Below are positions 1-64,000 of a stretch of DNA of 64,000 nt, piece after piece (position 1 is the stretch's first letter; each line of letters begins with the position of its first letter). The notes below the pieces were generated by a model. That model was not told the DNA's origin. It saw nothing but the letters and a program-made list of their open reading frames with translations, and did not search any database. Source of the stretch: Noviherbaspirillum sp. Root189 (GTDB lineage Bacteria; Pseudomonadota; Gammaproteobacteria; Burkholderiales; Burkholderiaceae_D); contig NZ_LMHZ01000010.1 in assembly GCF_001428545.1 (NCBI RefSeq), forward strand, positions 1 to 64,000. The letters are read 5' to 3'. The position numbers and the translations under genes are program-made.

Positions 1-49
1 GCTCTTTTGGGAACCCGAAGGGCGGCTGAACCGGGGTCGCCTTTCTTTG

Positions 50-81
50 CTCACTTTCTTTGGCGAAGCAAAGAAAGTGAG
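50..81. repeat. 13-bp inverted repeat (hairpin) near window start
   Basis: The arms CTCACTTTCTTTG (50-62) and CAAAGAAAGTGAG (69-81) are perfectly complementary around a 6-nt loop. It lies in a non-coding stretch downstream of glpR. I recall similar CTTTCTTTG-type hairpins as dispersed intergenic elements in Oxalobacteraceae, but copy number cannot be judged from one window. It has no U-tract, so it is not a classic intrinsic terminator. Confidence 0.6.
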
Positions 82-153
82 TGGCCCGCCGGGGCCAGTC
101 CCGGCTAGCATCCACGAAGAACAAACAGCCCAGAATCACCGAAGAAAAAACCC

Positions 154-217
154 AACACCCCAACACCCCAACACCCCAACACCCCAACACCCCAACACCC
201 CAACACCCCAACACCCC
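154..217. repeat. Tandem octamer repeat, 8 exact copies of AACACCCC
   Basis: Eight uninterrupted identical copies of an 8-bp unit end one base before the glpR stop codon (TCA on this strand, 218-220). On the glpR coding strand the unit is GGGGTGTT, so the glpR transcript would carry eight runs of four G separated by UGUU immediately after UGA. Four or more such runs can in principle fold into a G-quadruplex. Exact identity of all copies suggests slippage-driven, recently homogenised DNA. Confidence 0.95.
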
Positions 218-979
218 TCAAGGCGCCACCACCACCTTCACCTGCGCCTCCTTCAACACCTTCGCCAACGCCTCCGGCGGCCGCGCATCCGTAAACAACA
301 TATCAATCTGCGACAAACTCGCCATCCTCACCAACGCCTGCCGCCCAAACTTATCCCGATCCGCCACCAGCCACACCTCCCGCGACTGCTCGATAATCGC
401 CTGCGCCACCTTCACCTCACGCGGATCGAAGTCGCGCAGAGTCCCATCCGCCTCGATACTCGAAATCCCGATAATCCCGATATCCACCTTGAACTGCCGG
501 ATAAAATCAATCGTCGCCTCGCCCACAATCCCTCGGTCACGCCCACGCACCACGCCGCCGGCAATGATCACTTCACACTGCGGATTGTCAGCAAGAATCG
601 CCGCGACATTCAGATTGTTGGTCACCACGTGCAAACCATGATGATGGGAAAGGGCCCGCGCCACTTCCTCGGTCGTCGTCCCGATATTGATCAGCAAGGA
701 ACATCCCGGCGGCACCTGCTTGGCCACCGCGCCCGCGATGCGCCGCTTGGCATCGATATTCATCACCTGCCGCTGGCTGTAGTCGATGTTCTCCACTGAC
801 GATGGTAGTCCCACGCCACCGTGATACCGCGCCAGCAGTTTCGCTTCTTCCATTTGCTTCACATCGCGCCGCACCGTCTGCGGTGTCACATCCAGTTCTT
901 GCGCGAGCTCCTCGACCGACATCGTCACCCGCTGCCTGACCACTTCAAGCAAGCGCCTTTGACGTGGATTAAGAGTCAT
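218..979 (-). CDS. glpR: DeoR/GlpR-family transcriptional repressor of glycerol genes
   Basis: This 253-residue protein has the DeoR-family layout. An N-terminal winged helix-turn-helix lies at about residues 5-57, with recognition helix around DVTPQTVRRDV. A DeoR C-terminal sensor domain follows, containing the INIGTTTEEVARAL phosphate-binding loop. The family senses phosphorylated sugars or glycerol-3-phosphate and releases DNA on binding. It is divergent from glpD with 158 bp between the start codons, the usual place for a local repressor. The start ATG is preceded by GGAG with 7-nt spacing. Naming it GlpR rests on the neighbours (glpD, the glp transporter, glpK) as well as the domain. Its 3' end abuts an unusual G-rich octamer array. 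Confidence 0.93.
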   Translation of the reverse strand: MTLNPRQRRLLEVVRQRVTMSVEELAQELDVTPQTVRRDVKQMEEAKLLARYHGGVGLPSSVENIDYSQRQVMNIDAKRRIAGAVAKQVPPGCSLLINIGTTTEEVARALSHHHGLHVVTNNLNVAAILADNPQCEVIIAGGVVRGRDRGIVGEATIDFIRQFKVDIGIIGISSIEADGTLRDFDPREVKVAQAIIEQSREVWLVADRDKFGRQALVRMASLSQIDMLFTDARPPEALAKVLKEAQVKVVVAP

Positions 980-1024
980 TCGTTATCTCCGGTAAACAAT
1001 TGCGAAACCTCTAAGCTGATTGTA

Positions 1025-1091
1025 AACGAACACAAACGAAAAAATAAAATCAAAATTTCTGTTGATTTGAGTTCGAACATTGTCGTATCTT
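1025..1091 (+). promoter_or_regulatory. glpD promoter with candidate GlpR half-sites
   Basis: TTGATT (1062-1067) and TATCTT (1086-1091) are spaced 18 bp and could be the -35 and -10 of glpD. TTCGAACATT (1072-1081), lying between them, matches all ten positions of one half of the E. coli GlpR operator consensus (WWCGARMATW). A second copy, AACGAACACA (1025-1034), matches nine of ten. Repressor bound at the first site would block RNA polymerase. The motifs are visible; occupancy by this GlpR is inferred. Confidence 0.5.
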
Positions 1092-1137
1092 ACGCACAGT
1101 CATCTTACCGAGAATACACTTCGAAGGCGATTACCGC

Positions 1138-2673
1138 ATGGAAAATAGCCCGCACATACTGGATTGCGACCTGCTTATCGTGGGCGGCGGCATCAATGGT
1201 GCCGGTATCGCCCGTGATGCGGCGGGTCGTGGATTGTCCGTGGTCTTGTGCGAAAAAGATGATCTCGCCGCGCATACCTCGTCGGCGTCGACCAAGCTGA
1301 TCCATGGGGGCTTGCGCTATCTTGAGTATTACGAATTCAACCTAGTACGCAAGGCGCTGATCGAACGCGAAGTGTTGTTGCGCTCCGCGCCGCACATCAT
1401 GTGGCCGCTGCGCTTTGTCATGCCGCACGATAAAGGGCAGCGGCCGGGCTGGATGATTCGCACCGGCCTGTTTCTTTACGATAGCCTGGCAAAGCGGGAA
1501 ATCCTGCCAGGCTCCCAAGGCATCGATCTGCGCAAGCATGCTGCGGGCGAGCCGCTCAAGCCGACATTCACGCGCGGCTTCGTCTATTCGGATGGCTGGG
1601 TCGAGGACGCGCGCCTGGTTGTACTGAATGCGGTCGACGCTGCTGAAAAAGGCGCGAAGATTTTTACCCGCACCCGCTGCGAATCCGCACAACGACAAGG
1701 CGACCGTTGGATAGCGCAACTGCGGACGGCTGACGGTTCCACGATCAACGCCAGGGCGAAATGCCTGGTCAACGCGGCAGGTCCCTGGACCGCCCACTTC
1801 CTGCAGACTGCGGCGCAGCGACCGTCAGCCAAGTCGCTGCGACTGATCAAGGGCAGCCATATCGTCGTCAAGCGCCTGTTCGACCATCCGTATGCGTACA
1901 TCTTTCAGCATCCGGACAGCCGTATCGTCTTCGCCATTCCCTATGAGCAGGATTTCACGCTGGTAGGAACCACGGACATCGATTATCAGGGCGACATGAA
2001 CAAGGTCGAAATCGACCAGCAGGAGATTTCTTACCTGTGTGAACTGGCCAATCGCTACTTCAAAAAAGGCATTACGCCGCAGGACGTGGTGTGGACCTAT
2101 TCCGGTGTGCGTCCACTGGTAGAAGACGAAGCCGCGAGCGCGTCGGCTGTGACGCGTGATTACCGCTTCGAACTCGATGAGGATGGGGCACCACTGCTAT
2201 CCGTGTTTGGCGGCAAGATCACTACCTTTCGCAAGCTGGCCGAAGAAGCGGTCGACATGATCGCTCCTAAACTTTCCGTACAAAAAGGTGCATGGACCGC
2301 TGACGCTTGCATGCCCGGCGGCGACTTGTTCGGCAGCAAGCCGAACAATCGCGCAGTGCTGGAATTCGACCGCTTCGTGCGGGAATTGCAAATGAACTAT
2401 GCATGGCTGCCGGCGCCGCTGGTCGCGCGTTACGCCCGTGCCTATGGCACACGCACCCATGTCCTGCTATCGGGGCGCACACATATAGGCGACATGGGCG
2501 GAGAAATCGCACCCGGGTTGTATGTCGCGGAAGTCAATTATCTGATGGAGCATGAATGGGCGGTCACGGCCGCCGACATCCTCTGGCGTCGTTCAAAGCT
2601 CGGCCTGCATGTACCCGCAGGCACGGAAGCAAAGCTCGACGCCTGGATGCATACCGGTCGGGCAGTCGCATAG
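1138..2673 (+). CDS. glpD: Aerobic glycerol-3-phosphate dehydrogenase
   Basis: GlpD is a peripheral inner-membrane flavoenzyme that oxidises sn-glycerol-3-phosphate to dihydroxyacetone phosphate and passes electrons to quinone. The 511-residue length is normal. The N-terminal FAD-binding Rossmann motif is GGGINGAG (residues 16-23), followed by the family block STKLIHGGLRYLE. A substrate/flavin region contains the GTTDIDY motif, and the protein ends with the DAO C-terminal helical domain. The start has GAAGG 10 nt upstream. It heads the glp cluster with 85 bp before the transporter genes, which supply the glycerol that GlpK converts to its substrate. Confidence 0.97.
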   Translation: MENSPHILDCDLLIVGGGINGAGIARDAAGRGLSVVLCEKDDLAAHTSSASTKLIHGGLRYLEYYEFNLVRKALIEREVLLRSAPHIMWPLRFVMPHDKGQRPGWMIRTGLFLYDSLAKREILPGSQGIDLRKHAAGEPLKPTFTRGFVYSDGWVEDARLVVLNAVDAAEKGAKIFTRTRCESAQRQGDRWIAQLRTADGSTINARAKCLVNAAGPWTAHFLQTAAQRPSAKSLRLIKGSHIVVKRLFDHPYAYIFQHPDSRIVFAIPYEQDFTLVGTTDIDYQGDMNKVEIDQQEISYLCELANRYFKKGITPQDVVWTYSGVRPLVEDEAASASAVTRDYRFELDEDGAPLLSVFGGKITTFRKLAEEAVDMIAPKLSVQKGAWTADACMPGGDLFGSKPNNRAVLEFDRFVRELQMNYAWLPAPLVARYARAYGTRTHVLLSGRTHIGDMGGEIAPGLYVAEVNYLMEHEWAVTAADILWRRSKLGLHVPAGTEAKLDAWMHTGRAVA

Positions 2674-2758
2674 ATTGAGGAATAGCCCGGCAAACTGCGC
2701 CATAAACATAACAACGGCGATAACAACGGCGCACAGGGATTTTTAGGAGGAAGACAGC

Positions 2759-3859
2759 GTGCTTCTAGCATTGGAAAACGTCAGCAAGAAATATGGCGCG
2801 GAAGATCACATCTATCCGTTGTCGTTTTCGCTGATACCAGGGACCATCAATGTCCTGCTCGGAACAACCCGGGCCGGCAAGACGACCCTTATGCGGCTGA
2901 TGGCGGGGCTCGATCGCCCGACTACCGGCCATGTGATCGCCGACGGCAGGGACGTCACCGGCGTATCCGTCCGCCATCGCGACCTGGCGATGGTGTACCA
3001 GCAATTCATTAACTATCCATCGTTCACGGTGTTCGAGAATATCGCATCGCCGCTGCGCATCAAGCGGGTACCCGAAGCCGAAATCAAGAAGCGTGTGCAT
3101 GACATGGCGGAACGCCTGCATATCACGCCTTACCTTCAGCGTTCGCCGGCTGAACTCTCTGGCGGCCAGCAGCAGCGCACGGCGCTGGCACGCGCGCTGA
3201 TCAAGGACGCCGGATTGTTGCTGCTTGACGAGCCGCTGGTCAACCTTGACTACAAGCTGCGCGAAGAACTGCGCCGCGAACTCACCGAATTGTTTTCCGA
3301 AGGCCGTACCACGGTCGTTTATGCGACGACCGAACCGCTGGAAGCACTGCAGCTGGGTGGCCACGTTGCTGTGCTACATGAGGGCAGGTTGCTGCAGAGC
3401 GGACCAACGGTTGATGTGTTCAATGCACCGATTTCGATCCAGGCCGCACGGACTTTCAGCGATCCACCGATCAACCTGATGTCGGCCAGCATCAACGGCG
3501 ATGGAACCGCACATCTCGACGGCGACCTCGCCATTCATCTTAATCCGGAGCAATTGCAAAGGGCGTCCGGCCACAAACAAGTGAGGCTCGGCTTGCGTGC
3601 ACACAGTCTTCGGCTGGCCGCACGCTACCCTGACGACGTTGCCATCGATGCGCAGGTCGACCTGTCTGAGATCAGCGGATCGGAAACCTATATACACGTG
3701 CATCGCGGACCGATAGCACTGGTCGCGCAACTGCCCGGCGTGCATGACCTTGAAATCGGGTCGCATTGCAGCATGTACTGCCGCCCCGGGGACTTGTTCC
3801 TCTTCGCAGAGGATGGTGCGCTGTTATTTGCGCCAACCCACCTTCCGGCAGGAGCATAA
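2759..3859 (+). CDS. glpS: Glycerol ABC transporter, ATP-binding subunit GlpS (H-loop His missing)
   Basis: This is one of two different ATPases of a GlpSTPQUV-type glycerol importer (named from Rhizobium leguminosarum). Visible motifs are Walker A GTTRAGKT (residues 35-42), Q-loop VYQQF (about 79-83), signature LSGGQ (133-137) and Walker B LLLLDEP (153-159). The C-terminal third is a TOBE-like regulatory domain. At the H-loop, where relatives have THD, this protein has TTE (Thr191 in place of His), so the switch histidine is absent. GTG start with AGGAGG 8 nt upstream; an ATG start is not available. The next gene begins 2 nt after its stop, indicating translational coupling. Confidence 0.93.
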   Translation: MLLALENVSKKYGAEDHIYPLSFSLIPGTINVLLGTTRAGKTTLMRLMAGLDRPTTGHVIADGRDVTGVSVRHRDLAMVYQQFINYPSFTVFENIASPLRIKRVPEAEIKKRVHDMAERLHITPYLQRSPAELSGGQQQRTALARALIKDAGLLLLDEPLVNLDYKLREELRRELTELFSEGRTTVVYATTEPLEALQLGGHVAVLHEGRLLQSGPTVDVFNAPISIQAARTFSDPPINLMSASINGDGTAHLDGDLAIHLNPEQLQRASGHKQVRLGLRAHSLRLAARYPDDVAIDAQVDLSEISGSETYIHVHRGPIALVAQLPGVHDLEIGSHCSMYCRPGDLFLFAEDGALLFAPTHLPAGA

Positions 3860-3861
3860 GC

Positions 3862-4947
3862 ATGGCCCGCATAGAACTCAAGGAACTGGCGCATGCCTAC
3901 AAGCCGAATCCCTCGCAGCCGAGCGATTACGCCTTGCGCCCAATGGATATGCAATGGAACGATGGCGGCGCATACGCGCTGCTGGGCCCTTCCGGTTGCG
4001 GCAAGACCACGCTGCTCAATATCATTTCCGGGCTGGTGCATCCGTCGCACGGACGTGTCTTGTTCGATGGCAAGGATGTCACCGAGCTGCCCCCCGAGGC
4101 GCGCAATATTGCCCAGGTGTTTCAGTTTCCAGTGATTTACGACACCATGACGGTGTTCGACAACCTCGCTTTTCCCTTGCGCAACCGCGGCTGGAAAACC
4201 GCGGACATCAACAAGCGCGTGCATCAGATCGGCGACATGCTGGAACTGACGCCTGATCTCAAGCACCGCGCCAGCGGCCTATCGGTCGATGCGAAGCAAA
4301 AGATTTCCCTTGGCCGCGGCCTGGTCCGCCCAGACGTCGCCGCGGTACTGTTCGACGAGCCATTGACGGTGATCGATCCGCACCTGAAGTGGCTATTGCG
4401 CCGCAAACTCAAGGAAATCCACCACGAACTCAAGTTATCGCTGATTTATGTCACGCATGACCAGGTGGAAGCGCTCACGTTCGCCGACAAGGTGGTTGTC
4501 ATGACCGAGGGAGAGGTGGTGCAGGCGGGCAGTGCCCAGGAGTTGTTCGAAGAACCGGCGCATACCTTCGTCGGCTACTTCATCGGCAATCCCGGCATGA
4601 ACCTGCTGCCATGCTCCGTTCGCGATGGCCTTGCGCATATCGACGGCAGCGCCATTCCGCTTGCACCTGCCGCTGCGTCGGTACTGCAAGGCGCCGACGG
4701 CAAGATCACTCTGGGCATTCGCCCGGAGTTTGTCGAGCCGATGTTCGATGCACAGCCGGGCACCGCCGCCGCGACCGTCACAGCGGTGCGCAATCTCGGC
4801 ACACACTGCCTTGGCGAGTTCCAGGTTGGTGCCCATACCGTGTTTGCCAAACTGCGCCACCTGAGCGCAAAAGCAGGCGACAAGGTCTGGCTGCACCTGC
4901 CGATAGCTCGCACTCTTTACTACGTCAACGACAAGCGGGTGGCATGA
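3862..4947 (+). CDS. glpT: Glycerol ABC transporter, ATP-binding subunit GlpT (degenerate signature)
   Basis: This 361-residue second ATPase is not the GlpT antiporter of E. coli. Walker A is GPSGCGKT (residues 42-49), Q-loop VFQF (86-89), Walker B AVLFDEP (161-167) and H-loop THD (His199 present). Where LSGGQ is expected it has LSVDAKQK (140-147), so the ABC signature is degenerate. This complements GlpS, which keeps LSGGQ but lacks the H-loop His. A TOBE-like domain occupies the C-terminus. The frame stays open upstream to 3766, but the ATG at 3862 after GGAG, directly following glpS, is the natural start. Confidence 0.92.
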   Translation: MARIELKELAHAYKPNPSQPSDYALRPMDMQWNDGGAYALLGPSGCGKTTLLNIISGLVHPSHGRVLFDGKDVTELPPEARNIAQVFQFPVIYDTMTVFDNLAFPLRNRGWKTADINKRVHQIGDMLELTPDLKHRASGLSVDAKQKISLGRGLVRPDVAAVLFDEPLTVIDPHLKWLLRRKLKEIHHELKLSLIYVTHDQVEALTFADKVVVMTEGEVVQAGSAQELFEEPAHTFVGYFIGNPGMNLLPCSVRDGLAHIDGSAIPLAPAAASVLQGADGKITLGIRPEFVEPMFDAQPGTAAATVTAVRNLGTHCLGEFQVGAHTVFAKLRHLSAKAGDKVWLHLPIARTLYYVNDKRVA

Positions 4948-4948
4948 C

Positions 4949-5818
4949 ATGAAAACCTATAACAACCGCGCGTGGTTCCTGATTTTGCCCGTGATCCTCT
5001 GTGTCGCGTTTTCTGCGATCCTGCCATTAATGACGATCGTCAATTACTCGGTACAGGACATTCTGAGCCCGACGCAAAAAGTATTCGTGGGCACCGAATG
5101 GTTCAGGCTGGTGATGCGCGACGAGGAACTGCATGGCGCACTGTATCGCCAGATGCTGTTTTCGCTGTCAGTGCTGGCAATACAAATTCCGCTTGGCATC
5201 CTGATCGCGCTCGCGATGCCCGCGCAAGGATGGAAAGCCTCGATGTCCCTGGTGCTGATCGCCTTGCCGCTGCTGATTCCCTGGAACGTTGTCGGCACCA
5301 TCTGGCAGATCTTCGGTCGCGGCGACATCGGCTTACTGGGCTATGGCATCAACAGCCTTGGCGTGGACTACAACTACACCGGCGATTCCGTCGATGCCTG
5401 GGTCACCGTTCTGGTCATGGATATATGGCACTGGACGCCGCTGGTGGTTCTGTTGTGCTACGCAGGTTTGCGTGCCATTCCGGATGCGTATTACCAGGCG
5501 GCGCGCATCGATGGCGCTTCGCGGTGGGCGGTGTTCCGTTTCATACAGTTGCCCAAACTGCGCAATGTGCTGATGATCGCCGTGCTGCTGCGCTTCATGG
5601 ATAGCTTCATGATCTATACCGAGCCATTCGTACTGACTGGCGGCGGACCTGGCAATGCGACGACTTTCCTGTCGCAATACCTGACGCAGAAGGCGGTTGG
5701 ACAGTTCGATCTTGGACCGGCAGCGGCGTTTTCACTGATCTATTTCCTGATCATCCTGCTGTTCTGCTTCGTGCTCTACAACTGGATGCAGCGCGTTGGA
5801 ACGGGAGATCAAAAATGA
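4949..5818 (+). CDS. glpP: Glycerol ABC transporter permease GlpP
   Basis: This 289-residue inner-membrane permease belongs to the MalF/UgpA group of binding-protein-dependent systems. The first membrane segment is at residues 9-30, with about six in total. The cytoplasmic coupling (EAA) loop is recognisable around YYQAARIDGASRWAVFRFI. It starts one base after the glpT stop and overlaps glpQ by 4 bp, so it is co-translated with its partner permease. The substrate assignment to glycerol follows from the GlpSTPQUV gene order and the flanking glpD/glpK rather than from the permease itself. Confidence 0.92.
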   Translation: MKTYNNRAWFLILPVILCVAFSAILPLMTIVNYSVQDILSPTQKVFVGTEWFRLVMRDEELHGALYRQMLFSLSVLAIQIPLGILIALAMPAQGWKASMSLVLIALPLLIPWNVVGTIWQIFGRGDIGLLGYGINSLGVDYNYTGDSVDAWVTVLVMDIWHWTPLVVLLCYAGLRAIPDAYYQAARIDGASRWAVFRFIQLPKLRNVLMIAVLLRFMDSFMIYTEPFVLTGGGPGNATTFLSQYLTQKAVGQFDLGPAAAFSLIYFLIILLFCFVLYNWMQRVGTGDQK

Positions 5819-6621
5819 TGAGCAAACGCCTGACGGCACCCATCCTCATAATCTACCTGCTGCTGTCGCTGTTGCCGATCTACTGGATGCTCAACATGTC
5901 GTTGAAAACCAATGAAGAAATCATTGGCGCGTTGACGATGTGGCCGAACAACCTGACCTTCGACAACTTCAAGACAATCTTTACCGACCCGTCATGGTAT
6001 GACGGTTACATCAATTCGATCATTTATGTCGCGATCAATATGGTGTTGTCGGTACTGGTTGCCTTGCCTGCGGCGTATGCGTTTTCACGTTACTCCTTCC
6101 TCGGCGACAAGCACCTTTTTTTCTGGCTGCTGACCAACCGGATGACACCGCCTGCGGTGTTTCTTCTGCCGTTCTTTCAGTTGTATTCAACGGTAGGACT
6201 GATGGACACGCATCTGGCAGTCGCGTTGGCGCACATGGTATTCAATGTGCCGCTGGCGGTATGGATCCTGGAAGGCTTCATGTCCGGCATCCCGAAGGAG
6301 ATCGACGAAACCGCTTACATCGATGGATACAGCTTCCCGAAATTCTTCGTGAAGATATTCCTGCCGATGATCAAGTCGGGTGTCGGTGTGACGGCATTCT
6401 TTTGCTTCATGTTCAGTTGGGTCGAATTACTGCTGGCACGTACGCTGACCTCGGTGAACGCAAAGCCGATCTCGGCCACCATGACGCGGACCGTGTCGGC
6501 GGCCGGCATGGACTGGGGCGTGCTTGCCGCAGCGGGCGTATTGACAATCGTGCCTGGCGCGCTGGTGATCTGGTTCGTCCGGCATTACATCGCCAAGGGC
6601 TTTGCCATGGGAAGGGTGTGA
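5815..6621 (+). CDS. glpQ: Glycerol ABC transporter permease GlpQ
   Basis: This 268-residue MalG/UgpE-type permease pairs with GlpP in the membrane. It has an N-terminal segment (ILIIYLLLSLLPIYWML), five further hydrophobic segments, and the EAA coupling loop around EIDETAYIDGYSFPKFF, which contacts the ATPases. Its ATG overlaps the glpP stop by 4 bp. It is not related to the periplasmic GlpQ phosphodiesterase of E. coli; the symbol follows the Rhizobium transporter nomenclature. glpU follows after one base. Confidence 0.92.
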   Translation: MMSKRLTAPILIIYLLLSLLPIYWMLNMSLKTNEEIIGALTMWPNNLTFDNFKTIFTDPSWYDGYINSIIYVAINMVLSVLVALPAAYAFSRYSFLGDKHLFFWLLTNRMTPPAVFLLPFFQLYSTVGLMDTHLAVALAHMVFNVPLAVWILEGFMSGIPKEIDETAYIDGYSFPKFFVKIFLPMIKSGVGVTAFFCFMFSWVELLLARTLTSVNAKPISATMTRTVSAAGMDWGVLAAAGVLTIVPGALVIWFVRHYIAKGFAMGRV

Positions 6622-6622
6622 G

Positions 6623-6907
6623 ATGGAAAACACGTTTGCATGGATGGCGTGGACACCGCCCGTTGCCATCTTCTTTACTGCCATCGTATTGATGCTGTTC
6701 GGCATGACTCTCTGGCAGGTGCGTTCGCCTACCGTGGAGCGCAAGGGTTTTCTGCCGATCAGCACGACGCGCGGCGACCGCTTGTTCATTGGCTTGCTCA
6801 CTGCCGCCTATGTCAACCTTGCGTGGGCCGGCTTTACAGAACTCGATCAATGGATTGGCGCGGTAATCGGATTCGTTGTGCTGGTGATTGTGATGCGCTG
6901 GGGGTGA
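6623..6907 (+). CDS. glpU: Small membrane protein of the glycerol transporter (DUF2160), GlpU
   Basis: The predicted 94-residue protein has hydrophobic segments at about residues 8-27, 48-67 and 70-90. It matches the small DUF2160 proteins that sit between glpQ and glpV in GlpSTPQUV clusters. Its biochemical role is not established; an accessory of the permease complex is likely. The frame opens at 6602 inside glpQ, but the ATG at 6623, one base after the glpQ stop, is preferred because it sits at the usual coupled position. Confidence 0.85.
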   Translation: MENTFAWMAWTPPVAIFFTAIVLMLFGMTLWQVRSPTVERKGFLPISTTRGDRLFIGLLTAAYVNLAWAGFTELDQWIGAVIGFVVLVIVMRWG

Positions 6908-6986
6908 CCCACGCCGCGGCACAGGATGGGTACCTTTCCCGCCATCCTGTGCTTCTGTCCAGGGAAAGGCATAAAAAGGTGGAGAT

Positions 6987-8711
6987 ATGAGACTGAAACT
7001 GACAGCATTAGCGGCTGCGGCAATGCTTGCCTCAGGCGCATCCTGGGCCGACATGAAGGCCGCCGAAAAATGGGTGGACCAGGAATTCCAGCCATCCACA
7101 TTGAGCAAGCAGCAACAGCTCGATGAGATGAAATGGTTTATCGCCGCGGCAGACAAGTTGAAAGCCAAAGGCGTCAAGGAAATCAGCGTGGTATCGGAAA
7201 CCATCGATACCCACGTCTATGAATCCAAGACACTGGCCAAGGCCTTTGCCGAAATCACCGGCATTGCCGTCAACCACGACTTGATCCAGGAAGGTGACGT
7301 AGTCGAAAAGCTGCAGACATCCATGCAGTCCGGCAAGAGCATTTACGACGGCTGGATTTCCGACTCCGATCTGATCGGCACCCACTATCGCTATGGTGCG
7401 ATCGAGCCGCTGTCCGACTATATGGCAGGCAAGGGCAAGGACTTCACCAACCCGAATCTTGATATCAAGGATTTCATCGGTACCAGCTTCACCACCGCAC
7501 CGGATGGCAAGCTGTACCAGTTGCCCGACCAGCAGTTTGCCAACCTGTACTGGTTCCGCGCCGATCTGTTCGAGCGCAAGGACCTGAAGGACAAATTCAA
7601 GGCCAAGTATGGCTATGATCTCGGCGTGCCGGTCAACTGGTCCGCCTATGAAGACATCGCCAACTTCTTCACCAATGACGTGAAGGAAATCGACGGCAAG
7701 AAGATTTACGGTCACATGGACTACGGCAAGAAAGACCCGTCGCTCGGCTGGCGCTTTACCGATGCGTGGTTGTCGATGGCCGGTACCGCCGACAAGGGAA
7801 TTCCGAACGGCTTGCCGGTCGACGAGTGGGGCATCCGCGTCGCAGACGACAAGTGCACGCCGGTTGGCGCGTCCGTGTCGCGTGGCGGTGCAACCAACTC
7901 GCCGGCAGCCGTCTATGCACTGACCAAGTATGTCGACTGGATGAAGAAGTACGCCCCGCCGCAAGCCAACGGCATGACCTTCTCCGAGGCCGGTCCGGTA
8001 CCGGGACAAGGCGAAATCGCCCAGCAGATTTTCTGGTACACCGCGTTCACCGCGCCCATGACCAAGGCCGCCGCCGTGATCAACCAGGACGGCACACCGA
8101 AGTGGCGCATGGCGCCCGGCCCGCATGGCCCGTACTGGAAAGACGGCATGCAGAATGGTTATCAGGACGTCGGTTCATGGACCTTCTTCAAGTCGACGCC
8201 GGATGACCGCAAGGCCGCAGCATGGCTGTATGCGCAGTTCGTGAATGCAAAGACCACCTCGCTGAAGAAATCCATTGTCGGCGTGACCTTTGTGCGCGAC
8301 TCCGACATCCGTCACGAGTACTTCACCAAGAACGCAGCGAAGTACGGCGGCCTGATCGAGTTCTATCGCAGCCCGGCACGCGTGGCATGGACACCGACCG
8401 GCACCAACGTTCCGGATTATCCAAAGCTCGCACAGCTCTGGTGGAAAAACGTCGCTACCGCAGTCACCGGCGAAAAGACTCCACAGGCGGCGATGGATAA
8501 CCTGGCCGAGGAAATGGATCAGGTGATGGCGCGTCTGCAGCGTGCCGGCATGAAGGCTTGCGCACCGAAGCTCAATGCCAAGGGTGATCCAAACAAGTAT
8601 CTGTCCGATACCGGCGCACCGTGGAAGAAGCTGGCGAACGAAAAGCCGAAGGGTGAGACGATTGCCTACGACAAGTTGCTGCAGGCATGGAAAGAAGGAC
8701 GCGTGAAGTAA
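6987..8711 (+). CDS. glpV: Glycerol ABC transporter periplasmic binding protein GlpV
   Basis: This 574-residue extracellular solute-binding protein is longer than typical family-1 binding proteins (about 420), as is usual for GlpV. A Sec signal peptide covers about residues 1-22 (MRLKLTALAAAAMLASGASWA), with cleavage after SWA. It captures glycerol in the periplasm and delivers it to GlpP/GlpQ. GGAG lies just upstream of the ATG (GGTGGAGATATG). A strong terminator-like hairpin begins 20 nt after the stop, fitting the end of the transporter transcript. Confidence 0.93.
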   Translation: MRLKLTALAAAAMLASGASWADMKAAEKWVDQEFQPSTLSKQQQLDEMKWFIAAADKLKAKGVKEISVVSETIDTHVYESKTLAKAFAEITGIAVNHDLIQEGDVVEKLQTSMQSGKSIYDGWISDSDLIGTHYRYGAIEPLSDYMAGKGKDFTNPNLDIKDFIGTSFTTAPDGKLYQLPDQQFANLYWFRADLFERKDLKDKFKAKYGYDLGVPVNWSAYEDIANFFTNDVKEIDGKKIYGHMDYGKKDPSLGWRFTDAWLSMAGTADKGIPNGLPVDEWGIRVADDKCTPVGASVSRGGATNSPAAVYALTKYVDWMKKYAPPQANGMTFSEAGPVPGQGEIAQQIFWYTAFTAPMTKAAAVINQDGTPKWRMAPGPHGPYWKDGMQNGYQDVGSWTFFKSTPDDRKAAAWLYAQFVNAKTTSLKKSIVGVTFVRDSDIRHEYFTKNAAKYGGLIEFYRSPARVAWTPTGTNVPDYPKLAQLWWKNVATAVTGEKTPQAAMDNLAEEMDQVMARLQRAGMKACAPKLNAKGDPNKYLSDTGAPWKKLANEKPKGETIAYDKLLQAWKEGRVK

Positions 8712-8731
8712 TATCATGCACTTCAGGAAAG

Positions 8732-8756
8732 GCGCGGCGCTTGCCGCGCTTTTTTT
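8732..8756 (+). terminator. Intrinsic terminator after glpV
   Basis: GCGCGGC (8732-8738) pairs with GCCGCGC (8743-8749) over a 4-nt loop and is followed by seven T. It would end or attenuate the glpD-STPQUV transcript before glpK. Confidence 0.9.
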
Positions 8757-8757
8757 A

Positions 8758-8780
8758 ACCCGGACCGTTTGGGTCCGGGT
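8758..8780 (+). promoter_or_regulatory. Second perfect hairpin in the glpK leader
   Basis: ACCCGGACC (8758-8766) pairs perfectly with GGTCCGGGT (8772-8780) over a 5-nt loop, directly after the terminator. It has no U-tract. It may protect the 3' end of the upstream message or the 5' end of the glpK message. Confidence 0.55.
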
Positions 8781-8830
8781 GTGCATTCGTATCCGGCATT
8801 CGTACCCGGTTTAGTGATGGAGGTTCCACG

Positions 8831-10315
<1,485 letters not shown>

Positions 10316-10383
10316 TGCTGACCGCTTGCCCAATGGAAGGAAAACGCTGACGTTGGATAATGACCAAGGTGGAAATAGCGTGG

Positions 10384-10405
10384 TGTAACCCCAACAATGG
10401 TTACA
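10384..10405. promoter_or_regulatory. Inverted repeat upstream of lpxC
   Basis: TGTAACC (10384-10390) and GGTTACA (10399-10405) form a perfect 7-bp inverted repeat with an 8-nt spacer, about 30 bp upstream of the lpxC -10 element. It could be an operator; no known regulator is recognised. Confidence 0.35.
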
Positions 10406-10433
10406 TCTCTAAACAATTGACCCATGGGTTAGT

Positions 10434-10442
10434 TGCTATACT
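10434..10442 (+). promoter_or_regulatory. Extended -10 promoter of lpxC
   Basis: TGCTATACT at 10434-10442 is an extended -10 element (TGn plus TATACT). The expected start of transcription, about 7 nt downstream, coincides with the lpxC ATG at 10449. No Shine-Dalgarno sequence precedes that ATG. A TTGACC at 10417 is only 14 bp upstream of the -10, too close to act as its -35. Confidence 0.5.
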
Positions 10443-10448
10443 TCCACA

Positions 10449-11384
10449 ATGCTCAAACAACGTACCGTCAAACAGCTTGTAAAAACCATTGGCGTCGGAC
10501 TCCATTCCGGCACCAAGGTCGAACTTACGTTGCGCCCGGCAGCGCCGGATACCGGCATCGTCTTCCGCCGCGTCGACCTCGATCCTCCTGTTGACCTTCC
10601 GGCAAGCGCAACCGGGGTAGGTGATACCCGCATGGCCTCGGTCCTCGACAGCGACGGTGCGCGCGTATCGACGGTGGAGCACCTGATGTCCGCCTGCGCG
10701 GGACTTGGCATCGACAATCTCTACGTCGATGTGACCGCCGAAGAAATTCCCATCATGGACGGCTCGGCCGCATCCTTCGTTTTCCTGCTGCAGCAGGCCG
10801 GTTTGCAGGAACAGAACGTCCCCAAGAAATTCATCCGGGTTAAAAAGCCAGTCGAAGTTCGCGAGGGCCAGGGCGCGCAAGAAAAGTGGGCGCGTCTCGA
10901 ACCGTATGACGGATTCCGTCTCAAGTTTTTCATCGAATTCAATCATCCCGCGGTAGATGCCACAGGGCAGACCGCCGAAGTCGATTTTGCTATTGAATCC
11001 TATGTAAAAGAGATCGCGCGCGCGCGTACCTTCGGCTTCATGCAGGATGTTGAAACCTTGCGTGGCATGGGCCTGGCCCGCGGCGGTTCGCTGGAAAACG
11101 CGATCGTGATGGACGAATACCGGATCCTGAATGCCGATGGCCTGCGCTATGACAATGAGTTTGTGCGCCACAAGATTCTCGACGCGATCGGCGATTTGTA
11201 CCTGGTCGGCCATCCATTGTTGGCCAGTTATGTCGCACACAAGTCTGGCCACACCCTGAATAACCTGCTATTGCGCGAACTGCTGGCACACCCTGAGGCG
11301 TACGACATCGTCACGTTCGACTCTGATGCCGCTGCACCGCATGCCTACGCTCGCCAGACCAGGCAGGAATGGGCGTTCAACTAG
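10449..11384 (+). CDS. lpxC: UDP-3-O-acyl-N-acetylglucosamine deacetylase
   Basis: LpxC is the zinc-dependent cytoplasmic deacetylase that catalyses the committed step of lipid A synthesis. The 311-residue protein has the family N-terminus [14 protein letters not shown], the first zinc histidine region STVEHLMSA, and the distal [10 protein letters not shown] motif carrying further zinc ligands. Length is normal (about 305). The start is fixed by homology to MLKQRT although no ribosome-binding site is visible. In this group lpxC usually follows the ftsZ cell-division cluster; here the preceding gene is glpK. Confidence 0.97.
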
Positions 11385-11484
11385 CGTCGGTTCCCAATTG
11401 GGATGCGGAGAAACAATTTGCGGCACCACTACACCACCACTACACCAATGTGGAATCCGCTTCGACGCCAGGCCGGGATGCCAA

Positions 11485-12003
11485 TTAGCGGCCGCTCCGA
11501 TGTCGGTTGACCATCGCACTTAACGCTGCTTTAAGTGCCTCGTTACGCGGTGAATCGTCGAGCGATTCCGTCAGCGAAGCAAGCGCTGAAACTGCCTGTA
11601 CAGGCAGGCTGATTTGCTTTACAGGTTTTGCTTTTTCAACAATCTTTCTAACTTGCACTTTAAGGCGTATTGCGTTAACCTGCCAACCCCGTTGCAATAG
11701 TGCTTCTTGAAGTTTAGGCAACTGTTGCTTGAGTTTGGCGGCGAGTGCGGCGTTCGGTGTTGAAAAAACAAGTTGTCCGGATTCGAACTGGATCACCGAA
11801 CAGGCGTCAAATATCGCGGGAAGAATCGCCGTGCAGTCCTGCTGCAGGGCGGCCATCCGAGTAATCGCCGGCAACAGCGCAGCCATTTTGTCGTTGGCAC
11901 GCAGGTAGTCGGTAATGCCCTGAGCAGACTTTTTCGCAGGGCTGCGTCCAGGCCGCGTACCTGGACCATAAGAGAGAAATGAGGGCGAGCGGATCATGCT
12001 CAA
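11485..12003 (-). CDS. dciA: DciA-like protein (DUF721), predicted helicase loader
   Basis: The 172-residue protein fits DUF721/DciA, the ancestral bacterial factor that helps load the replicative helicase DnaB. The recognisable core is about residues 30-115, including the QLVFSTPNAALAAKLKQQLPKLQ segment. The basic C-terminal tail is rich in Lys, Ser and Ala. It is convergent with lpxC and divergent from the M23 peptidase, the position this gene commonly has beside secA in Burkholderiales. ATGs at 12003 and 11997 are both possible; the first gives the full length. Helicase loading is inferred from the family. Confidence 0.78.
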   Translation of the reverse strand: MSMIRSPSFLSYGPGTRPGRSPAKKSAQGITDYLRANDKMAALLPAITRMAALQQDCTAILPAIFDACSVIQFESGQLVFSTPNAALAAKLKQQLPKLQEALLQRGWQVNAIRLKVQVRKIVEKAKPVKQISLPVQAVSALASLTESLDDSPRNEALKAALSAMVNRHRSGR

Positions 12004-12048
12004 ACCTTATCACACCTCATCCACGATGGACGAATCGCAGGAGACGTA

Positions 12049-12999
12049 ATGCAAATTATCCTGTTGCACCCCCGCTTCAATGCCAGGTCGGTCACGCTTA
12101 CACACTGGCATCTGCTTCTGGCAGCGCTCGGATTCATACTGGCCGTCATCATGGCCGCTTGCCTTCTCTATTATCTGACCTTTCGTCACGCGACCGAATT
12201 GAATATTCCGATGGTCAAGGAAGCCTTGGCCTCCGCTAACCAGGAAGACGCAAACAAGAAGGACAGGTATGTAAAGGAAAGCCTGACCGCAATGGCGATG
12301 AAGCTGGGTGAAATGCAGGCTCAATTGATGCGCCTGGATGCCTTGGGCGAACGTGTTCAAGGATTGGCAGGCGTCAAGCCGCAGGAGTTCAATTTCAAGG
12401 AATTGCCGGGGCGCGGTGGCGCGGAGCCTTCCAGCATCAAGGACCAGCCAATCAGCATGGTTGATTTTCAACGATTGCTGGATGCCACGGCAAAAGATGT
12501 GGAACACCGCGCTGACTATATGAATGTGGTGGAAACCACGCTTATGAGTCAAAAAATCAAATCCAAACTGTTGCCGACCATCCAGCCGGTGAACGTAAGC
12601 TATAACGCATCGGGATTTGGCTGGCGCCTCGACCCTTTTACCGGGCGCAATACTTTTCATGAAGGTATTGATTTTGCTGCCGTGCCCGGCACGGCCATCG
12701 TTGCCGCTGCAGGCGGTGTGGTAATTGCCGCCGAATATCACCACCAGTTCGGCAACATGCTCGAGATCGATCATGGCAACAATATTGTTAGCCGCTATGC
12801 GCATGCTTCCCGCTTGCTGGCTAAAGTGGGAGATATTGTCAAGCGCGGACAACATGTCGCCGATATCGGCTCGACAGGACGTTCGACCGGTGCCCACCTG
12901 CATTTTGAAGTGCTGGTCAAAGGCGTGCAGCAGGATCCGCATAAATTCCTGGCGGCGGGTGCCGATCAGGGAAGGCTTGCCAACCTGGCTGCCAAATAA
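12049..12999 (+). CDS. M23-family murein endopeptidase-like membrane protein
   Basis: The 316-residue protein has an N-terminal membrane anchor at about residues 22-45, a coiled-coil-like linker (about 50-110) and a C-terminal LytM/peptidase M23 domain. The catalytic motifs are HEGIDFAA (zinc His and Asp) and GAHLHFEV (HxH). Such enzymes cut peptidoglycan cross-links, or activate amidases when degenerate. The active-site residues visible here look intact, so hydrolase activity is plausible. It lies immediately upstream of secA, a conserved arrangement in Betaproteobacteria. Start ATG follows GGAG by 6 nt. Confidence 0.9.
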   Translation: MQIILLHPRFNARSVTLTHWHLLLAALGFILAVIMAACLLYYLTFRHATELNIPMVKEALASANQEDANKKDRYVKESLTAMAMKLGEMQAQLMRLDALGERVQGLAGVKPQEFNFKELPGRGGAEPSSIKDQPISMVDFQRLLDATAKDVEHRADYMNVVETTLMSQKIKSKLLPTIQPVNVSYNASGFGWRLDPFTGRNTFHEGIDFAAVPGTAIVAAAGGVVIAAEYHHQFGNMLEIDHGNNIVSRYAHASRLLAKVGDIVKRGQHVADIGSTGRSTGAHLHFEVLVKGVQQDPHKFLAAGADQGRLANLAAK

Positions 13000-13120
13000 C
13001 TTGTTGCAATATTTGTAGTGTTCCAGAATGCCGGGTATTGTTTCCTGATGACCAGGCCCCACTTAGTCCGTTGACTGAGATATTTACCGGCTAAAACAGT
13101 GCGCGCTGATTTTGCGTCAA

Positions 13121-13139
13121 GCGGCTTCGGCCGAGCCGC
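13121..13139 (+). promoter_or_regulatory. Hairpin in the secA upstream region
   Basis: GCGGCT (13121-13126) and AGCCGC (13134-13139) can pair across a 7-nt loop in the 222-bp gap before secA. It may sit in the secA leader. I see no clear SecM-like regulatory peptide there. Confidence 0.35.
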
Positions 13140-13221
13140 ATGATAGAATCCGCAATTTAGCCTAGTCCGGAAAACGCCAGTGCCAACGTCGCACCTGCGG
13201 AACCATTTTCAGAATCCAAGC

Positions 13222-15987
13222 ATGTCATTACTGACCCAGATTTTCGGCAGTCGCAACCAGCGGCTGATCAAACAGTACCAAAAGACCGTTCGCGAGATCA
13301 ATGCGATCGAGCCGGCCATGGAAAAGCTCTCGGATGCCGAGTTGCAGGCCAAGACGCCCGAGTTCAAGGATCGTATTGCCAAAGGCACTTCTCTGGACGA
13401 CATCCTGCCAGAAGCCTTCGCGGTGTGCCGCGAGGCCAGCAAGCGGGTGCTGAAAATGCGCCACTTCGACGTCCAGCTGATCGGCGGCATGGTTCTCCAC
13501 TACGGCAAGATTGCCGAAATGGGTACGGGCGAAGGCAAGACGCTGATGGCCACGCTGGCCGCCTACCTGAATGCCTTGTCCGGCAAGGGCGTGCACGTGG
13601 TGACGGTCAATGACTATCTCGCCCAGCGCGATGCGGAATGGATGGGACGCCTGTACGGCTGGTTGGGCCTGACCACCGGCGTCAACCTGTCGCAGATGGC
13701 ACACGACACCAAGCAGGGTGCCTATGCCGCCGACATCACTTACGGCACCAACAATGAATTCGGCTTTGACTACCTGCGCGATAACATGGTGTATGACACC
13801 GGTGACCGCGTGCAGCGCAGCCTGAATTTCGCCATCGTTGATGAAGTGGACTCGATCCTCATCGATGAAGCACGTACGCCACTGATCATTTCCGGCCAGG
13901 CCGAAGATCATACCGACATGTATGTTCGTATGAACGACGTACCGCCAATGCTGACGCTGCAAATTGGCGAAGAGACACCGGATGGCAAGGGCAAGATCGA
14001 AGTGCCCGGCGACTATACCAAGGACGAGAAAGCGCACCAGGTGCTGTTGACCGAGGCCGGCCATGAAAAGGCAGAGCAGATCCTGACCGGCATGGGCCTG
14101 CTGCCCGAAGGTGCGTCGCTCTACGATCCGGCCAACATCACCCTGATCCACCATCTGTATGCGGCCTTGCGCGCGCATACGCTGTACCACAAGGACCAGC
14201 ACTATGTGGTGCAGAACGGCGAAGTCATCATCGTCGACGAATTTACCGGCCGCCTGATGACCGGGCGTCGCTGGTCCGATGGCCTGCATCAGGCAGTCGA
14301 GGCCAAAGAGCGCGTCAAGATCCAGAACGAGAACCAGACGCTGGCCTCGATCACCTTCCAGAATTATTTCCGCATGTACGGCAAGCTGGCCGGCATGACA
14401 GGTACGGCAGATACCGAAGCCTACGAGTTCCAGGAAATCTACGGCCTCGAAACCGTCGTGATTCCGCCTAACCGTCCGAGCCAGCGCAAGGACCGTCAGG
14501 ACCAGGTGTACAAGAGCGCGCAGGAAAAATACAACGCGATGCTCACGGATATCCAGGACTGCTATGAGCGTGGACAGCCGGTGCTGGTCGGTACCACCTC
14601 GATTGAGAACTCCGAACTGCTGTCCGGCATCCTCAATAAGGCAAAGCTGCCGCACAACGTCCTGAACGCCAAACAGCATGCGCGTGAAGCGGAAATCGTT
14701 GCGCAGGCCGGTCGTCCGAAGATGATCACCATCGCCACCAACATGGCCGGTCGCGGTACTGACATCGTCCTCGGCGGCAATGTCGAAAAGCAGATCCAGA
14801 TCATTGAAGCCGACCCTAACCTGAGCGATGCCGACAAGCAGGCGCAGGCGAAGACGCTGCGCGATGAATGGCAGTCCCTGCACGACCATGTGGTATCGGT
14901 TGGCGGCTTGCATATCATCGGTACCGAGCGTCATGAATCCCGTCGCGTGGACAATCAGCTGCGTGGACGTTCAGGGCGTCAGGGCGACCCGGGTTCCTCG
15001 CGCTTCTACCTCTCGCTTGATGACCCCTTGCTGCGCATCTTTGCCGGCGACCGCGTGCGCGCGATCATGGACCGTCTCAAGATGCCGGAAGGCGAGCCGA
15101 TTGAAGCCGGTATCGTCTCGCGTTCCATCGAGTCTGCACAGCGCAAGGTTGAAGCCCGCAACTTCGACATCCGTAAGCAATTGCTCGAATACGACGACGT
15201 TGCCAATGACCAGCGCAAGGTAATCTATCAGCAGCGTAATGAGCTGCTCGAGTCGCAGGACGTCTCTGAGTTGGTTGCCTCTTTGCGGCAAGGGGTGTTC
15301 ACGGATCTTTTCCGCAGCTTCGTGCCGGCCGAATCGATGGAAGAACAGTGGGACATCAAGGGCCTGGAGGCGGCGCTGTCCGGCGAATGGCAACTCGACG
15401 TGCCGCTTTCGACGATGCTGGAAGCCGAACCTGATCTTACCGACGAAGATTTGCTCGAACGTGTGATCAAGGCTGCCAACGACGCTTACACCGCGAAGGT
15501 GGATGTGATTGGCAAGGACGCGTTTGCCGGCTTCGAGCGCAGTGTGATGCTGCAGAGCATCGACACGCACTGGCGCGAACACCTGGCCGCACTCGACCAC
15601 CTGCGTCAAGGCATCCATCTGCGCGGCTATGCGCAGAAGAACCCGAAGCAGGAATACAAGCGCGAGGCCTTTGAACTGTTTGGTCAGATGCTGGACCTGA
15701 TCAAGAACGAGGTCGTACGCATTGTGATGACAGTGCGCATTCAGTCTCGTGAGGAAATCGACGCGGCTGAAGAAGAGCTGTCACATTCCCAGGTCGAAAA
15801 CCTGCACTTCCAGCATGCAGACTTCAATCCGGACGCAGCACCCGAAGAATTGCTCGCGCCGGTTGCGACCGCGAACGATGCCCGTCGGCAGTCTGTCGCC
15901 GACGGTCTGCCGAAGGTCGGTCGCAACGATCCTTGCCCTTGCGGCAGCGGCAAGAAGTACAAACAATGTCATGGCAAACTGGCCTAA
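13222..15987 (+). CDS. secA: Preprotein translocase ATPase SecA
   Basis: SecA is the motor that drives unfolded preproteins through SecYEG. The 921-residue protein starts [14 protein letters not shown]. It contains Walker [13 protein letters not shown]-box-like [16 protein letters not shown], the second RecA-like domain ([14 protein letters not shown]), and the helical scaffold/wing. The C-terminal SEC-C zinc motif ([13 protein letters not shown]) binds SecB and phospholipid. The frame is open to 13180, but the start at 13222 matches the family N-terminus. A strong terminator follows 50 nt after the stop. Confidence 0.98.
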
Positions 15988-16037
15988 GTCGTAATCAGCA
16001 GTAGGTCGCAAGACAGACATGAAGTCATGTCGTGAAA

Positions 16038-16068
16038 AAAGGGCAGGGTAACCTGCCCTTTCTTTTTT
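16038..16068 (+). terminator. Intrinsic terminator after secA
   Basis: AAAGGGCAGG (16038-16047) pairs with CCTGCCCTTT (16052-16061) over a 4-nt loop, followed by CTTTTTT. Confidence 0.92.
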
Positions 16069-16198
16069 CTGCAGGCGATCGCTGATGGAGTTTATTTGGC
16101 GGAGGTAGTTGCCTTGGCAGGATCCCGCCGTGGGGCATCTGCCGCACGAACCGTTTACAATATCGCTCTTCTCCAACCGTCCTACGAGCAACACCGCC

Positions 16199-17437
16199 AT
16201 GGCCGTCAATCTTCCGCTTCCTGTTCCCGCCAATTTGAAACCCGTCGCCGGCATCGAGCTCGGCCATGCCGAGGCCGGCGTGCGAAAAGCCAACCGCAAG
16301 GATTTGCTGGTGCTGAAGCTGGCCCCGACCGCGAGCGTTGCCGGTGTCTTCACCAAGAACCGTTTTTGTGCAGCACCGGTACAGATCTGCAAGACGCATC
16401 TCGGCAAGCTCAATCAGGGTGGTGCGCCGATTCGCGCACTGATCATCAATACCGGCAATGCCAATGCGGGCACAGGTGACACCGGTCTGGCGAATGCCAA
16501 TGCAACTTGTGCCGCGCTTGCTGAATTGCTGGCTTGCGATGCATCGCAAATTCTTCCGTTTTCCACTGGTGTCATTCTCGAGCAATTACCGGTCGATCGG
16601 ATCAAGGCAGGCATGCCGCAGGCAATTGCCAACCTTCAGGCGGACAACTGGTACAACGCCGCTGAAGCCATCATGACTACCGATACGCAGCCGAAGGCGG
16701 CCTCGCGTACCGTGACAATCGATGGCAAGAGCGTGACCATGACCGGCATCAGCAAGGGCGCAGGTATGATCAAGCCGAATATGGCAACCATGCTCGGCTT
16801 CCTGGCGATCGATGCCAAGGTCGCGCAGCCGCTTCTGGAGCGCATGGTAAAGGAAGCCGCCGACCAGTCCTTCAATTGCATTACGATCGACGGCGATACA
16901 TCGACCAACGACTCCTTCATGCTGATTGCGACCGGCGCTGGTCAGCTCGAAGTGAATGATGCCAATACCCCTGCGTACACCGAACTGTCCGCGGCAGTGA
17001 CGGCAATTTCGCAGGAACTGGCGCAGATGATTGTGCGCGATGGTGAAGGTGCAACCAAGTTCATGACGATCACGGTGGAAGAGGGCGCGAATGTTGATGA
17101 GTGCCGCCAGATTGCTTATTCGATCGGCCATTCTCCGCTCGTCAAAACAGCGTTTTATGCGTCGGACCCGAACCTCGGCCGCATCCTGGCTGCGATCGGT
17201 TATGCCGGTATCAATGACCTCGATGTCAGCAAGCTGAACTTATACCTGGACGATGTGCTGGTTGCCAAGAACGGCGGACGCAATCCCGACTACAAGGAAG
17301 AAGACGGGCAGCGTGTCATGAAGCAAAGCGAGATCACCATCCGTGTTCAGCTTGCACGCGGCACCGCCGCAGCAACCATCTGGACCTGCGACCTGTCGCA
17401 TGACTATGTAAGCATCAACGCCGACTATCGTTCCTGA
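16199..17437 (+). CDS. argJ: Bifunctional glutamate N-acetyltransferase / ornithine acetyltransferase
   Basis: ArgJ recycles the acetyl group from N-acetylornithine to glutamate in arginine synthesis. The bifunctional form also uses acetyl-CoA. The 412-residue proenzyme carries the self-cleavage site in [10 protein letters not shown], where the Thr before MLG becomes the nucleophile of the beta chain. Other family blocks are NTGNANAGTG and the C-terminal [10 protein letters not shown]. The frame opens at 16109, but MAVNLPLP at 16199 is the conserved start. It is one base from the following DUF815 gene. Confidence 0.96.
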
Positions 17438-17438
17438 C

Positions 17439-18314
17439 ATGACACAGCTTGATCAATTTCTGACGCGGGCGGAAGCCTTGCTTGCGCGCCTCGAAGCCGT
17501 TCTGCCTCCGGCAAGTTTCACTCCTGACTGGAGCGCTGCTACTGCTTTCCGTTGGCGTAAGCGTGGCGGAAAGGACGGAAGCGGCTACCTGCAGCCAGTT
17601 GCCCATATCGCGCCGATTGCACTTTCAGACCTGCACAACATCGAACAGCAGAAGTCGCAGATCGAACAGAACACGCGACAATTTGTTGAAGGCCGTCCAG
17701 CCAATAACGTGCTGCTCACCGGCGCACGCGGTACCGGCAAATCGTCGCTGATCAAAGCCTGCCTCAATCAGTACGCGGCACAAGGCTTGCGGCTGATCGA
17801 AGTGGATAAAGACGATCTCGGCGATCTGCCGGATATTGTTGATCTGGTGGCCGGACGCAATGAGCGCTTCGTGATTTTTTGTGACGATCTTTCCTTCGAG
17901 GAAGGCGAGAGCGGCTACAAGGCATTGAAGGTGGCGCTGGATGGCAGCATCGCCGCGCAGTCCGACAATGTGCTGATCTATGCGACATCCAATCGCCGCC
18001 ACCTGTTGCCGGAGCGCGTTTCGGACAATGCTACCTATGTGCATACCGAGGATGGCGATCTGCATCCGGGTGAAACGGTGGAAGAAAAAATTTCCCTGTC
18101 CGAACGATTCGGTCTCTGGGTCTCCTTTTATCCATTCAAGCAGGACGATTTCCTGGATATCGTCGCGCATTGGTTGCGGCACTTTGGCTGCAACGGCCAG
18201 CAGATCGAAGAAGCAAGAGGCGATGCATTACGCTGGGCGCTGCAGCGTGGCTCAAGGTCAGGGCGGGTCGCCTGGCAGTTCGCCAAGGACCACGCCGGCA
18301 AGATCAATCACTGA
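17439..18314 (+). CDS. DUF815 AAA-type ATPase of unknown function
   Basis: This 291-residue protein belongs to the DUF815 P-loop ATPase family. Walker A is GARGTGKSS at about residues 92-100, and Walker B is the hydrophobic strand RFVIFCDDLSFEE. An arginine-rich sensor-like segment follows (LIYATSNRRHLLPERV). The exact function is unknown; the family resembles AAA+ ATPases. It is located between argJ and mutT, the standard neighbourhood in Burkholderiales, and the tight spacing on both sides suggests one transcript. Confidence 0.88.
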   Translation: MTQLDQFLTRAEALLARLEAVLPPASFTPDWSAATAFRWRKRGGKDGSGYLQPVAHIAPIALSDLHNIEQQKSQIEQNTRQFVEGRPANNVLLTGARGTGKSSLIKACLNQYAAQGLRLIEVDKDDLGDLPDIVDLVAGRNERFVIFCDDLSFEEGESGYKALKVALDGSIAAQSDNVLIYATSNRRHLLPERVSDNATYVHTEDGDLHPGETVEEKISLSERFGLWVSFYPFKQDDFLDIVAHWLRHFGCNGQQIEEARGDALRWALQRGSRSGRVAWQFAKDHAGKINH

Positions 18315-18324
18315 AGTCATCTGT

Positions 18325-18735
18325 ATGTCCACAAACACTGCTTCTCCCATTGATGTCGCCGTTGGCATCCTCATGAAGCCGAACGGCGATGTCTTGCTTG
18401 GACAGCGCCCCCACGGGAAACCCTATGCTGGTTATTGGGAGTTTCCGGGAGGTAAAGTGGAGCCAGGCGAAGCCATCCTGGACGCGCTCAAGCGTGAACT
18501 GCGGGAAGAACTTGGCGTTCAAGTATTATCGGCAGACCCCTGGTGTGGAGTTGAGCATGTCTATCCGCATGCCCATGTCCGCCTGCACTTCTACATCAGC
18601 CGCGATTGGGAAGGCGAGCCGCAAAGCCTGGAAGACCAGGCGTTCGCATGGCAAGGGACCGTCGGTGTCGAACCTCTGCTTCCGGCAACGATCCCCTTGA
18701 TCGAGTGGCTGGATAGGCTGCGTTATCCGGCTTAA
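18325..18735 (+). CDS. mutT: Nudix hydrolase, MutT-like (8-oxo-dGTP diphosphatase)
   Basis: The 136-residue protein carries a complete Nudix box, GKVEPGEAILDALKRELREE (GX5EX7REUXEE), and the MutT-type segment GYWEFPGG. MutT removes 8-oxo-dGTP and so prevents A:T to C:G transversions. The frame is open far upstream inside the DUF815 gene, but the ATG at 18325, 10 nt after that gene's stop, gives the normal MutT length. It ends the argJ-DUF815-mutT run. Confidence 0.9.
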   Translation: MSTNTASPIDVAVGILMKPNGDVLLGQRPHGKPYAGYWEFPGGKVEPGEAILDALKRELREELGVQVLSADPWCGVEHVYPHAHVRLHFYISRDWEGEPQSLEDQAFAWQGTVGVEPLLPATIPLIEWLDRLRYPA

Positions 18736-18846
18736 TGACAGCTTTAATTCGGTCAAGACTCTGTACTCTCTGTACTAAACACAAGATTTTATCTATTGCA
18801 TGGTGGCTACTGCCGCAAGACTCGTTGTGTATTAATTTGTGTACAG

Positions 18847-18864
18847 TGTAAACATTTTATTACA
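18847..18864 (+). promoter_or_regulatory. TyrR-box-like upstream activator site
   Basis: TGTAAA-N6-ATTACA differs at one position from the TyrR box TGTAAA-N6-TTTACA. It is nested inside a 9-bp inverted repeat (18835-18869). It lies about 150 bp upstream of the -24/-12 promoter, a normal distance for a sigma-54 enhancer site. A weaker overlapping variant, TGTATT-N6-TGTACA, starts at 18828. Confidence 0.6.
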
Positions 18865-18995
18865 CAAATATAAGTCATTGATTTTAAATACAAAAATGTC
18901 TTAATATGAGAATGTGTACACAATAACATACAGCTACTAATTTCAAGTTTATTATTTGTAAACTTAAGTCCTTGATTTCATTGTTGTTTGCCATT

Positions 18996-19011
18996 TGGCA
19001 CGCATGTTGCT
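18996..19011 (+). promoter_or_regulatory. Sigma-54 (-24/-12) promoter of alr-dadA
   Basis: TGGCACGCATGTTGCT matches the RpoN consensus TGGCACG-N4-TTGCW at every fixed position, with GG (18997) and GC (19009) 10 nt apart. Transcription would begin near 19022, giving a leader of about 46 nt to the alr start at 19068. Confidence 0.88.
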
Positions 19012-19067
19012 GAATGAACGTCCAGATGGAGAAGCCTTTTGCTTCTTCCGCACACTGGAGCAGACGA

Positions 19068-20228
19068 ATGGGCGCAAGGTCCCAGCATGCGGGCGCGGTA
19101 CTCAGTATTGATCTGGGGGCAATTCAGGAAAACTACCGGATCCTCCGGCAGCGGTCCGGGCGCGCGCAGTGTGCCGCAGTACTGAAGGCAAATGCCTACG
19201 GTCTCGGTGCCGACCATGTAGCTCCGGCGCTTTCCGCTGCAGGCTGTACCCAATTTTTTGTTGCTCACCTCGATGAGGCACTCGCCCTTCGTCCGTACTT
19301 GCCCGAAACGGCTCAGATCTATGTGCTCCACGGACCGCCTGTCGGTGCCGAGATGGAATTTGTCCACCATCGGCTGATCCCGGTCCTCAACAGTGTCACG
19401 CAGATTGACGGTTGGCGCCGTACCGCAGCTACCTTGAATCATTCTGTTCGTGGCATTCTGCAAGTTGATACCGGAATGTCCAGGCTTGGGTTGGGCACAG
19501 CGGAAGTCAAGGAGCTGCTTGCCAACCCCGACAAGCTGCGTGGTATCGAGCTGCAGTATCTGATGAGTCATCTCGCTTGTGCCGAACAGACCGATCATCC
19601 AATGAATCATCGGCAGCTCTCCGCGTTCACGGCATTGCGCAAGGCGTTCCCGGCTTGCCCTGCAAGCTTTGCCAACTCCTCCGGCATTTTTCTCGGTCCC
19701 GACTATCAATTCGACCTGGTACGTCCCGGAGCAGCACTGTACGGCATTGCGCCGGTATGTGGCGCTGCCAACCCGATGATGCCGGTAGTTCGTCTGCAGG
19801 GAAGGATTATTCAAACCCGCGATATCGCTGCAGGCACCGGCGTCGGCTACGGAATAAGCTACCACGCCCAGGGGCCGCGCGCGATTGCCACTGTTGCGAT
19901 CGGCTATGCCGATGGCTGGCTCCGTGCATTCAGCAATCGCGGTTCGGTCGTTATCGGCGACACCACGGCACCTATTGTTGGCAAGGTTTCAATGGACACC
20001 TGCGCAATCGACGTAACAGGCTTGTCTCCGGCTTTGCTGCAATCCGGTGCACTGGTCGATTTCATCGGCCCGCATCAGCCGGTCGATGCAGTAGCCGCGC
20101 AAGCCGACACCATTGCCTATGAAATTCTGACCAGCCTCGGTCACCGCTACCACCGCCAGTACATCGGTGCACAGGTGCAGACAGCCACTATCAGCACATA
20201 CCTGCCAGTCAAAGAGCTGAGCATTTGA
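19068..20228 (+). CDS. alr: Alanine racemase (probably catabolic)
   Basis: This PLP enzyme interconverts L- and D-alanine. The cofactor lysine sits in [10 protein letters not shown] and the second catalytic base in the GVGYGISY segment. The usual fold-type III barrel plus beta-domain length (386 residues) is present. It is followed after 34 bp by dadA, so its likely job is to feed D-alanine to the dehydrogenase (the DadX role) rather than only to supply cell wall. Upstream ATGs at 19014 and 19026 are rejected. The first lies before the predicted sigma-54 start site, and only the ATG at 19068 has a good GGAG at 7-nt spacing. Confidence 0.93.
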
Positions 20229-20262
20229 ATCGTTACACCAATCGGATTTCGAAGGAGACATC

Positions 20263-21558
20263 GTGAAGATCATTATTTTAGGTAGCGGCGTTATAGGCAC
20301 CGCATCCGCGTATTACCTGGCGCAGGCCGGGCATGAAGTTACGGTCGTGGACCGTCAGCCGGCCGCCGCGCTGGAAACAAGCTTTGCCAATGCGGGCGAA
20401 GTCTCTCCCGGATATTCCGCACCGTGGGCCGCGCCTGGCATTCCGGTCAAGGCGCTCAAATGGCTGTTGATGCGCCATAGCCCGCTCGTAATCCAACCCA
20501 GTGTCGACCGTGACATGTGGCGTTGGGTGTTCCAGATGCTGGCAAATTGCACTACCTCCCGCTATGAAACCAACAAGGGCCGCATGGTAAGGCTTGCGGA
20601 ATACAGTCGCGACTGCCTGATCGAATTGCGGGCCGCTACCGGCATCAGTTATGACCATCGGACACAAGGCACTTTGCAACTATTCCGCACGCAGAAGCAG
20701 CTCGATGCGTCGGCACAGGACATTGCCGTTCTGCAGCAATATGGCGTGCCTTACGAAGTCCTCGATCCGGCCGGTTGCATCGGTGTCGAACCAGCCCTTG
20801 CACACGTAAAAGGAAAGTTCGTTGGCGCCTTACGCTTGCCGAACGATGAAACCGGCGACTGCTTCAAGTTTACGCAGCGTCTGGCAGAGTTGGCCGAACA
20901 AGCGGGTGTGGTGTTCAAGTACAACGTTAAAATAGAGAAATTGATTGCCGATGGCCGCAAGATCACCTCGATCAAGACCTCCACTGGCGAACTGCGGGCT
21001 GATAGCTATGTGCTCGCGCTGGGAAGTTACTCTCCGCTGCTTTTGCGCGACATTGGCATTCGCATTCCGGTCTACCCAATCAAGGGATATTCAATTACCG
21101 TACCCATCGAGAACGCTGCCGGCGCGCCAGAGTCGACCATCATGGATGAAACCTACAAGGTAGCGATTACACGTCTCGGTGATCGCATACGCGTTGGCGG
21201 TACCGCAGAGATTGCCGGTTATGACCTTACGCTGCGCAAAGCAAGGCGTGAAACGCTGGAGCATTCTGTTACCGATCTGTTTCCGCTGGGTGGCGATGTG
21301 AGCCGCGCAGAGTTCTGGGCGGGCTTGCGGCCCATGACACCGGACGGTACACCGGTGGTTGGTCCAACCCCGTATGGCAATCTTTTCCTGAACACCGGGC
21401 ATGGCACCTTGGGATGGACGATGGCGTGTGGCTCTGGCCGCCTGCTGGCCGACCTCGTTTCCGGAAGGCTTCCGGAGATCGATACGGAAGGGCTTTTCAT
21501 GAATCGCTACAGCCGTGCAAACCGTACCTTCGGCGTTCCGCAAGAGGTGCGCGCATGA
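20263..21558 (+). CDS. dadA: D-amino-acid dehydrogenase
   Basis: DadA is an FAD-dependent, membrane-associated dehydrogenase that oxidises D-alanine and other D-amino acids to 2-oxo acids, passing electrons to the respiratory chain. The 431-residue protein begins with the dinucleotide motif [21 protein letters not shown] (residues 4-24, read with one-residue breaks). It contains the family segments [19 protein letters not shown] and GLRPMTPDG, and the C-terminal [16 protein letters not shown] flavin loop. GTG start with AAGGAG 7 nt upstream. Its stop overlaps the next start (ATGA). Confidence 0.96.
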
Positions 21559-22106
21559 GCCCGCATGGCGCGGAGCAGCCCTCATCAGTGCAGGAATTCC
21601 TTTTCGGTGACGCCTTGCTGCATACACGATTTTCCATGGCGATCGATGTACTGGCGCGCCTTGTAATGGCGCATCCCCGCTCGATGACCGCCGCGGCGCT
21701 TGCCGAGGCATCCGGACAAACGGCACGAAGTGTCCGGACCTTGCTGGGCACCATGCAGGTATGTGGACTGGTTTATCCCGACGACAAGATCAAGGATGCC
21801 TGGAGTTGCCCCGCGGCGCCAGGCAGGGTCACGCTGGCCGATGTCTTTCGCAGTGTTTCGATTGCACGTCCCGATGCTGCAACAACGAAGAAAACGGAAG
21901 GGCCAAAAGATTCGTCAGACGATACCCATTCCCCTGCACGTGCCGGCGTTGACCTGTTGCTAATGCAGGCCACAATGGCAATCAATCAAGTCGTATTCCA
22001 GCATCTGCAGTCGTTTGATCTTGGCAAGCTCAAGGCGGTATCGACAGGGGGGTCTTTCCAGATGTTGAAGTCAAAGTCACGCGACTATATCCCGGAGCCG
22101 CTGTAG
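21555..22106 (+). CDS. Rrf2-like winged-helix regulator without Fe-S cysteines
   Basis: The 183-residue protein has an Rrf2-type winged helix at about residues 25-95. The segments are [17 protein letters not shown] for the helix-turn-helix and [12 protein letters not shown] for the wing/dimer helix. Family members such as IscR and NsrR bind an Fe-S cluster through three clustered cysteines after the HTH. Here only two isolated Cys are present, in CGLVYP and SCPAAP, so a cluster is unlikely. A 60-residue variable tail follows. The ATG overlaps the dadA stop, so it is co-translated with dadA and probably helps regulate it. The family call is moderate. Confidence 0.7.
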
Positions 22107-22216
22107 CCAAACTTCGGATGTGACTATTGTCGCATCCGAAGCGAGGGGATAAAGTAAATTCTCAGTCCGTCACCTTCAGGGTGGCGCACACACCTGAAAT
22201 ATTGAAACGGGAGATT

Positions 22217-23782
22217 ATGCGGATAGACGTCCAGTTCGCCGACCGCGTCGGCATCGCACATGAAATTCTCGCTGTTCTGGCCAGACGCAATATGAATGTA
22301 GTGGCTGTAGAAGTCGACTCATCAGACGTCTTTATCGACATCCCGGAGCTGACGCCGGATCTGTTACCACCTCTGCGTGAAGATTTCATGCAGGTGGCCG
22401 GTGTCGGGGGTGTCGATGTGGTTGACGTGTTGCCGGGCGCGCGCAGGCGACTTCACCTCGATACCTTGATGGCGGTGATGGCCGATCCGGTAATGGCAGT
22501 AGATGCCAGTGGCAGTATTGTCGCTGCCAATGCCGCTGCAGCCGCCGTTGCCCATCTGCCTGAAAATGACTTGCACGGCAGGACGTTGCAAGCTCTGTTC
22601 GGTGAAGCATCCCTGCATGCCGAACTTGTGAACGGAAAGTTCAATGCCCTCGCACGTGAAGTGCGGCTACACGGCGAGCCTTTTCTGCTAGAGGCGACCC
22701 CTGTATCAGAACCCGTCGACTCCAGCCTCGGCCAGACTGTCGGCGGCGTGATTACTCTGCATGCCCCACGCCGCCTCGGCGGTCGTCTGCATGCCCTCCA
22801 GCATGCGGGTGGAGGCTTTGACTCCATCATTGGAGAGTCCGAAGCAATCCGTGCACTCAAGGCGCGCGGCGCCCGCGTGGCAACGGTCGACGCGCCCTTG
22901 CTTATTACCGGAGAAACCGGGACCGGCAAAGAGTTGGTTGCGCAAGCCTGCCATGCCGCCAGCCCGCGTGCCAACGCGCCATTCCTTGCGCTCAATTGCG
23001 CTGCGTTGCCGGAAAGTCTCGCGGAAAGCGAGCTGTTCGGCTATATGTCGGGTGCCTTTACGGGTGCTGAACGAGGTGGTAAGCCCGGATTGATCGAGAT
23101 GGCGGAAGGGGGCAGCGTTTTCCTCGATGAAATCGGCGAAATGTCTCTGTATTTGCAGGCCAAATTGCTGCGTTTCCTGAACGACGGGAAATTCCGCCGA
23201 ATCGGCAGCGATCGCGAGATCAAGGTCAATGTGCGCATCATCAGCGCGACACACCGCAATCTACGCAAGATGGTGGCTGAAGGCGCGTTTCGGGAAGATC
23301 TGTTTTACCGTCTCAACGTACTGCAATTAGAAATGCCCGCACTTCGGGAACGCCCGGACGACATCCTGCTGCTTGCACGGCATTTCATTGAACGCGCCTG
23401 CACGCAGGCGCAAAAGCCGATTTGTCGGCTCAATCCCCAGGCGTGCGCGGCGCTGGTTGCCAATAGCTGGCCGGGCAATGTCCGTCAGCTGCAGAACGTG
23501 GTGTTCCGGGCAATCACCATGACGGACAAACGTATGCTGGATGTCTCGGACCTGGACCTCCCGGACCCGCACAGCAAGTTGGGCTTGATGGGCTTGACTG
23601 GGGACGTTGTACCGGCGGAGGATTGGGAGCATTCGATGGCAGGTTTCGAACGCATGCTATTGCAGAAGTTGTATCCACAATTCCCGTCGAGCCGCAAGCT
23701 CGCTCAGCGGCTCAAGACGTCGCACTCCATGATCGCGAACAAGTTGCGCAAGTACGGCATTCCGGGTCATCGAGGGGATTGA
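22217..23782 (+). CDS. TyrR/PhhR-like sigma-54-type regulator (ACT-PAS-AAA-HTH)
   Basis: The 521-residue protein has the TyrR order: ACT domain (residues 1-75), PAS (about 80-185), AAA+ domain (about 205-435) and a TyrR-type HTH at the C-terminus (SSRKLAQRLKTSHSMIANKL). Walker A is GETGTGKE (232-239). Unlike the enteric TyrR, it keeps the sigma-54 contact motif GAFTGA (279-284), so it should activate RpoN promoters. The start at 22217 follows GGGAG by 6 nt and begins the ACT strand; the frame is open to 22127. It lies 110 bp after the Rrf2-like gene. It is the likely activator of the -24/-12 promoter before alr, with an amino acid as ligand. Confidence 0.88.
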   Translation: MRIDVQFADRVGIAHEILAVLARRNMNVVAVEVDSSDVFIDIPELTPDLLPPLREDFMQVAGVGGVDVVDVLPGARRRLHLDTLMAVMADPVMAVDASGSIVAANAAAAAVAHLPENDLHGRTLQALFGEASLHAELVNGKFNALAREVRLHGEPFLLEATPVSEPVDSSLGQTVGGVITLHAPRRLGGRLHALQHAGGGFDSIIGESEAIRALKARGARVATVDAPLLITGETGTGKELVAQACHAASPRANAPFLALNCAALPESLAESELFGYMSGAFTGAERGGKPGLIEMAEGGSVFLDEIGEMSLYLQAKLLRFLNDGKFRRIGSDREIKVNVRIISATHRNLRKMVAEGAFREDLFYRLNVLQLEMPALRERPDDILLLARHFIERACTQAQKPICRLNPQACAALVANSWPGNVRQLQNVVFRAITMTDKRMLDVSDLDLPDPHSKLGLMGLTGDVVPAEDWEHSMAGFERMLLQKLYPQFPSSRKLAQRLKTSHSMIANKLRKYGIPGHRGD

Positions 23783-23796
23783 TTTTTGAGCGGGCG

Positions 23797-23833
23797 ACAG
23801 TGCCATGCCGGCTGAGGCCGGTATTGGCACTGT
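23797..23833 (+). repeat. Long imperfect hairpin after the TyrR-like gene
   Basis: ACAGTGCCATGCCGGC and GCCGGTATTGGCACTGT pair over a TGAG loop with a small bulge, 14 nt after the stop. It has no U-tract, so it is either a Rho-assisted 3' end or a dispersed palindromic element. Confidence 0.6.
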
Positions 23834-23954
23834 GTTCGGCCGATCGATTTGAATAGCGGCATCAATGGTGCCCATGATGCGAAAGCGAAGTGGCCGGAGT
23901 AAGTCAACCGCTCCCTACAACGATAGGAAAGAGCCATCCCGTTCGGAAGCCGCG

Positions 23955-24140
23955 TTAATGAGCCGACGTGTCGTCGTCCAGATCTTCAGGTGGATTTACC
24001 GCAGGAATGGTGTATTTCTCTTCCGCCCAGGCACCCAGGTCGATCTGCTTGCAGCGCTCGGAGCAAAATGGGCGGTACTTGTTTTTGTCGTTCCATTCGA
24101 CCTTTTTGCCGCACGTCGGGCAATCTACTACGGTCGTCAT
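23955..24140 (-). CDS. yacG: DNA gyrase inhibitor / zinc-binding protein YacG
   Basis: The 61-residue YacG-family protein has four zinc-binding cysteines, CPTC near residue 9 and CSERC near residue 28, followed by the conserved IDLGAWA segment. E. coli YacG binds gyrase B and inhibits DNA binding. It follows zapD by 8 bp in the pilD-coaE-zapD-yacG order typical of Betaproteobacteria. Confidence 0.93.
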
Positions 24141-24148
24141 CGTTTACC

Positions 24149-24904
24149 TCAAAAATTGCAAAGTGTTAATTCAAAGGGGACGTCACTCTCGAAGGACTTT
24201 GGCTTCATATCGCCATCCTGCGAAGTAAAGCGGACCCACAACATGTACTTGTTGGCCGATATTTCCGGAATCGCACCCAGTGCTCCATCAATGGTCAGGC
24301 GAAGCATCTGATATACCTTTCCTTGCAGCATTTGCTGATAGCTACCCGCTTGGGCTACGGTGTTCACGGTGCGACCAGATTCACGCAGCAGCTTCAGGAC
24401 AACGCCGATCGCATCGAACAGTGGGGCTAATGGTGCGAACCAGTGCGAAATATCGTCATAACGCTGCTGAGGCGTACGATGCTGCCACGCAAAATACGAG
24501 GGGAGGTCGAATTCGCAGGCGCCACCGGGAATGATGGTTCTTCCGCGAATGCTCATCAGCCATTCATTCTCCCGTACGTTTTGTCCGGTCCTGCCCTGAG
24601 CTGCCATCAGCGCCGTGCTACTGCGGTCGATGTCGGATAGCACTTCATCCAGCCGCTCGGAAAGAACGTTTGGATTGGACTTAAATCCTAAAAGAGTCTG
24701 TTTTTGCCGTTCGAGTTCCTGCAGCAAGTCGGACTTCAGATCCGCCCGTCCGGCAACTTCCAGCATTTCAAAGATGGTCGACAACGCGACATGGTGCTGC
24801 AGGGCATGTTCCTGATGGAGAAAAAAAACGAACTTCTCATACAGGTCCTCCAGCCGCAGCAGTGTGCGAATACGCTCGTTGAAAGGGTATTCGTAGATGA
24901 TCAA
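24149..24904 (-). CDS. zapD: Cell division protein ZapD
   Basis: ZapD (formerly YacF/DUF1342) is a cytoplasmic FtsZ-bundling factor. The 251-residue length and the N-terminus YEYPFNERIRTLLRLEDLY are diagnostic. The protein is alpha-helical for about 110 residues with a beta domain after it. Neighbours coaE and yacG on the same strand are the conserved context. 148 bp separate it from coaE, enough for an own promoter, though none is obvious. Confidence 0.96.
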   Translation of the reverse strand: MIIYEYPFNERIRTLLRLEDLYEKFVFFLHQEHALQHHVALSTIFEMLEVAGRADLKSDLLQELERQKQTLLGFKSNPNVLSERLDEVLSDIDRSSTALMAAQGRTGQNVRENEWLMSIRGRTIIPGGACEFDLPSYFAWQHRTPQQRYDDISHWFAPLAPLFDAIGVVLKLLRESGRTVNTVAQAGSYQQMLQGKVYQMLRLTIDGALGAIPEISANKYMLWVRFTSQDGDMKPKSFESDVPFELTLCNF

Positions 24905-25052
24905 AGTGACGTCCCTTTGGTGGAAAGGTGGGCTGGAAACATTTACGTGATTCTGAACGAAGCCATGAAAAATTACAAATCCTGCATGTCAAATGAATCG
25001 TAACGAAACGTGTCGCTTCAATGGTAAATCCATCGAGTCGCAACCCCTTCGA

Positions 25053-25685
25053 TCAGGAAGCGGTCGCCAGAGCCAAATACCGTGCGTGCAGCTGTTCAAC
25101 CTGAGGTATCAGCGCGGATGCCTCGCCATCGTTGTCGATCACGTCGTCAGCCGCCGCCAGGCGCTCCTCACGAGATACCTGGGCCGCCATAATGGCGTGT
25201 ACCTGAGGCTCCGTAAGGCCACTTCGGCTCATGACACGTCTTACCTGCGTAACCTCCTGGCAATCAACGACCAATACCCGTGATACGCGATCCTTCCAGC
25301 CACGCGACTCTACCAGCAAGGGTACGACAAAGATCAGGTAGACACCCTGCGCTTCCGCGGCGGCGCGCTCGGTTTCGATGCGGATCAGCGGGTGGAGTAT
25401 GGCTTCCAGTCGTACTTTGGCGTCAGGTTCGGCAAAGACGTACTCTCGCATTCGTGCACGATTCATGGCACCGTCGGGAGTCAGGAAAGCGGCACCGAAC
25501 TGTGCATGAATCTCGGGAATGGCCAAACCGCCTGGCATCGTTAATTGATGCGCTATCAGGTCGGTATCGACGACGGCAGCGCCACGTGCGGCCAGCATGT
25601 CGGCAACGGTCGTCTTGCCGCTGCCGATGCCGCCGGTCAGGCCGACCGAAAATCTGCGTTTCGGGATTGGTTCCATACCCGTCAT
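25053..25685 (-). CDS. coaE: Dephospho-CoA kinase
   Basis: CoaE performs the last step of coenzyme A synthesis, phosphorylating the 3'-hydroxyl of dephospho-CoA. The P-loop is [15 protein letters not shown] near residue 14, and the lid/CoA region [14 protein letters not shown] follows. The predicted 210 residues match the family. The frame opens at 25730 inside pilD. The ATG at 25685, one base after the pilD stop, is the coupled start; ATG at 25676 is an alternative. Confidence 0.95.
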
Positions 25686-25686
25686 G

Positions 25687-26556
25687 TTAAACCGGAAAAC
25701 CGAGGTATGCCTCGGCCAGCGGTTTGCCATACAGCAGAGCGATCACTCCTGCTGCCGCGAGATAAGGGCCAAAGGGAATCGGGTTATTGCGACCATGCCG
25801 TGCAAAGGCGATCAGCGAAATACCGACGACTGCGCCGACCAGGGAGGACAGCAGAATGATGCTCGGCAGCATTTTCCAGCCCAGCCAGGCACCCAGCGCG
25901 CCGAGAAGCTTGAAGTCGCCATATCCCATCCCTTCCTTGCCGGTCGCCAGTTTGAATAGCCAATACACGGCCCACAGCACCAGGTAGCCGGCCGCGGCGC
26001 CAATCACGGCTTCATTGAGCGGAACAAATACACCATTCAAATTGATCAGGAGGCCACACCAAAGCAGCGGCAGCGTCAGGTCATCAGGCAGCAACTGCGT
26101 ATCCGCGTCGATAAAGGTCATTGCGATCAGGAGGTAAGCGAATAACAAAGTGGCGAGTCCCGCCACGCCGCTGCCGAACCGCCAGACCAGAAAGGCGGAC
26201 AAGGTGCCTGTCAGCAGTTCAACGATCGGGTAACGTGCCGATATCGGCGCCTTGCACCCCCTGCATTTACCGCGCAGAACCAGATAGCTGATCACGGGGA
26301 TGTTTTCGAGAGCCGTGATCTGGTGGCCACAATGCGGGCAGCAGGAACGCGGCACCATCAAGTTGTAGCGATCGGTATGCGGCAAGGGCTTGCCGCTTTC
26401 ATGCGCGACATAGTTATCGGACTCACGCTGCATCATCTTGGGCAGGCGATGAATCACGACGTTGAGGAAACTACCGATCAGCAAGCCGAATACGCCTGCC
26501 AATATGGTTGGAAGCAGGCTGCCAGGTGGCGCGAAAAGATACGGGTCAAACAACAT
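25687..26556 (-). CDS. pilD: Type IV prepilin peptidase / N-methylase PilD
   Basis: PilD cleaves the leader of type IV prepilins and pseudopilins at the inner membrane and methylates the new N-terminus. The 289-residue protein has about seven to eight membrane segments. Its cytoplasmic loop carries two CxxC pairs (CPHC and CRGC), and the catalytic aspartates lie in [16 protein letters not shown] and [16 protein letters not shown]. The pilC gene upstream ends in its own terminator, so pilD-coaE-zapD-yacG is probably a separate transcript. Confidence 0.96.
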
Positions 26557-26800
26557 TCAGCCTACCTCGCTATGCTGCACACCAAAACCAGCGCTTTGCA
26601 ATGGTTTCTGAATGATGTGCTTTGATGATTTAATTGATACAGGGTTAATGAAGTACTACCGTCGGCCACTCGCCGCAATGTGTGCGTTGTGGTCTACGCG
26701 AAGCGAGCGCATATTAAAACATAAGGCGCGAAAGTGAACTAGCAGCAATGCTTCCTATATGTCCAGGCGCCTCTGGTCCATTCCCGATTCACGTATGCCA
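26557..26800 (-). other. Intergenic region upstream of pilD
   Basis: No gene is visible. Because a terminator closes the pilC transcript on its far side, this stretch should hold the pilD promoter. I do not see a convincing -35/-10 pair by eye. Confidence 0.5.
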
Positions 26801-26837
26801 AACAAAAACTCCTTCGGCTTTGCGGCGGAAGGAGTTT
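26801..26837 (-). terminator. Intrinsic terminator after pilC
   Basis: AAACTCCTTC (26806-26815) pairs with GAAGGAGTTT (26828-26837). On the minus strand the stem is followed by a T-rich tail (TTGTT at 26801-26805), so it stops pilB-pilC transcription. Confidence 0.88.
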
Positions 26838-26863
26838 CAAGAGAAGTCATGCGGTATCGTGGG

Positions 26864-28096
26864 TCAGACGACTGCGCCCAGTTTAAAGATTGGCAGGTAC
26901 ATCGCAATAACCAGGCCGCCAATCAGCACGCCAAGAATGGCCATGATGAGCGGTTCCATCAAACTGGACAACGATGCGACGGCCTCATCCACCTCGGCTT
27001 CATAGAAATCCGCCACTTTGCCGAGCATTTGGTCAAGCGCACCGGACTCCTCGCCAATGGACACCATCTGGGTCACCATATTCGGAAAGACATTTGAGTT
27101 CTGCATTGCAGCGGTCAGGCTGGTACCGGTACTGACTTCCGTCTGAATCTTTTTAGTGGCATCCATATAAATGGTATTGCCCGATGCGCCGCCAACCGAG
27201 TCCAGCGACTCGACTAATGGAACACCGGCCGCAAACATTGTCGCCAGCGTTCGCGTCCAGCGTGCAATTGTCGCCTTGCGAATCACCGCGCCGAAAATCG
27301 GCGCCTGCAGCAGGACCTTGTCCATGAAACGCTGCACCTTCTGGGACCGCCGCCACGATTGAAAGAACAGGTACAGCCCGGAGAACAGGCCGCCAAAAAT
27401 AATGTACCAGTAACTGACGAAGAAATCGGAAATTGCCATCACAAACAAGGTTGGCGCCGGCAAGTCCGCACCAAAGCTTTTGAACACTTCCTTGAACGCC
27501 GGGACCACCCAGATCATGATCACCGAGGTCACCACGAAGGCGACCACCAGGATGGAAATCGGATAGAAGAGTGCCGATTTGATCTTGCCCTTGATGGCCT
27601 GTGTTTTTTCCTTGTAGATCGCAAGCCGCGTCAGCAGGTCCTCAAGAATACCCGCCTGCTCGCCTGCGGCGACCAGGTTACAGAACAGGTTGTCGAAATA
27701 CAGCGGAAACTTGCGGAACGCCTGGTTCAGGCTGCTGCCAGTTTCGATATCGGTACGGATATCCTGGATCAGCTTCGCCACCGAGGGGTTGGAATGTCCC
27801 TTGCCGACGATATCGAAGGACTGCAGCAGCGGCACCCCCGCCTTCATCATGGTGGCGAGCTGACGCGTGAACAGAGTAATGTCCTTGTCGCTGATCTTCT
27901 TCCCGCTGCGGAAGGTTTTCTTCTTGAGCTTGGTGACCAGAATGCCTTGGCGGCGCAGTGTCACGTTGACGATGGTTTCGCTGCCCGCGCGTAACTCGCC
28001 CTTGATGACCTTGCCGGCCTTGTCCTTGCCTTCCCAGAGATAGACTGTTTCCTTGACGGCGGTCGCCATCGCACCTTTACTGGCACTGGTTGCCAT
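26864..28096 (-). CDS. pilC: Type IV pilus inner-membrane platform protein PilC
   Basis: The 410-residue protein has two repeated GspF domains and three transmembrane segments typical of PilC. Conserved blocks are LFTRQLATMMKAGVPLLQSF in the first domain and RWTRTLATMFAAGVPLVESL in the second. PilC couples the PilB/PilT motors to pilin assembly. It follows pilB after 13 bp on the minus strand. The N-terminal 40 residues, with the VYLWEGKDKAGKVIKGE segment, match the family start. Confidence 0.97.
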   Translation of the reverse strand: MATSASKGAMATAVKETVYLWEGKDKAGKVIKGELRAGSETIVNVTLRRQGILVTKLKKKTFRSGKKISDKDITLFTRQLATMMKAGVPLLQSFDIVGKGHSNPSVAKLIQDIRTDIETGSSLNQAFRKFPLYFDNLFCNLVAAGEQAGILEDLLTRLAIYKEKTQAIKGKIKSALFYPISILVVAFVVTSVIMIWVVPAFKEVFKSFGADLPAPTLFVMAISDFFVSYWYIIFGGLFSGLYLFFQSWRRSQKVQRFMDKVLLQAPIFGAVIRKATIARWTRTLATMFAAGVPLVESLDSVGGASGNTIYMDATKKIQTEVSTGTSLTAAMQNSNVFPNMVTQMVSIGEESGALDQMLGKVADFYEAEVDEAVASLSSLMEPLIMAILGVLIGGLVIAMYLPIFKLGAVV

Positions 28097-28109
28097 ACGT
28101 TTCCCCTTA

Positions 28110-29840
28110 CTATTCGTTGGTGCAGCCGAGTACTTCTTCCAGGCTGGTCAGGCCCTGCTTGACCTTGACCAGACCTGATTCACGCAGTGTCTTCACACCG
28201 TCGCGGCGGGATTGTTCTTCGATTTCCAATGCGGTGCCGTGAGCCAGAATAATGCGCTCGATCTCTTCGGAAATCGGCATGATCTGATAAATGCCCACCC
28301 GGCCCTTGTAGCCGCTGCCGCTGCATCGTTCGCAGCCGACAGGCTTGTACGGCATCCATGTGCCGTCAAGTTCATCTTCCTTGAATCCGGCTTCCAGGAG
28401 AGCTTCATCCGGAATCGATACCGGTTGCTTGCAGGTGCACAGACGCCGTGCAAGGCGCTGTGCGGTAATCATGATGACCGAGGAGGCGATATTGAAGGGC
28501 GCCACGCCCATGTTCATCAGGCGGGTCAGTGTCGACGGCGCATCGTTGGTGTGCAGAGTGGAAAACACCATGTGACCCGTCTGTGCTGCCTTGATGGCAA
28601 TGTCTGCGGTATCCAGGTCGCGAATCTCGCCCACCATGATGATGTCGGGATCCTGGCGCAGGAAAGCCTTCAGTGCCGCAGCAAAGGTCAGGCCCGCGCG
28701 GTCATTGACGTTGACCTGGTTGACGCCGGGCAGGTTGATTTCAGCCGGATCCTCGGCGGTCGAGATGTTGATTCCCGGTTTGTTCAGGATGTTGAGACAG
28801 GTGTACAGCGAGACGGTCTTGCCGGAGCCGGTCGGCCCGGTGACCAGCACCATGCCGTACGGGCGCTCGATCGCCTTGAGCAGCAGCTCCTTCTGATCCG
28901 GATCGTAACCCAAGGCCTCAATGCCCATCTGCGCCTGGCTGGGATCAAGGATACGCATGACGATCTTTTCGCCGAAGAGCGTGGGCAGTGTGCTGACACG
29001 GAAATCGATCGCCCGGTTCTTTGACACGACCAGCTTCATGCGGCCATCTTGCGGCACGCGCTTTTCAGAGATATCGAGCTTGGAAATCACCTTGATGCGC
29101 GATGCCAGCTTTTCCTTGATTGCCAGCGGTGGTTGCGCAATTTCTTTCAATACGCCATCGACGCGAAAACGAATACGGTAAAACTTTTCGAACGGTTCGA
29201 AATGGAGATCGGATGCGCCCATATTGATCGCATCCAGCAAAATCTTTTGCAGGAACTTGACCACCGGCGCATCGTCGATATCCGCGCTTTGGGCTTCGCT
29301 CGAGGCGGCTGCGGCGACTTCTTCATCGGTCAGGTCGATATCGAGATCATCACCGATCAGGTCGCTCAGGTTTTCTTCGGTGCTTTTGCCCAGTTTGTCG
29401 ATCAGCTGTACCAGCGCCCGATGTTCAACAATCACCGGTTCGACGGTCAGCTCGGTCTGGAACTTGATCTGGTCGAGAATGTGGGTATTGGTCGGGTCCG
29501 AAATGGCGACCGATAGCTTGTTGCCTCGCTTGGCGAGCGCGACCACACGCTGTTTCTGCACCAGCTTGATGTCGATGACGTTCGCTGGCAGGTAGTTCAG
29601 GTTGAAAACTGAAAAGTCGACCAGAGGATAACCAAACGTATCGGAACAAAACGAGGCAAGAGCGCGCGCGTCGATGCTGCCGCTATCGATCAGCACATCG
29701 ATGAATGGCACTTTCTCTGCTGTCGCCTGTTTGTTCAGGGCGTCAGCCTGCTGTGCAGTGAGCTTGCCTGCCTGTACCAAAGCACGGGCAAGGCTGGGAA
29801 GGGCCGCACTTGTGGGCTGATTGGGAAGTACCGCCGCCAT
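28110..29840 (-). CDS. pilB: Type IV pilus assembly ATPase PilB
   Basis: PilB is the hexameric cytoplasmic ATPase that powers pilus extension. The 576-residue protein has a MshEN/GspE N-terminal domain and Walker A GPTGSGKT. The Asp and His boxes are present, with Walker B region QDPDIIMVGEIRD. Four zinc-ligand cysteines occur as CTC and CERC. It is first in the pilB-pilC pair. A small hairpin (ATTAGATG / CATCTAAT, 29884-29910) lies upstream in the leader region. Confidence 0.97.
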   Translation of the reverse strand: MAAVLPNQPTSAALPSLARALVQAGKLTAQQADALNKQATAEKVPFIDVLIDSGSIDARALASFCSDTFGYPLVDFSVFNLNYLPANVIDIKLVQKQRVVALAKRGNKLSVAISDPTNTHILDQIKFQTELTVEPVIVEHRALVQLIDKLGKSTEENLSDLIGDDLDIDLTDEEVAAAASSEAQSADIDDAPVVKFLQKILLDAINMGASDLHFEPFEKFYRIRFRVDGVLKEIAQPPLAIKEKLASRIKVISKLDISEKRVPQDGRMKLVVSKNRAIDFRVSTLPTLFGEKIVMRILDPSQAQMGIEALGYDPDQKELLLKAIERPYGMVLVTGPTGSGKTVSLYTCLNILNKPGINISTAEDPAEINLPGVNQVNVNDRAGLTFAAALKAFLRQDPDIIMVGEIRDLDTADIAIKAAQTGHMVFSTLHTNDAPSTLTRLMNMGVAPFNIASSVIMITAQRLARRLCTCKQPVSIPDEALLEAGFKEDELDGTWMPYKPVGCERCSGSGYKGRVGIYQIMPISEEIERIILAHGTALEIEEQSRRDGVKTLRESGLVKVKQGLTSLEEVLGCTNE

Positions 29841-30019
29841 GTATGTTATTGAGCCGTGTTGAGGTCAGAATCGTCCAAGTTGCATTAGATGATGCCTACA
29901 GGCATCTAATTTGTAAAGGTATTGTGCCAAAGTGACATCAAGATGGTGCCAAGTGTGTCTTGTGTGTGTCACTTCCGGGAAACAGATGTCGCGCCCAGCA
30001 GGTGCGGCAGGTGCCGACG

Positions 30020-31285
30020 TCAGAATTTGATCAGCTTGACGACCTTGATGGACTGGTTCTGAACCTGCACGATTTCGACGATGCAGTCGGCGATCTTCAG
30101 ACTGACCAGTGCCTCTGGAATGTCGCGCAATTCCTCCAGCAGCAGGCCATTGAGTGTCTTGGGGCCGTCGACGGGCAGCGTCAGCCCAAGATGTTTGTTA
30201 ATGTCGCGCAGCGTGGTCGTTCCTTCGACCAGGCATTCGCCCTTGGCATCCCAGCAAAAGCCTTCAGCCCGTGCAGCGCCCGGCATGGAAGTAGTGAATT
30301 CTCCGATCATCTCCTCGATGATGTCTTCCAGCGTCACCAAGCCCTGAACCTCGCCGTACTCATCGACGATGATGCCCAGGCGCTCATGATTTTCCTGAAA
30401 ATACTGGAGTTGCGTGAAGACGCCCGTGTCTTCGGGAATGAAATAGGGTGGCGTCAGCAGTTGGCGGAAATGCTCGGCATTGAGTTCGTCTTCCTGATCA
30501 AGTAATGCAATCGCCTTACGCACGTGAAGAATGCCAATGACGCGATTGATTTCGCCTTCGTAGACCGGCAACTTATTGTGGTAGCACGTCGTCAGCTGGT
30601 GCAGAATTTCCTCGACTGGCATCGCAATGTTCAGGGCTTCGATCTGGGCACGCGGTGTCATGACGTCCTCGACCGACAGGTCTTCAAGTGCAAACAGATT
30701 GAGCAGGATGCTCTTATGTTTTCGCGGAATGAAGTGCCCGCTTTCCATGACGATTGAACGCAATTCTTCTGTTGACACGGCCGTATCTGTACTTCTTTGC
30801 TCTACTCGCAGTATGCGGAGCAGGAAGCCAACGATCAGGTTGGTCAGCCATACCAGCGGATTCATGATGACCATGAGAAATCGCAAGACCGGGGCGACGA
30901 GCATGGCAATCCGTTCCGGATGCGCCGCGCCGATCACCTTTGGCGTAATTTCAGCAAAGATAATGATGGCGAACGAAACTCCGGTCGATGCGACAGCGAG
31001 CGCATATTTGCTTTGGCCGAAATAATAGATGGCAAAGGCTGCAGCCAGTGCCGAGGCGGCCGAGTTGATCAGGTTATTGCCGAGAAGGATGACGCCGAGC
31101 AGACGTTCCGTTTCCTCCAGTAACTGGAGGACCAGGGTGGCGCGCCGGTTTCCGGTCGAGGCGAGATGCCGCATGCGATAGCGGCTCAAGGCCATCATCG
31201 CCGTTTCAGAAATCGAAAAAAAACCAGATAGAAGGAGGAGTAAGACAAGCCCAAGTACTTGGGCCCATAAGGGAACGGCATCCAA
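30020..31285 (-). CDS. CNNM/CorC-type transporter with CBS pair
   Basis: The 421-residue protein belongs to the HlyC/CorC (UPF0053, CNNM) family. It has an N-terminal DUF21 domain with about four membrane segments (residues 1-190), a CBS-domain pair (about 210-330, including VEDVMTPRAQIEALN and IVDEYGEVQGLVTLEDI) and a C-terminal CorC_HlyC domain. Relatives are linked to Mg2+/Co2+ efflux; the bound ion here is not known. It lies alone between pilB and tRNA-Pro. Confidence 0.92.
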   Translation of the reverse strand: MDAVPLWAQVLGLVLLLLLSGFFSISETAMMALSRYRMRHLASTGNRRATLVLQLLEETERLLGVILLGNNLINSAASALAAAFAIYYFGQSKYALAVASTGVSFAIIIFAEITPKVIGAAHPERIAMLVAPVLRFLMVIMNPLVWLTNLIVGFLLRILRVEQRSTDTAVSTEELRSIVMESGHFIPRKHKSILLNLFALEDLSVEDVMTPRAQIEALNIAMPVEEILHQLTTCYHNKLPVYEGEINRVIGILHVRKAIALLDQEDELNAEHFRQLLTPPYFIPEDTGVFTQLQYFQENHERLGIIVDEYGEVQGLVTLEDIIEEMIGEFTTSMPGAARAEGFCWDAKGECLVEGTTTLRDINKHLGLTLPVDGPKTLNGLLLEELRDIPEALVSLKIADCIVEIVQVQNQSIKVVKLIKF

Positions 31286-31384
31286 AGGGTCACCGTGAGA
31301 AAGGATGGAAGAGGTTATTCGGGACAGCCATGATGCTGGCTAACTGTCCGAAGCATTCCGAAGCATTCCGAACCATAAAAGAAT

Positions 31385-31461
31385 TGGTCGGGGTGAGAGG
31401 ATTCGAACCTCCGGCCTCTACGTCCCGAACGTAGCGCTCTACCAGGCTAAGCTACACCCCG
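31385..31461 (-). tRNA. tRNA-Pro (anticodon CGG)
   Basis: Read on the minus strand, the 77-nt gene folds into a cloverleaf. The acceptor stem is CGGGGTG / CACCCCG, and the anticodon stem CTACG / CGTAG flanks the loop TTCGGGA with anticodon CGG. The T arm contains GGTTCGAATCC, and CCA is encoded. It reads proline CCG codons. Confidence 0.97.
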
Positions 31462-31498
31462 CTTGCAGTAGCGACGAAACACTCACAGGCGGATTCGC

Positions 31499-32488
31499 CT
31501 AGTGGTTACGGTCGACCGCGAAAGCGCATAATTGTAGCAGGGAATCCTTGAATTTGCTATTCCCGAGCGCTGCGATTGCGTCCGCTGCGCGTTTCGCCGC
31601 ATTCTCGGCTTGCCGTTTTGTGTAATCAAGTGCGCCGGAATTTATGATCGCGGACAGGATTTCGTCAAAGTGCTGCTCATCACCGTTTTGTATGCAGGCA
31701 CGCACCAGGTGGCGCTGCTCATCGGTGCCATGTTGCATGAGATAAATCAGCGGCAGGGTAGGCTTGCCTTCTCGCAGGTCATCGCCCACATTCTTGCCGA
31801 TGTCATCGGCATTCCCACTGTAATCAAGCACATCGTCGATCAGTTGAAATGCCGTACCGACGGAGCGTCCATACTCTGCGGCAGCATCGATTTCGGTCTC
31901 ACTGGCGCCAGCGATCAGGGCGCCAAGCTGTGCCGCTGCTTCGAACAGCTTGGCGGTCTTGGAGCGGATAACCTGCAGATAGCGTTCTTCGGTGACGTCC
32001 GGGTCGTGCATGTTCAGCAGCTGCAGCACTTCGCCTTCTGCGATCACATTCGTCGCATCGGCCAGGATTTGCATGACCCGCATATTGCCAACGGCAACCA
32101 TGATCTGAAATGCCCGGGAATAGACGAAGTCTCCAACCAGCACTGAGGCAGCATTGCCGAACATCGCATTCGCTGTTTCACGCCCGCGCCGCATTGACGA
32201 TTCGTCAACCACGTCGTCATGCAGCAGGGTGGCGGTATGGATAAATTCCACCACCGCCGCGAGGTCATGATGATGTGAACCACGATACCCGAAAGCATTT
32301 GCAACCAGCAGGACGAGTACCGGCCGGATGCGCTTGCCGCCGGCACTGATGATGTACTCCGCAATCTGGTTGACCAAAGGTACTTCAGAATGAAGTTGCC
32401 GGCGGATGACCGTGTTAACGGCTTCCATGTCGGCGGAAATCGGTTCGATGATGCTGTTTTGGGTAGCGGGTTGTGGAGCGGCAGACAA
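31499..32488 (-). CDS. ispB: Octaprenyl (polyprenyl) diphosphate synthase
   Basis: IspB builds the long isoprenoid side chain of ubiquinone. Both aspartate-rich motifs are present: first LLHDDVVDES, second QLIDDVLDYSG. The predicted 329 residues fit the family (about 320). The frame is open to 32656, but the best start is a TTG at 32488 giving LSAAPQPATQNS, just before the conserved IIEPISADMEAVN segment. An in-frame ATG at 32551 would add about 20 unconserved residues. It is divergent from rplU. Confidence 0.93.
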   Translation of the reverse strand: MSAAPQPATQNSIIEPISADMEAVNTVIRRQLHSEVPLVNQIAEYIISAGGKRIRPVLVLLVANAFGYRGSHHHDLAAVVEFIHTATLLHDDVVDESSMRRGRETANAMFGNAASVLVGDFVYSRAFQIMVAVGNMRVMQILADATNVIAEGEVLQLLNMHDPDVTEERYLQVIRSKTAKLFEAAAQLGALIAGASETEIDAAAEYGRSVGTAFQLIDDVLDYSGNADDIGKNVGDDLREGKPTLPLIYLMQHGTDEQRHLVRACIQNGDEQHFDEILSAIINSGALDYTKRQAENAAKRAADAIAALGNSKFKDSLLQLCAFAVDRNH

Positions 32489-32606
32489 GATAAAACCTGC
32501 GGAAGCGTGAATTTGCGGAATTATACGATGACAAGAGGGACTCGCCAGCATTGCTTTTATCGTCACGGCGTTGATGATATCCGTCCGGCACTTCCGAAAA
32601 CGTCTT

Positions 32607-32635
32607 TTGACGCATGTTCTAAGTCTATGTATAAT
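32607..32635 (+). promoter_or_regulatory. Strong sigma-70 promoter of rplU-rpmA
   Basis: TTGACG (32607-32612) and TATAAT (32630-32635) are spaced exactly 17 bp, nearly full consensus, about 85 bp before the rplU start. It fits the high expression of ribosomal protein genes. Confidence 0.88.
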
Positions 32636-32721
32636 CAGGGGTTTTCCCGAATCCAACCGGATTGACAGGGCAGGAGCGGAAAAAAGAATAGTTCATTTAC
32701 ATATATTTGATGAGGTTTCAC

Positions 32722-33033
32722 ATGTACGCGGTCATAAAAACCGGTGGCAAACAGTATAAAGTTGCTGCTGGCGAAAAACTTAAAGTAGAACAGATACCGG
32801 CAGACATTGGTTCCGAAATCACCCTTGATCAAGTGCTCGCAGTGGGCGCTGGTGACACCATTAAATTCGGTGCGCCGCTGGTTGAAGGTGCCAAGGTCCA
32901 GGCTACGGTAGTGGCGCACGGTCGCCACGATAAGGTCAAAATTTTCAAGATGCGCCGCCGCAAGCACTACCAGAAGCGTCAAGGGCATCGTCAAAATTAC
33001 ACCGAATTGCAAATCGTCTCGATCAACGCCTGA
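32722..33033 (+). CDS. rplU: Large-subunit ribosomal protein bL21
   Basis: The 103-residue protein opens with the family signature [14 protein letters not shown] and ends in the basic segment with [16 protein letters not shown]. It binds 23S rRNA in the 50S subunit. A short in-frame TTG extension to 32707 is discarded because the ATG at 32722 is the conserved start. rpmA follows after 42 bp. Confidence 0.98.
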
Positions 33034-33075
33034 TTCAAGCGAACATCGAGCTAACCGGATACCAAGGAGTCTTAA

Positions 33076-33333
33076 ATGGCACACAAAAAAGGCGGCGGCA
33101 CCACGCGCAACGGTCGCGATTCCGAGTCGAAACGACTGGGCGTCAAAGTCTACGGCGGCCAAAGCATCAATGCAGGCGGCATCATCATTCGTCAGCGCGG
33201 CACACGCGTGCATGCTGGTGAAAACGTCGGCATGGGCAAGGACCACACCCTGTTCGCGCTGATCGACGGCAAGGTGCAGTTCACCACCAAGGGCGCACTG
33301 CAGCGCCACACCGTGATGGTAGTGCCGGCGTAA
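33076..33333 (+). CDS. rpmA: Large-subunit ribosomal protein bL27
   Basis: The 85-residue bL27 starts [20 protein letters not shown], the flexible N-terminus that reaches the peptidyl-transferase centre. AAGGAG sits 7 nt upstream of the ATG. It pairs with rplU, as in nearly all bacteria. Confidence 0.98.
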
Positions 33334-33377
33334 TCGCCGACCCTGCAACAACACAAGCAAAGGCGAAAGCCTTCGAT

Positions 33378-33408
33378 AAAAAGGCTCTGCCGACGGTAGG
33401 GCCTTTTT
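33378..33408 (+). terminator. Intrinsic terminator between rpmA and obgE
   Basis: AAAAAGGC (33378-33385) pairs with GCCTTTTT (33401-33408), with an inner CTGCC / GGTAG stem. It separates the ribosomal genes from obgE, possibly with partial read-through. Confidence 0.8.
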
Positions 33409-33410
33409 AG

Positions 33411-34547
<1,137 letters not shown>

Positions 34548-34556
34548 AGTCTGTTT

Positions 34557-34580
34557 CGCTGGCCGCTGCATTGGCCAGCG
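34557..34580 (+). repeat. Hairpin between obgE and proB
   Basis: CGCTGGCC (34557-34564) and GGCCAGCG (34573-34580) pair over 8 nt. It has no U-tract and lies 10 nt after the obgE stop. Confidence 0.5.
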
Positions 34581-34663
34581 TTGGCTGATGCGCCGGGCGA
34601 CGGGAGACGTTCACGTATTCGGCGTGTCCGTCATCTCCGCTGTCTGCGCTGTCGTCACCTACT

Positions 34664-35782
34664 ATGAATTCAGTTATTCAAAAAGCCAAACGCATCATCA
34701 TCAAAGTCGGCTCGTCGCTGGTCACCAATGACGGCAAGGGCCTAGACAGTAGCGCGATTGCCAAGTGGGCCGAGCAGATCGCGCAGTTGCGGGCACTTGG
34801 CAAGGAAGTGGTATTGGTCAGTTCAGGTGCGATTGCCGAAGGCATGCAACGTCTGGGATTTGAGAAGCGGCCGACCGGCGTGCATGAATTGCAAGCCTGT
34901 GCCGCCGTCGGGCAAATGGGCCTGGCACAGATCTACGAAACCAGTTTTCGGCATCATAATTTGCGTACCGCGCAGGTACTGCTTACGCATGCCGATCTTG
35001 CCGACCGCGAGCGTTACCTGAATGCGCGCTCCACGTTGTTCACGCTGCTGCGATTCGGGGTCATCCCTATCATTAATGAAAACGATACGGTGGTTACCGA
35101 TGAAATCAAGTTCGGGGACAACGATACCCTTGGCGCCCTGGTAGCCAACCTGATCGAAGGTGATGCACTTGTCATTCTCACGGACCAGAAAGGCTTGTAC
35201 ACGGCCGATCCACGCAGAAATCCCGCCGCTGAATTCGTCCATGAAGCGAAAGCTGGAGATCCCACGCTGGAAGCAATGGCGGGCGGGGCCGGAACCGGTA
35301 TTGGCCGTGGCGGCATGCTGACCAAGATTCTCGCTGCCAAGCGTGCAGCAACGTCGGGCGCACATACGGTGATTGCCTGGGGCAGGGAAGAGCAGGTATT
35401 GACCAGGCTTGCTACCGGCGAAGCAATCGGTACCCAGTTAACAGCGCAGACAGCGCAACTGACCGCTCGCAAGCAATGGATGGCGGATCACCTGCAGACC
35501 GCAGGTAAAGTGGTATTGGATGCAGGTGCGGTTCAGAAGCTCACTGCGGAAGGCAAGTCACTGTTGCCTATCGGTGTCATCGAAGTCGCAGGCGACTTCG
35601 GACGAGGGGACGTGATTACGTGTATCGATGAAAACGGACGCCCGGTAGCGCGCGGCATGAGCAATTATGCAAGTTCCGAGGCCCGTCGCATCATGCGGAG
35701 GCCATCGACTGAAATCCTGTCCATTCTCGGCTTCGTCGAAGAGCCGGAACTTGTGCATCGGGATAACATGGTGCTGTTGTAA
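34664..35782 (+). CDS. proB: Glutamate 5-kinase
   Basis: ProB phosphorylates glutamate in the first step of proline synthesis and is feedback-inhibited by proline. The 372-residue protein has an amino-acid-kinase domain ([14 protein letters not shown], the [18 protein letters not shown] active-site segment, [11 protein letters not shown]). A C-terminal PUA domain follows (about 280-372). Length matches the two-domain enzyme. No clear Shine-Dalgarno precedes the ATG; the start is set by homology. Confidence 0.97.
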
Positions 35783-35841
35783 CAAGCCTGCGCAAAGCGC
35801 CTTGCCAAGCTTTGCCGTGTCGATTTGTTAAGCGAAGCCGG

Positions 35842-36372
35842 TCAGCGGTAATTTTCTGACGTCATCGGCTTTTTCTCCCGAATACGGTCAACCATCTGCC
35901 TAGCATTGCCGGCAACCATCAGCTGCTCACAAAAATAGTCTTTTGCCAACACGGCATGGTGCCGGTTGACGCTATTACCTGAGATACGCTCCCACTGATC
36001 GCGTCGCGAGCGTGACCAGGAGCCATCCTGTTGACCAAACGCATACAACTTGTGTTCGAACGCCGCACAACGGATACCTTCGTAGCTGACATTTCTGGCA
36101 CCGCCAGTGCTCAACGCCACCAGTACATAGCGAACCACCCCGTCGGTACCGACCGAGACGGAAGTCGAATCAATGGCGAATGATTGTGATGGACTGGAGA
36201 AAAACGGCAACAGGTTTTCTTGCTTTGGCGCAGGCGGGAGCTGGACCGCAATTTCCTGCCACGGTTTGTCTTCATCGTTGAAATCTTCTTCGAAACGCGA
36301 TTGCGCCTGAACGGCAGCGGCGGCTAGCACGAGTGCGCACAACGCAGCTGCACGGATGACTCCTGCGGGCAT
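35842..36372 (-). CDS. CNP1-like family periplasmic protein
   Basis: The 176-residue protein has a signal peptide (MPAGVIRAAALCALVLAAAA, cleavage about VQA-QS) and the CNP1-like body with FEEDFNDEDKPWQE, common in Betaproteobacteria and of unknown function. The start at 36372 is chosen because AAGGA lies 7 nt upstream and the signal peptide begins there; upstream ATGs at 36396 and further lack this. It lies 79 bp after rppH on the same strand. Confidence 0.82.
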   Translation of the reverse strand: MPAGVIRAAALCALVLAAAAVQAQSRFEEDFNDEDKPWQEIAVQLPPAPKQENLLPFFSSPSQSFAIDSTSVSVGTDGVVRYVLVALSTGGARNVSYEGIRCAAFEHKLYAFGQQDGSWSRSRRDQWERISGNSVNRHHAVLAKDYFCEQLMVAGNARQMVDRIREKKPMTSENYR

Positions 36373-36451
36373 GGCAATATCCTTTCTTTGAGCCATGCCG
36401 ATTTCTTCAGCATGGCTCACCATTAATTTGAGCGTAAAGGCAAAGAACCGA

Positions 36452-37036
36452 TTATTCCTGCTTCGGCTTGGCGGCGGGAGGTTGTGTTTCACCCGTCTGA
36501 CGCGCAGCATGGTTCTGCCTCAGGTATCTTGCACCGTGGCGTTGTCCACCTACACCATGAGAAGGCCGGGTCAGGAAGCGTGATAGTTCCTGCAATGCCT
36601 TTTGGTACACCTCGCGCTTGAACTCGATGACAACGTCCAGCGGCACCCAGTAATCATGCCAGCGCCATGCATCGAATTCCGGATGATCGGTACCGCGCAA
36701 GTTGATATCACAATCACGGCCCACCATGCGCAACAAGAACCAGATCTGCTTCTGTCCACGGTAATGACCACGGATTTCCCTTTTAATAAAGCGGTCGGGA
36801 ACTTCGTAGCGCAGCCAGTCGCGCGTACGTCCGATGATTTTTACATGTTCAGCCTTCAGGCCGACTTCTTCCTCCAGTTCGCGGAACATCGCCTGTTCGG
36901 GTGTCTCTCCGAACTTGATGCCGCCTTGCGGAAACTGCCACGAATGTTCGCGCACCCTTTTTCCCCACCACACCTCGTTATGGGTGTTCAGGAGGATAAT
37001 GCCGACGTTCGGGCGAAAGCCTTCACGGTCCAGCAT
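36452..37036 (-). CDS. rppH: RNA pyrophosphohydrolase
   Basis: RppH removes pyrophosphate from triphosphorylated mRNA 5' ends, triggering decay. The 194-residue protein begins [15 protein letters not shown], and its Nudix box is [20 protein letters not shown]. The C-terminal tail beyond residue 160 is basic and low-complexity, as is usual in this group. GAGGTG precedes the chosen ATG by 4-5 nt; an ATG four codons upstream is less likely. Confidence 0.94.
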
Positions 37037-37235
37037 GTTGCACCTCAAAACTTTCTGCGGCTAGATCACCCTCATCGTTACAAATTTTGCATGCGCCGGA
37101 TAGCGCAGGCATCATGCCCCCCCCGCTTTCGGGTGGCAGCGTGAATCAAATATGTCGGTAATGGATGCATCAGCCAGCTAATCCTTTAAAATTGAGTTGA
37201 TTATAACCCTCTCTTTTTAAAAAGAATTCACCGTC

Positions 37236-38960
37236 ATGCGCGCATCACGATTTTTTATTTCTACCCTTAAAGAAGCTCCATCGGACGCCGAAATCATCAG
37301 CCATAAACTCATGATGCGCGCCGGGATGATCAAACGTCTCGGCTCTGGCATCTATACCTATATGCCCATGGGTTTGCGCGTGATCCGCAAGGTGGAAAAC
37401 ATCGTGCGCGAAGAAATGAACCGGGCCGGTGCCATCGAGATGCTGATGCCGGTTGTTCAACCCGCAGAGCTTTGGCAGGAAACCGGCCGCTGGGACAAGA
37501 TGGGGCCGGAACTGATGCGCGTCAAGGATCGCCATGGCCGCGACTATGCAATCCAGCCGACTTCCGAAGAAGTCGTCACCGATGTTGTCCGCATGGATAT
37601 CAAGTCCTATCGCCAGTTGCCGATCAACTTCTACCATATCCAGACCAAGTTCCGCGATGAACGCCGCCCGCGCTTCGGCCTGATGCGTGGTCGCGAATTC
37701 ACAATGAAGGATGCATATTCGTTCGACCGGGATGTTGAAGGAATGCAGAATTCTTACAAGATCATGTACGACGCCTATGTCCGTATCTTCGATCGCTTCG
37801 GGCTGCAGTTCCGTGCGGTCGCCGCCGATAATGGCGCGATCGGCGGTTCCGGTTCGCATGAGTTCCACGTGATTGCCGATACCGGCGAAGATGCTCTCGT
37901 TTATTGCCCGCAGTCCGACTATGCGGCCAATATGGAAGCAGCTGAAGCCGTCGCACCTTTAGCTCCGCGCGCTGCGGCCACACAGCCGCTTGTGAAGACA
38001 CCGACACCGGGCAAGGCAAAATGTGAACATGTTGCCGAGTTGCTGAACCTGCCTTTATCGCAGACGGTAAAGTCCATCGTACTGACCGTCGAAAAGGAAG
38101 ACGCCGACAAGGAAGTCTGGCTGTTATTGCTACGCGGCGACCATGAGCTTAATGAGGTCAAGGCCAGCAAGATTCCCGGCCTGACCAATTATCGGTTCGC
38201 CAGCGAAGCTGAAATCCTGGAATGGTTCGGCACCAAGCCTGGATACCTTGGACCCATAGGCCCCAAAAAACCGATAAAGCTTGTTGCCGATCGGACGGTC
38301 GTCGCCATGGCCGACTTCGTTTGCGGTGCCAACGAAGAAGATTTCCACTATACCGGCGTGAATTGGGGACGTGATATTCCTGAGCCTGTCGTAGCCGACT
38401 TGCGCAACGTGGTGGAGGGAGACCCGTCTCCGGACGGCAAGGGTGTGCTCGCGATCCAGCGCGGGATCGAGGTTGGTCACGTATTTCAGCTCGGCACCCG
38501 GTATTCGAAAGACATGAACGCGACCTACCTGGATGAAACCGGCAAGCCGCAGTTCATGCAGATGGGCTGCTACGGCATTGGTGTCACACGCATTCTGGGC
38601 GCGGCAATCGAGCAGAATTTTGACGACAAGGGCATCATCTGGCCGGCCTCAATCGCGCCGTTCGCAGTCGTCCTGTGCCCGATGGGTTACGACCGCAGTG
38701 AAGCCGTGAAGGCCGAGACTGACAAGCTGTATGAGGCCATGCTTGCTGCCGGCGTTGATGTCATTCTCGATGACCGTGGCGAACGTCCGGGTGTCATGCT
38801 CGCCGATTGGGAATTGATCGGCGTGCCGCATCGCGTGGTGGTCGGCGAGCGCGGACTCAAGGAAGGCAAGCTTGAATACCAGGGGCGCCGCGATGCTGCT
38901 GCGACCCCGGTGCCTGCAGCCGAGATGCTCGCTTTCGTTCAGGCGCGTCTCAGCGCGTGA
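37236..38960 (+). CDS. proS: Prolyl-tRNA synthetase
   Basis: ProS charges tRNA-Pro. The 574-residue bacterial-type class II enzyme has motif 1 near [20 protein letters not shown] and motif 2 around [18 protein letters not shown] YbaK-like INS editing domain (about 225-385) and the C-terminal anticodon-binding domain follow. Start [13 protein letters not shown] is the conserved N-terminus. It is followed by the lytic transglycosylase after 13 bp. Confidence 0.98.
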
Positions 38961-38973
38961 GGATAGCCTCGAC

Positions 38974-39582
38974 GTGACGCAATTTTACTTGCGCCTGCTG
39001 GCAGTCGCCCTGGCGCTGTGGATAGCTGCTGACGCCCGTGCCGGCAACCAGAAGGAAGAAGCGCTGGCCGACTCGGTCCGGCTGGCGCTGGCACGGTCCA
39101 TCAGCGACACCCGTCCCCCCAGGACTGAATTTCCGGATATCCAGGAGCGCATCAAATACCTGCACTGGTTGGGTGAAATGTCCGAGCGGCTGAAGAAGCG
39201 CATGCCTGACATGCAGATCCGGCGTGAATTTCTGCAGACAGCGTGGTATGAGGCCAAGCGGGCCGGCCTTGATCCTGCCATGGTTCTCGGCCTGATCCAG
39301 GTCGAATCCGCCTTCCGGAAATATGCCGTGTCGCCGGTAGGCGCACACGGTTATATGCAAGTCATGCCATTCTGGACTCGTGTCATCGGTGACGGCGATC
39401 GCAAAAAGCTGTTCCACATGCAGACCAACCTCCGCTACGGCTGCTCCATCCTGCGGCTTTACCTCGACATTGAACGCGGCGACCTCTATCTGGCGCTCGG
39501 CCGTTACAACGGTAGTCGGGGCAAGCCGGAGTATCCGAATGCCGTACTGGCGGCATGGAAGAATTGGGAATTCAAACAGTAA
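38974..39582 (+). CDS. Lytic transglycosylase (SLT domain)
   Basis: The 202-residue exported protein carries an SLT-type domain at about residues 90-195. The catalytic glutamate lies in LIQVESAFRKYAVSPVGAHG and the GYMQVMPFW motif follows. Such enzymes cleave peptidoglycan with 1,6-anhydro product formation. A hydrophobic signal segment (LRLLAVALALWIAADARA) starts at residue 5. A GTG start at 38974 is preferred: GAGGA lies about 10 nt upstream and the signal peptide then starts at the N-terminus. The frame extends back into proS. Confidence 0.88.
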   Translation: MTQFYLRLLAVALALWIAADARAGNQKEEALADSVRLALARSISDTRPPRTEFPDIQERIKYLHWLGEMSERLKKRMPDMQIRREFLQTAWYEAKRAGLDPAMVLGLIQVESAFRKYAVSPVGAHGYMQVMPFWTRVIGDGDRKKLFHMQTNLRYGCSILRLYLDIERGDLYLALGRYNGSRGKPEYPNAVLAAWKNWEFKQ

Positions 39583-39680
39583 GTCCTTGGAGCGCGTTCG
39601 TCCTGCTTCGGTCAGGCAAGGCCGATGTGAAGAGCCGACCGTCCGGCTCATGGCTTATTCAGCGGTATTTTCAGCTGTAA

Positions 39681-39717
39681 AAACAAAAACGCCCGCGCGA
39701 TGCGGGCGTTTTTGTTT
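39681..39717. terminator. Bidirectional intrinsic terminator
   Basis: A perfect 16-bp stem (AAACAAAAACGCCCGC, 39681-39696, with its complement at 39702-39717) has a 5-nt loop. It gives T-rich tails on both strands, serving the convergent transglycosylase and histone-like genes. Confidence 0.93.
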
Positions 39718-39735
39718 GGCCTCTGGAAAGAGAGA

Positions 39736-40251
39736 TTATTGCAGGTGATTGGAAATGAGTTTCGTCATTTCGAACATCGACACTTGCTTCTTCCCGCCAA
39801 ACACAGCTTTCAGCTTGTCATCCGCATTGATCATGCGCTTGTTGGCATCATCTTGCAGCTTGTTCTTCTTGATGTAGTCCCAAACCTTCTTGGTGACTTC
39901 AGTACGCGGCAGCGGATTGGCACCAATCACTGCACCCAAGGTAGCGGATGGCGTCATCGGCTTCATGAACGCTGCATTCGGCTTGCGTGCGGCCTTCGGT
40001 TTTGCTGCTGCTTTCTTTGCTACCGGCTTGGCTGCTGCCTTTTTCGCAGGAGCTGCTTTCTTTGCCGGAGCGGCTTTCTTGGCTGCGGGTTTTGCTGCTG
40101 CTTTCTTTGCTACCGGCTTGGCTGCTGCTTTTTTTGCAGGAGCTGCTTTCTTTGCCGGAGCGGCCTTTTTTGCTGCAGGTTTTGCTGCGGCTTTCTTCGC
40201 AGCGGGCTTCTTGGCGGCTGCCTTGGCCGCGGGTTTTTTGGCTGTTGCCAT
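39736..40251 (-). CDS. Histone H1-like / SWIB-domain fusion protein
   Basis: The 171-residue protein combines a Lys/Ala/Pro-rich histone H1-like tail (about residues 1-90) with a C-terminal SWIB/MDM2 domain (about 92-170, with PLPRTEVTKKVWDYIKKNKL and INADDKLKAVFGG). The tail binds DNA non-specifically; bacterial SWIB domains are of unknown role and are best known from Chlamydia. The tail contains a perfectly periodic 30-residue repeat in two copies. AGGAGG precedes the ATG at 40251; upstream in-frame codons are discarded. Confidence 0.9.
   Translation of the reverse strand: MATAKKPAAKAAAKKPAAKKAAAKPAAKKAAPAKKAAPAKKAAAKPVAKKAAAKPAAKKAAPAKKAAPAKKAAAKPVAKKAAAKPKAARKPNAAFMKPMTPSATLGAVIGANPLPRTEVTKKVWDYIKKNKLQDDANKRMINADDKLKAVFGGKKQVSMFEMTKLISNHLQ
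40000..40179. repeat. 90-bp direct repeat inside the SWIB fusion gene
   Basis: Two adjacent 90-bp copies encode the 30-residue Lys/Ala/Pro/Val unit of the histone-like tail. They differ by only a few synonymous bases, suggesting a recent duplication and easy length change. Confidence 0.8.
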
Positions 40252-40930
40252 CTTCAAGCCTCCTTCACAAAGTGTGTTGGGAAATTGCGTCATATCACGC
40301 AACGCTAATAGTGGTGCGGTTTTTCAAGGTATGCAAGTGTTTTTTGATCGTTTTCATATGATTTTTTGGAGTGCGCGAGACGCGATCTTCATAGGAGAAA
40401 ATGCGATATCGACCTTATGTGAAAGGGGCATGGCACAGTCATGATGCAGTGAAGCGTGCGAGGAAGGCGCCGCAGTGCACCGCTTGGTGAGGCCATATCG
40501 ACGTGGCGCGAAAAACGTCGATAGGCCGGAGAGCCGCGCTGGGCGCGGCTCTCCGAGGGGTAGGGGGTGTAAGGGCAAGGCCGCGACGATACATCCGCAC
40601 GACGAATACGGCTGTCCGGCAGGCCTTATGTCCCGCGCTTGATCACCGATTTGGTAAGGCGGCTTTCACCGTTTGGATGCGTCGTCTCCCCTCTGACAGA
40701 GCCGTTTTCACAGCGCGGCGCGCTACTAACCTACGTCTGTGCGCGTTGGATGCAAGCCACGCTATAAGCCATTGGGCTTGAATCGGCCGTCGTGAATGGG
40801 GAGTCGCCAGAGACAGACTGGCCGTAGGAACGCAAACTCGGTCAACGCGGCTACGGCGGTAAGGGGTGCTTGGGCCCGCCAGACGCTATGGCATTCTGCA
40901 AGGCGCACGCACCACCGTGCAGACAGGGCG
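40252..40930. other. Long non-coding stretch between the SWIB fusion gene and ffh
   Basis: These nearly 680 bp contain no convincing gene. The short open frames (for example 40503-40781 on plus) are Arg/Ala-rich with no start signals or family resemblance. There is one strong hairpin, GAGAGCCGCGC / GCGCGGCTCTC at about 40529-40555. It is long for such a compact window and could be a decayed gene or hold an RNA. Confidence 0.6.
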
Positions 40931-40957
40931 AAAAAAAGCCGGCTTGGTCGCCGGCTT
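40931..40957 (-). terminator. Intrinsic terminator after ffh
   Basis: On the minus strand AAGCCGGC and GCCGGCTT (40936-40943 / 40950-40957) form the stem and seven T follow (40931-40937). Confidence 0.9.
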
Positions 40958-40979
40958 CCAGGACAATCGCGAAAGCGAC

Positions 40980-42350
40980 TTAACGCATTCCGCCGGGCAG
41001 CATGCCTTTCATGCCGCGCATCATTTTCATCATGCCGCCGCCCTTGAGCTTTTTCATCATCGACTGCATTTGCTCGAACTGGGCGAGCATGCGGTTGACT
41101 TCCTGGACCTGGACGCCCGCGCCGGCGGCAATCCGGCGCTTGCGCGATGCTTTGATCAGGTCGGGTTTGGCACGTTCCTGCGGGGTCATCGAATTGATGA
41201 TGCCTTCCATCCGGCGTACCTGCTTTTCGGCTTGGTCCATGTCGGCATTTCCCGCCGCCTGCTGGAATTGGGCCGGCAGCTTATCGAGCAGGCTGGACAG
41301 TCCACCCATCTTCTTCATCTGGCTGATCTGGGACTTGAAATCGTTCAGGTCGAATTTGCCGCCGCCCTTGATCTTGTCCGCCAGGTCTTTAGCCGCGGCA
41401 ACATCGACGCCTTTCTTGGCCTCTTCCACCAGCGCCAGGATATCGCCCATGCCGAGAATTCGGTTGGCCATGCGGTTGGGGTCGAAGGCTTCGAGGCCGT
41501 CCAGTTTTTCCGCCACGCCCGCAAACTTCACCGGCTTGCCAGTGATATGGCGCACCGACAGCGCGGCGCCGCCTCGGGCATCGCCGTCAAGTTTGGTGAG
41601 TACCACACCGGTCAGGGGCAGGGTATCGTTGAAGGCTTTGGCGGTATTGATGGCGTCCTGGCCGAGCATCGCGTCGACCACGAACAGGGTTTCGATCGGC
41701 TTGAGCGCAGTGTGCAGTGCCGCGATTTCCTGCATCATCGCTTCGTCGATACCGAGGCGGCCGGCGGTGTCGACGATCAGGACGTCGTGGTAGTGCTTCT
41801 TTGCATAGTCGAGTGCGGCGAGCGCGATGTCGACCGGCTTGTCGGTTGGCTTGGACGGAAAAAAGTCCGCGCCGACCTGTCCGGTCACTGTCTCCAGCTG
41901 GCCAATCGCGGCAGGGCGGTACACGTCGGCAGAGACCGTCAGGACCTTTTTCTTTTTCTGTTCCTTGAGAAATTTTGCAAGCTTACCGACGGTGGTCGTC
42001 TTACCTGCACCCTGCAGGCCGGCCATCAGGATGACCGCCGGCGGCTGGGTGGCAAAGTTGAGCTGCGATGCATCGGGACCGAGATCGGCGCCCATGATGG
42101 ACGCCAGTTCGCGCTGTACCACGCCGACCAGCGCCTGGCCCGGTGTCAGAGAGCCGACGACTTCCTCGCCGACGGCTTTTTCTTTCACGCGGGCGATGAA
42201 TTCGCGGACCGCAGGCAGGGCGACGTCCGCCTCAAGCAGGGCAAGCCGTACTTCGCGTAGCATTTCCGCGGTATTCGATTCAGTCAGACGCGCTTCACCG
42301 CGCATCGTTTTCACGACTTTGGCTAGCCGTTGGGTGAGATTATCGAGCAT
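40980..42350 (-). CDS. ffh: Signal recognition particle protein Ffh
   Basis: Ffh binds signal sequences with 4.5S RNA and targets membrane proteins to FtsY/SecYEG. The 456-residue protein has an N domain and a G domain with GLQGAGKTT, DTAGRLGID and TKLDGDARGGAAL. The Met-rich M domain (about 300-450) ends in Gly/Met-rich residues. It is divergent from the DctB-like kinase gene. Confidence 0.98.
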   Translation of the reverse strand: MLDNLTQRLAKVVKTMRGEARLTESNTAEMLREVRLALLEADVALPAVREFIARVKEKAVGEEVVGSLTPGQALVGVVQRELASIMGADLGPDASQLNFATQPPAVILMAGLQGAGKTTTVGKLAKFLKEQKKKKVLTVSADVYRPAAIGQLETVTGQVGADFFPSKPTDKPVDIALAALDYAKKHYHDVLIVDTAGRLGIDEAMMQEIAALHTALKPIETLFVVDAMLGQDAINTAKAFNDTLPLTGVVLTKLDGDARGGAALSVRHITGKPVKFAGVAEKLDGLEAFDPNRMANRILGMGDILALVEEAKKGVDVAAAKDLADKIKGGGKFDLNDFKSQISQMKKMGGLSSLLDKLPAQFQQAAGNADMDQAEKQVRRMEGIINSMTPQERAKPDLIKASRKRRIAAGAGVQVQEVNRMLAQFEQMQSMMKKLKGGGMMKMMRGMKGMLPGGMR

Positions 42351-42833
42351 GGGTTAGGGTATCTCTGGATATTTCTGGAAATGGAAGGTCGCTGCAAGAA
42401 TGGAAACAGCAGCGTGGAAGCCACCATTTTACCTGATGGCGCTCTTTGGTCCGGTGTTGTCAAGGCCTGCGGCACAAGCTGGAAATGCCTGAATGCAAAC
42501 TTCGCCATACCGTGTGCCATGGCGTCCTGCGTTGTGCCTGTGCGGCATACCGCATCAAACAAGCAGCACTGTCCGGCAAACCGCCCAATAGATAAGCCGG
42601 GAGTACCTGACTTTGCGCTTCAAGCCGGGGATTGCACTGCCGTCGAAAGAAATCAGCCCTCTCTCGCCGGTATTGCTTCGGATGGCATAAAGTCTGCGTT
42701 AGTACGACAGGTACTACCGAACACACCAGGCACAGCCATGCCGCGCGCCTTACACAAGGGTAATATGGGGTCTGCAACACGCGACGGCAAGGCCGTCGAA
42801 TTCAATCTGGACGACTGCCGACAAGACGAACAC
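42351..42833 (+). other. Divergent upstream region of ffh and the DctB-like gene
   Basis: About 480 bp separate the ffh start from the kinase start. The kinase frame stays open through most of it (from 42330) but lacks domain features. I see no clear promoter or sigma-54 motif. Confidence 0.5.
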
Positions 42834-44687
42834 ATGAATACGGCCAAGCAAAAGGCAATACTCTTTCTGGTAATCGTTAGCGCCTGTCTGATTGTCACGT
42901 CGGTGTACCTGCTCGGCGCAAGCAAGGCCCGTAACGACATTCACGCCGCCGGCGACCGGCAATTGCAGATCATCGCGCTCGATCTGGAATCGGTGCTTGA
43001 GCGTTATGAAACCCTGCCATTTACGTTGGGAGTGAATCCGGATGTGGTGCAGGTCTTGTTGCAGCCTGCCGACCGCAGCGCGATCCATCGGCTCAACCTC
43101 ACGCTCAAGCTGATCCAGCAACAGGCTAAAGTCAGCGCCATTTATCTGTTGGACCGGGAGGGCAATACCCTCGCGGCGAGCAACTGGGACGAGGCGCTCA
43201 CCTTTGTCGGAAGAAATTTCGCATTCAGACCGTATTTTCGCGACGCGGCCGCCGGAAGAGCGGGGCGCTTTTATGGTATCGGGAACGCCACAGGCGAGCC
43301 CGGATATTTCATCGCACAACCGGTCTATGCCAATAGCATGCACCGGTTGGCAGCGCCAGTCGGCGTAATCGCAGTGAAGATTGGCCTGTCGGAACTCGAG
43401 CAGACTTGGCGCAGCAGCGAAGAGCCGATAGCCCTTGCGGATCGCAGCGGGGTAGTCTTTTTGAGCAACCGCCCGGACTGGCGCTATCACAGCATGACGC
43501 CGCTCGACGAGCCGGCACAAAGGCATCTGGCCGGCACCCTGCAATACGCGGCCCAAACCATCTACCCGATTGCATCCCTGCCCAGAAGCGTGCGAGCCGG
43601 ATTCGGCGACCATGTCAGCAAACCTGTCGGCCGGCTGGGATGGCAGTTGATGATGTTTCCCGCACAGGCAAGGATCAATCGCGCAGCCCTGCTGTCCGCG
43701 CTCGGCGCCTTCCTGGTGCTGGCAGCGACCGCAATTGGCTATTGGGCAGTCCATCAGCGCCGCCGTCGGCTTGAAGAACGGCAGCAGTCGCGCAAAGCCT
43801 TGCAGCAGGCGGCGGAGGAGCTGGACAGAAAAATTGCCCAACGTACCCAGGAATTGCTGCAGGCGAACCAGCATCTTGAATCCCGCTACGCCAAGCTGCA
43901 GGAAGCCGAACATCTGCTGCGTTCGACCCAGAACGAGCTGGTACAGGCAGGCAAGCTTGCCATGCTCGGCCAGATGGCAGCCGGCGTCACGCATGAGCTG
44001 AATCAGCCATTGGCAGCGATCCGGGCCTTCGCCGACAATGCCGTGACGTTCCTGACCCGCGGACAAGCCGACAAGGCAGCCGAAAATCTCGGGCATATCA
44101 GCTCGGCCAGCGCACGCATGGGCGCCATCATCGGGCAACTCAAGGGCTTTGCCCGCAAGAGTCACGACACGGCCGCCGCAGTGTCGACGGTCGATCTGGC
44201 GCAATCGATTCGCGCATCGGCCATGCTGCTCGAAAGCGAATTCCGTCGTCATGGCGTACGGCTCGACATGGACATCGATGTCTCGGCGGCGGTGCTGGGA
44301 GACGCGGTACGTACCGAACAGGTGCTGATCAATCTGTTGCGCAATGCGCTCGATGCGGTGGAAAACGCAGAGCAGCGCAAGGTTGTCGTGTCGCTCGACC
44401 GCCAGGAAAAGGATGCGCTGGTGCGGATCCGCGACTCTGGTCCCGGCATCCCGGAAGATGTCGCACAGCATCTGTTCGAGCCTTTCTTTACCACTAAGCC
44501 TTCCGGTAAAGGTCTCGGCCTTGGTCTCGCCATTTCCTCTTCCATCGTGCAGGCAATGAATGGTCAACTAAGCGCACACAATCTGCCCGAAGGCGGCGCC
44601 GAATTTACGGTCAGGTTGCCGCTGGCGGCCGATCAGCATCATGAACACGGAGGAGCACTTGCCCATGCACGAAGTCATACTGATTGA
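42834..44687 (+). CDS. DctB-like sensor histidine kinase
   Basis: The predicted 617-residue kinase has a membrane segment at residues 7-27 and a periplasmic dCache region (about 30-280) with the DctB-type blocks LDREGNTLAASNW, FVGRNFAFRPYF and GEPGYFIAQPVY. A second membrane segment lies near 290-310, followed by a coiled coil, the H-box GVTHELNQPLAAIRAFADNA and an HATPase domain (GKGLGLGLAISSSIV). DctB proteins sense C4-dicarboxylates, but no dicarboxylate transporter is in the window, so the ligand is uncertain. The start MNTAKQKAI is chosen because the membrane segment follows; the ribosome-binding site is weak. Confidence 0.85.
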   Translation: MNTAKQKAILFLVIVSACLIVTSVYLLGASKARNDIHAAGDRQLQIIALDLESVLERYETLPFTLGVNPDVVQVLLQPADRSAIHRLNLTLKLIQQQAKVSAIYLLDREGNTLAASNWDEALTFVGRNFAFRPYFRDAAAGRAGRFYGIGNATGEPGYFIAQPVYANSMHRLAAPVGVIAVKIGLSELEQTWRSSEEPIALADRSGVVFLSNRPDWRYHSMTPLDEPAQRHLAGTLQYAAQTIYPIASLPRSVRAGFGDHVSKPVGRLGWQLMMFPAQARINRAALLSALGAFLVLAATAIGYWAVHQRRRRLEERQQSRKALQQAAEELDRKIAQRTQELLQANQHLESRYAKLQEAEHLLRSTQNELVQAGKLAMLGQMAAGVTHELNQPLAAIRAFADNAVTFLTRGQADKAAENLGHISSASARMGAIIGQLKGFARKSHDTAAAVSTVDLAQSIRASAMLLESEFRRHGVRLDMDIDVSAAVLGDAVRTEQVLINLLRNALDAVENAEQRKVVVSLDRQEKDALVRIRDSGPGIPEDVAQHLFEPFFTTKPSGKGLGLGLAISSSIVQAMNGQLSAHNLPEGGAEFTVRLPLAADQHHEHGGALAHARSHTD

Positions 44688-46008
44688 AGATGAACAAGCG
44701 GTGCGCCTGGCGACTACCCAGACGCTGGAACTCGGTGGCTTCCAGGTACAGGCCTGCGAAAGCGCCGAGCGGGCACAGAGCTTATTGCAGCCCGGCTTTC
44801 CCGGAGTCGTGGTGACGGACGTCCGCCTGCCCGGCAAATCCGGACTCGATCTGTTGTCGGAAACCGTAGCCGCCGATGCGGATTTGCCCGTGATCGTTGT
44901 CACCGGTCATGGCGATGTCGACATGGCGGTTGAGGCCATGCGTGCCGGCGCCTATGACTTCATCGAAAAACCCTTTGCCGCAGAACGGCTGGTGGAAACA
45001 GTACGGCGCGCCCAGGAAAAGCGTCGTCTCGTGCTGGAAAACCAGCGCCTCAAAGCGGCATGGGCATCCCATCCCGACATGCCTGCGCTGATCGGAGAGT
45101 CGGCGGCGATCGAACGTGTGCGCATGCTGATCCGTGCAGTCGGACCGACCGCCGCCGATGTTCTGATCAATGGCCAGACCGGTTCCGGAAAGGAAGTCGT
45201 TGCCCGCCATTTGCACGCAGTCAGCGGACGCAAGGGTCCTTTTGTCGCGCTTAATTGTGGCGCCTTGCCCGAGACGATGTTCGAAAGCGAAATTTTCGGA
45301 CATGAGGCTGGCGCATTCACCAGCGCGCAGAAGCGGCGCATCGGCAAGCTTGAGCATGCCAATGGCGGCACGGTATTTCTCGATGAAATAGAAACGATGC
45401 CGCTGGCGCTGCAGGTCAAGCTGTTGCGAGTGCTGCAGGAGCGCAAGCTGGAACGGCTCGGCGGAAACGATCCGATCAGCATCGATTGTCGGGTCATCGC
45501 AGCCAGCAAGACCAACCTGCTCGAGTTGAGCGCTCAGGGAAAGTTCAGGGAAGACCTGTACTACCGTATCGGTGTCGTGAGCATCGACCTGCCACGCCTG
45601 GTCGACCGGCGTGACGACATTCCGCCGCTGCTTGCCCATTTCGTGCAGGGGGCGGCGATTCGCTACCAGCGTCCGGCGCCAGCCTGGACCCACGCACAGA
45701 TCACCCAATGGAAAGCGCGGGACTGGCCCGGCAATGTCCGGGAGTTACGTAATTTCGCCGACCGCATGGTGCTCGGCGTGCTCGATCAGCCCGGTGCCCT
45801 GGCAGAGCCGGCGACGATGATGGCGAATACACTCCCGCAGCAGGTCGACGCCTATGAACGCACGCTGATCGCCGATGCGCTGGCTGCCCATGACGGCAAC
45901 GTCGCGGCAACCGCCGACCATCTTGGTGTGCCGAAAAAGACCTTGTATGACAAACTAAAAAAATATCAGCTGCCGGCCGGAAGGGCGGTCGATGAGAAAG
46001 TAACATGA
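44665..46008 (+). CDS. DctD-like sigma-54 response regulator (GAFTSA variant)
   Basis: The 447-residue regulator has a receiver domain (phospho-acceptor Asp52 in VVVTDVRLPG), an AAA+ domain with Walker A GQTGSGKE (170-177) and a Fis-type HTH (GNVAATADHLGVPKKTLYDKL). The sigma-54 contact loop reads GAFTSA (216-221) instead of GAFTGA. The start at 44665 overlaps the kinase gene and has GGAGGAG about 10 nt upstream; an ATG at 44641 lies before that site. Together with the kinase it forms a two-component system of unknown target inserted between ffh and ccsA. Confidence 0.87.
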   Translation: MHEVILIEDEQAVRLATTQTLELGGFQVQACESAERAQSLLQPGFPGVVVTDVRLPGKSGLDLLSETVAADADLPVIVVTGHGDVDMAVEAMRAGAYDFIEKPFAAERLVETVRRAQEKRRLVLENQRLKAAWASHPDMPALIGESAAIERVRMLIRAVGPTAADVLINGQTGSGKEVVARHLHAVSGRKGPFVALNCGALPETMFESEIFGHEAGAFTSAQKRRIGKLEHANGGTVFLDEIETMPLALQVKLLRVLQERKLERLGGNDPISIDCRVIAASKTNLLELSAQGKFREDLYYRIGVVSIDLPRLVDRRDDIPPLLAHFVQGAAIRYQRPAPAWTHAQITQWKARDWPGNVRELRNFADRMVLGVLDQPGALAEPATMMANTLPQQVDAYERTLIADALAAHDGNVAATADHLGVPKKTLYDKLKKYQLPAGRAVDEKVT

Positions 46009-46046
46009 CAAATAGCATGACAAATAGCATGACAAATAACATGACA
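46005..46046. repeat. 12-bp tandem repeat over the dctD-like stop codon
   Basis: ATGACAAATAGC is repeated three times (third copy with one change, AAC for AGC) plus a partial fourth, beginning at the stop codon. Since 12 is a multiple of three, each copy repeats the in-frame TGA, so copy changes do not alter the protein. Confidence 0.92.
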
Positions 46047-46161
46047 CCTTGGGCAGACTGGCGCACGCTTGCGACAGTAGCGTAAGCGACGCACCAGCTT
46101 GCCGGGTCGACGGCCGGACATGGTGTAAACTCAGGAATCTCTCCATAACCGTCCTTGCGCG

Positions 46162-46971
46162 ATGCACATCACCTTTTTTGTATTGGCAGCGCTGCTCTAC
46201 GCGACTTGCGCCGTTTTGCCTTCCCGGCAACGGATTGCCATTTCCGCCGGGACTGCGGTCGGCTGGCTACTGCATGGCGGTGCGCTCTGGGCTGACATGG
46301 TCCAACCCGGATCGCTGCGCATCGGGTTTGCCTTCGTACTGTCCGCCACGCTCTGGATTTCCGTCGCCGCGTACTGGCTCGAGAATCGTAACTTCTCGCT
46401 CGATAGCCTGCGCGTAATGGTGCTGCCCACCGCCGCAGTTGCCGTCATCCTGCCCGGCCTGTTTCCGGGCAGCCTGATTCCTCTCGAGGGCAAATCATCA
46501 CTGTTTCCGTGGCACGTCGCGATTGCCATTCTTGCGTATAGCTCGCTGACCATCGCCGCCTTCCATGCGGTACTGATGGCATTGCAGGAGGCGCAACTGC
46601 ATGCATCGCCCGGCGAAGCGCGCGGTCGCTGGCTGGCGCGCGCCATCGACCGGCTGCCAGCGCTCCTGACCATGGAGAAAATCCTGTTCCGCATGATCGC
46701 CTTCGGTTTCACGCTGCTGACCATGACGGTCCTGTCCGGTATTGTGTTTTCAGAACAACTGTTCGGCATACCGATCAAGTGGGATCACAAGACCATTTTC
46801 ACCCTGTTGTCTTGGATACTGTTTGGATTGCTGCTCGCCGGCCGGTTCTGGCGCGGGTGGCGCGGCAAGATGGCCTTGCGCTTTACCCTGACTGGATTTG
46901 CGACCCTTTTGCTTGCGTATGTCGGTAGCCGCTTCGTCCTGGAAGTGGTGTTGCATCGGAGCCTGGCATGA
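46162..46971 (+). CDS. CcsA-like inner-membrane cytochrome c assembly protein
   Basis: The 269-residue integral membrane protein has about eight hydrophobic segments and resembles the CcsA/ResC/YpjD family (cytochrome c assembly Pfam domain). The distal block with IKWDHKTIFTLLSWILFG is conserved in YpjD. True CcsA works in haem delivery; the role of this shorter relative is not established. It overlaps the next gene by 4 bp. Confidence 0.85.
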   Translation: MHITFFVLAALLYATCAVLPSRQRIAISAGTAVGWLLHGGALWADMVQPGSLRIGFAFVLSATLWISVAAYWLENRNFSLDSLRVMVLPTAAVAVILPGLFPGSLIPLEGKSSLFPWHVAIAILAYSSLTIAAFHAVLMALQEAQLHASPGEARGRWLARAIDRLPALLTMEKILFRMIAFGFTLLTMTVLSGIVFSEQLFGIPIKWDHKTIFTLLSWILFGLLLAGRFWRGWRGKMALRFTLTGFATLLLAYVGSRFVLEVVLHRSLA

Positions 46972-47219
46972 AGTTTCTGCTTTGGGCGGTAATTATTGCC
47001 CTGGTCGTGATGTGGATCCTGCGCGAAAAAAAGGTCAGCGGCACCGTGCGCGACGCGCGGCAAGGCACAGGAACGGGACGTGAGGCGCTCCCTGAACCGC
47101 AGCCAATGCTACAGTGCGCGGAATGCGGCCTCCACCTGCCGGCATCCGAAGCGCTGGCCGGACCGCACGGCATGATTTTTTGCAGCGAAGAACACCGGTT
47201 GCGACATGCCGGTCGTTGA
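46968..47219 (+). CDS. PP0621-family small zinc-ribbon-like membrane protein
   Basis: The 83-residue protein has one N-terminal membrane segment (residues 3-18) and a C-terminal cysteine motif CAECGLHLPASEAL...FCSEEHR, characteristic of the PP0621 family of unknown function. It is co-translated with the ccsA-like gene and stands before pilS, the standard order in Burkholderiales. Confidence 0.88.
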   Translation: MKFLLWAVIIALVVMWILREKKVSGTVRDARQGTGTGREALPEPQPMLQCAECGLHLPASEALAGPHGMIFCSEEHRLRHAGR

Positions 47220-47255
47220 CTTGCGGGCAATGGCAACACGCCTGTCGGCGAGCCG

Positions 47256-48944
47256 ATGATGGACACCGTACTGCAGCGGCGGGAAAGCCGCGAAACCTTC
47301 TGGCGCACCCTGCAAACCTTTTGTGCGACGCGTGTTGTGATCACGCTGGTGCTGCTTGCCTATTTCAGCATCAACGCATTCCGCGAGTCGCAGGGCAGCA
47401 ATGGCTATGCCGAATGGCAAACCTGCCTGCTTTATCTCGTGCTCGCCTTGGGTTTCGGATCCCTCTCCACCTATGTACAGCGGCGCTTCATGCTGCAACT
47501 ACTGGCGCAACTGGTGGTCGACATTAGTGCGATTTCGATTTTGTACATTGCCGCCGGCGGTGCGCGCAGCGGCCTGGCGATTCTTTATCTGTTTCCGTTG
47601 TCTGGCGCGGCGGTCCTGGCACCGCTGGTACTGGCGCTGTTCTTTGTCTCCATCGTCACGCTGATCCTGCTGGGCGAAAGCCTGTACCAGTTGCTGTACT
47701 CAATGGCGGATACCTCGCCGTCGCAGGCAGGCCTCTACGGCGCTGCATTTTTCGCCGCAATCTTTGTCATCAACCGCCTCGCAGCCAAGCTAATCAAGCA
47801 GGAAGACCTGGCAACACAGCGAGGCCGGGACCTGCAATTGCAGGAGGCAATCAATCGCCTGGTGATTGCGGACATGAACGATGGGATTCTCGTGGTGGGC
47901 GACGACACCGAAGTTTTTGCCGGTAATCCCGCTGCCGAACGCATGCTGGGCATGTCGGTTGCATATGGTCAACCACGCTACAAACTGACCGACCGCGAGA
48001 CCCTGACACCGATCGCCGAGGCCTTCTTTGCATGGCAGCAAGCCGCAGTTGGCCACACAGAAGATAGCGAATCCTCCACCTATGTCAGGGTGAAGCCTGG
48101 CGACGATATGGGAGTGACGCGACCAATGACGACGCGCGATCGTCGACGCGACCTGCACACGCATCTGAAATTGCGCTTTGCTTCGGTGAAGAGTGCCGGT
48201 CTCAGCAATGACCGTACCGTGATTTTCCTGCAGGACGTCAGCGAAATCGAAAACCAGGCGCAGCAACTCAAACTGGCGTCGATGGGCCGTCTGACCGCGA
48301 GCATCGCTCACGAAGTAAGGAATCCCCTGTCGGCCATTTCCCATGCGGCTTCGCTGCTGAGCGAAGACCTGGTCCAGCCGACCGAAAAGCGCCTGCTCAA
48401 TATCGTCAGCGACAATGTGATCCGACTGAATCGCATGATTGAAGACATTCTGAAACTGTCGCGTAAGGCGCATACGCAGGCCGAGCCGCTGCAGTTGACA
48501 CCCTTCCTGTCGGAAGCGGTGCTCGAACTGCGGGAAACCCACAAACTTACGCCCGACATGATTGCCGTCGGCCGGATGGACAATGCCCAGGTGCGGTTCG
48601 ACCCGCTGCATTTGCGCGAGGTAGTCATGAATCTGTTAACCAACGCATTGCGCTACGCCAGCGGAAGGCCTGGCAGTATACGTCTGCTGGCAGTGTCGCC
48701 GACCCCCGAACGCCTCGAGTTGCATGTGCAGGACGATGGGCCGGCTATCACGCCTGAAGTGAGGGCACATCTGTTCGAACCGTTTTACACTACATCCAGC
48801 AAGGGAACCGGGCTGGGGCTATATGTCGCCCGCGAACTGTGCCTCAACAATGGCGCGATGCTCGACTATGAATACCGGATGGACCTTTCCGGTGATGGCC
48901 GCGACGAGCCGAGCGGACGTTTTGTGATTACCTTTGCCGTATAA
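47256..48944 (+). CDS. pilS: Type IV pilus sensor histidine kinase PilS
   Basis: PilS is a membrane kinase controlling pilin transcription with PilR. The 562-residue protein has six N-terminal hydrophobic segments (about residues 20-180), a PAS-like domain (about 190-310), the H-box SIAHEVRNPLSAISHAASLL and an HATPase domain (GTGLGLYVAREL). A double ATG (47256, 47259) starts it. pilR follows after 50 bp. Confidence 0.93.
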   Translation: MMDTVLQRRESRETFWRTLQTFCATRVVITLVLLAYFSINAFRESQGSNGYAEWQTCLLYLVLALGFGSLSTYVQRRFMLQLLAQLVVDISAISILYIAAGGARSGLAILYLFPLSGAAVLAPLVLALFFVSIVTLILLGESLYQLLYSMADTSPSQAGLYGAAFFAAIFVINRLAAKLIKQEDLATQRGRDLQLQEAINRLVIADMNDGILVVGDDTEVFAGNPAAERMLGMSVAYGQPRYKLTDRETLTPIAEAFFAWQQAAVGHTEDSESSTYVRVKPGDDMGVTRPMTTRDRRRDLHTHLKLRFASVKSAGLSNDRTVIFLQDVSEIENQAQQLKLASMGRLTASIAHEVRNPLSAISHAASLLSEDLVQPTEKRLLNIVSDNVIRLNRMIEDILKLSRKAHTQAEPLQLTPFLSEAVLELRETHKLTPDMIAVGRMDNAQVRFDPLHLREVVMNLLTNALRYASGRPGSIRLLAVSPTPERLELHVQDDGPAITPEVRAHLFEPFYTTSSKGTGLGLYVARELCLNNGAMLDYEYRMDLSGDGRDEPSGRFVITFAV

Positions 48945-48994
48945 CGTGCCGGGCACAGCGCCTGGCACATCGATGATTGATGTGAGTATTATTC

Positions 48995-50509
48995 ATGACA
49001 GCACCCCGTATCCTGGTCGTCGACGATGAAGCTGACCTGCGTGAACTGCTGGAGATCACGCTGATTAAAATGGGCCTGGATGTCGATTGCGCCGATTGCC
49101 TGGACGCGGCACGCCAGCTTTTGCAGCAAACCGAGTATGCCCTGGTCCTGACCGATATGCGCCTGCCCGATGGACTGGGCATTGAACTGGTGCGCGAAGT
49201 CACCTCTCTATATAAGAACACACCGATTGCCGTGATCACTGCTTTCGGCAGCACGGATAATGCCGTGTCCGCTTTAAAGGCGGGTGCGTTCGACTATCTG
49301 ACCAAGCCGGTCGCGCTCGACCAGTTGCGCCAGATGGTGCGGTCGGCGTTGCGGATCCATACGACCGAGGCCGGTGGCTCTGCATCGGGCGCCACCACCA
49401 CGGGGGGCGATTCCTGTCTGGTCGGCCAATCCGCCGTCATGCGTGACTTGCGCGCGCAGATTGTGCGCCTTGCGCGCAGCATGGCGCCGGTGGCGATTAC
49501 CGGCGAATCGGGCAGCGGCAAGGAACTGGCGGCACGCGATATCCATGCGCACAGTGCCCGGGCCGACAAGCCTTTCATCGCCGTCAATTGCGGCGCGATT
49601 CCGGAAGCGCTGATGGAAGCCGAGTTCTTTGGCTATCGCAAGGGTGCCTTTACGGGTGCAACCGACGATCGCGACGGTTTTTTCCAGGCCGCGAACGGCG
49701 GCACGCTGATGCTCGACGAAGTCGCCGACCTGCCACTCGCCATGCAGGTAAAACTGCTGCGCGCCATCCAGGAACGCCGGGTGCGCAAGGTCGGCGCGAC
49801 GGTCGAAGAGCCGGTCGACGTGCGTATCATCAGCGCGACGCACCAGAACCTGGCCGAATGCGTGGAGCAGGGAAGATTCCGTCAGGACTTGTTTTACCGG
49901 CTCAATGTCATCGAACTGCGCTTGCCGCCATTGCGTGAACGGCTCGACGATATCGGTCTGCTCTCCGATGCCATTCTCGCGCGCCTGGCACTTGGCGGTA
50001 CGCCTGGGGTATTGAGTTCCGCCGCACTGGATGCCTTGCGTGCCTATTCATTTCCCGGCAATGTGCGCGAACTCGAGAACGTGCTGGAACGGGCGATGGC
50101 ATTTGCGAACGACAGTGTCATTGAGGTGGAAGACCTGGCACTGAAGCAGACCGGTCCGGGAGCTTCAGCCGGCGTGCGCCCGGCCACAGCCGCCGCGTCT
50201 TTGTCGGTACAGCCCGAACCTGTCTTGATTCCACCGGCACTGGCACCGTTGCCGGTGCCGGTGGAGCCGAACATGGAGGTGGCCGACACCACAGAGCGGA
50301 TCAACGAGGATGTGTGTGCAGCCCAATCCGGCAACGACTTACCGGCATCGCTTCCCGACTATCTCGACCAGGTCGAGCGTGAAGTGATCTGCCGTGCGCT
50401 CGCCAAAACGCATTTCAACCGGACCCAGGCCGCCGAACTTCTGGGCATCAGCTTTCGCCAGCTCCGCTATCGCATGCAGCGCCTGTCCATCCACGAACCC
50501 GAATCATGA
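48995..50509 (+). CDS. pilR: Type IV pilus sigma-54 response regulator PilR
   Basis: The 504-residue regulator has a receiver (Asp in LVLTDMRLPDGLG), an AAA+ domain with Walker A GESGSGKE and an intact sigma-54 loop GAFTGA, and a C-terminal Fis-type HTH (NRTQAAELLGISFRQLRYRM). It activates the pilA promoter with RpoN; pilA is not in the window. A low-complexity Pro/Val-rich linker of about 60 residues separates AAA+ and HTH. The ampD start overlaps its stop. Confidence 0.94.
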   Translation: MTAPRILVVDDEADLRELLEITLIKMGLDVDCADCLDAARQLLQQTEYALVLTDMRLPDGLGIELVREVTSLYKNTPIAVITAFGSTDNAVSALKAGAFDYLTKPVALDQLRQMVRSALRIHTTEAGGSASGATTTGGDSCLVGQSAVMRDLRAQIVRLARSMAPVAITGESGSGKELAARDIHAHSARADKPFIAVNCGAIPEALMEAEFFGYRKGAFTGATDDRDGFFQAANGGTLMLDEVADLPLAMQVKLLRAIQERRVRKVGATVEEPVDVRIISATHQNLAECVEQGRFRQDLFYRLNVIELRLPPLRERLDDIGLLSDAILARLALGGTPGVLSSAALDALRAYSFPGNVRELENVLERAMAFANDSVIEVEDLALKQTGPGASAGVRPATAAASLSVQPEPVLIPPALAPLPVPVEPNMEVADTTERINEDVCAAQSGNDLPASLPDYLDQVEREVICRALAKTHFNRTQAAELLGISFRQLRYRMQRLSIHEPES

Positions 50510-51099
50510 ACCGATTCCAGATTGATGCCGGCGGCTGGTCTTCCGGTGTGGAGCGCCAGCCTTCACCCAACTTCGATCCACGAGCACCCGATACCGTGGT
50601 GGATCTGCTCGTCATCCACAATATCAGCCTGCCGCCGAATCAGTTTGGCGGACCCTATATCGCCGATCTGTTCGGTAACCGGCTCGACTGCGATGCCCAT
50701 CCGTACTTCGATCAATTACGGGCGCTGAAGGTATCGGCACACTTCCTGATCCGGCGCGACGGTCATGTCATGCAATTCGTGTCGGCGAACGACCGTGCAT
50801 GGCATGCCGGCGCGTCCAGCTTTTGCGGCCGTGAGCGCTGCAACGACTTGTCGATTGGAATAGAACTGGAGGGCACGGACTTCGATCCCTTCGAAGATGC
50901 GCAGTACGATGCGCTGGCTGACCTGACCTCTGCGCTCAAGGCCCGTTATCCGCTCACCGACGTGGCGGGACATGAACATATTGCGCCCGGACGTAAAACC
51001 GATCCCGGGCCGCACTTCGACTGGGACCGTTTCCGCAAGTCCTTGATTCGAAACAAGTGCGTTTCCATCACACAATCGAATCTGCGCTTTCCCGCTTGA
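50506..51099 (+). CDS. ampD: 1,6-anhydro-N-acetylmuramyl-L-alanine amidase AmpD
   Basis: AmpD is a cytoplasmic zinc amidase that recycles anhydromuropeptides and keeps AmpR-type beta-lactamase induction low. The 197-residue protein has zinc ligands in LVIHNISLPP, GHEHIAPGRKTDPGPHFDW (His, His, Asp) and the family block HFLIRRDGHVMQFVSANDRAWHAG (split here for reading). It overlaps pilR by 4 bp. Confidence 0.95.
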   Translation: MNRFQIDAGGWSSGVERQPSPNFDPRAPDTVVDLLVIHNISLPPNQFGGPYIADLFGNRLDCDAHPYFDQLRALKVSAHFLIRRDGHVMQFVSANDRAWHAGASSFCGRERCNDLSIGIELEGTDFDPFEDAQYDALADLTSALKARYPLTDVAGHEHIAPGRKTDPGPHFDWDRFRKSLIRNKCVSITQSNLRFPA

Positions 51100-51160
51100 T
51101 AAGAGGAAAAGTCAACCCTGTTTACGCAGGAAATTTGTTGTCCGTCCCATAAAAAAGATA

Positions 51161-51189
51161 TTGCAACATCCTAGGCCTGCCACTAGAAT
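51161..51189 (+). promoter_or_regulatory. nrdAB promoter
   Basis: TTGCAA (51161-51166) and TAGAAT (51184-51189) are spaced exactly 17 bp. The -10 is inside the first NrdR box. The start of transcription would be near 51196, leaving a leader of about 290 nt before nrdA. Confidence 0.65.
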
Positions 51190-51195
51190 TAGTCT
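51180..51195 (+). promoter_or_regulatory. NrdR box 1
   Basis: CCACTAGAATTAGTCT resembles the NrdR box consensus acaCwAtATaTwGtgt, with CTA and TAG arms conserved. It overlaps the promoter -10. Confidence 0.75.
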
Positions 51196-51210
51196 CAATC
51201 GCAGCGGGAA

Positions 51211-51226
51211 CCACTAGATATAGTAG
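51211..51226 (+). promoter_or_regulatory. NrdR box 2
   Basis: CCACTAGATATAGTAG is the stronger match to the NrdR box (CTAgATATAG core). It begins exactly 31 bp after box 1, three helical turns, the spacing expected for cooperative NrdR binding. Confidence 0.82.
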
Positions 51227-51485
51227 TTGCTCTAATGGTTGCTGTGAGTCCCTTACAGGGCTGTTCAAGTAGTTCATCAGCGTAATAGTTGTTATGTAGT
51301 GGGTGGGCCGCGAACAGCTCTCCCCTTGAAATGCACACCGTGCGGAACGATGCCAGATGTCGGGCAGAGACCCGTTCGCGCCATAAAAGCACGGTTTGCA
51401 CGAATACGTGAACGCTGCCCGCACGGAGTGTTCTAAATTAATAACCAAACAGCTGCACGGCTGTCGCGTTACGTCAGGAGGCAAG
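51227..51485 (+). other. Long nrdA leader region
   Basis: About 260 bp between NrdR box 2 and the nrdA start hold no gene. I do not recognise a cobalamin riboswitch or another known leader element. Confidence 0.5.
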
Positions 51486-54404
51486 ATGCTCGCAAATCAA
51501 GAAGTCAATCAAAAATCCACCGCCGAATTCGGCCTGATCCCTCCGCACGCTCCTACCTCCGCTTCCGTAGCCAACATGAATGTCAATCTCGGCGACTACA
51601 AAGTCATTCGCCGCAATGGTGCGGTCGTTGGCTTCGAGCCGTCAAAGATTTCGATCGCCATGACCAAGGCTTTCCTCGCCGTGAACGGCGGGCAGGGCGC
51701 GGCATCGGCGCGCGTGCGTGAACTGGTCGAGCAGCTGACGAACGGCGTGGTCTCGGCATTGGTGCGCCGCCAGCCGGCAGGCGGCACCTTCCATATCGAA
51801 GACGTGCAGGACCAGGTTGAACTGGCGCTGATGCGTTCGGGCGAACATGATGTGGCCCGTGCCTACGTGCTGTACCGCGCCAAGCGCATGGAAGAACGTG
51901 CGCAGCAGCAAGCCGCAAAGCCGACCGATGCGCCACAATTGCATGTCACCGAAGATGGTCAGCGTCGTCCGCTCGACCTTAACCAGGTCCGCGACCTGAT
52001 CACCGCTGCCTGCGTCGGCCTCGAAAAGCATGTTGACGCGGAAGCGATCCTGGCCGAAACGGTCAAGAACCTGTACGACGGCGTGCCGGTCGAAGAGCTG
52101 CACAAGTCCGCCATCCTGGCTGCCCGCGCGCTGATGGAAAAGGACCCGGCCTATAGCCGCGTCACCGCTCGCCTGCTCATGCACACCATCCGTAAGGAAG
52201 TGTTCGGTCAGGAAGTTGCACAAGCCGATGCCGCTGCACATTACCTCGAATACTTCCCGAAATACATCAAGAAGGGTATCGAAGCCGACCTGCTCGACAC
52301 CAAGCTGGCGCAGTTCGACCTGAAGAAACTGGCTGATGCGCTGCAACCCGACCGCGACCTGCAGTTTGGCTACCTTGGCCTGCAGACCCTGTACGACCGC
52401 TACTTCCTGCATATCGAAGGCACCCGCATCGAAATGCCGCAGGCTTTCTACATGCGTGTCGCGATGGGCCTGGCGCTCAACGAGATCAACCGCGAAGCCC
52501 GCGCGATCGAGTTCTACAACCTGCTGTCGTCCTTCGATTTCATGAGCTCGACACCAACCCTGTTCAATTCCGGTACGCAGCGTTCGCAGCTGTCGTCCTG
52601 CTACCTGACCACGGTTGCCGATGATCTCGACGGCATCTACGAAGCCATCAAGGAAAACGCGCTGCTGGCTAAATTCGCCGGCGGCCTGGGCAATGACTGG
52701 ACGCCGGTACGTGCGCTTGGCGCCCATATCAAGGGTACCAACGGCAAGTCGCAGGGCGTGGTTCCTTTCCTGAAAGTCGTGAACGACACCGCCGTCGCCG
52801 TCAACCAGGGCGGAAAGCGCAAGGGCGCAGTCTGTGCCTACCTGGAAACCTGGCACATGGATATCGAGGAATTCCTCGATCTGCGCAAGAACACTGGCGA
52901 TGATCGCCGCCGTACACACGACATGAACACCGCGAACTGGATTCCCGACCTGTTCATGAAGCGCGTGATGGAAAAGGGCGAGTGGACACTGTTCTCGCCG
53001 TCCGATGTGCCTGACCTGCATGAAAAGTTCGGCAAAGCCTTTGAAGAAGCCTACAACGGCTACGAAGCCAAGGCTGCCCGCGGCGAACTGAAGTTGTTCA
53101 AGAAGATTCAGGCGCTCGACCTGTGGCGCAAGATGCTGTCCATGCTGTTCGAGACTGGCCACCCATGGATCACATTCAAGGATCCGTGCAACATCCGTTC
53201 CCCGCAGCAGCATGTCGGCGTCGTTCACAGCTCCAACCTGTGCACCGAGATCACGCTCAACACCAACGAGTCCGAAATCGCGGTCTGTAACCTCGGTTCG
53301 GTCAACATGCCGGCCCACATGAAGGACGGCAAGCTGGACCACGTCAAGCTGCAAAAGACCATCCGCACCGCGATGCGCATGCTGGATAACGTGATCGATA
53401 TCAACTATTACGCAGTCAAGAAGGCGCGTGATTCCAACCTGCGTCACCGTCCGGTCGGCATGGGCATCATGGGTTTCCAGGATTGCCTCCACATGATGCG
53501 CATTCCGTACGCCTCGATGGATGCGGTCGAATTCGCCGACCGTTCGATGGAAGCCGTCTGCTACTACGCTTACTGGGCATCGACCGAATTGGCGGAAGAG
53601 CGCGGCCGTTACAGTTCCTACCGTGGTTCGTTGTGGGATCGTGGCATCCTGCCGCAGGACTCCCTGAAGCTGCTGGCCGAAGAACGCGGCGGGTACCTCG
53701 AAGTCGACACCACCGAGACCATGGACTGGGCATCGCTGCGCGCACGCATCAAGGAACACGGGATGCGCAATTCGAACTGCGTTGCCATCGCGCCGACCGC
53801 AACGATCTCGAACATCATCGACGTGTCTGCCTGCATCGAGCCGACCTATCAGAACCTGTACGTGAAGTCGAATCTGTCCGGCGAATTTACCGAGATCAAC
53901 GAACACCTGGTGCGCGACCTGAAGGCGCGCGGCCTGTGGGATGAAGTGATGGTTGCCGATCTCAAGTACTTCGACGGCAGCCTGGCCAAGATCGACCGCA
54001 TTCCGCAAGACCTGCGTGAAATCTACGCAACCGCATTCGAGGCTGAGCCAAAGTGGCTGGTCGAAGCCGCATCGCGTCGCCAGAAATGGATTGACCAGGC
54101 GCAATCGCTGAACATCTACATGGCCGGCGCCTCGGGCAAGAAACTCGACGAAACCTACAAGCTGGCATGGTTGCGCGGCCTGAAGACCACGTACTACCTG
54201 CGCACCATCGGCGCGACACACGCCGAAAAGTCGACCACCAAGGCCGGTGCGTTGAATGCAGTCTCCGCTAGCGGCAGCATGAACAGCGGCATGTCTTCTG
54301 CACCGGTCGCGACAGCTTCCGCGGCGACCGAAGAGCTCGCAGGTCCTGCTTGCATGCTGCGTCCGGGCGACCCGGGCTTTGAAGAATGCGAAGCCTGCCA
54401 GTAA
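51486..54404 (+). CDS. nrdA: Class Ia ribonucleotide reductase large subunit
   Basis: NrdA reduces ribonucleoside diphosphates to deoxyribonucleotides. The 972-residue protein has two ATP-cone regions (about 34-130 and 145-240), so allosteric control is more complex than in the one-cone E. coli enzyme. Catalytic segments are SQLSSCYL, NLCTEI, AVCNLGS and TTYYLR (the tyrosine pair), and the C-terminal redox pair is in ECEACQ. AGGAGG lies just upstream of the ATG at 51486; the frame extends 90 nt further upstream from a TTG. Confidence 0.96.
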   Translation: MLANQEVNQKSTAEFGLIPPHAPTSASVANMNVNLGDYKVIRRNGAVVGFEPSKISIAMTKAFLAVNGGQGAASARVRELVEQLTNGVVSALVRRQPAGGTFHIEDVQDQVELALMRSGEHDVARAYVLYRAKRMEERAQQQAAKPTDAPQLHVTEDGQRRPLDLNQVRDLITAACVGLEKHVDAEAILAETVKNLYDGVPVEELHKSAILAARALMEKDPAYSRVTARLLMHTIRKEVFGQEVAQADAAAHYLEYFPKYIKKGIEADLLDTKLAQFDLKKLADALQPDRDLQFGYLGLQTLYDRYFLHIEGTRIEMPQAFYMRVAMGLALNEINREARAIEFYNLLSSFDFMSSTPTLFNSGTQRSQLSSCYLTTVADDLDGIYEAIKENALLAKFAGGLGNDWTPVRALGAHIKGTNGKSQGVVPFLKVVNDTAVAVNQGGKRKGAVCAYLETWHMDIEEFLDLRKNTGDDRRRTHDMNTANWIPDLFMKRVMEKGEWTLFSPSDVPDLHEKFGKAFEEAYNGYEAKAARGELKLFKKIQALDLWRKMLSMLFETGHPWITFKDPCNIRSPQQHVGVVHSSNLCTEITLNTNESEIAVCNLGSVNMPAHMKDGKLDHVKLQKTIRTAMRMLDNVIDINYYAVKKARDSNLRHRPVGMGIMGFQDCLHMMRIPYASMDAVEFADRSMEAVCYYAYWASTELAEERGRYSSYRGSLWDRGILPQDSLKLLAEERGGYLEVDTTETMDWASLRARIKEHGMRNSNCVAIAPTATISNIIDVSACIEPTYQNLYVKSNLSGEFTEINEHLVRDLKARGLWDEVMVADLKYFDGSLAKIDRIPQDLREIYATAFEAEPKWLVEAASRRQKWIDQAQSLNIYMAGASGKKLDETYKLAWLRGLKTTYYLRTIGATHAEKSTTKAGALNAVSASGSMNSGMSSAPVATASAATEELAGPACMLRPGDPGFEECEACQ

Positions 54405-54431
54405 CATTCGGGACCTGAAGACCCGAAGCAA

Positions 54432-54465
54432 AAGCCGGTTGGCGACCACGGATCGCCGCCGGCTT
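54432..54465 (+). promoter_or_regulatory. Hairpin between nrdA and nrdB
   Basis: AAGCCGG (54432-54438) pairs with CCGGCTT (54459-54465), enclosing a GGCGA / TCGCC stem. No U-tract follows, so it may be an RNA processing or stability site that adjusts the nrdA to nrdB ratio. Confidence 0.6.
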
Positions 54466-54537
54466 GAAAGTGCCGCGCAAAAACCGCGCTTGAACAACAC
54501 GCAAGTACAACTACAATACCTGTAAGGAAGATCGACC

Positions 54538-55740
54538 ATGCTTAGTTGGGATGACGAAGTAACTCCAGTCGCAAGACCCGCTCAGGCTCCGCAACCGGCG
54601 CTGGCGCCGGCGTCCTCGTCGGCATCGCATGCGCTGTCCCCCAATGCGCAAATGAATGCGCAGCTCACCAATACCCCGATGAATCCGGCCCTGGTCGCCA
54701 AGCCAACCGCTGCCGAGGAATCGCGTCGCGTGAACGCGGCAGACAAGCGCATCATCAACGGCCAGACCGACGTCAACCAGCTCGTTCCGTTCAAATACAA
54801 ATGGGCATGGGACAAATACCTGGCCGGCTGCGCCAACCACTGGATGCCGCAAGAAATCAACATGCAGCGCGACATCGAGCTGTGGAAGAACCCAAACGGC
54901 CTGACCGAGGACGAGCGTCGCCTGGTCAAGCGCAATCTCGGTTTCTTCGTCACTGCCGATTCGCTGGCCGCCAACAACATCGTGCTGGGCACTTACCGCC
55001 ACATCACGGCGCCCGAGTGCCGCCAGTACCTGCTGCGCCAGGCATTCGAAGAGGCAATTCATACCCACGCCTATCAGTACATCGTGGAATCGCTGGGCCT
55101 GGATGAAGGCGAGATCTTCAATGCGTACCACGAAGTTGCATCGATCCGCGACAAGGATGAATTCCTGATTCCCTTCATCGACGTGCTTACCAATCCGGAA
55201 TTCAAGACCGGTACCGTCGAAGCAGACCAGACGCTGCTGCGTTCGCTGATCGTGTTTGCGTGCCTGATGGAAGGCTTGTTCTTCTATGTCGGCTTCACGC
55301 AGATCCTTGCACTCGGCCGTCAGAACAAGATGATGGGTGCAGCTGAGCAGTATCAATACATCCTGCGCGATGAGTCGATGCACTGCAACTTCGGGATCGA
55401 TCTGATCAATACAATCAAGCTCGAGAATCCGCATTTGTGGACTGCAGAATTCCGTGAAGAGATTAAATCGTTGTTTTTGCGCGCGGTGGAGTTGGAATAT
55501 CGCTACGCAGAGGATACAATGCCGCGTGGAGTGCTAGGTTTAAATGCGCCGATGTTTAAAGGGTACCTGCGATTCATCGCAAATCGTCGCGCGCAACAGA
55601 TCGGCCTTGATCCGATGTTCCCGCAGGAAGAAAATCCTTTCCCGTGGATGAGCGAGATGATCGACCTGAAGAAAGAACGCAACTTCTTCGAGACTCGTGT
55701 GATCGAATACCAGACCGGTGGTGCACTGAACTGGGAATAA
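54538..55740 (+). CDS. nrdB: Class Ia ribonucleotide reductase small subunit
   Basis: NrdB holds the diiron-tyrosyl radical used by NrdA. The 400-residue protein has metal/radical residues in [11 protein letters not shown] (Glu, His and the radical Tyr), [10 protein letters not shown] and [11 protein letters not shown]. The first 60 residues, rich in Ala and Pro (after [10 protein letters not shown]), are an extension not seen in the E. coli protein but common in Burkholderiales. TAAGGAAG precedes the ATG by about 8 nt. Confidence 0.96.
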
Positions 55741-55942
55741 GCAAGAACAGGATGAATAAGCCCGTTTCGAAATGAGCGGGCGTTGGAGACAAAGCAGTTG
55801 ACCGGAATAAGACCATGAGGTGGCCGGTGACTGAAAACCTGAAGGACTATCACCTAAGTTAATGAACAGTAGACGAACGACCAGATCATCTCTGTTATCG
55901 CCGCTGAACCCGACGCTGTCGGGAAAGGCGGCTTTTTCCCTG

Positions 55943-55960
55943 AAAAACCTGTTGGTTTTT
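55943..55960 (+). terminator. Terminator-like hairpin, first
   Basis: AAAAACC (55943-55949) pairs with GGTTTTT (55954-55960) over a TGTT loop; the stem ends in five T. Confidence 0.6.
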
Positions 55961-55977
55961 GTGAAAGAGTATTCCTG

Positions 55978-56005
55978 CGCCGGCTTTGTTGCCGGCGTTT
56001 TTTTT
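55978..56005 (+). terminator. Strong intrinsic terminator
   Basis: CGCCGGC (55978-55984) pairs with GCCGGCG (55991-55997) over a 6-nt loop and is followed by eight T. Confidence 0.93.
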
Positions 56006-56272
56006 GGCTACGGCAATCGCGACGCCCTTTGCGCGCGATAGAAGTCCTCCGTCACGACCGACGCGCGGCGTGATTTTCAGAAGAGAGGCGTAGCTGAAAA
56101 AGGCTGAAGTGCTGCATGAGTGAGGTGATGCAGCAGTTCAGCTGGTGCCGAATTCATTAGCGCAAGCAGAAGCTTGCTTGCGCCGATGAATAATCCGCAT
56201 GACCCATCGCGATGGGGCAGGCGGGTTTACAACCTCGTAGTTTGAATTTTCCATCACGTGAAGGAGAAACAA

Positions 56273-56893
56273 ATGGCAACAGCAAAGAAAGCGGCTGCGA
56301 AAAAAGCAGCCTCGGCAAAGAAGCCGGCAGCAGCAAAGAAGCCTGCAGCCAAGAAAGCAGCAGCTCCTAAGAAGGCCGCAGCAGCGAAGAAGCCGGTAGC
56401 CAAGAAGGCAGCAGCTCCTAAGAAAGCAGCAGCGAAGAAGCCGGTAGCCAAGAAAGCTGCAACTCCTAAGAAAGCAGCAGCGAAGAAGCCAGTAGCCAAG
56501 AAGGCAGCAGCTCCTAAGAAAGCAGCAGCGAAAAAGACTGTAGCCAAGAAAGCTGCAGCTCCTAAGAAAGCAGCAGCGAAGAAGCCGGTAGCCAAGAAAG
56601 CTGCAGCTCCTAAGAAAGCAGCAGCGAAAAAGACCGTAGCCAAGAAGGCAGCAGCTCCTAAGAAAGCAGCTCCTAAGAAAGCGGCAGCGAAGAAGCCGGT
56701 AGCCAAGAAAGCTGCAGCTCCCAAGAAAGCCGCTGCCAAGCCTGCTGCGAAAAAAGCTGCAGCACCCAAGAAGGCTGCTCCGAAAAAGGCCGCTGCGAAG
56801 AAATCCGCTGCCAAGCCTGCCGCTGCACCTGCGGTAAAAACTGTGTTGAATCCGGCAGCGGCATGGCCGTTTCCGACCGGCACACGTCCGTAA
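56273..56893 (+). CDS. Histone H1-like Ala/Lys-rich DNA-binding protein
   Basis: The 206-residue protein is almost entirely Ala, Lys, Pro and Val, with a 16-residue unit (KKPVAKKAAAPKKAAA) repeated about eight times (residues 22-155) and the C-terminus WPFPTGTRP. It resembles the BpH1/AlgP-type histone H1-like proteins of Betaproteobacteria that bind DNA non-specifically and influence nucleoid structure. AAGGAG precedes the ATG at 56273. It is independent of the SWIB fusion at 39.7 kb, although both carry the same type of tail. Confidence 0.93.
   Translation: MATAKKAAAKKAASAKKPAAAKKPAAKKAAAPKKAAAAKKPVAKKAAAPKKAAAKKPVAKKAATPKKAAAKKPVAKKAAAPKKAAAKKTVAKKAAAPKKAAAKKPVAKKAAAPKKAAAKKTVAKKAAAPKKAAPKKAAAKKPVAKKAAAPKKAAAKPAAKKAAAPKKAAPKKAAAKKSAAKPAAAPAVKTVLNPAAAWPFPTGTRP
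56336..56737. repeat. 48-bp tandem repeats in the H1-like gene
   Basis: About eight units, mostly 48 bp with one 51-bp and one 63-bp variant, encode the 16-residue Lys/Ala/Pro motif. Copies differ by a few bases, so the gene is prone to unequal recombination and length variation between strains. Confidence 0.85.
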
Positions 56894-56935
56894 TAGCTGA
56901 GCTTGCTCGCAGGCCTGATTAAGTTCAGGCAAAAT

Positions 56936-56974
56936 GCCCGTTGCGTGGCCCTCGGCCGCACAACGGGCTTTTTT
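56936..56974 (+). terminator. Intrinsic terminator after the H1-like gene
   Basis: GCCCGTTG (56936-56943) pairs with CAACGGGC (56961-56968), extended by an inner GTGGCC / GGCCGC stem, and six T follow. Confidence 0.93.
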
Positions 56975-56991
56975 CATGTGGAGACCAGATA

Positions 56992-57534
56992 GTGCTGACT
57001 AGCATTCTTACTTTGATTGTCGATGCCATTGCAGGCATCTTGGGTGGCGTTTTTCTGCTCCGATTCTGGATGCAGGTGGTGCGCGTACGCCCACCAAATA
57101 CGTTGGGCCAATTCATTTTTCAACTAACAGACTGGTTCGTGCGGCCCATGCGCCGTGTTCTCCCTGGTGTCGGCGGCTACGACTGGGCCAGCCTGATCGG
57201 CGCCATTCTTGTCATCGTCCTGGCTGTCGCAATCGATCTCGCAATCGTCTCGCGTTTCGCGGTCGAATTCCTGGTCGTGCTGTCACTCATGCGGTTCTTT
57301 GAGTGGATCTTCTATGGCTTCATGGGTCTGTTGATCATCGAAGCCGTATTTAGCTGGGTCAATCCGCATGCACCCCTGGCGCCCTTCATCCGCGCGCTCA
57401 ACGACCCCTTGCTGCGCCCGCTGCGTCGCGTGGTACCGTTGATCGGCAACGTCGATCTCAGTCCACTGGTTGCGCTGATCCTGCTGCGTATCGCCTTGAT
57501 GCTGGTTACCACCCTCATCACTTCGCTTGCCTGA
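56992..57534 (+). CDS. yggT: YggT-family membrane protein
   Basis: The 180-residue protein contains two YggT repeats with about four membrane segments (the first near LTLIVDAIAGILGGVFLLRF). The repeat signature MRRVLPGVGGYDWASLIGA in the first half is mirrored in LRRVVPLIGNVDLSPLVAL in the second. Its role is uncertain; relatives affect membrane or chloroplast division processes and osmotic tolerance. GTG start at 56992 with GGAG 8 nt upstream; it overlaps yggU by one base. Confidence 0.88.
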   Translation: MLTSILTLIVDAIAGILGGVFLLRFWMQVVRVRPPNTLGQFIFQLTDWFVRPMRRVLPGVGGYDWASLIGAILVIVLAVAIDLAIVSRFAVEFLVVLSLMRFFEWIFYGFMGLLIIEAVFSWVNPHAPLAPFIRALNDPLLRPLRRVVPLIGNVDLSPLVALILLRIALMLVTTLITSLA

Positions 57535-57827
57535 TGAAAGAGTGGTGGGCCCCGATACCCGGCGGGGTGCGTATCACCGTGCAGGTTCAGCCCAATGCGA
57601 GGAAAAGCGAAGTCGTCGGCGTACATGATGATGCCCTGAAGATCCGGTTGCAAGCGCAGCCGATCGAGGGCAAGGCAAATGACGCGCTGGTGAAGCATCT
57701 CGCCGACACGCTGGGCTGCCCAAAAAGTCGCGTCACGATCACGCATGGACACACCAGCCGACGCAAGATTGTGGAACTTGCCGGCGTAACGCCAGAGGAA
57801 GTGCAGCGTCTGCTCACATTGGCATGA
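57534..57827 (+). CDS. yggU: YggU-family (DUF167) protein
   Basis: The 97-residue DUF167 protein has the core RLQAQPIEGKANDALVKHLA and a KSRVTITHGHTSRRKIVEL strand typical of the family. Function is unknown. It is coupled to yggT, as in most Proteobacteria. Confidence 0.9.
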   Translation: MKEWWAPIPGGVRITVQVQPNARKSEVVGVHDDALKIRLQAQPIEGKANDALVKHLADTLGCPKSRVTITHGHTSRRKIVELAGVTPEEVQRLLTLA

Positions 57828-57971
57828 TGCGGCTGCGGTCATCCAAAAAGAAGCCATCGCGCTAATGACGCGGCATGGCGGTATGCTGAAAAACGGAAAC
57901 GTTTGATATCCGGCATACGTCGCAGCCGTATCCGCAAGGACGAAGACTGCTTACGCATTGTCGCCGCGCGG

Positions 57972-58427
57972 TTAGTGGGTCAGTCGCACTTGCCCATTGT
58001 TGGTCGTTACTTTCACGATCTCTCCAACACGAAAGCTCTCGTTGGAGGTCACCGCAAAAGTACGCAGCTCGCCATTGTCGAGGCGCACCGTGACCTCGGT
58101 GCTGCTGCGGCCGGAACTCGACTGTTCAGCGTGCTGGCCCGCCATGCCGCCGGCAACCGCACCGCCGATTCCTGCAATCGCGCTGCCGGTGCCGCTACCT
58201 ATACGGCTTCCGGCGACGCCACCCAGAATACTGCCGACAAAGGAGCCAACACCCGAGTTGTGGCCGTCGCGCAGGACGACATCCTTTACTTCTGTGACTT
58301 GAGCGTTCTGTACCAGAAAGCTGCCTTGAGTAGAAGAAACCATAGTTGAAGTCGGAGGAGGCGAGGCGCAGCCGACAAGCGCAATGCTCGTCAACAGGAA
58401 CACCAATATTCTTCCATTATTACGCAT
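57972..58427 (-). CDS. Glycine-zipper lipoprotein (SlyB/Pcp-like)
   Basis: The 151-residue protein has a lipoprotein signal peptide with lipobox LVGC (lipidated Cys20) and a glycine-zipper 2TM region (about 65-100, VGSFVGSILGGVAGSRIGSG and GIGGAVAGGMAGQHAE). A C-terminal beta domain follows. This layout is that of SlyB/PcpY-type outer-membrane lipoproteins. The ATG at 58427 is chosen because the signal peptide begins there. It lies 92 bp after the PfkB kinase on the same strand. Confidence 0.85.
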   Translation of the reverse strand: MRNNGRILVFLLTSIALVGCASPPPTSTMVSSTQGSFLVQNAQVTEVKDVVLRDGHNSGVGSFVGSILGGVAGSRIGSGTGSAIAGIGGAVAGGMAGQHAEQSSSGRSSTEVTVRLDNGELRTFAVTSNESFRVGEIVKVTTNNGQVRLTH

Positions 58428-58519
58428 GCCGTCTCCAACACAACACTCGCTTGCACTACCCGAGAGCATTCCGCTACGTGACTGCAACAGGAAGCCACGA
58501 GCCCGACGCGGATCTCGAT

Positions 58520-59455
58520 TTACGCAAAGCGATAACCGAATGCCTTCTGGAACTGTTCTTCGATGGCGACACGGGCCGGAATGTGATTCTGGCCCCCCTG
58601 ATAAGCGATCTTGATCGACCCCATCAAGCTGGCCAGGCGACCGGTGGTTTCCCAATCCATGTCATTCGTCAGCCCGTACATCAGGCCAGCCCTGAAAGCA
58701 TCGCCACAGCCGGTCGGGTCGACAATTTGCTCGGCCGGCACGCACGGAATGTCGATGCGCTTGCCGTCGGTGAAGATCTCCGCACCCAATTCGCCACGTG
58801 TCACGATCAGCGCTGACAGGCGCTGGGCGATCTGCTCGAACGAGAGTCCGGTACGCTCCGTCAATAGTTCCGCTTCATAATCATTGACCGCCACATAAGT
58901 AGCCAGTTCAATGAACTGTTTCAGGTCAGCACCGTTAAACATTGGTAAACCTTGACCAGGATCGAAAATCAGCGGGATGTTCAGGTCGGCGCAATCCTTC
59001 GCATGCTGCAGCATACCGTCGCGGCCGTCCGGCGCGACAATCGCCAGCTTGACCGCGCCCGCGTCGGCGACCTTGTTCTCATGCGACCGCGTCATCGCGC
59101 CGGGATGGAAGGCGGTGATCTGGTTACCGCCGGCGTCGGTCGTGATGAATGCCTGGGCCGTATAGGCGTCGTCGATCATGCGGATACAGCGGCGTGAAAT
59201 TTGCAGGCGATCCAGACGCTCCAGATAGGGGGACGCATCCTGGCCGACGGTGGCCATGATCAGCGGGTCACCACCCAGCAGCTTGAGGTTGTAGCCGATA
59301 TTGCCAGCGCAGCCGCCAAACTCTTTGCGCATTTCCGGGACCAGGAAGGATACGTTGATCTTGTGCAGCTGGTCCGCCAGCAGTGCTTCGGAAAAGCGCC
59401 CGCCAAACAGCATGATGGAGTCAAAAGCGAGGGAGCCGCAGATAAGGGATGTCAT
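58520..59455 (-). CDS. PfkB-family carbohydrate/nucleoside kinase
   Basis: The 311-residue kinase has the PfkB fold with the N-terminal GGCAGNIGYNLKLLGG segment and the catalytic/anion-hole motif VDPTGCGDAFRAGLMYG, where Asp of GCGD is the base. Annotation of close relatives as adenosine kinase is common, but the substrate cannot be set from sequence. The ATG at 59455 (MTSLICGS) is preferred to one five codons upstream. Confidence 0.88.
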   Translation of the reverse strand: MTSLICGSLAFDSIMLFGGRFSEALLADQLHKINVSFLVPEMRKEFGGCAGNIGYNLKLLGGDPLIMATVGQDASPYLERLDRLQISRRCIRMIDDAYTAQAFITTDAGGNQITAFHPGAMTRSHENKVADAGAVKLAIVAPDGRDGMLQHAKDCADLNIPLIFDPGQGLPMFNGADLKQFIELATYVAVNDYEAELLTERTGLSFEQIAQRLSALIVTRGELGAEIFTDGKRIDIPCVPAEQIVDPTGCGDAFRAGLMYGLTNDMDWETTGRLASLMGSIKIAYQGGQNHIPARVAIEEQFQKAFGYRFA

Positions 59456-59529
59456 GGTGGGTGATCTCAATGGAATGGAAAATGGACCGCAGTCTTATAC
59501 CAATCGTGCGTTATGGGTTGGCATTGGCA

Positions 59530-60708
59530 TTAAGGGTAGAACAGGTAGACCCGGTAGCCTGCGGCCTTGAGCTGCGACAATTCAAAATACAGTTTCAGCG
59601 GCTGTTCGGAACTGGCGGCGAAACCACGTTCCAGCTCCTTGCTTGATACGAGATACTCGCGTGGCATGAATACCCGGCGCGCGAGCGGTTTTTCGCTCGC
59701 ATCGTTGAGAGTCAGTTCGATGCTCGGCCATGCCTGGGCAACCAGACTATGATTGCGAAGCAGCACTGTCAGGCTGAAAGTATTCGAATCCGGTGCCAGC
59801 GTTTGCAATTCGCTTGACTCGATTGAGACCGAATCAATCTGCGCCGGCAAGCCGACCTGACATCCGCTACGCTCGCAGGCGGCCGCGAGTACAGGTTGTG
59901 CCTGTGGAAGGCGGGCGGCGATCTGGTTGCGGAATATGTAAGCCGCCTGCGCAATCAGCACGCCGAGCAGCAAGGCCGAAGCCGTACCCATGAATATGGT
60001 CAGCGCCCGGCCGATTGTTTCGCGGCGCCGCGCCTGTCGCACAAACCCCGGTTCCTCATAGTCGGCCGCATCCGCCTGATCGAGCGCATCGCCTCCGGTT
60101 TCCACTGACGCATCGGGTTTGCGCCGCCACGGCCGCGTCTGCAGGTCGTCGATGGCCTGTTCCACAAAATCATCTCCGGTGCCGCTTTTTCGATTGCTAT
60201 CGGCAGGCTCATCGGCGGAAGGTTTGCGTGGCACATGCGCAATGTCCATCAGCGTCATGCGCAACAAGGGATCGTCTTTCTGTCTTGCAGCGCCCGTCGT
60301 GTCGGTTGTGGCGGAAGCGGATGCATCCGCTTCGGTGTATTCGCCTGTACCGGAGCCAGTCGCAGAATGATCCGGCATGACTTGTTTCCCCGCGTCGGAG
60401 GATGGCACGCTGGCAACTGAAGTGGGCGGTCCTTCTGAACCAGTCGAGGCAGGGGAAACTGGAACCGTAGTACCGGAGGGCGTTTCGGACAATGGAAAAG
60501 GCGTACCCGCAGGCGCTTGCGTCGATGCAAGCGTGGCAGCACCATCAGTTCCACCAGCAGCAAGCTCTTCCGGCCGGAGCAGGTTTTCTATGCCATTGAA
60601 AATCTGCTTGCAGGAGCCACAGCGGACCAGTCCGGCCCGCAGTTTAAGTTGGTCATGCGCGACCCGGAATGTCGTATGGCAATGCGGACACTGGGTTGCG
60701 AGGGCCAT
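59530..60708 (-). CDS. Zinc-ribbon membrane protein with DUF3426 domain
   Basis: The 392-residue protein begins with an MJ0042-type zinc ribbon (CPHC near residue 8 and CGSC near residue 31). It has a long disordered acidic/Ser/Thr linker (about 55-225), one membrane segment (about 238-258, MGTASALLLGVLIAQAAYIF) and a C-terminal periplasmic DUF3426 domain with two Cys. Function is unknown. It follows prmA after 6 bp and is the usual neighbour of the accBC-prmA operon in this group. Confidence 0.87.
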   Translation of the reverse strand: MALATQCPHCHTTFRVAHDQLKLRAGLVRCGSCKQIFNGIENLLRPEELAAGGTDGAATLASTQAPAGTPFPLSETPSGTTVPVSPASTGSEGPPTSVASVPSSDAGKQVMPDHSATGSGTGEYTEADASASATTDTTGAARQKDDPLLRMTLMDIAHVPRKPSADEPADSNRKSGTGDDFVEQAIDDLQTRPWRRKPDASVETGGDALDQADAADYEEPGFVRQARRRETIGRALTIFMGTASALLLGVLIAQAAYIFRNQIAARLPQAQPVLAAACERSGCQVGLPAQIDSVSIESSELQTLAPDSNTFSLTVLLRNHSLVAQAWPSIELTLNDASEKPLARRVFMPREYLVSSKELERGFAASSEQPLKLYFELSQLKAAGYRVYLFYP

Positions 60709-60714
60709 TGCTTT

Positions 60715-61629
60715 TTAGGGTTTGGCGGCAGACTGGCCAGCCAAGACAACCCAGCCGTCATGTTCAGCCCATACTGCCATCTTGATGAAGGGCGCGTAGG
60801 CGGCAGCGACTTCGTCAGACTGCCGGGTCAGGATGCCGGACAACACCAGCATGCCAGCAGGAGCGACGCGTGATGACAGCATCGGTGCCATCAGTTTCAG
60901 CGGACTGGAAAGGATGTTGGCGACAACCACGCCATAGGTTTGCGGATGCGCTGCACCGGCAAACTCCTCAGGCACGTAATAATCGATGTCGCAGTGATTA
61001 CGTTCACTGTTGTAGCGCGCGGACTCGATCGCCTGCGGATCGATGTCCACGCCGACCACTTCCGCCGCACCCAGTTTTTTGGCCACCATGGCCAGGATGC
61101 CGGATCCGCAGCCGTAGTCAAGCACAGTCGAACCTTGCGGCGGATGCGCTTCAAGCCACTCCATGCACAGGCGCGTAGTGGGGTGACTGCCGGTGCCGAA
61201 CGCCAGGCCGGGATCCAGTTCCAGTACCAGTCCGTTCGGGTCCGGTGCATCGTGCCAACTGGGTACGACCCAGATATTCTTGCCAATATGGATGGGATCG
61301 AACTGCGATTGGGTCAGCCTGACCCAATCCTGTTCCGCAACCGGACGCAAGGTAAATTGCGGTACCGGCGTGACGCCGCAAGCTGCTGCGGCGGCCACCA
61401 CGATCGCCGCGTGGTCGGCCTCTTCATCAGCCAGTGCAACGACGCGGCTGTGTTCCCAGGCGGCTTCGGTCGGCTCCATGCCGGGCTCGCCGAACAGCGG
61501 ACGTTCGGCTTCCGTGCCTTCATCAGCGTCTTCCACCGACACCGAAAGCGCACCCGCTTCCATCAATGCATCGGACAGCGCCTCCGCATGGTCGCGTGCA
61601 ACTTCGATGACGATTTCAGTCCAGCTCAT
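60715..61629 (-). CDS. prmA: Ribosomal protein L11 methyltransferase
   Basis: PrmA trimethylates ribosomal protein uL11 using SAM. The 304-residue protein has an N-terminal substrate domain and the class I methyltransferase motif [13 protein letters not shown], preceded by the [14 protein letters not shown] segment. The NILSSPL catalytic region is present. It follows accC after 12 bp on the minus strand. Confidence 0.97.
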
Positions 61630-61641
61630 GGTCTTCCTTGT

Positions 61642-63021
61642 TTACTTCCCACCCTTGGCCAGCGCCTTGGGCAAATCGGGCTTCGCAGCCAGTTTCTGTT
61701 CCAGATAATGGATGTTGGTGCCGCCTTCAAAGAAGCGTGCGTCCACCATCAGTTCGCGGTGCAGCGGAATGTTGGTCTGTATGCCTTCGACCACCATTTC
61801 GGACAGGGCGATCTGCATGCGACGGATCGCTTGTTCGCGGGTGGCGCCATAGGCGATCACCTTGCCCACCATGGAATCATAGGTCGGCGGCACGAAATAA
61901 CCGGCATAAGCATGCGAATCGACGCGAATGCCCGGGCCACCGGGGGCATGCCATGAAACGATTTTACCTGGCGACGGGGTGAACTTGAACGGGTCTTCCG
62001 CATTGATGCGGCACTCGATCGCATGGCCGGACAGTTCAATATCACGCTGGCGAAAACGCAGCTTTTCACCTGCGGCAACACGGATCTGCTCCTGCACCAG
62101 GTCGACGCCGGTAATCATTTCTGTGACCGGATGTTCCACCTGGATACGAGTATTCATTTCAATGAAATAAAACTCGCCGTTTTCATACAGGAATTCAAAT
62201 GTACCCGCACCGCGATAACCGATCTTGCGGCAAGCTTCCGCACAGCGGTCGCCGATGCGTTCGATCAGCTTGCGCGGAATACCGGGTGCCGGTGCTTCTT
62301 CGATCACTTTCTGGTGTCGGCGTTGCATCGAGCAGTCGCGTTCGCCCAGCCAGATGGCGTTCTTGAATTCATCAGCGAGGATCTGGATTTCCACGTGACG
62401 CGGATTTTCCAGGTATTTCTCCATATAGACTTCGGGATTGCCGAAGGCTGCGCCGGCTTCGCTCTTGGTCATGGTGACCGCGTTGAGGAGCGCAGCTTCG
62501 GTATGCACGACACGCATGCCGCGCCCGCCACCGCCACCGGCGGCCTTGATGATGACCGGATAACCGATCTTGCGCGCGATACGGATGATTTCCTTCGGGT
62601 CTTCCGGCAATGCGCCTTCCGAACCCGGAACGCACGGTACGCCGGTCTTGATCATGGCTTGCTTGGCGGAGACCTTGTCGCCCATCAGGCGAATCGATTC
62701 CGGGCGGGGGCCGATGAACACGAAACCGGATTTTTCGACACGCTCGGCAAAGTCGGCGTTCTCGGACAGAAATCCATAGCCGGGGTGAATTGCTTCAGCG
62801 TCGGTCACTTCCGCTGCGCTGATGATCGCCGGCATATTCAGATAGCTCAGCGATGATGGCGCCGGACCGATACAGACCGATTCGTCGGCCAACTTGACGT
62901 ACTTGGCTTCGCGGTCGGCCTCGGAGTGGACGACAACGGTCTTGATGCCCATTTCGCGGCATGCACGCTGAATGCGCAGCGCGATTTCACCACGATTGGC
63001 GATAAGAATTTTTTCGAACAT
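61642..63021 (-). CDS. accC: Acetyl-CoA carboxylase biotin carboxylase subunit
   Basis: AccC carboxylates the biotin of AccB in the first step of fatty acid synthesis. The 459-residue ATP-grasp enzyme starts [17 protein letters not shown]. It has the glycine-rich loop [14 protein letters not shown], the ATP-grasp block and the [20 protein letters not shown] active-site segment. The frame extends to 63087; the ATG at 63021 is the conserved start. Confidence 0.98.
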
Positions 63022-63109
63022 GGCGGTTGAGTTACGTTGTGATGCGTTGGTTTGCGTGCAGGAGCTGTCTAGTGGTGTGGCCGGCAAGCGAGAGCCGGCC
63101 GCGAAACGC

Positions 63110-63577
63110 TTAACCGATCACAAACAGGGGCTGGCCGAATTCCACCGGCTGGCCATTCTCAACCAGGATTTGCTTGATCACGCCGGAAGCGTCGGCGTCG
63201 ATTTCATTGAGCAGCTTCATTGCTTCGATGATGCAGAGGGTATCGCCTTCCTTGACGGTGGCGCCGACTTCAACGAAAGCAGGGTTGCCGGGAGCGGATG
63301 CACGATAGAAGGTGCCAACCATCGGCGACTTGACAATATGGCCTTCCGGTTCCGGTGCAGCAGCCGGTATGCCTGCTGTGGCCGACGCTGCGGCGGGAGC
63401 AGGGGCCGACAGCGTCTGCTGCGGCATCGACTGCGGCTGCATCATGACGACCTGGCTTTGCGGTGCTCCGGAGGATTTGACGATACGGACTTTGCTTTCG
63501 CCCTCGGTGACTTCGAGCTCGGCGATGTCTGATTCGGCGACGAGGTCGATCAGCGTCTTGAGTTTTCGTAGATCCAT
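63110..63577 (-). CDS. accB: Acetyl-CoA carboxylase biotin carboxyl carrier protein
   Basis: The 155-residue carrier has an N-terminal helical domain, an Ala/Pro-rich linker (about residues 48-78) and a C-terminal biotinyl domain. The biotinylated lysine lies in the EAMKLLNEI motif. It precedes accC by 88 bp and follows aroQ by 78 bp in the usual order. Confidence 0.98.
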
Positions 63578-63655
63578 ATGAAATCCCTCAGAATAGTATT
63601 TTTATTGCAATTGGAGCCGCCACGATTATAAGTGTTCGCGGCGAGATAGAGAAAA

Positions 63656-64000
63656 TTAAAGCTTTTTGAGTGCGAAATCGATTGCGGCACGATAGCCGTC
63701 GACACCCAGACCACAGATCACGCCGACGGCGACTGCTGACAGATAAGAGTGGTGACGGAATTCTTCACGCCTGTGAATATTAGAGATATGCACTTCAATG
63801 AATGGGATGGCGACGCCAGCCAGCGCATCGCGCAGCGACACACTGGTGTGTGTGAGGCCGCCCGGATTAATGACGATGCAGTCCACGCCTTCGGAACGTG
63901 CGGCGTGAATGCGGTCGATCAGCTCGCCCTCATGGTTACTTTGAAAGCAGGTAAGAACGGCACCGGCAGCCGCAGCTTGTGCGGTTGCCGCTTGCTCGAC
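63656..64000 (-). CDS. aroQ: 3-dehydroquinate dehydratase type II (partial, 5' end outside)
   Basis: The frame runs off the right edge, so only the last 114 residues are seen. They contain the type II signatures [30 protein letters not shown] and [15 protein letters not shown] (here IEVHISN). The enzyme dehydrates 3-dehydroquinate in the shikimate pathway. It is first of the aroQ-accB-accC-prmA run. Confidence 0.96.

Follow-up and report, generated by a model that had tools for sequence, protein, structure and literature searches.

Control of dadAX by the Lrp-type regulator DadR acts on the same enzymes as those considered here, through a different regulator family and without σ54. Searches of the open-licence PMC literature on TyrR, σ54 and alanine showed one direct case, that of Azospirillum brasilense, for which TyrR-dependent dadA, three boxes and a -24/-12 element have already been published (PMC6375630). 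A tyrR mutant of this species contains no dadA mRNA and fails to grow when D-alanine is the carbon source; the authors name the protein TyrR and indicate residues for aromatic binding (PMC6375630). E. coli TyrR, by comparison, lacks the GAFTGA loop (PMC6375630). Pseudomonas aeruginosa GcsR, a glycine-responsive regulator of the glycine cleavage genes, binds three 18-bp repeats upstream of gcvH2, where there is a predicted RpoN site (PMC4894688). In Desulfovibrio vulgaris, the gene for the σ54 activator DVU0569 lies near ald, and σ54 promoters and a conserved motif are present upstream of ald (PMC4641369).

The DNA analysed here, a stretch of 64 kb called the window at its full length, carries what, on its sequence, is very probably an RpoN-dependent operon for the catabolism of alanine to pyruvate, which encodes its own TyrR/GcsR-like activator, itself probably responsive to alanine.

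The alr-dadA gene cluster

Four co-directional genes on the + strand, in the order alr-dadA-wHTH-regulator, make up the cluster. The first, alr (19068-20228; longest ORF 19014-20228), encodes an alanine racemase that matches PF01168/PF00842 and TIGR00492 above cut-off. The ATG at 19068 is preceded by GGAG, and it is the more plausible start; the ATG at 19014 cannot serve the σ54 transcript because it lies 5' of the implied transcription start, which we take to be at ~19021 from the usual spacing to the -12 element. The product of dadA (20263-21558), a D-amino acid dehydrogenase, scores 714.3 bits with NF001933 (cut-off 383). The end of dadA overlaps by 4 bases with a gene for a small winged-helix (wHTH) protein (21555-22106), which a preliminary description of this DNA had called Rrf2-like. 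That assignment is weak (PF02082, 22.6 bits vs. a gathering threshold of 30), and the protein reaches the HTH_IclR model (25.9 bits vs. 22); its single-sequence structure prediction had a mean pLDDT of 40 and was set aside. The last gene (22217-23782) encodes the TyrR/GcsR-like σ54 activator, ACT-PAS-AAA+ (GAFTGA)-HTH.

The genome has a second alr elsewhere, beside radA/lplT. With the NCBIfam model for catabolic DadX both racemases fall below the cut-off of 600 bits, and the better match is the radA-linked alr (495.6 bits) rather than the operon alr (184.5), an observation that counts against the alanine operon reading. There are also three further dadA homologues in the genome (39-45%).

The promoter region

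The 281-bp promoter gap before alr is A+T-rich, with 32% GC. On the + strand it contains a σ54 -24/-12 promoter element, TGGCACGCATGTTGCT (18996-19011), described earlier as near-perfect and in fact free of mismatches to TGGCAC-N5-TTGCW. This is the sole perfect match within the window, where matches with at most 2 mismatches are in no excess (35 vs. a chance mean of 44). Genome-wide, perfect sites number 23, vs. 7 in a reversed-pattern control, and at the control rate ~0.00016-0.00032 would be expected in the gap. The genome contains one rpoN gene. Lack of conservation of the element in orthologous loci had been put forward as one possible refutation of the proposal, yet the element is kept: of the 40 family loci with a testable promoter, 39 have a site with at least 10/12 matches to the σ54 consensus ahead of the operon (or ald).

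It is conceivable that a σ70 promoter is the main one in growing cells, with the -24/-12 element minor or silent and the boxes repressing as in E. coli TyrR, and an A+T-rich gap might conceal weak promoters of this kind. A simple consensus scan of the gap, however, found no σ70-type site, and both the retention of the -24/-12 element across loci and the GAFTGA loop, intact in the window regulator and exact in 26 of the 36 alanine-linked rows of the tree below (the remaining 10 being one letter off), render such an arrangement quite improbable.

Upstream of the -24/-12 element are three putative operator boxes of the form TGTA-N10-TACA, with no strand assigned. Boxes A (TGTATTAATTTGTGTACA, 18828-18845) and B (TGTAAACATTTTATTACA, 18847-18864) form a tandem pair of which A is the distal half, and box C (TGTACACAATAACATACA, 18915-18932) is promoter-proximal, starting 81 bp 5' of the -24/-12 element. 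Box B is the TyrR-like box one base off consensus that had been reported upstream of alr, and it does have 1 mismatch to TGTAAA-N6-TTTACA; boxes A and C, with 3 mismatches each, had been missed. The 9-bp inverted repeat of the preliminary description also exists (18835-18843/18861-18869). As a separate operator it was rejected: one arm sits in box A and the other combines the last bases of box B with five bases of flanking sequence, so the repeat is taken to follow from the two palindromes standing in tandem.

Matches to TGTAAA-N6-TTTACA with at most 3 mismatches show no overall excess in the window (9 vs. a chance mean of 9.7); 3 of the 9 fall in the alr promoter gap. In a survey of 27 non-redundant promoters (34 minus 7 near-copies), the tandem A-B pair (at least 14/16) is present in 25 (shuffle mean 0.015) and box C (half-site match of at least 7/8) in all 27 (shuffle mean 0.83), and with no spacing imposed, neighbouring boxes are 19 bp apart in 25 of 26 cases. 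The survey skipped four loci without alr/dadA (L143, L144, L152, L153), which were inspected separately, and it found no σ54 site of at least 10/12 in L147 (N run), L150 (contig begins inside dadA) and L180. The E. coli box consensus, present at 9/12 or better in 19 of 40 other loci, is not the conserved form, which is nearer TGTATT-N6-AATACA. The same layout of boxes and σ54 site also precedes dadA in two Azospirillum and one Azoarcus, and this conservation of a three-box, σ54 promoter supports the reading of the locus as an RpoN-dependent alanine operon.

Another factor might bind the boxes while the σ54 activator acts elsewhere; the small wHTH protein, whose gene lies within the operon and has a homologue in 27 of 41 loci, would be a candidate. 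Tandem boxes are kept, however, in loci whose dadA-regulator interval yielded no wHTH gene (L145, L148, L149, L163, L172-L176, L178), and Pseudomonas, for which GcsR binding has been published (PMC4894688), has boxes of this kind too. Binding by another factor is thus very improbable.

The tandem pair with 0 mismatches occurs once in the genome, and with at most 3 mismatches on both strands it shows no excess (6 rows vs. 14 in the reversed control). A composite pattern of box C plus the σ54 site is also found once, vs. 0 in the control. A wide regulon was rejected on these grounds. Across 32 genomes the composite has 18 matches, one per genome, of which 16 are at the operon by coordinates. The match in G005 lies on a scaffold piece with the same nudix-promoter-alr start, interrupted by an N run, and that in G456, inside a gene resembling by eye an RND transporter, is taken as chance. 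The other 14 genomes have 0 matches; several of them carry the operon with box C or the σ54 site off the exact pattern.

Two sequences on the - strand are called IHF-like, after the IHF consensus. The first, TAAGTCATTGATT (18871-18883), is part of direct repeat D1, lies between boxes B and C and is little conserved (4/27 promoters with a relaxed pattern; shuffles 0.25). The second, TAAGTCCTTGATT (18965-18977), is 31 bp 5' of the σ54 site. A match within 70 bp of the σ54 site is present in 21/27 promoters with the pattern as relaxed after the sequences had been viewed (shuffles 0.37) and in 7/27 with the strict pattern (shuffles 0.165). An IHF-like element is also found at -32 in 5 of 9 gcvH promoters, and none in six Azospirillum/Azoarcus/alpha promoters having a σ54 site, the latter a point against the proposed reading.

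From these observed features, their conservation, the gene linkage and the clade of the regulator, we infer the following course of activation. Dimers of the TyrR/GcsR-like protein would bind the tandem 18-bp boxes A and B and the promoter-proximal box C. The DNA between box C and the promoter may then bend at the IHF-like element, so that the AAA+ ring and its GAFTGA loop come close to σ54 RNA polymerase at 18996-19011, and ATP hydrolysis would lead to promoter opening. With alr, dadA, the wHTH gene and the activator gene on one transcript, there would be positive feedback. Alr would convert L- to D-alanine, and oxidation of the latter by DadA would yield pyruvate and ammonia. Alanine (L or D) would most likely be the effector, sensed via the N-terminal ACT-PAS region.

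The regulator and its occurrence among relatives

Profile matches agree with the earlier view of a TyrR-like protein. It contains σ54 AAA+, PAS, ACT and HTH_50 domains, with the GAFTGA loop at residues 279-284; the ACT domain scores 25.2 bits, just under the Pfam threshold of 27, and the N-terminus matches the E. coli TyrR structure 2jhe. This architecture, the loop, and a promoter with a -24/-12 element and 18-bp boxes would make it a TyrR-like σ54 enhancer-binding protein. The term TyrR-type, as used earlier, holds for architecture and type of site and fails for the family: with the NCBIfam TyrR equivalog NF008085, the regulator scores 466.9 bits, under the cut-off of 576, vs. 1057.2 for E. 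coli TyrR. In a tree of 73 of the 99 regulators (26 near-copies or duplicates omitted), alanine- and glycine-linked regulators form one clade (53/73 rows, support 100/99), and the aromatic clade, with the phhA-linked regulators and E. coli TyrR (support 100/100), excludes the window regulator. The activator fits better as an alanine/glycine-type regulator, on the GcsR side, than as an aromatic TyrR/PhhR. This clade, the single rpoN gene and the unique composite pattern all favour the alanine operon reading.

TyrR-type domains and HTH and TyrR-like boxes would also be expected if the regulator were a true TyrR/PhhR, sensing aromatic amino acids and controlling alanine genes only incidentally, and this would suit the name and the aromatic-binding residues given by the A. 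brasilense authors (PMC6375630). Such a sensor is nonetheless unlikely, given the score below the TyrR cut-off, the position outside the aromatic clade, and the finding that the 36 of 73 tree rows in which dadA, alr or ald lies no more than 6.5 kb away show no phhA/hpd match over that distance. The window regulator, linked to alr-dadA, has no gcvH/gcvP match within 6.5 kb. A Thauera regulator groups with that of Azoarcus yet adjoins an AGCS transporter; the target therefore cannot be read from the clade alone. In a sequence-level comparison of the ligand pocket, few residues (14, 28, 33, 119, 156) separate the alanine- from the glycine-linked group cleanly, and no effector claim is built on them.

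Family searches took the best 5 candidates per genome, and phylum and class searches the best 3; 14 matching places from one of the latter were examined further, as were L009-L035 of 80 loci in another search of relatives. In G012 and G014, ald replaces alr-dadA behind the same promoter, and in G035 ald lies near the regulator with a 12/12 σ54 site; these swaps strengthen the case for an alanine operon. So does G004, one of three genomes of the genus (with G007 and G009) in which the regulator is absent among the best 5 candidates scored per genome. It retains a related dadA-alr (60% and 63%) with an Lrp-like gene beside it, an arrangement similar to Lrp-type DadR-dadAX, and the 510 bp scanned contain no σ54 site (at least 9/12) and no box (at least 7/8). 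The earlier proposal of an amino-acid-sensing, σ54-dependent system for D-alanine catabolism is supported by this joint absence and by the retention of the element elsewhere. Exceptions count against the alanine operon reading, as do the extra dadA homologues and the gcvH promoters below that miss the box thresholds: L180 (G023) retains dadA-regulator with no recognisable promoter; G038 has the promoter ahead of wHTH-regulator alone, with no linked alr, dadA or ald; and in G035, where a search gave no good box C, the tandem boxes lie >300 bp 5' of the σ54 site.

Comparison with known systems

The system most like this one is TyrR-dadA of A. brasilense Sp7, in which a σ54-type TyrR-like activator adjoins dadA with three boxes and a -24/-12 element (PMC6375630); the lack of dadA mRNA in its tyrR mutant supports the present reading. 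The homologues of A. lipoferum and strain B510, compared in place of Sp7, are 63% identical and have the same box layout. Here too the regulator gene and dadA are linked, and three boxes and a -24/-12 element are present, but tyrR and dadA are divergent in A. brasilense (PMC6375630), whereas the present genes form one co-directional cluster. This cluster includes alr; alanine racemase is unmentioned in the main text of that paper (PMC6375630).

GcsR of P. aeruginosa, with its gcs2 operon, has the same architecture, and gcv-linked relatives in Pseudomonas are 55-58% identical to the window regulator, although GcsR acts on glycine cleavage targets and the window regulator is linked to alr-dadA. 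Among gcvH promoters of GcsR-like relatives, 12/17 have the same layout (A-B 19 bp, B-C 80-82 bp), which, with the published binding of GcsR to three 18-bp repeats (PMC4894688), supports the present reading; 5/17 miss the box thresholds, and σ54 sites reach only 9-11 of 12. PhhR and E. coli TyrR share the domain order and box type, but they have aromatic amino acid targets and form a separate clade, phhA-linked relatives and E. coli TyrR being 38-44% identical. DVU0569-ald, set alongside by description only, is alike in having a σ54 activator near ald; the main text of that paper mentions neither TyrR nor an ACT domain (PMC4641369).

It is somewhat more likely than not that alanine sensors make up a third effector class of TyrR-like σ54 activators, with an ancestral A-B-C plus σ54 module shared with GcsR and the enzymes exchanged (alr-dadA, dadA alone, ald). 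The locus would then offer a testable case of a regulator family that may switch ligand (aromatic, glycine, alanine) with its promoter layout unchanged, and of a promoter and activator that stay put while the enzymes served are exchanged. It also suggests that "TyrR" annotations in such bacteria may denote alanine/glycine regulators rather than aromatic ones. σ54/TyrR-type control of dadA is already known from Azospirillum (PMC6375630), of which this would be another instance; the alanine clade, the ald swap and the promoter geometry common to GcsR are likely the new points.

Organization of the alr-dadA cluster and its predicted promoter

The intergenic gap at 18733-19013 contains a perfect match to the -24/-12 consensus of σ54 promoters (18996-19011) together with three TGTA-N10-TACA boxes: a tandem pair, A (18828-18845) and B (18847-18864), and a promoter-proximal box, C (18915-18932). 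An IHF-like sequence is present at 18965-18977, 31 bp before the σ54 site; a near-identical second copy (18871-18883) lies 94 bp away. The pattern scans used the standard IHF and σ54 consensus sequences. The genome has one rpoN gene and 23 perfect -24/-12 matches, versus 7 with the reversed control. The preliminary description, which combined this -24/-12 element, alr-dadA and an activator with an intact GAFTGA loop into a possible σ54-dependent system, read both the cluster and its logic correctly. Its operator corresponds to box B, and so was incomplete, since boxes A and C were missed; the arms of its 9-bp inverted repeat fall in boxes A and B.

The first gene, alr, is the second alanine racemase gene of the genome. 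The other copy, 30% identical, is located between radA and lplT, a usual site for a housekeeping copy, and is closer to the NCBIfam DadX model than the operon copy, with both under the cut-off. ATG 19068 is the preferred start of the operon alr because it is preceded by GGAG and the alternative, ATG 19014, lies upstream of the implied transcription start. After a 34-bp gap comes dadA, a clear D-amino acid dehydrogenase gene, which overlaps the third gene by 4 bp. The product of this third gene, previously termed Rrf2-like, is a small winged-helix protein (wHTH); its match to Rrf2 is weak and that to HTH_IclR better. The fourth gene encodes the regulator, a TyrR/GcsR-like σ54 activator with GAFTGA intact. 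The 110-bp gap that precedes it contains no box of at least 6/8 half-site matches and no σ54 site of at least 9/12.

Conservation of the promoter among relatives

The regulator is present in 41 of 294 family genomes, this one included, representing 6 of 44 genera (E<=1e-110), and in 12 of 15 genomes of the genus (E<=1e-120). All 40 other regulator loci from the family search were retrieved. Among the resulting 41 loci, the regulator is linked to dadA in 37, alr in 30, alanine dehydrogenase (ald) in 3, and wHTH in 27; a nudix gene lies upstream in 27/40 and yacG downstream in 35/40 of the retrieved stretches. When upstream regions were compared across relatives, as had been proposed, a σ54 site of at least 10/12 was found in 39 of 40 testable loci, a set that excludes L150, whose sequence is cut inside dadA. 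These sites precede alr/dadA (34 loci), ald or wHTH (L143, L144, and L152), ald (L153/L295), or, in genome G005, alr on a split scaffold piece. The sole negative at this threshold is L180 (G023), a dadA-regulator pair in which the beginning of dadA overlaps the end of the nudix gene and no promoter is recognizable; short repeats are seen by eye within these reading frames. At L152 (G038) the three-box σ54 promoter stands ahead of wHTH and the regulator only, with no alanine enzyme linked within the stretch retrieved.

Box statistics were obtained from 27 non-redundant promoters, with shuffled sequences as control. When palindromes were counted with no preset motif, TGTA-N10-TACA ranked first (25/27; shuffle mean 0.12). 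With a 19-bp spacing imposed, an A-B pair of at least 14/16 occurs in 25/27 promoters (shuffle mean 0.015, maximum 1); with spacing free, 24/27 have two boxes of at least 7/8, and the distance is 19 bp in 25 of 26 cases. Box C reaches at least 7/8 in all 27 (shuffle mean 0.83, maximum 5) and starts 73-102 bp upstream of the σ54 site. The B-C spacing is 77-84 bp in 21/27 and 68 bp here and in three close relatives; the outliers, L160 (64) and L177 (0), are without a good pair. The conserved box approximates TGTATT-N6-AATACA, while the E. coli form, TGTAAA-N6-TTTACA, reaches at least 9/12 in only 19/40 loci. An IHF-like element within 70 bp of the σ54 site is found in 21/27 promoters by a relaxed pattern picked after the sequences had been seen (shuffle 0.37) and in 7/27 by a strict one (shuffle 0.165). 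It is positioned at -30 to -32 or -41/-42; in some species both it and box C are displaced by roughly one helical turn.

Enzyme exchange and absence of the regulator

In genomes G012 (L143) and G014 (L144), ald replaces alr-dadA between nudix and wHTH, behind the same three-box promoter (boxes 7-8 of 8, σ54 site 12/12). In G035 (L153/L295), ald (539 bits, cut-off 392) has a σ54 site of 12/12 and is separated from the regulator by 3.7 kb. Identity to the L143 copy is 95% for the gene in L144 and 88% for the one in L153. Since alr-dadA and ald both convert alanine to pyruvate, alanine is pointed to as the probable substrate under regulation.

The regulator was not found in G004, G007 or G009 of the genus. 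In G007 and G009, the only dadA homologues are distant (42-46%). G004 (L257) has a dadA that is 60% identical, in a dadA-alr arrangement adjoined by a divergent Lrp-like gene (211.8 bits, cut-off 233); the scanned sequence has no box of at least 7/8 and no recognizable σ54 site. The dadAX genes are usually controlled by Lrp-type DadR.

Relationship to known regulators

In a tree of 73 regulators, one clade of 53 (support 100/99) unites alanine-linked (36), glycine-linked (13) and four unlabelled members. The six aromatic-linked rows, including E. coli TyrR, fall in a separate clade of 10 (100/100). The earlier "TyrR-type" label fits the architecture and the type of site but is misleading as a name. 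Alanine and glycine rows do not each occupy one side of a branch (3 and 2 changes), so either linkage may have come first. The Thauera regulator, which has an AGCS neighbor, clusters with Azoarcus. Four alpha-proteobacterial loci (L272-L275, from G787, G874, G818 and G916, respectively) encode TyrR-like activators that form a group of their own (45-50% identical); no tested target gene was found within 6.5 kb of them.

In Pseudomonas, gcvH lies within 6.5 kb of the regulator (55-59% identical) in 14 of 17 named loci. Of 17 gcvH promoters scanned, 12 have A+B of at least 13/16, C of at least 7/8 and a B-C spacing of 80-82 bp; L011, L017, L020, L022 and L267 fail these box thresholds. Published work describes binding of the Pseudomonas glycine regulator GcsR to three 18-bp repeats at the gcvH promoter (PMC4894688) and places Desulfovibrio ald under σ54 control (PMC4641369). 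The alanine clade, the ald exchange and the promoter layout shared with GcsR appear to merit a short comparative study.

In Azospirillum lipoferum and B510 (63%) and Azoarcus KH32C (58%), the regulator is divergent from dadA, and the KH32C locus also has ridA, a permease and alr. In these promoters the A-B pair is spaced by 19 bp and box C lies 69-81 bp nearer the σ54 site. Each of the seven promoters compared in Azospirillum, Azoarcus and alpha-proteobacteria has three boxes (6-8 of 8), and a σ54 site is present in six; none was seen in the stretch of L271 scanned. Binding, σ54 use and effector of the regulator are predicted here from sequence comparison. In A. brasilense, dadA mRNA is missing in a tyrR mutant, which does not grow with D-alanine as carbon source, and the intergenic region contains three boxes and a -24/-12 element (PMC6375630), elements also present before alr-dadA in the window. 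The system adds another well-conserved example to the type already reported in Azospirillum.
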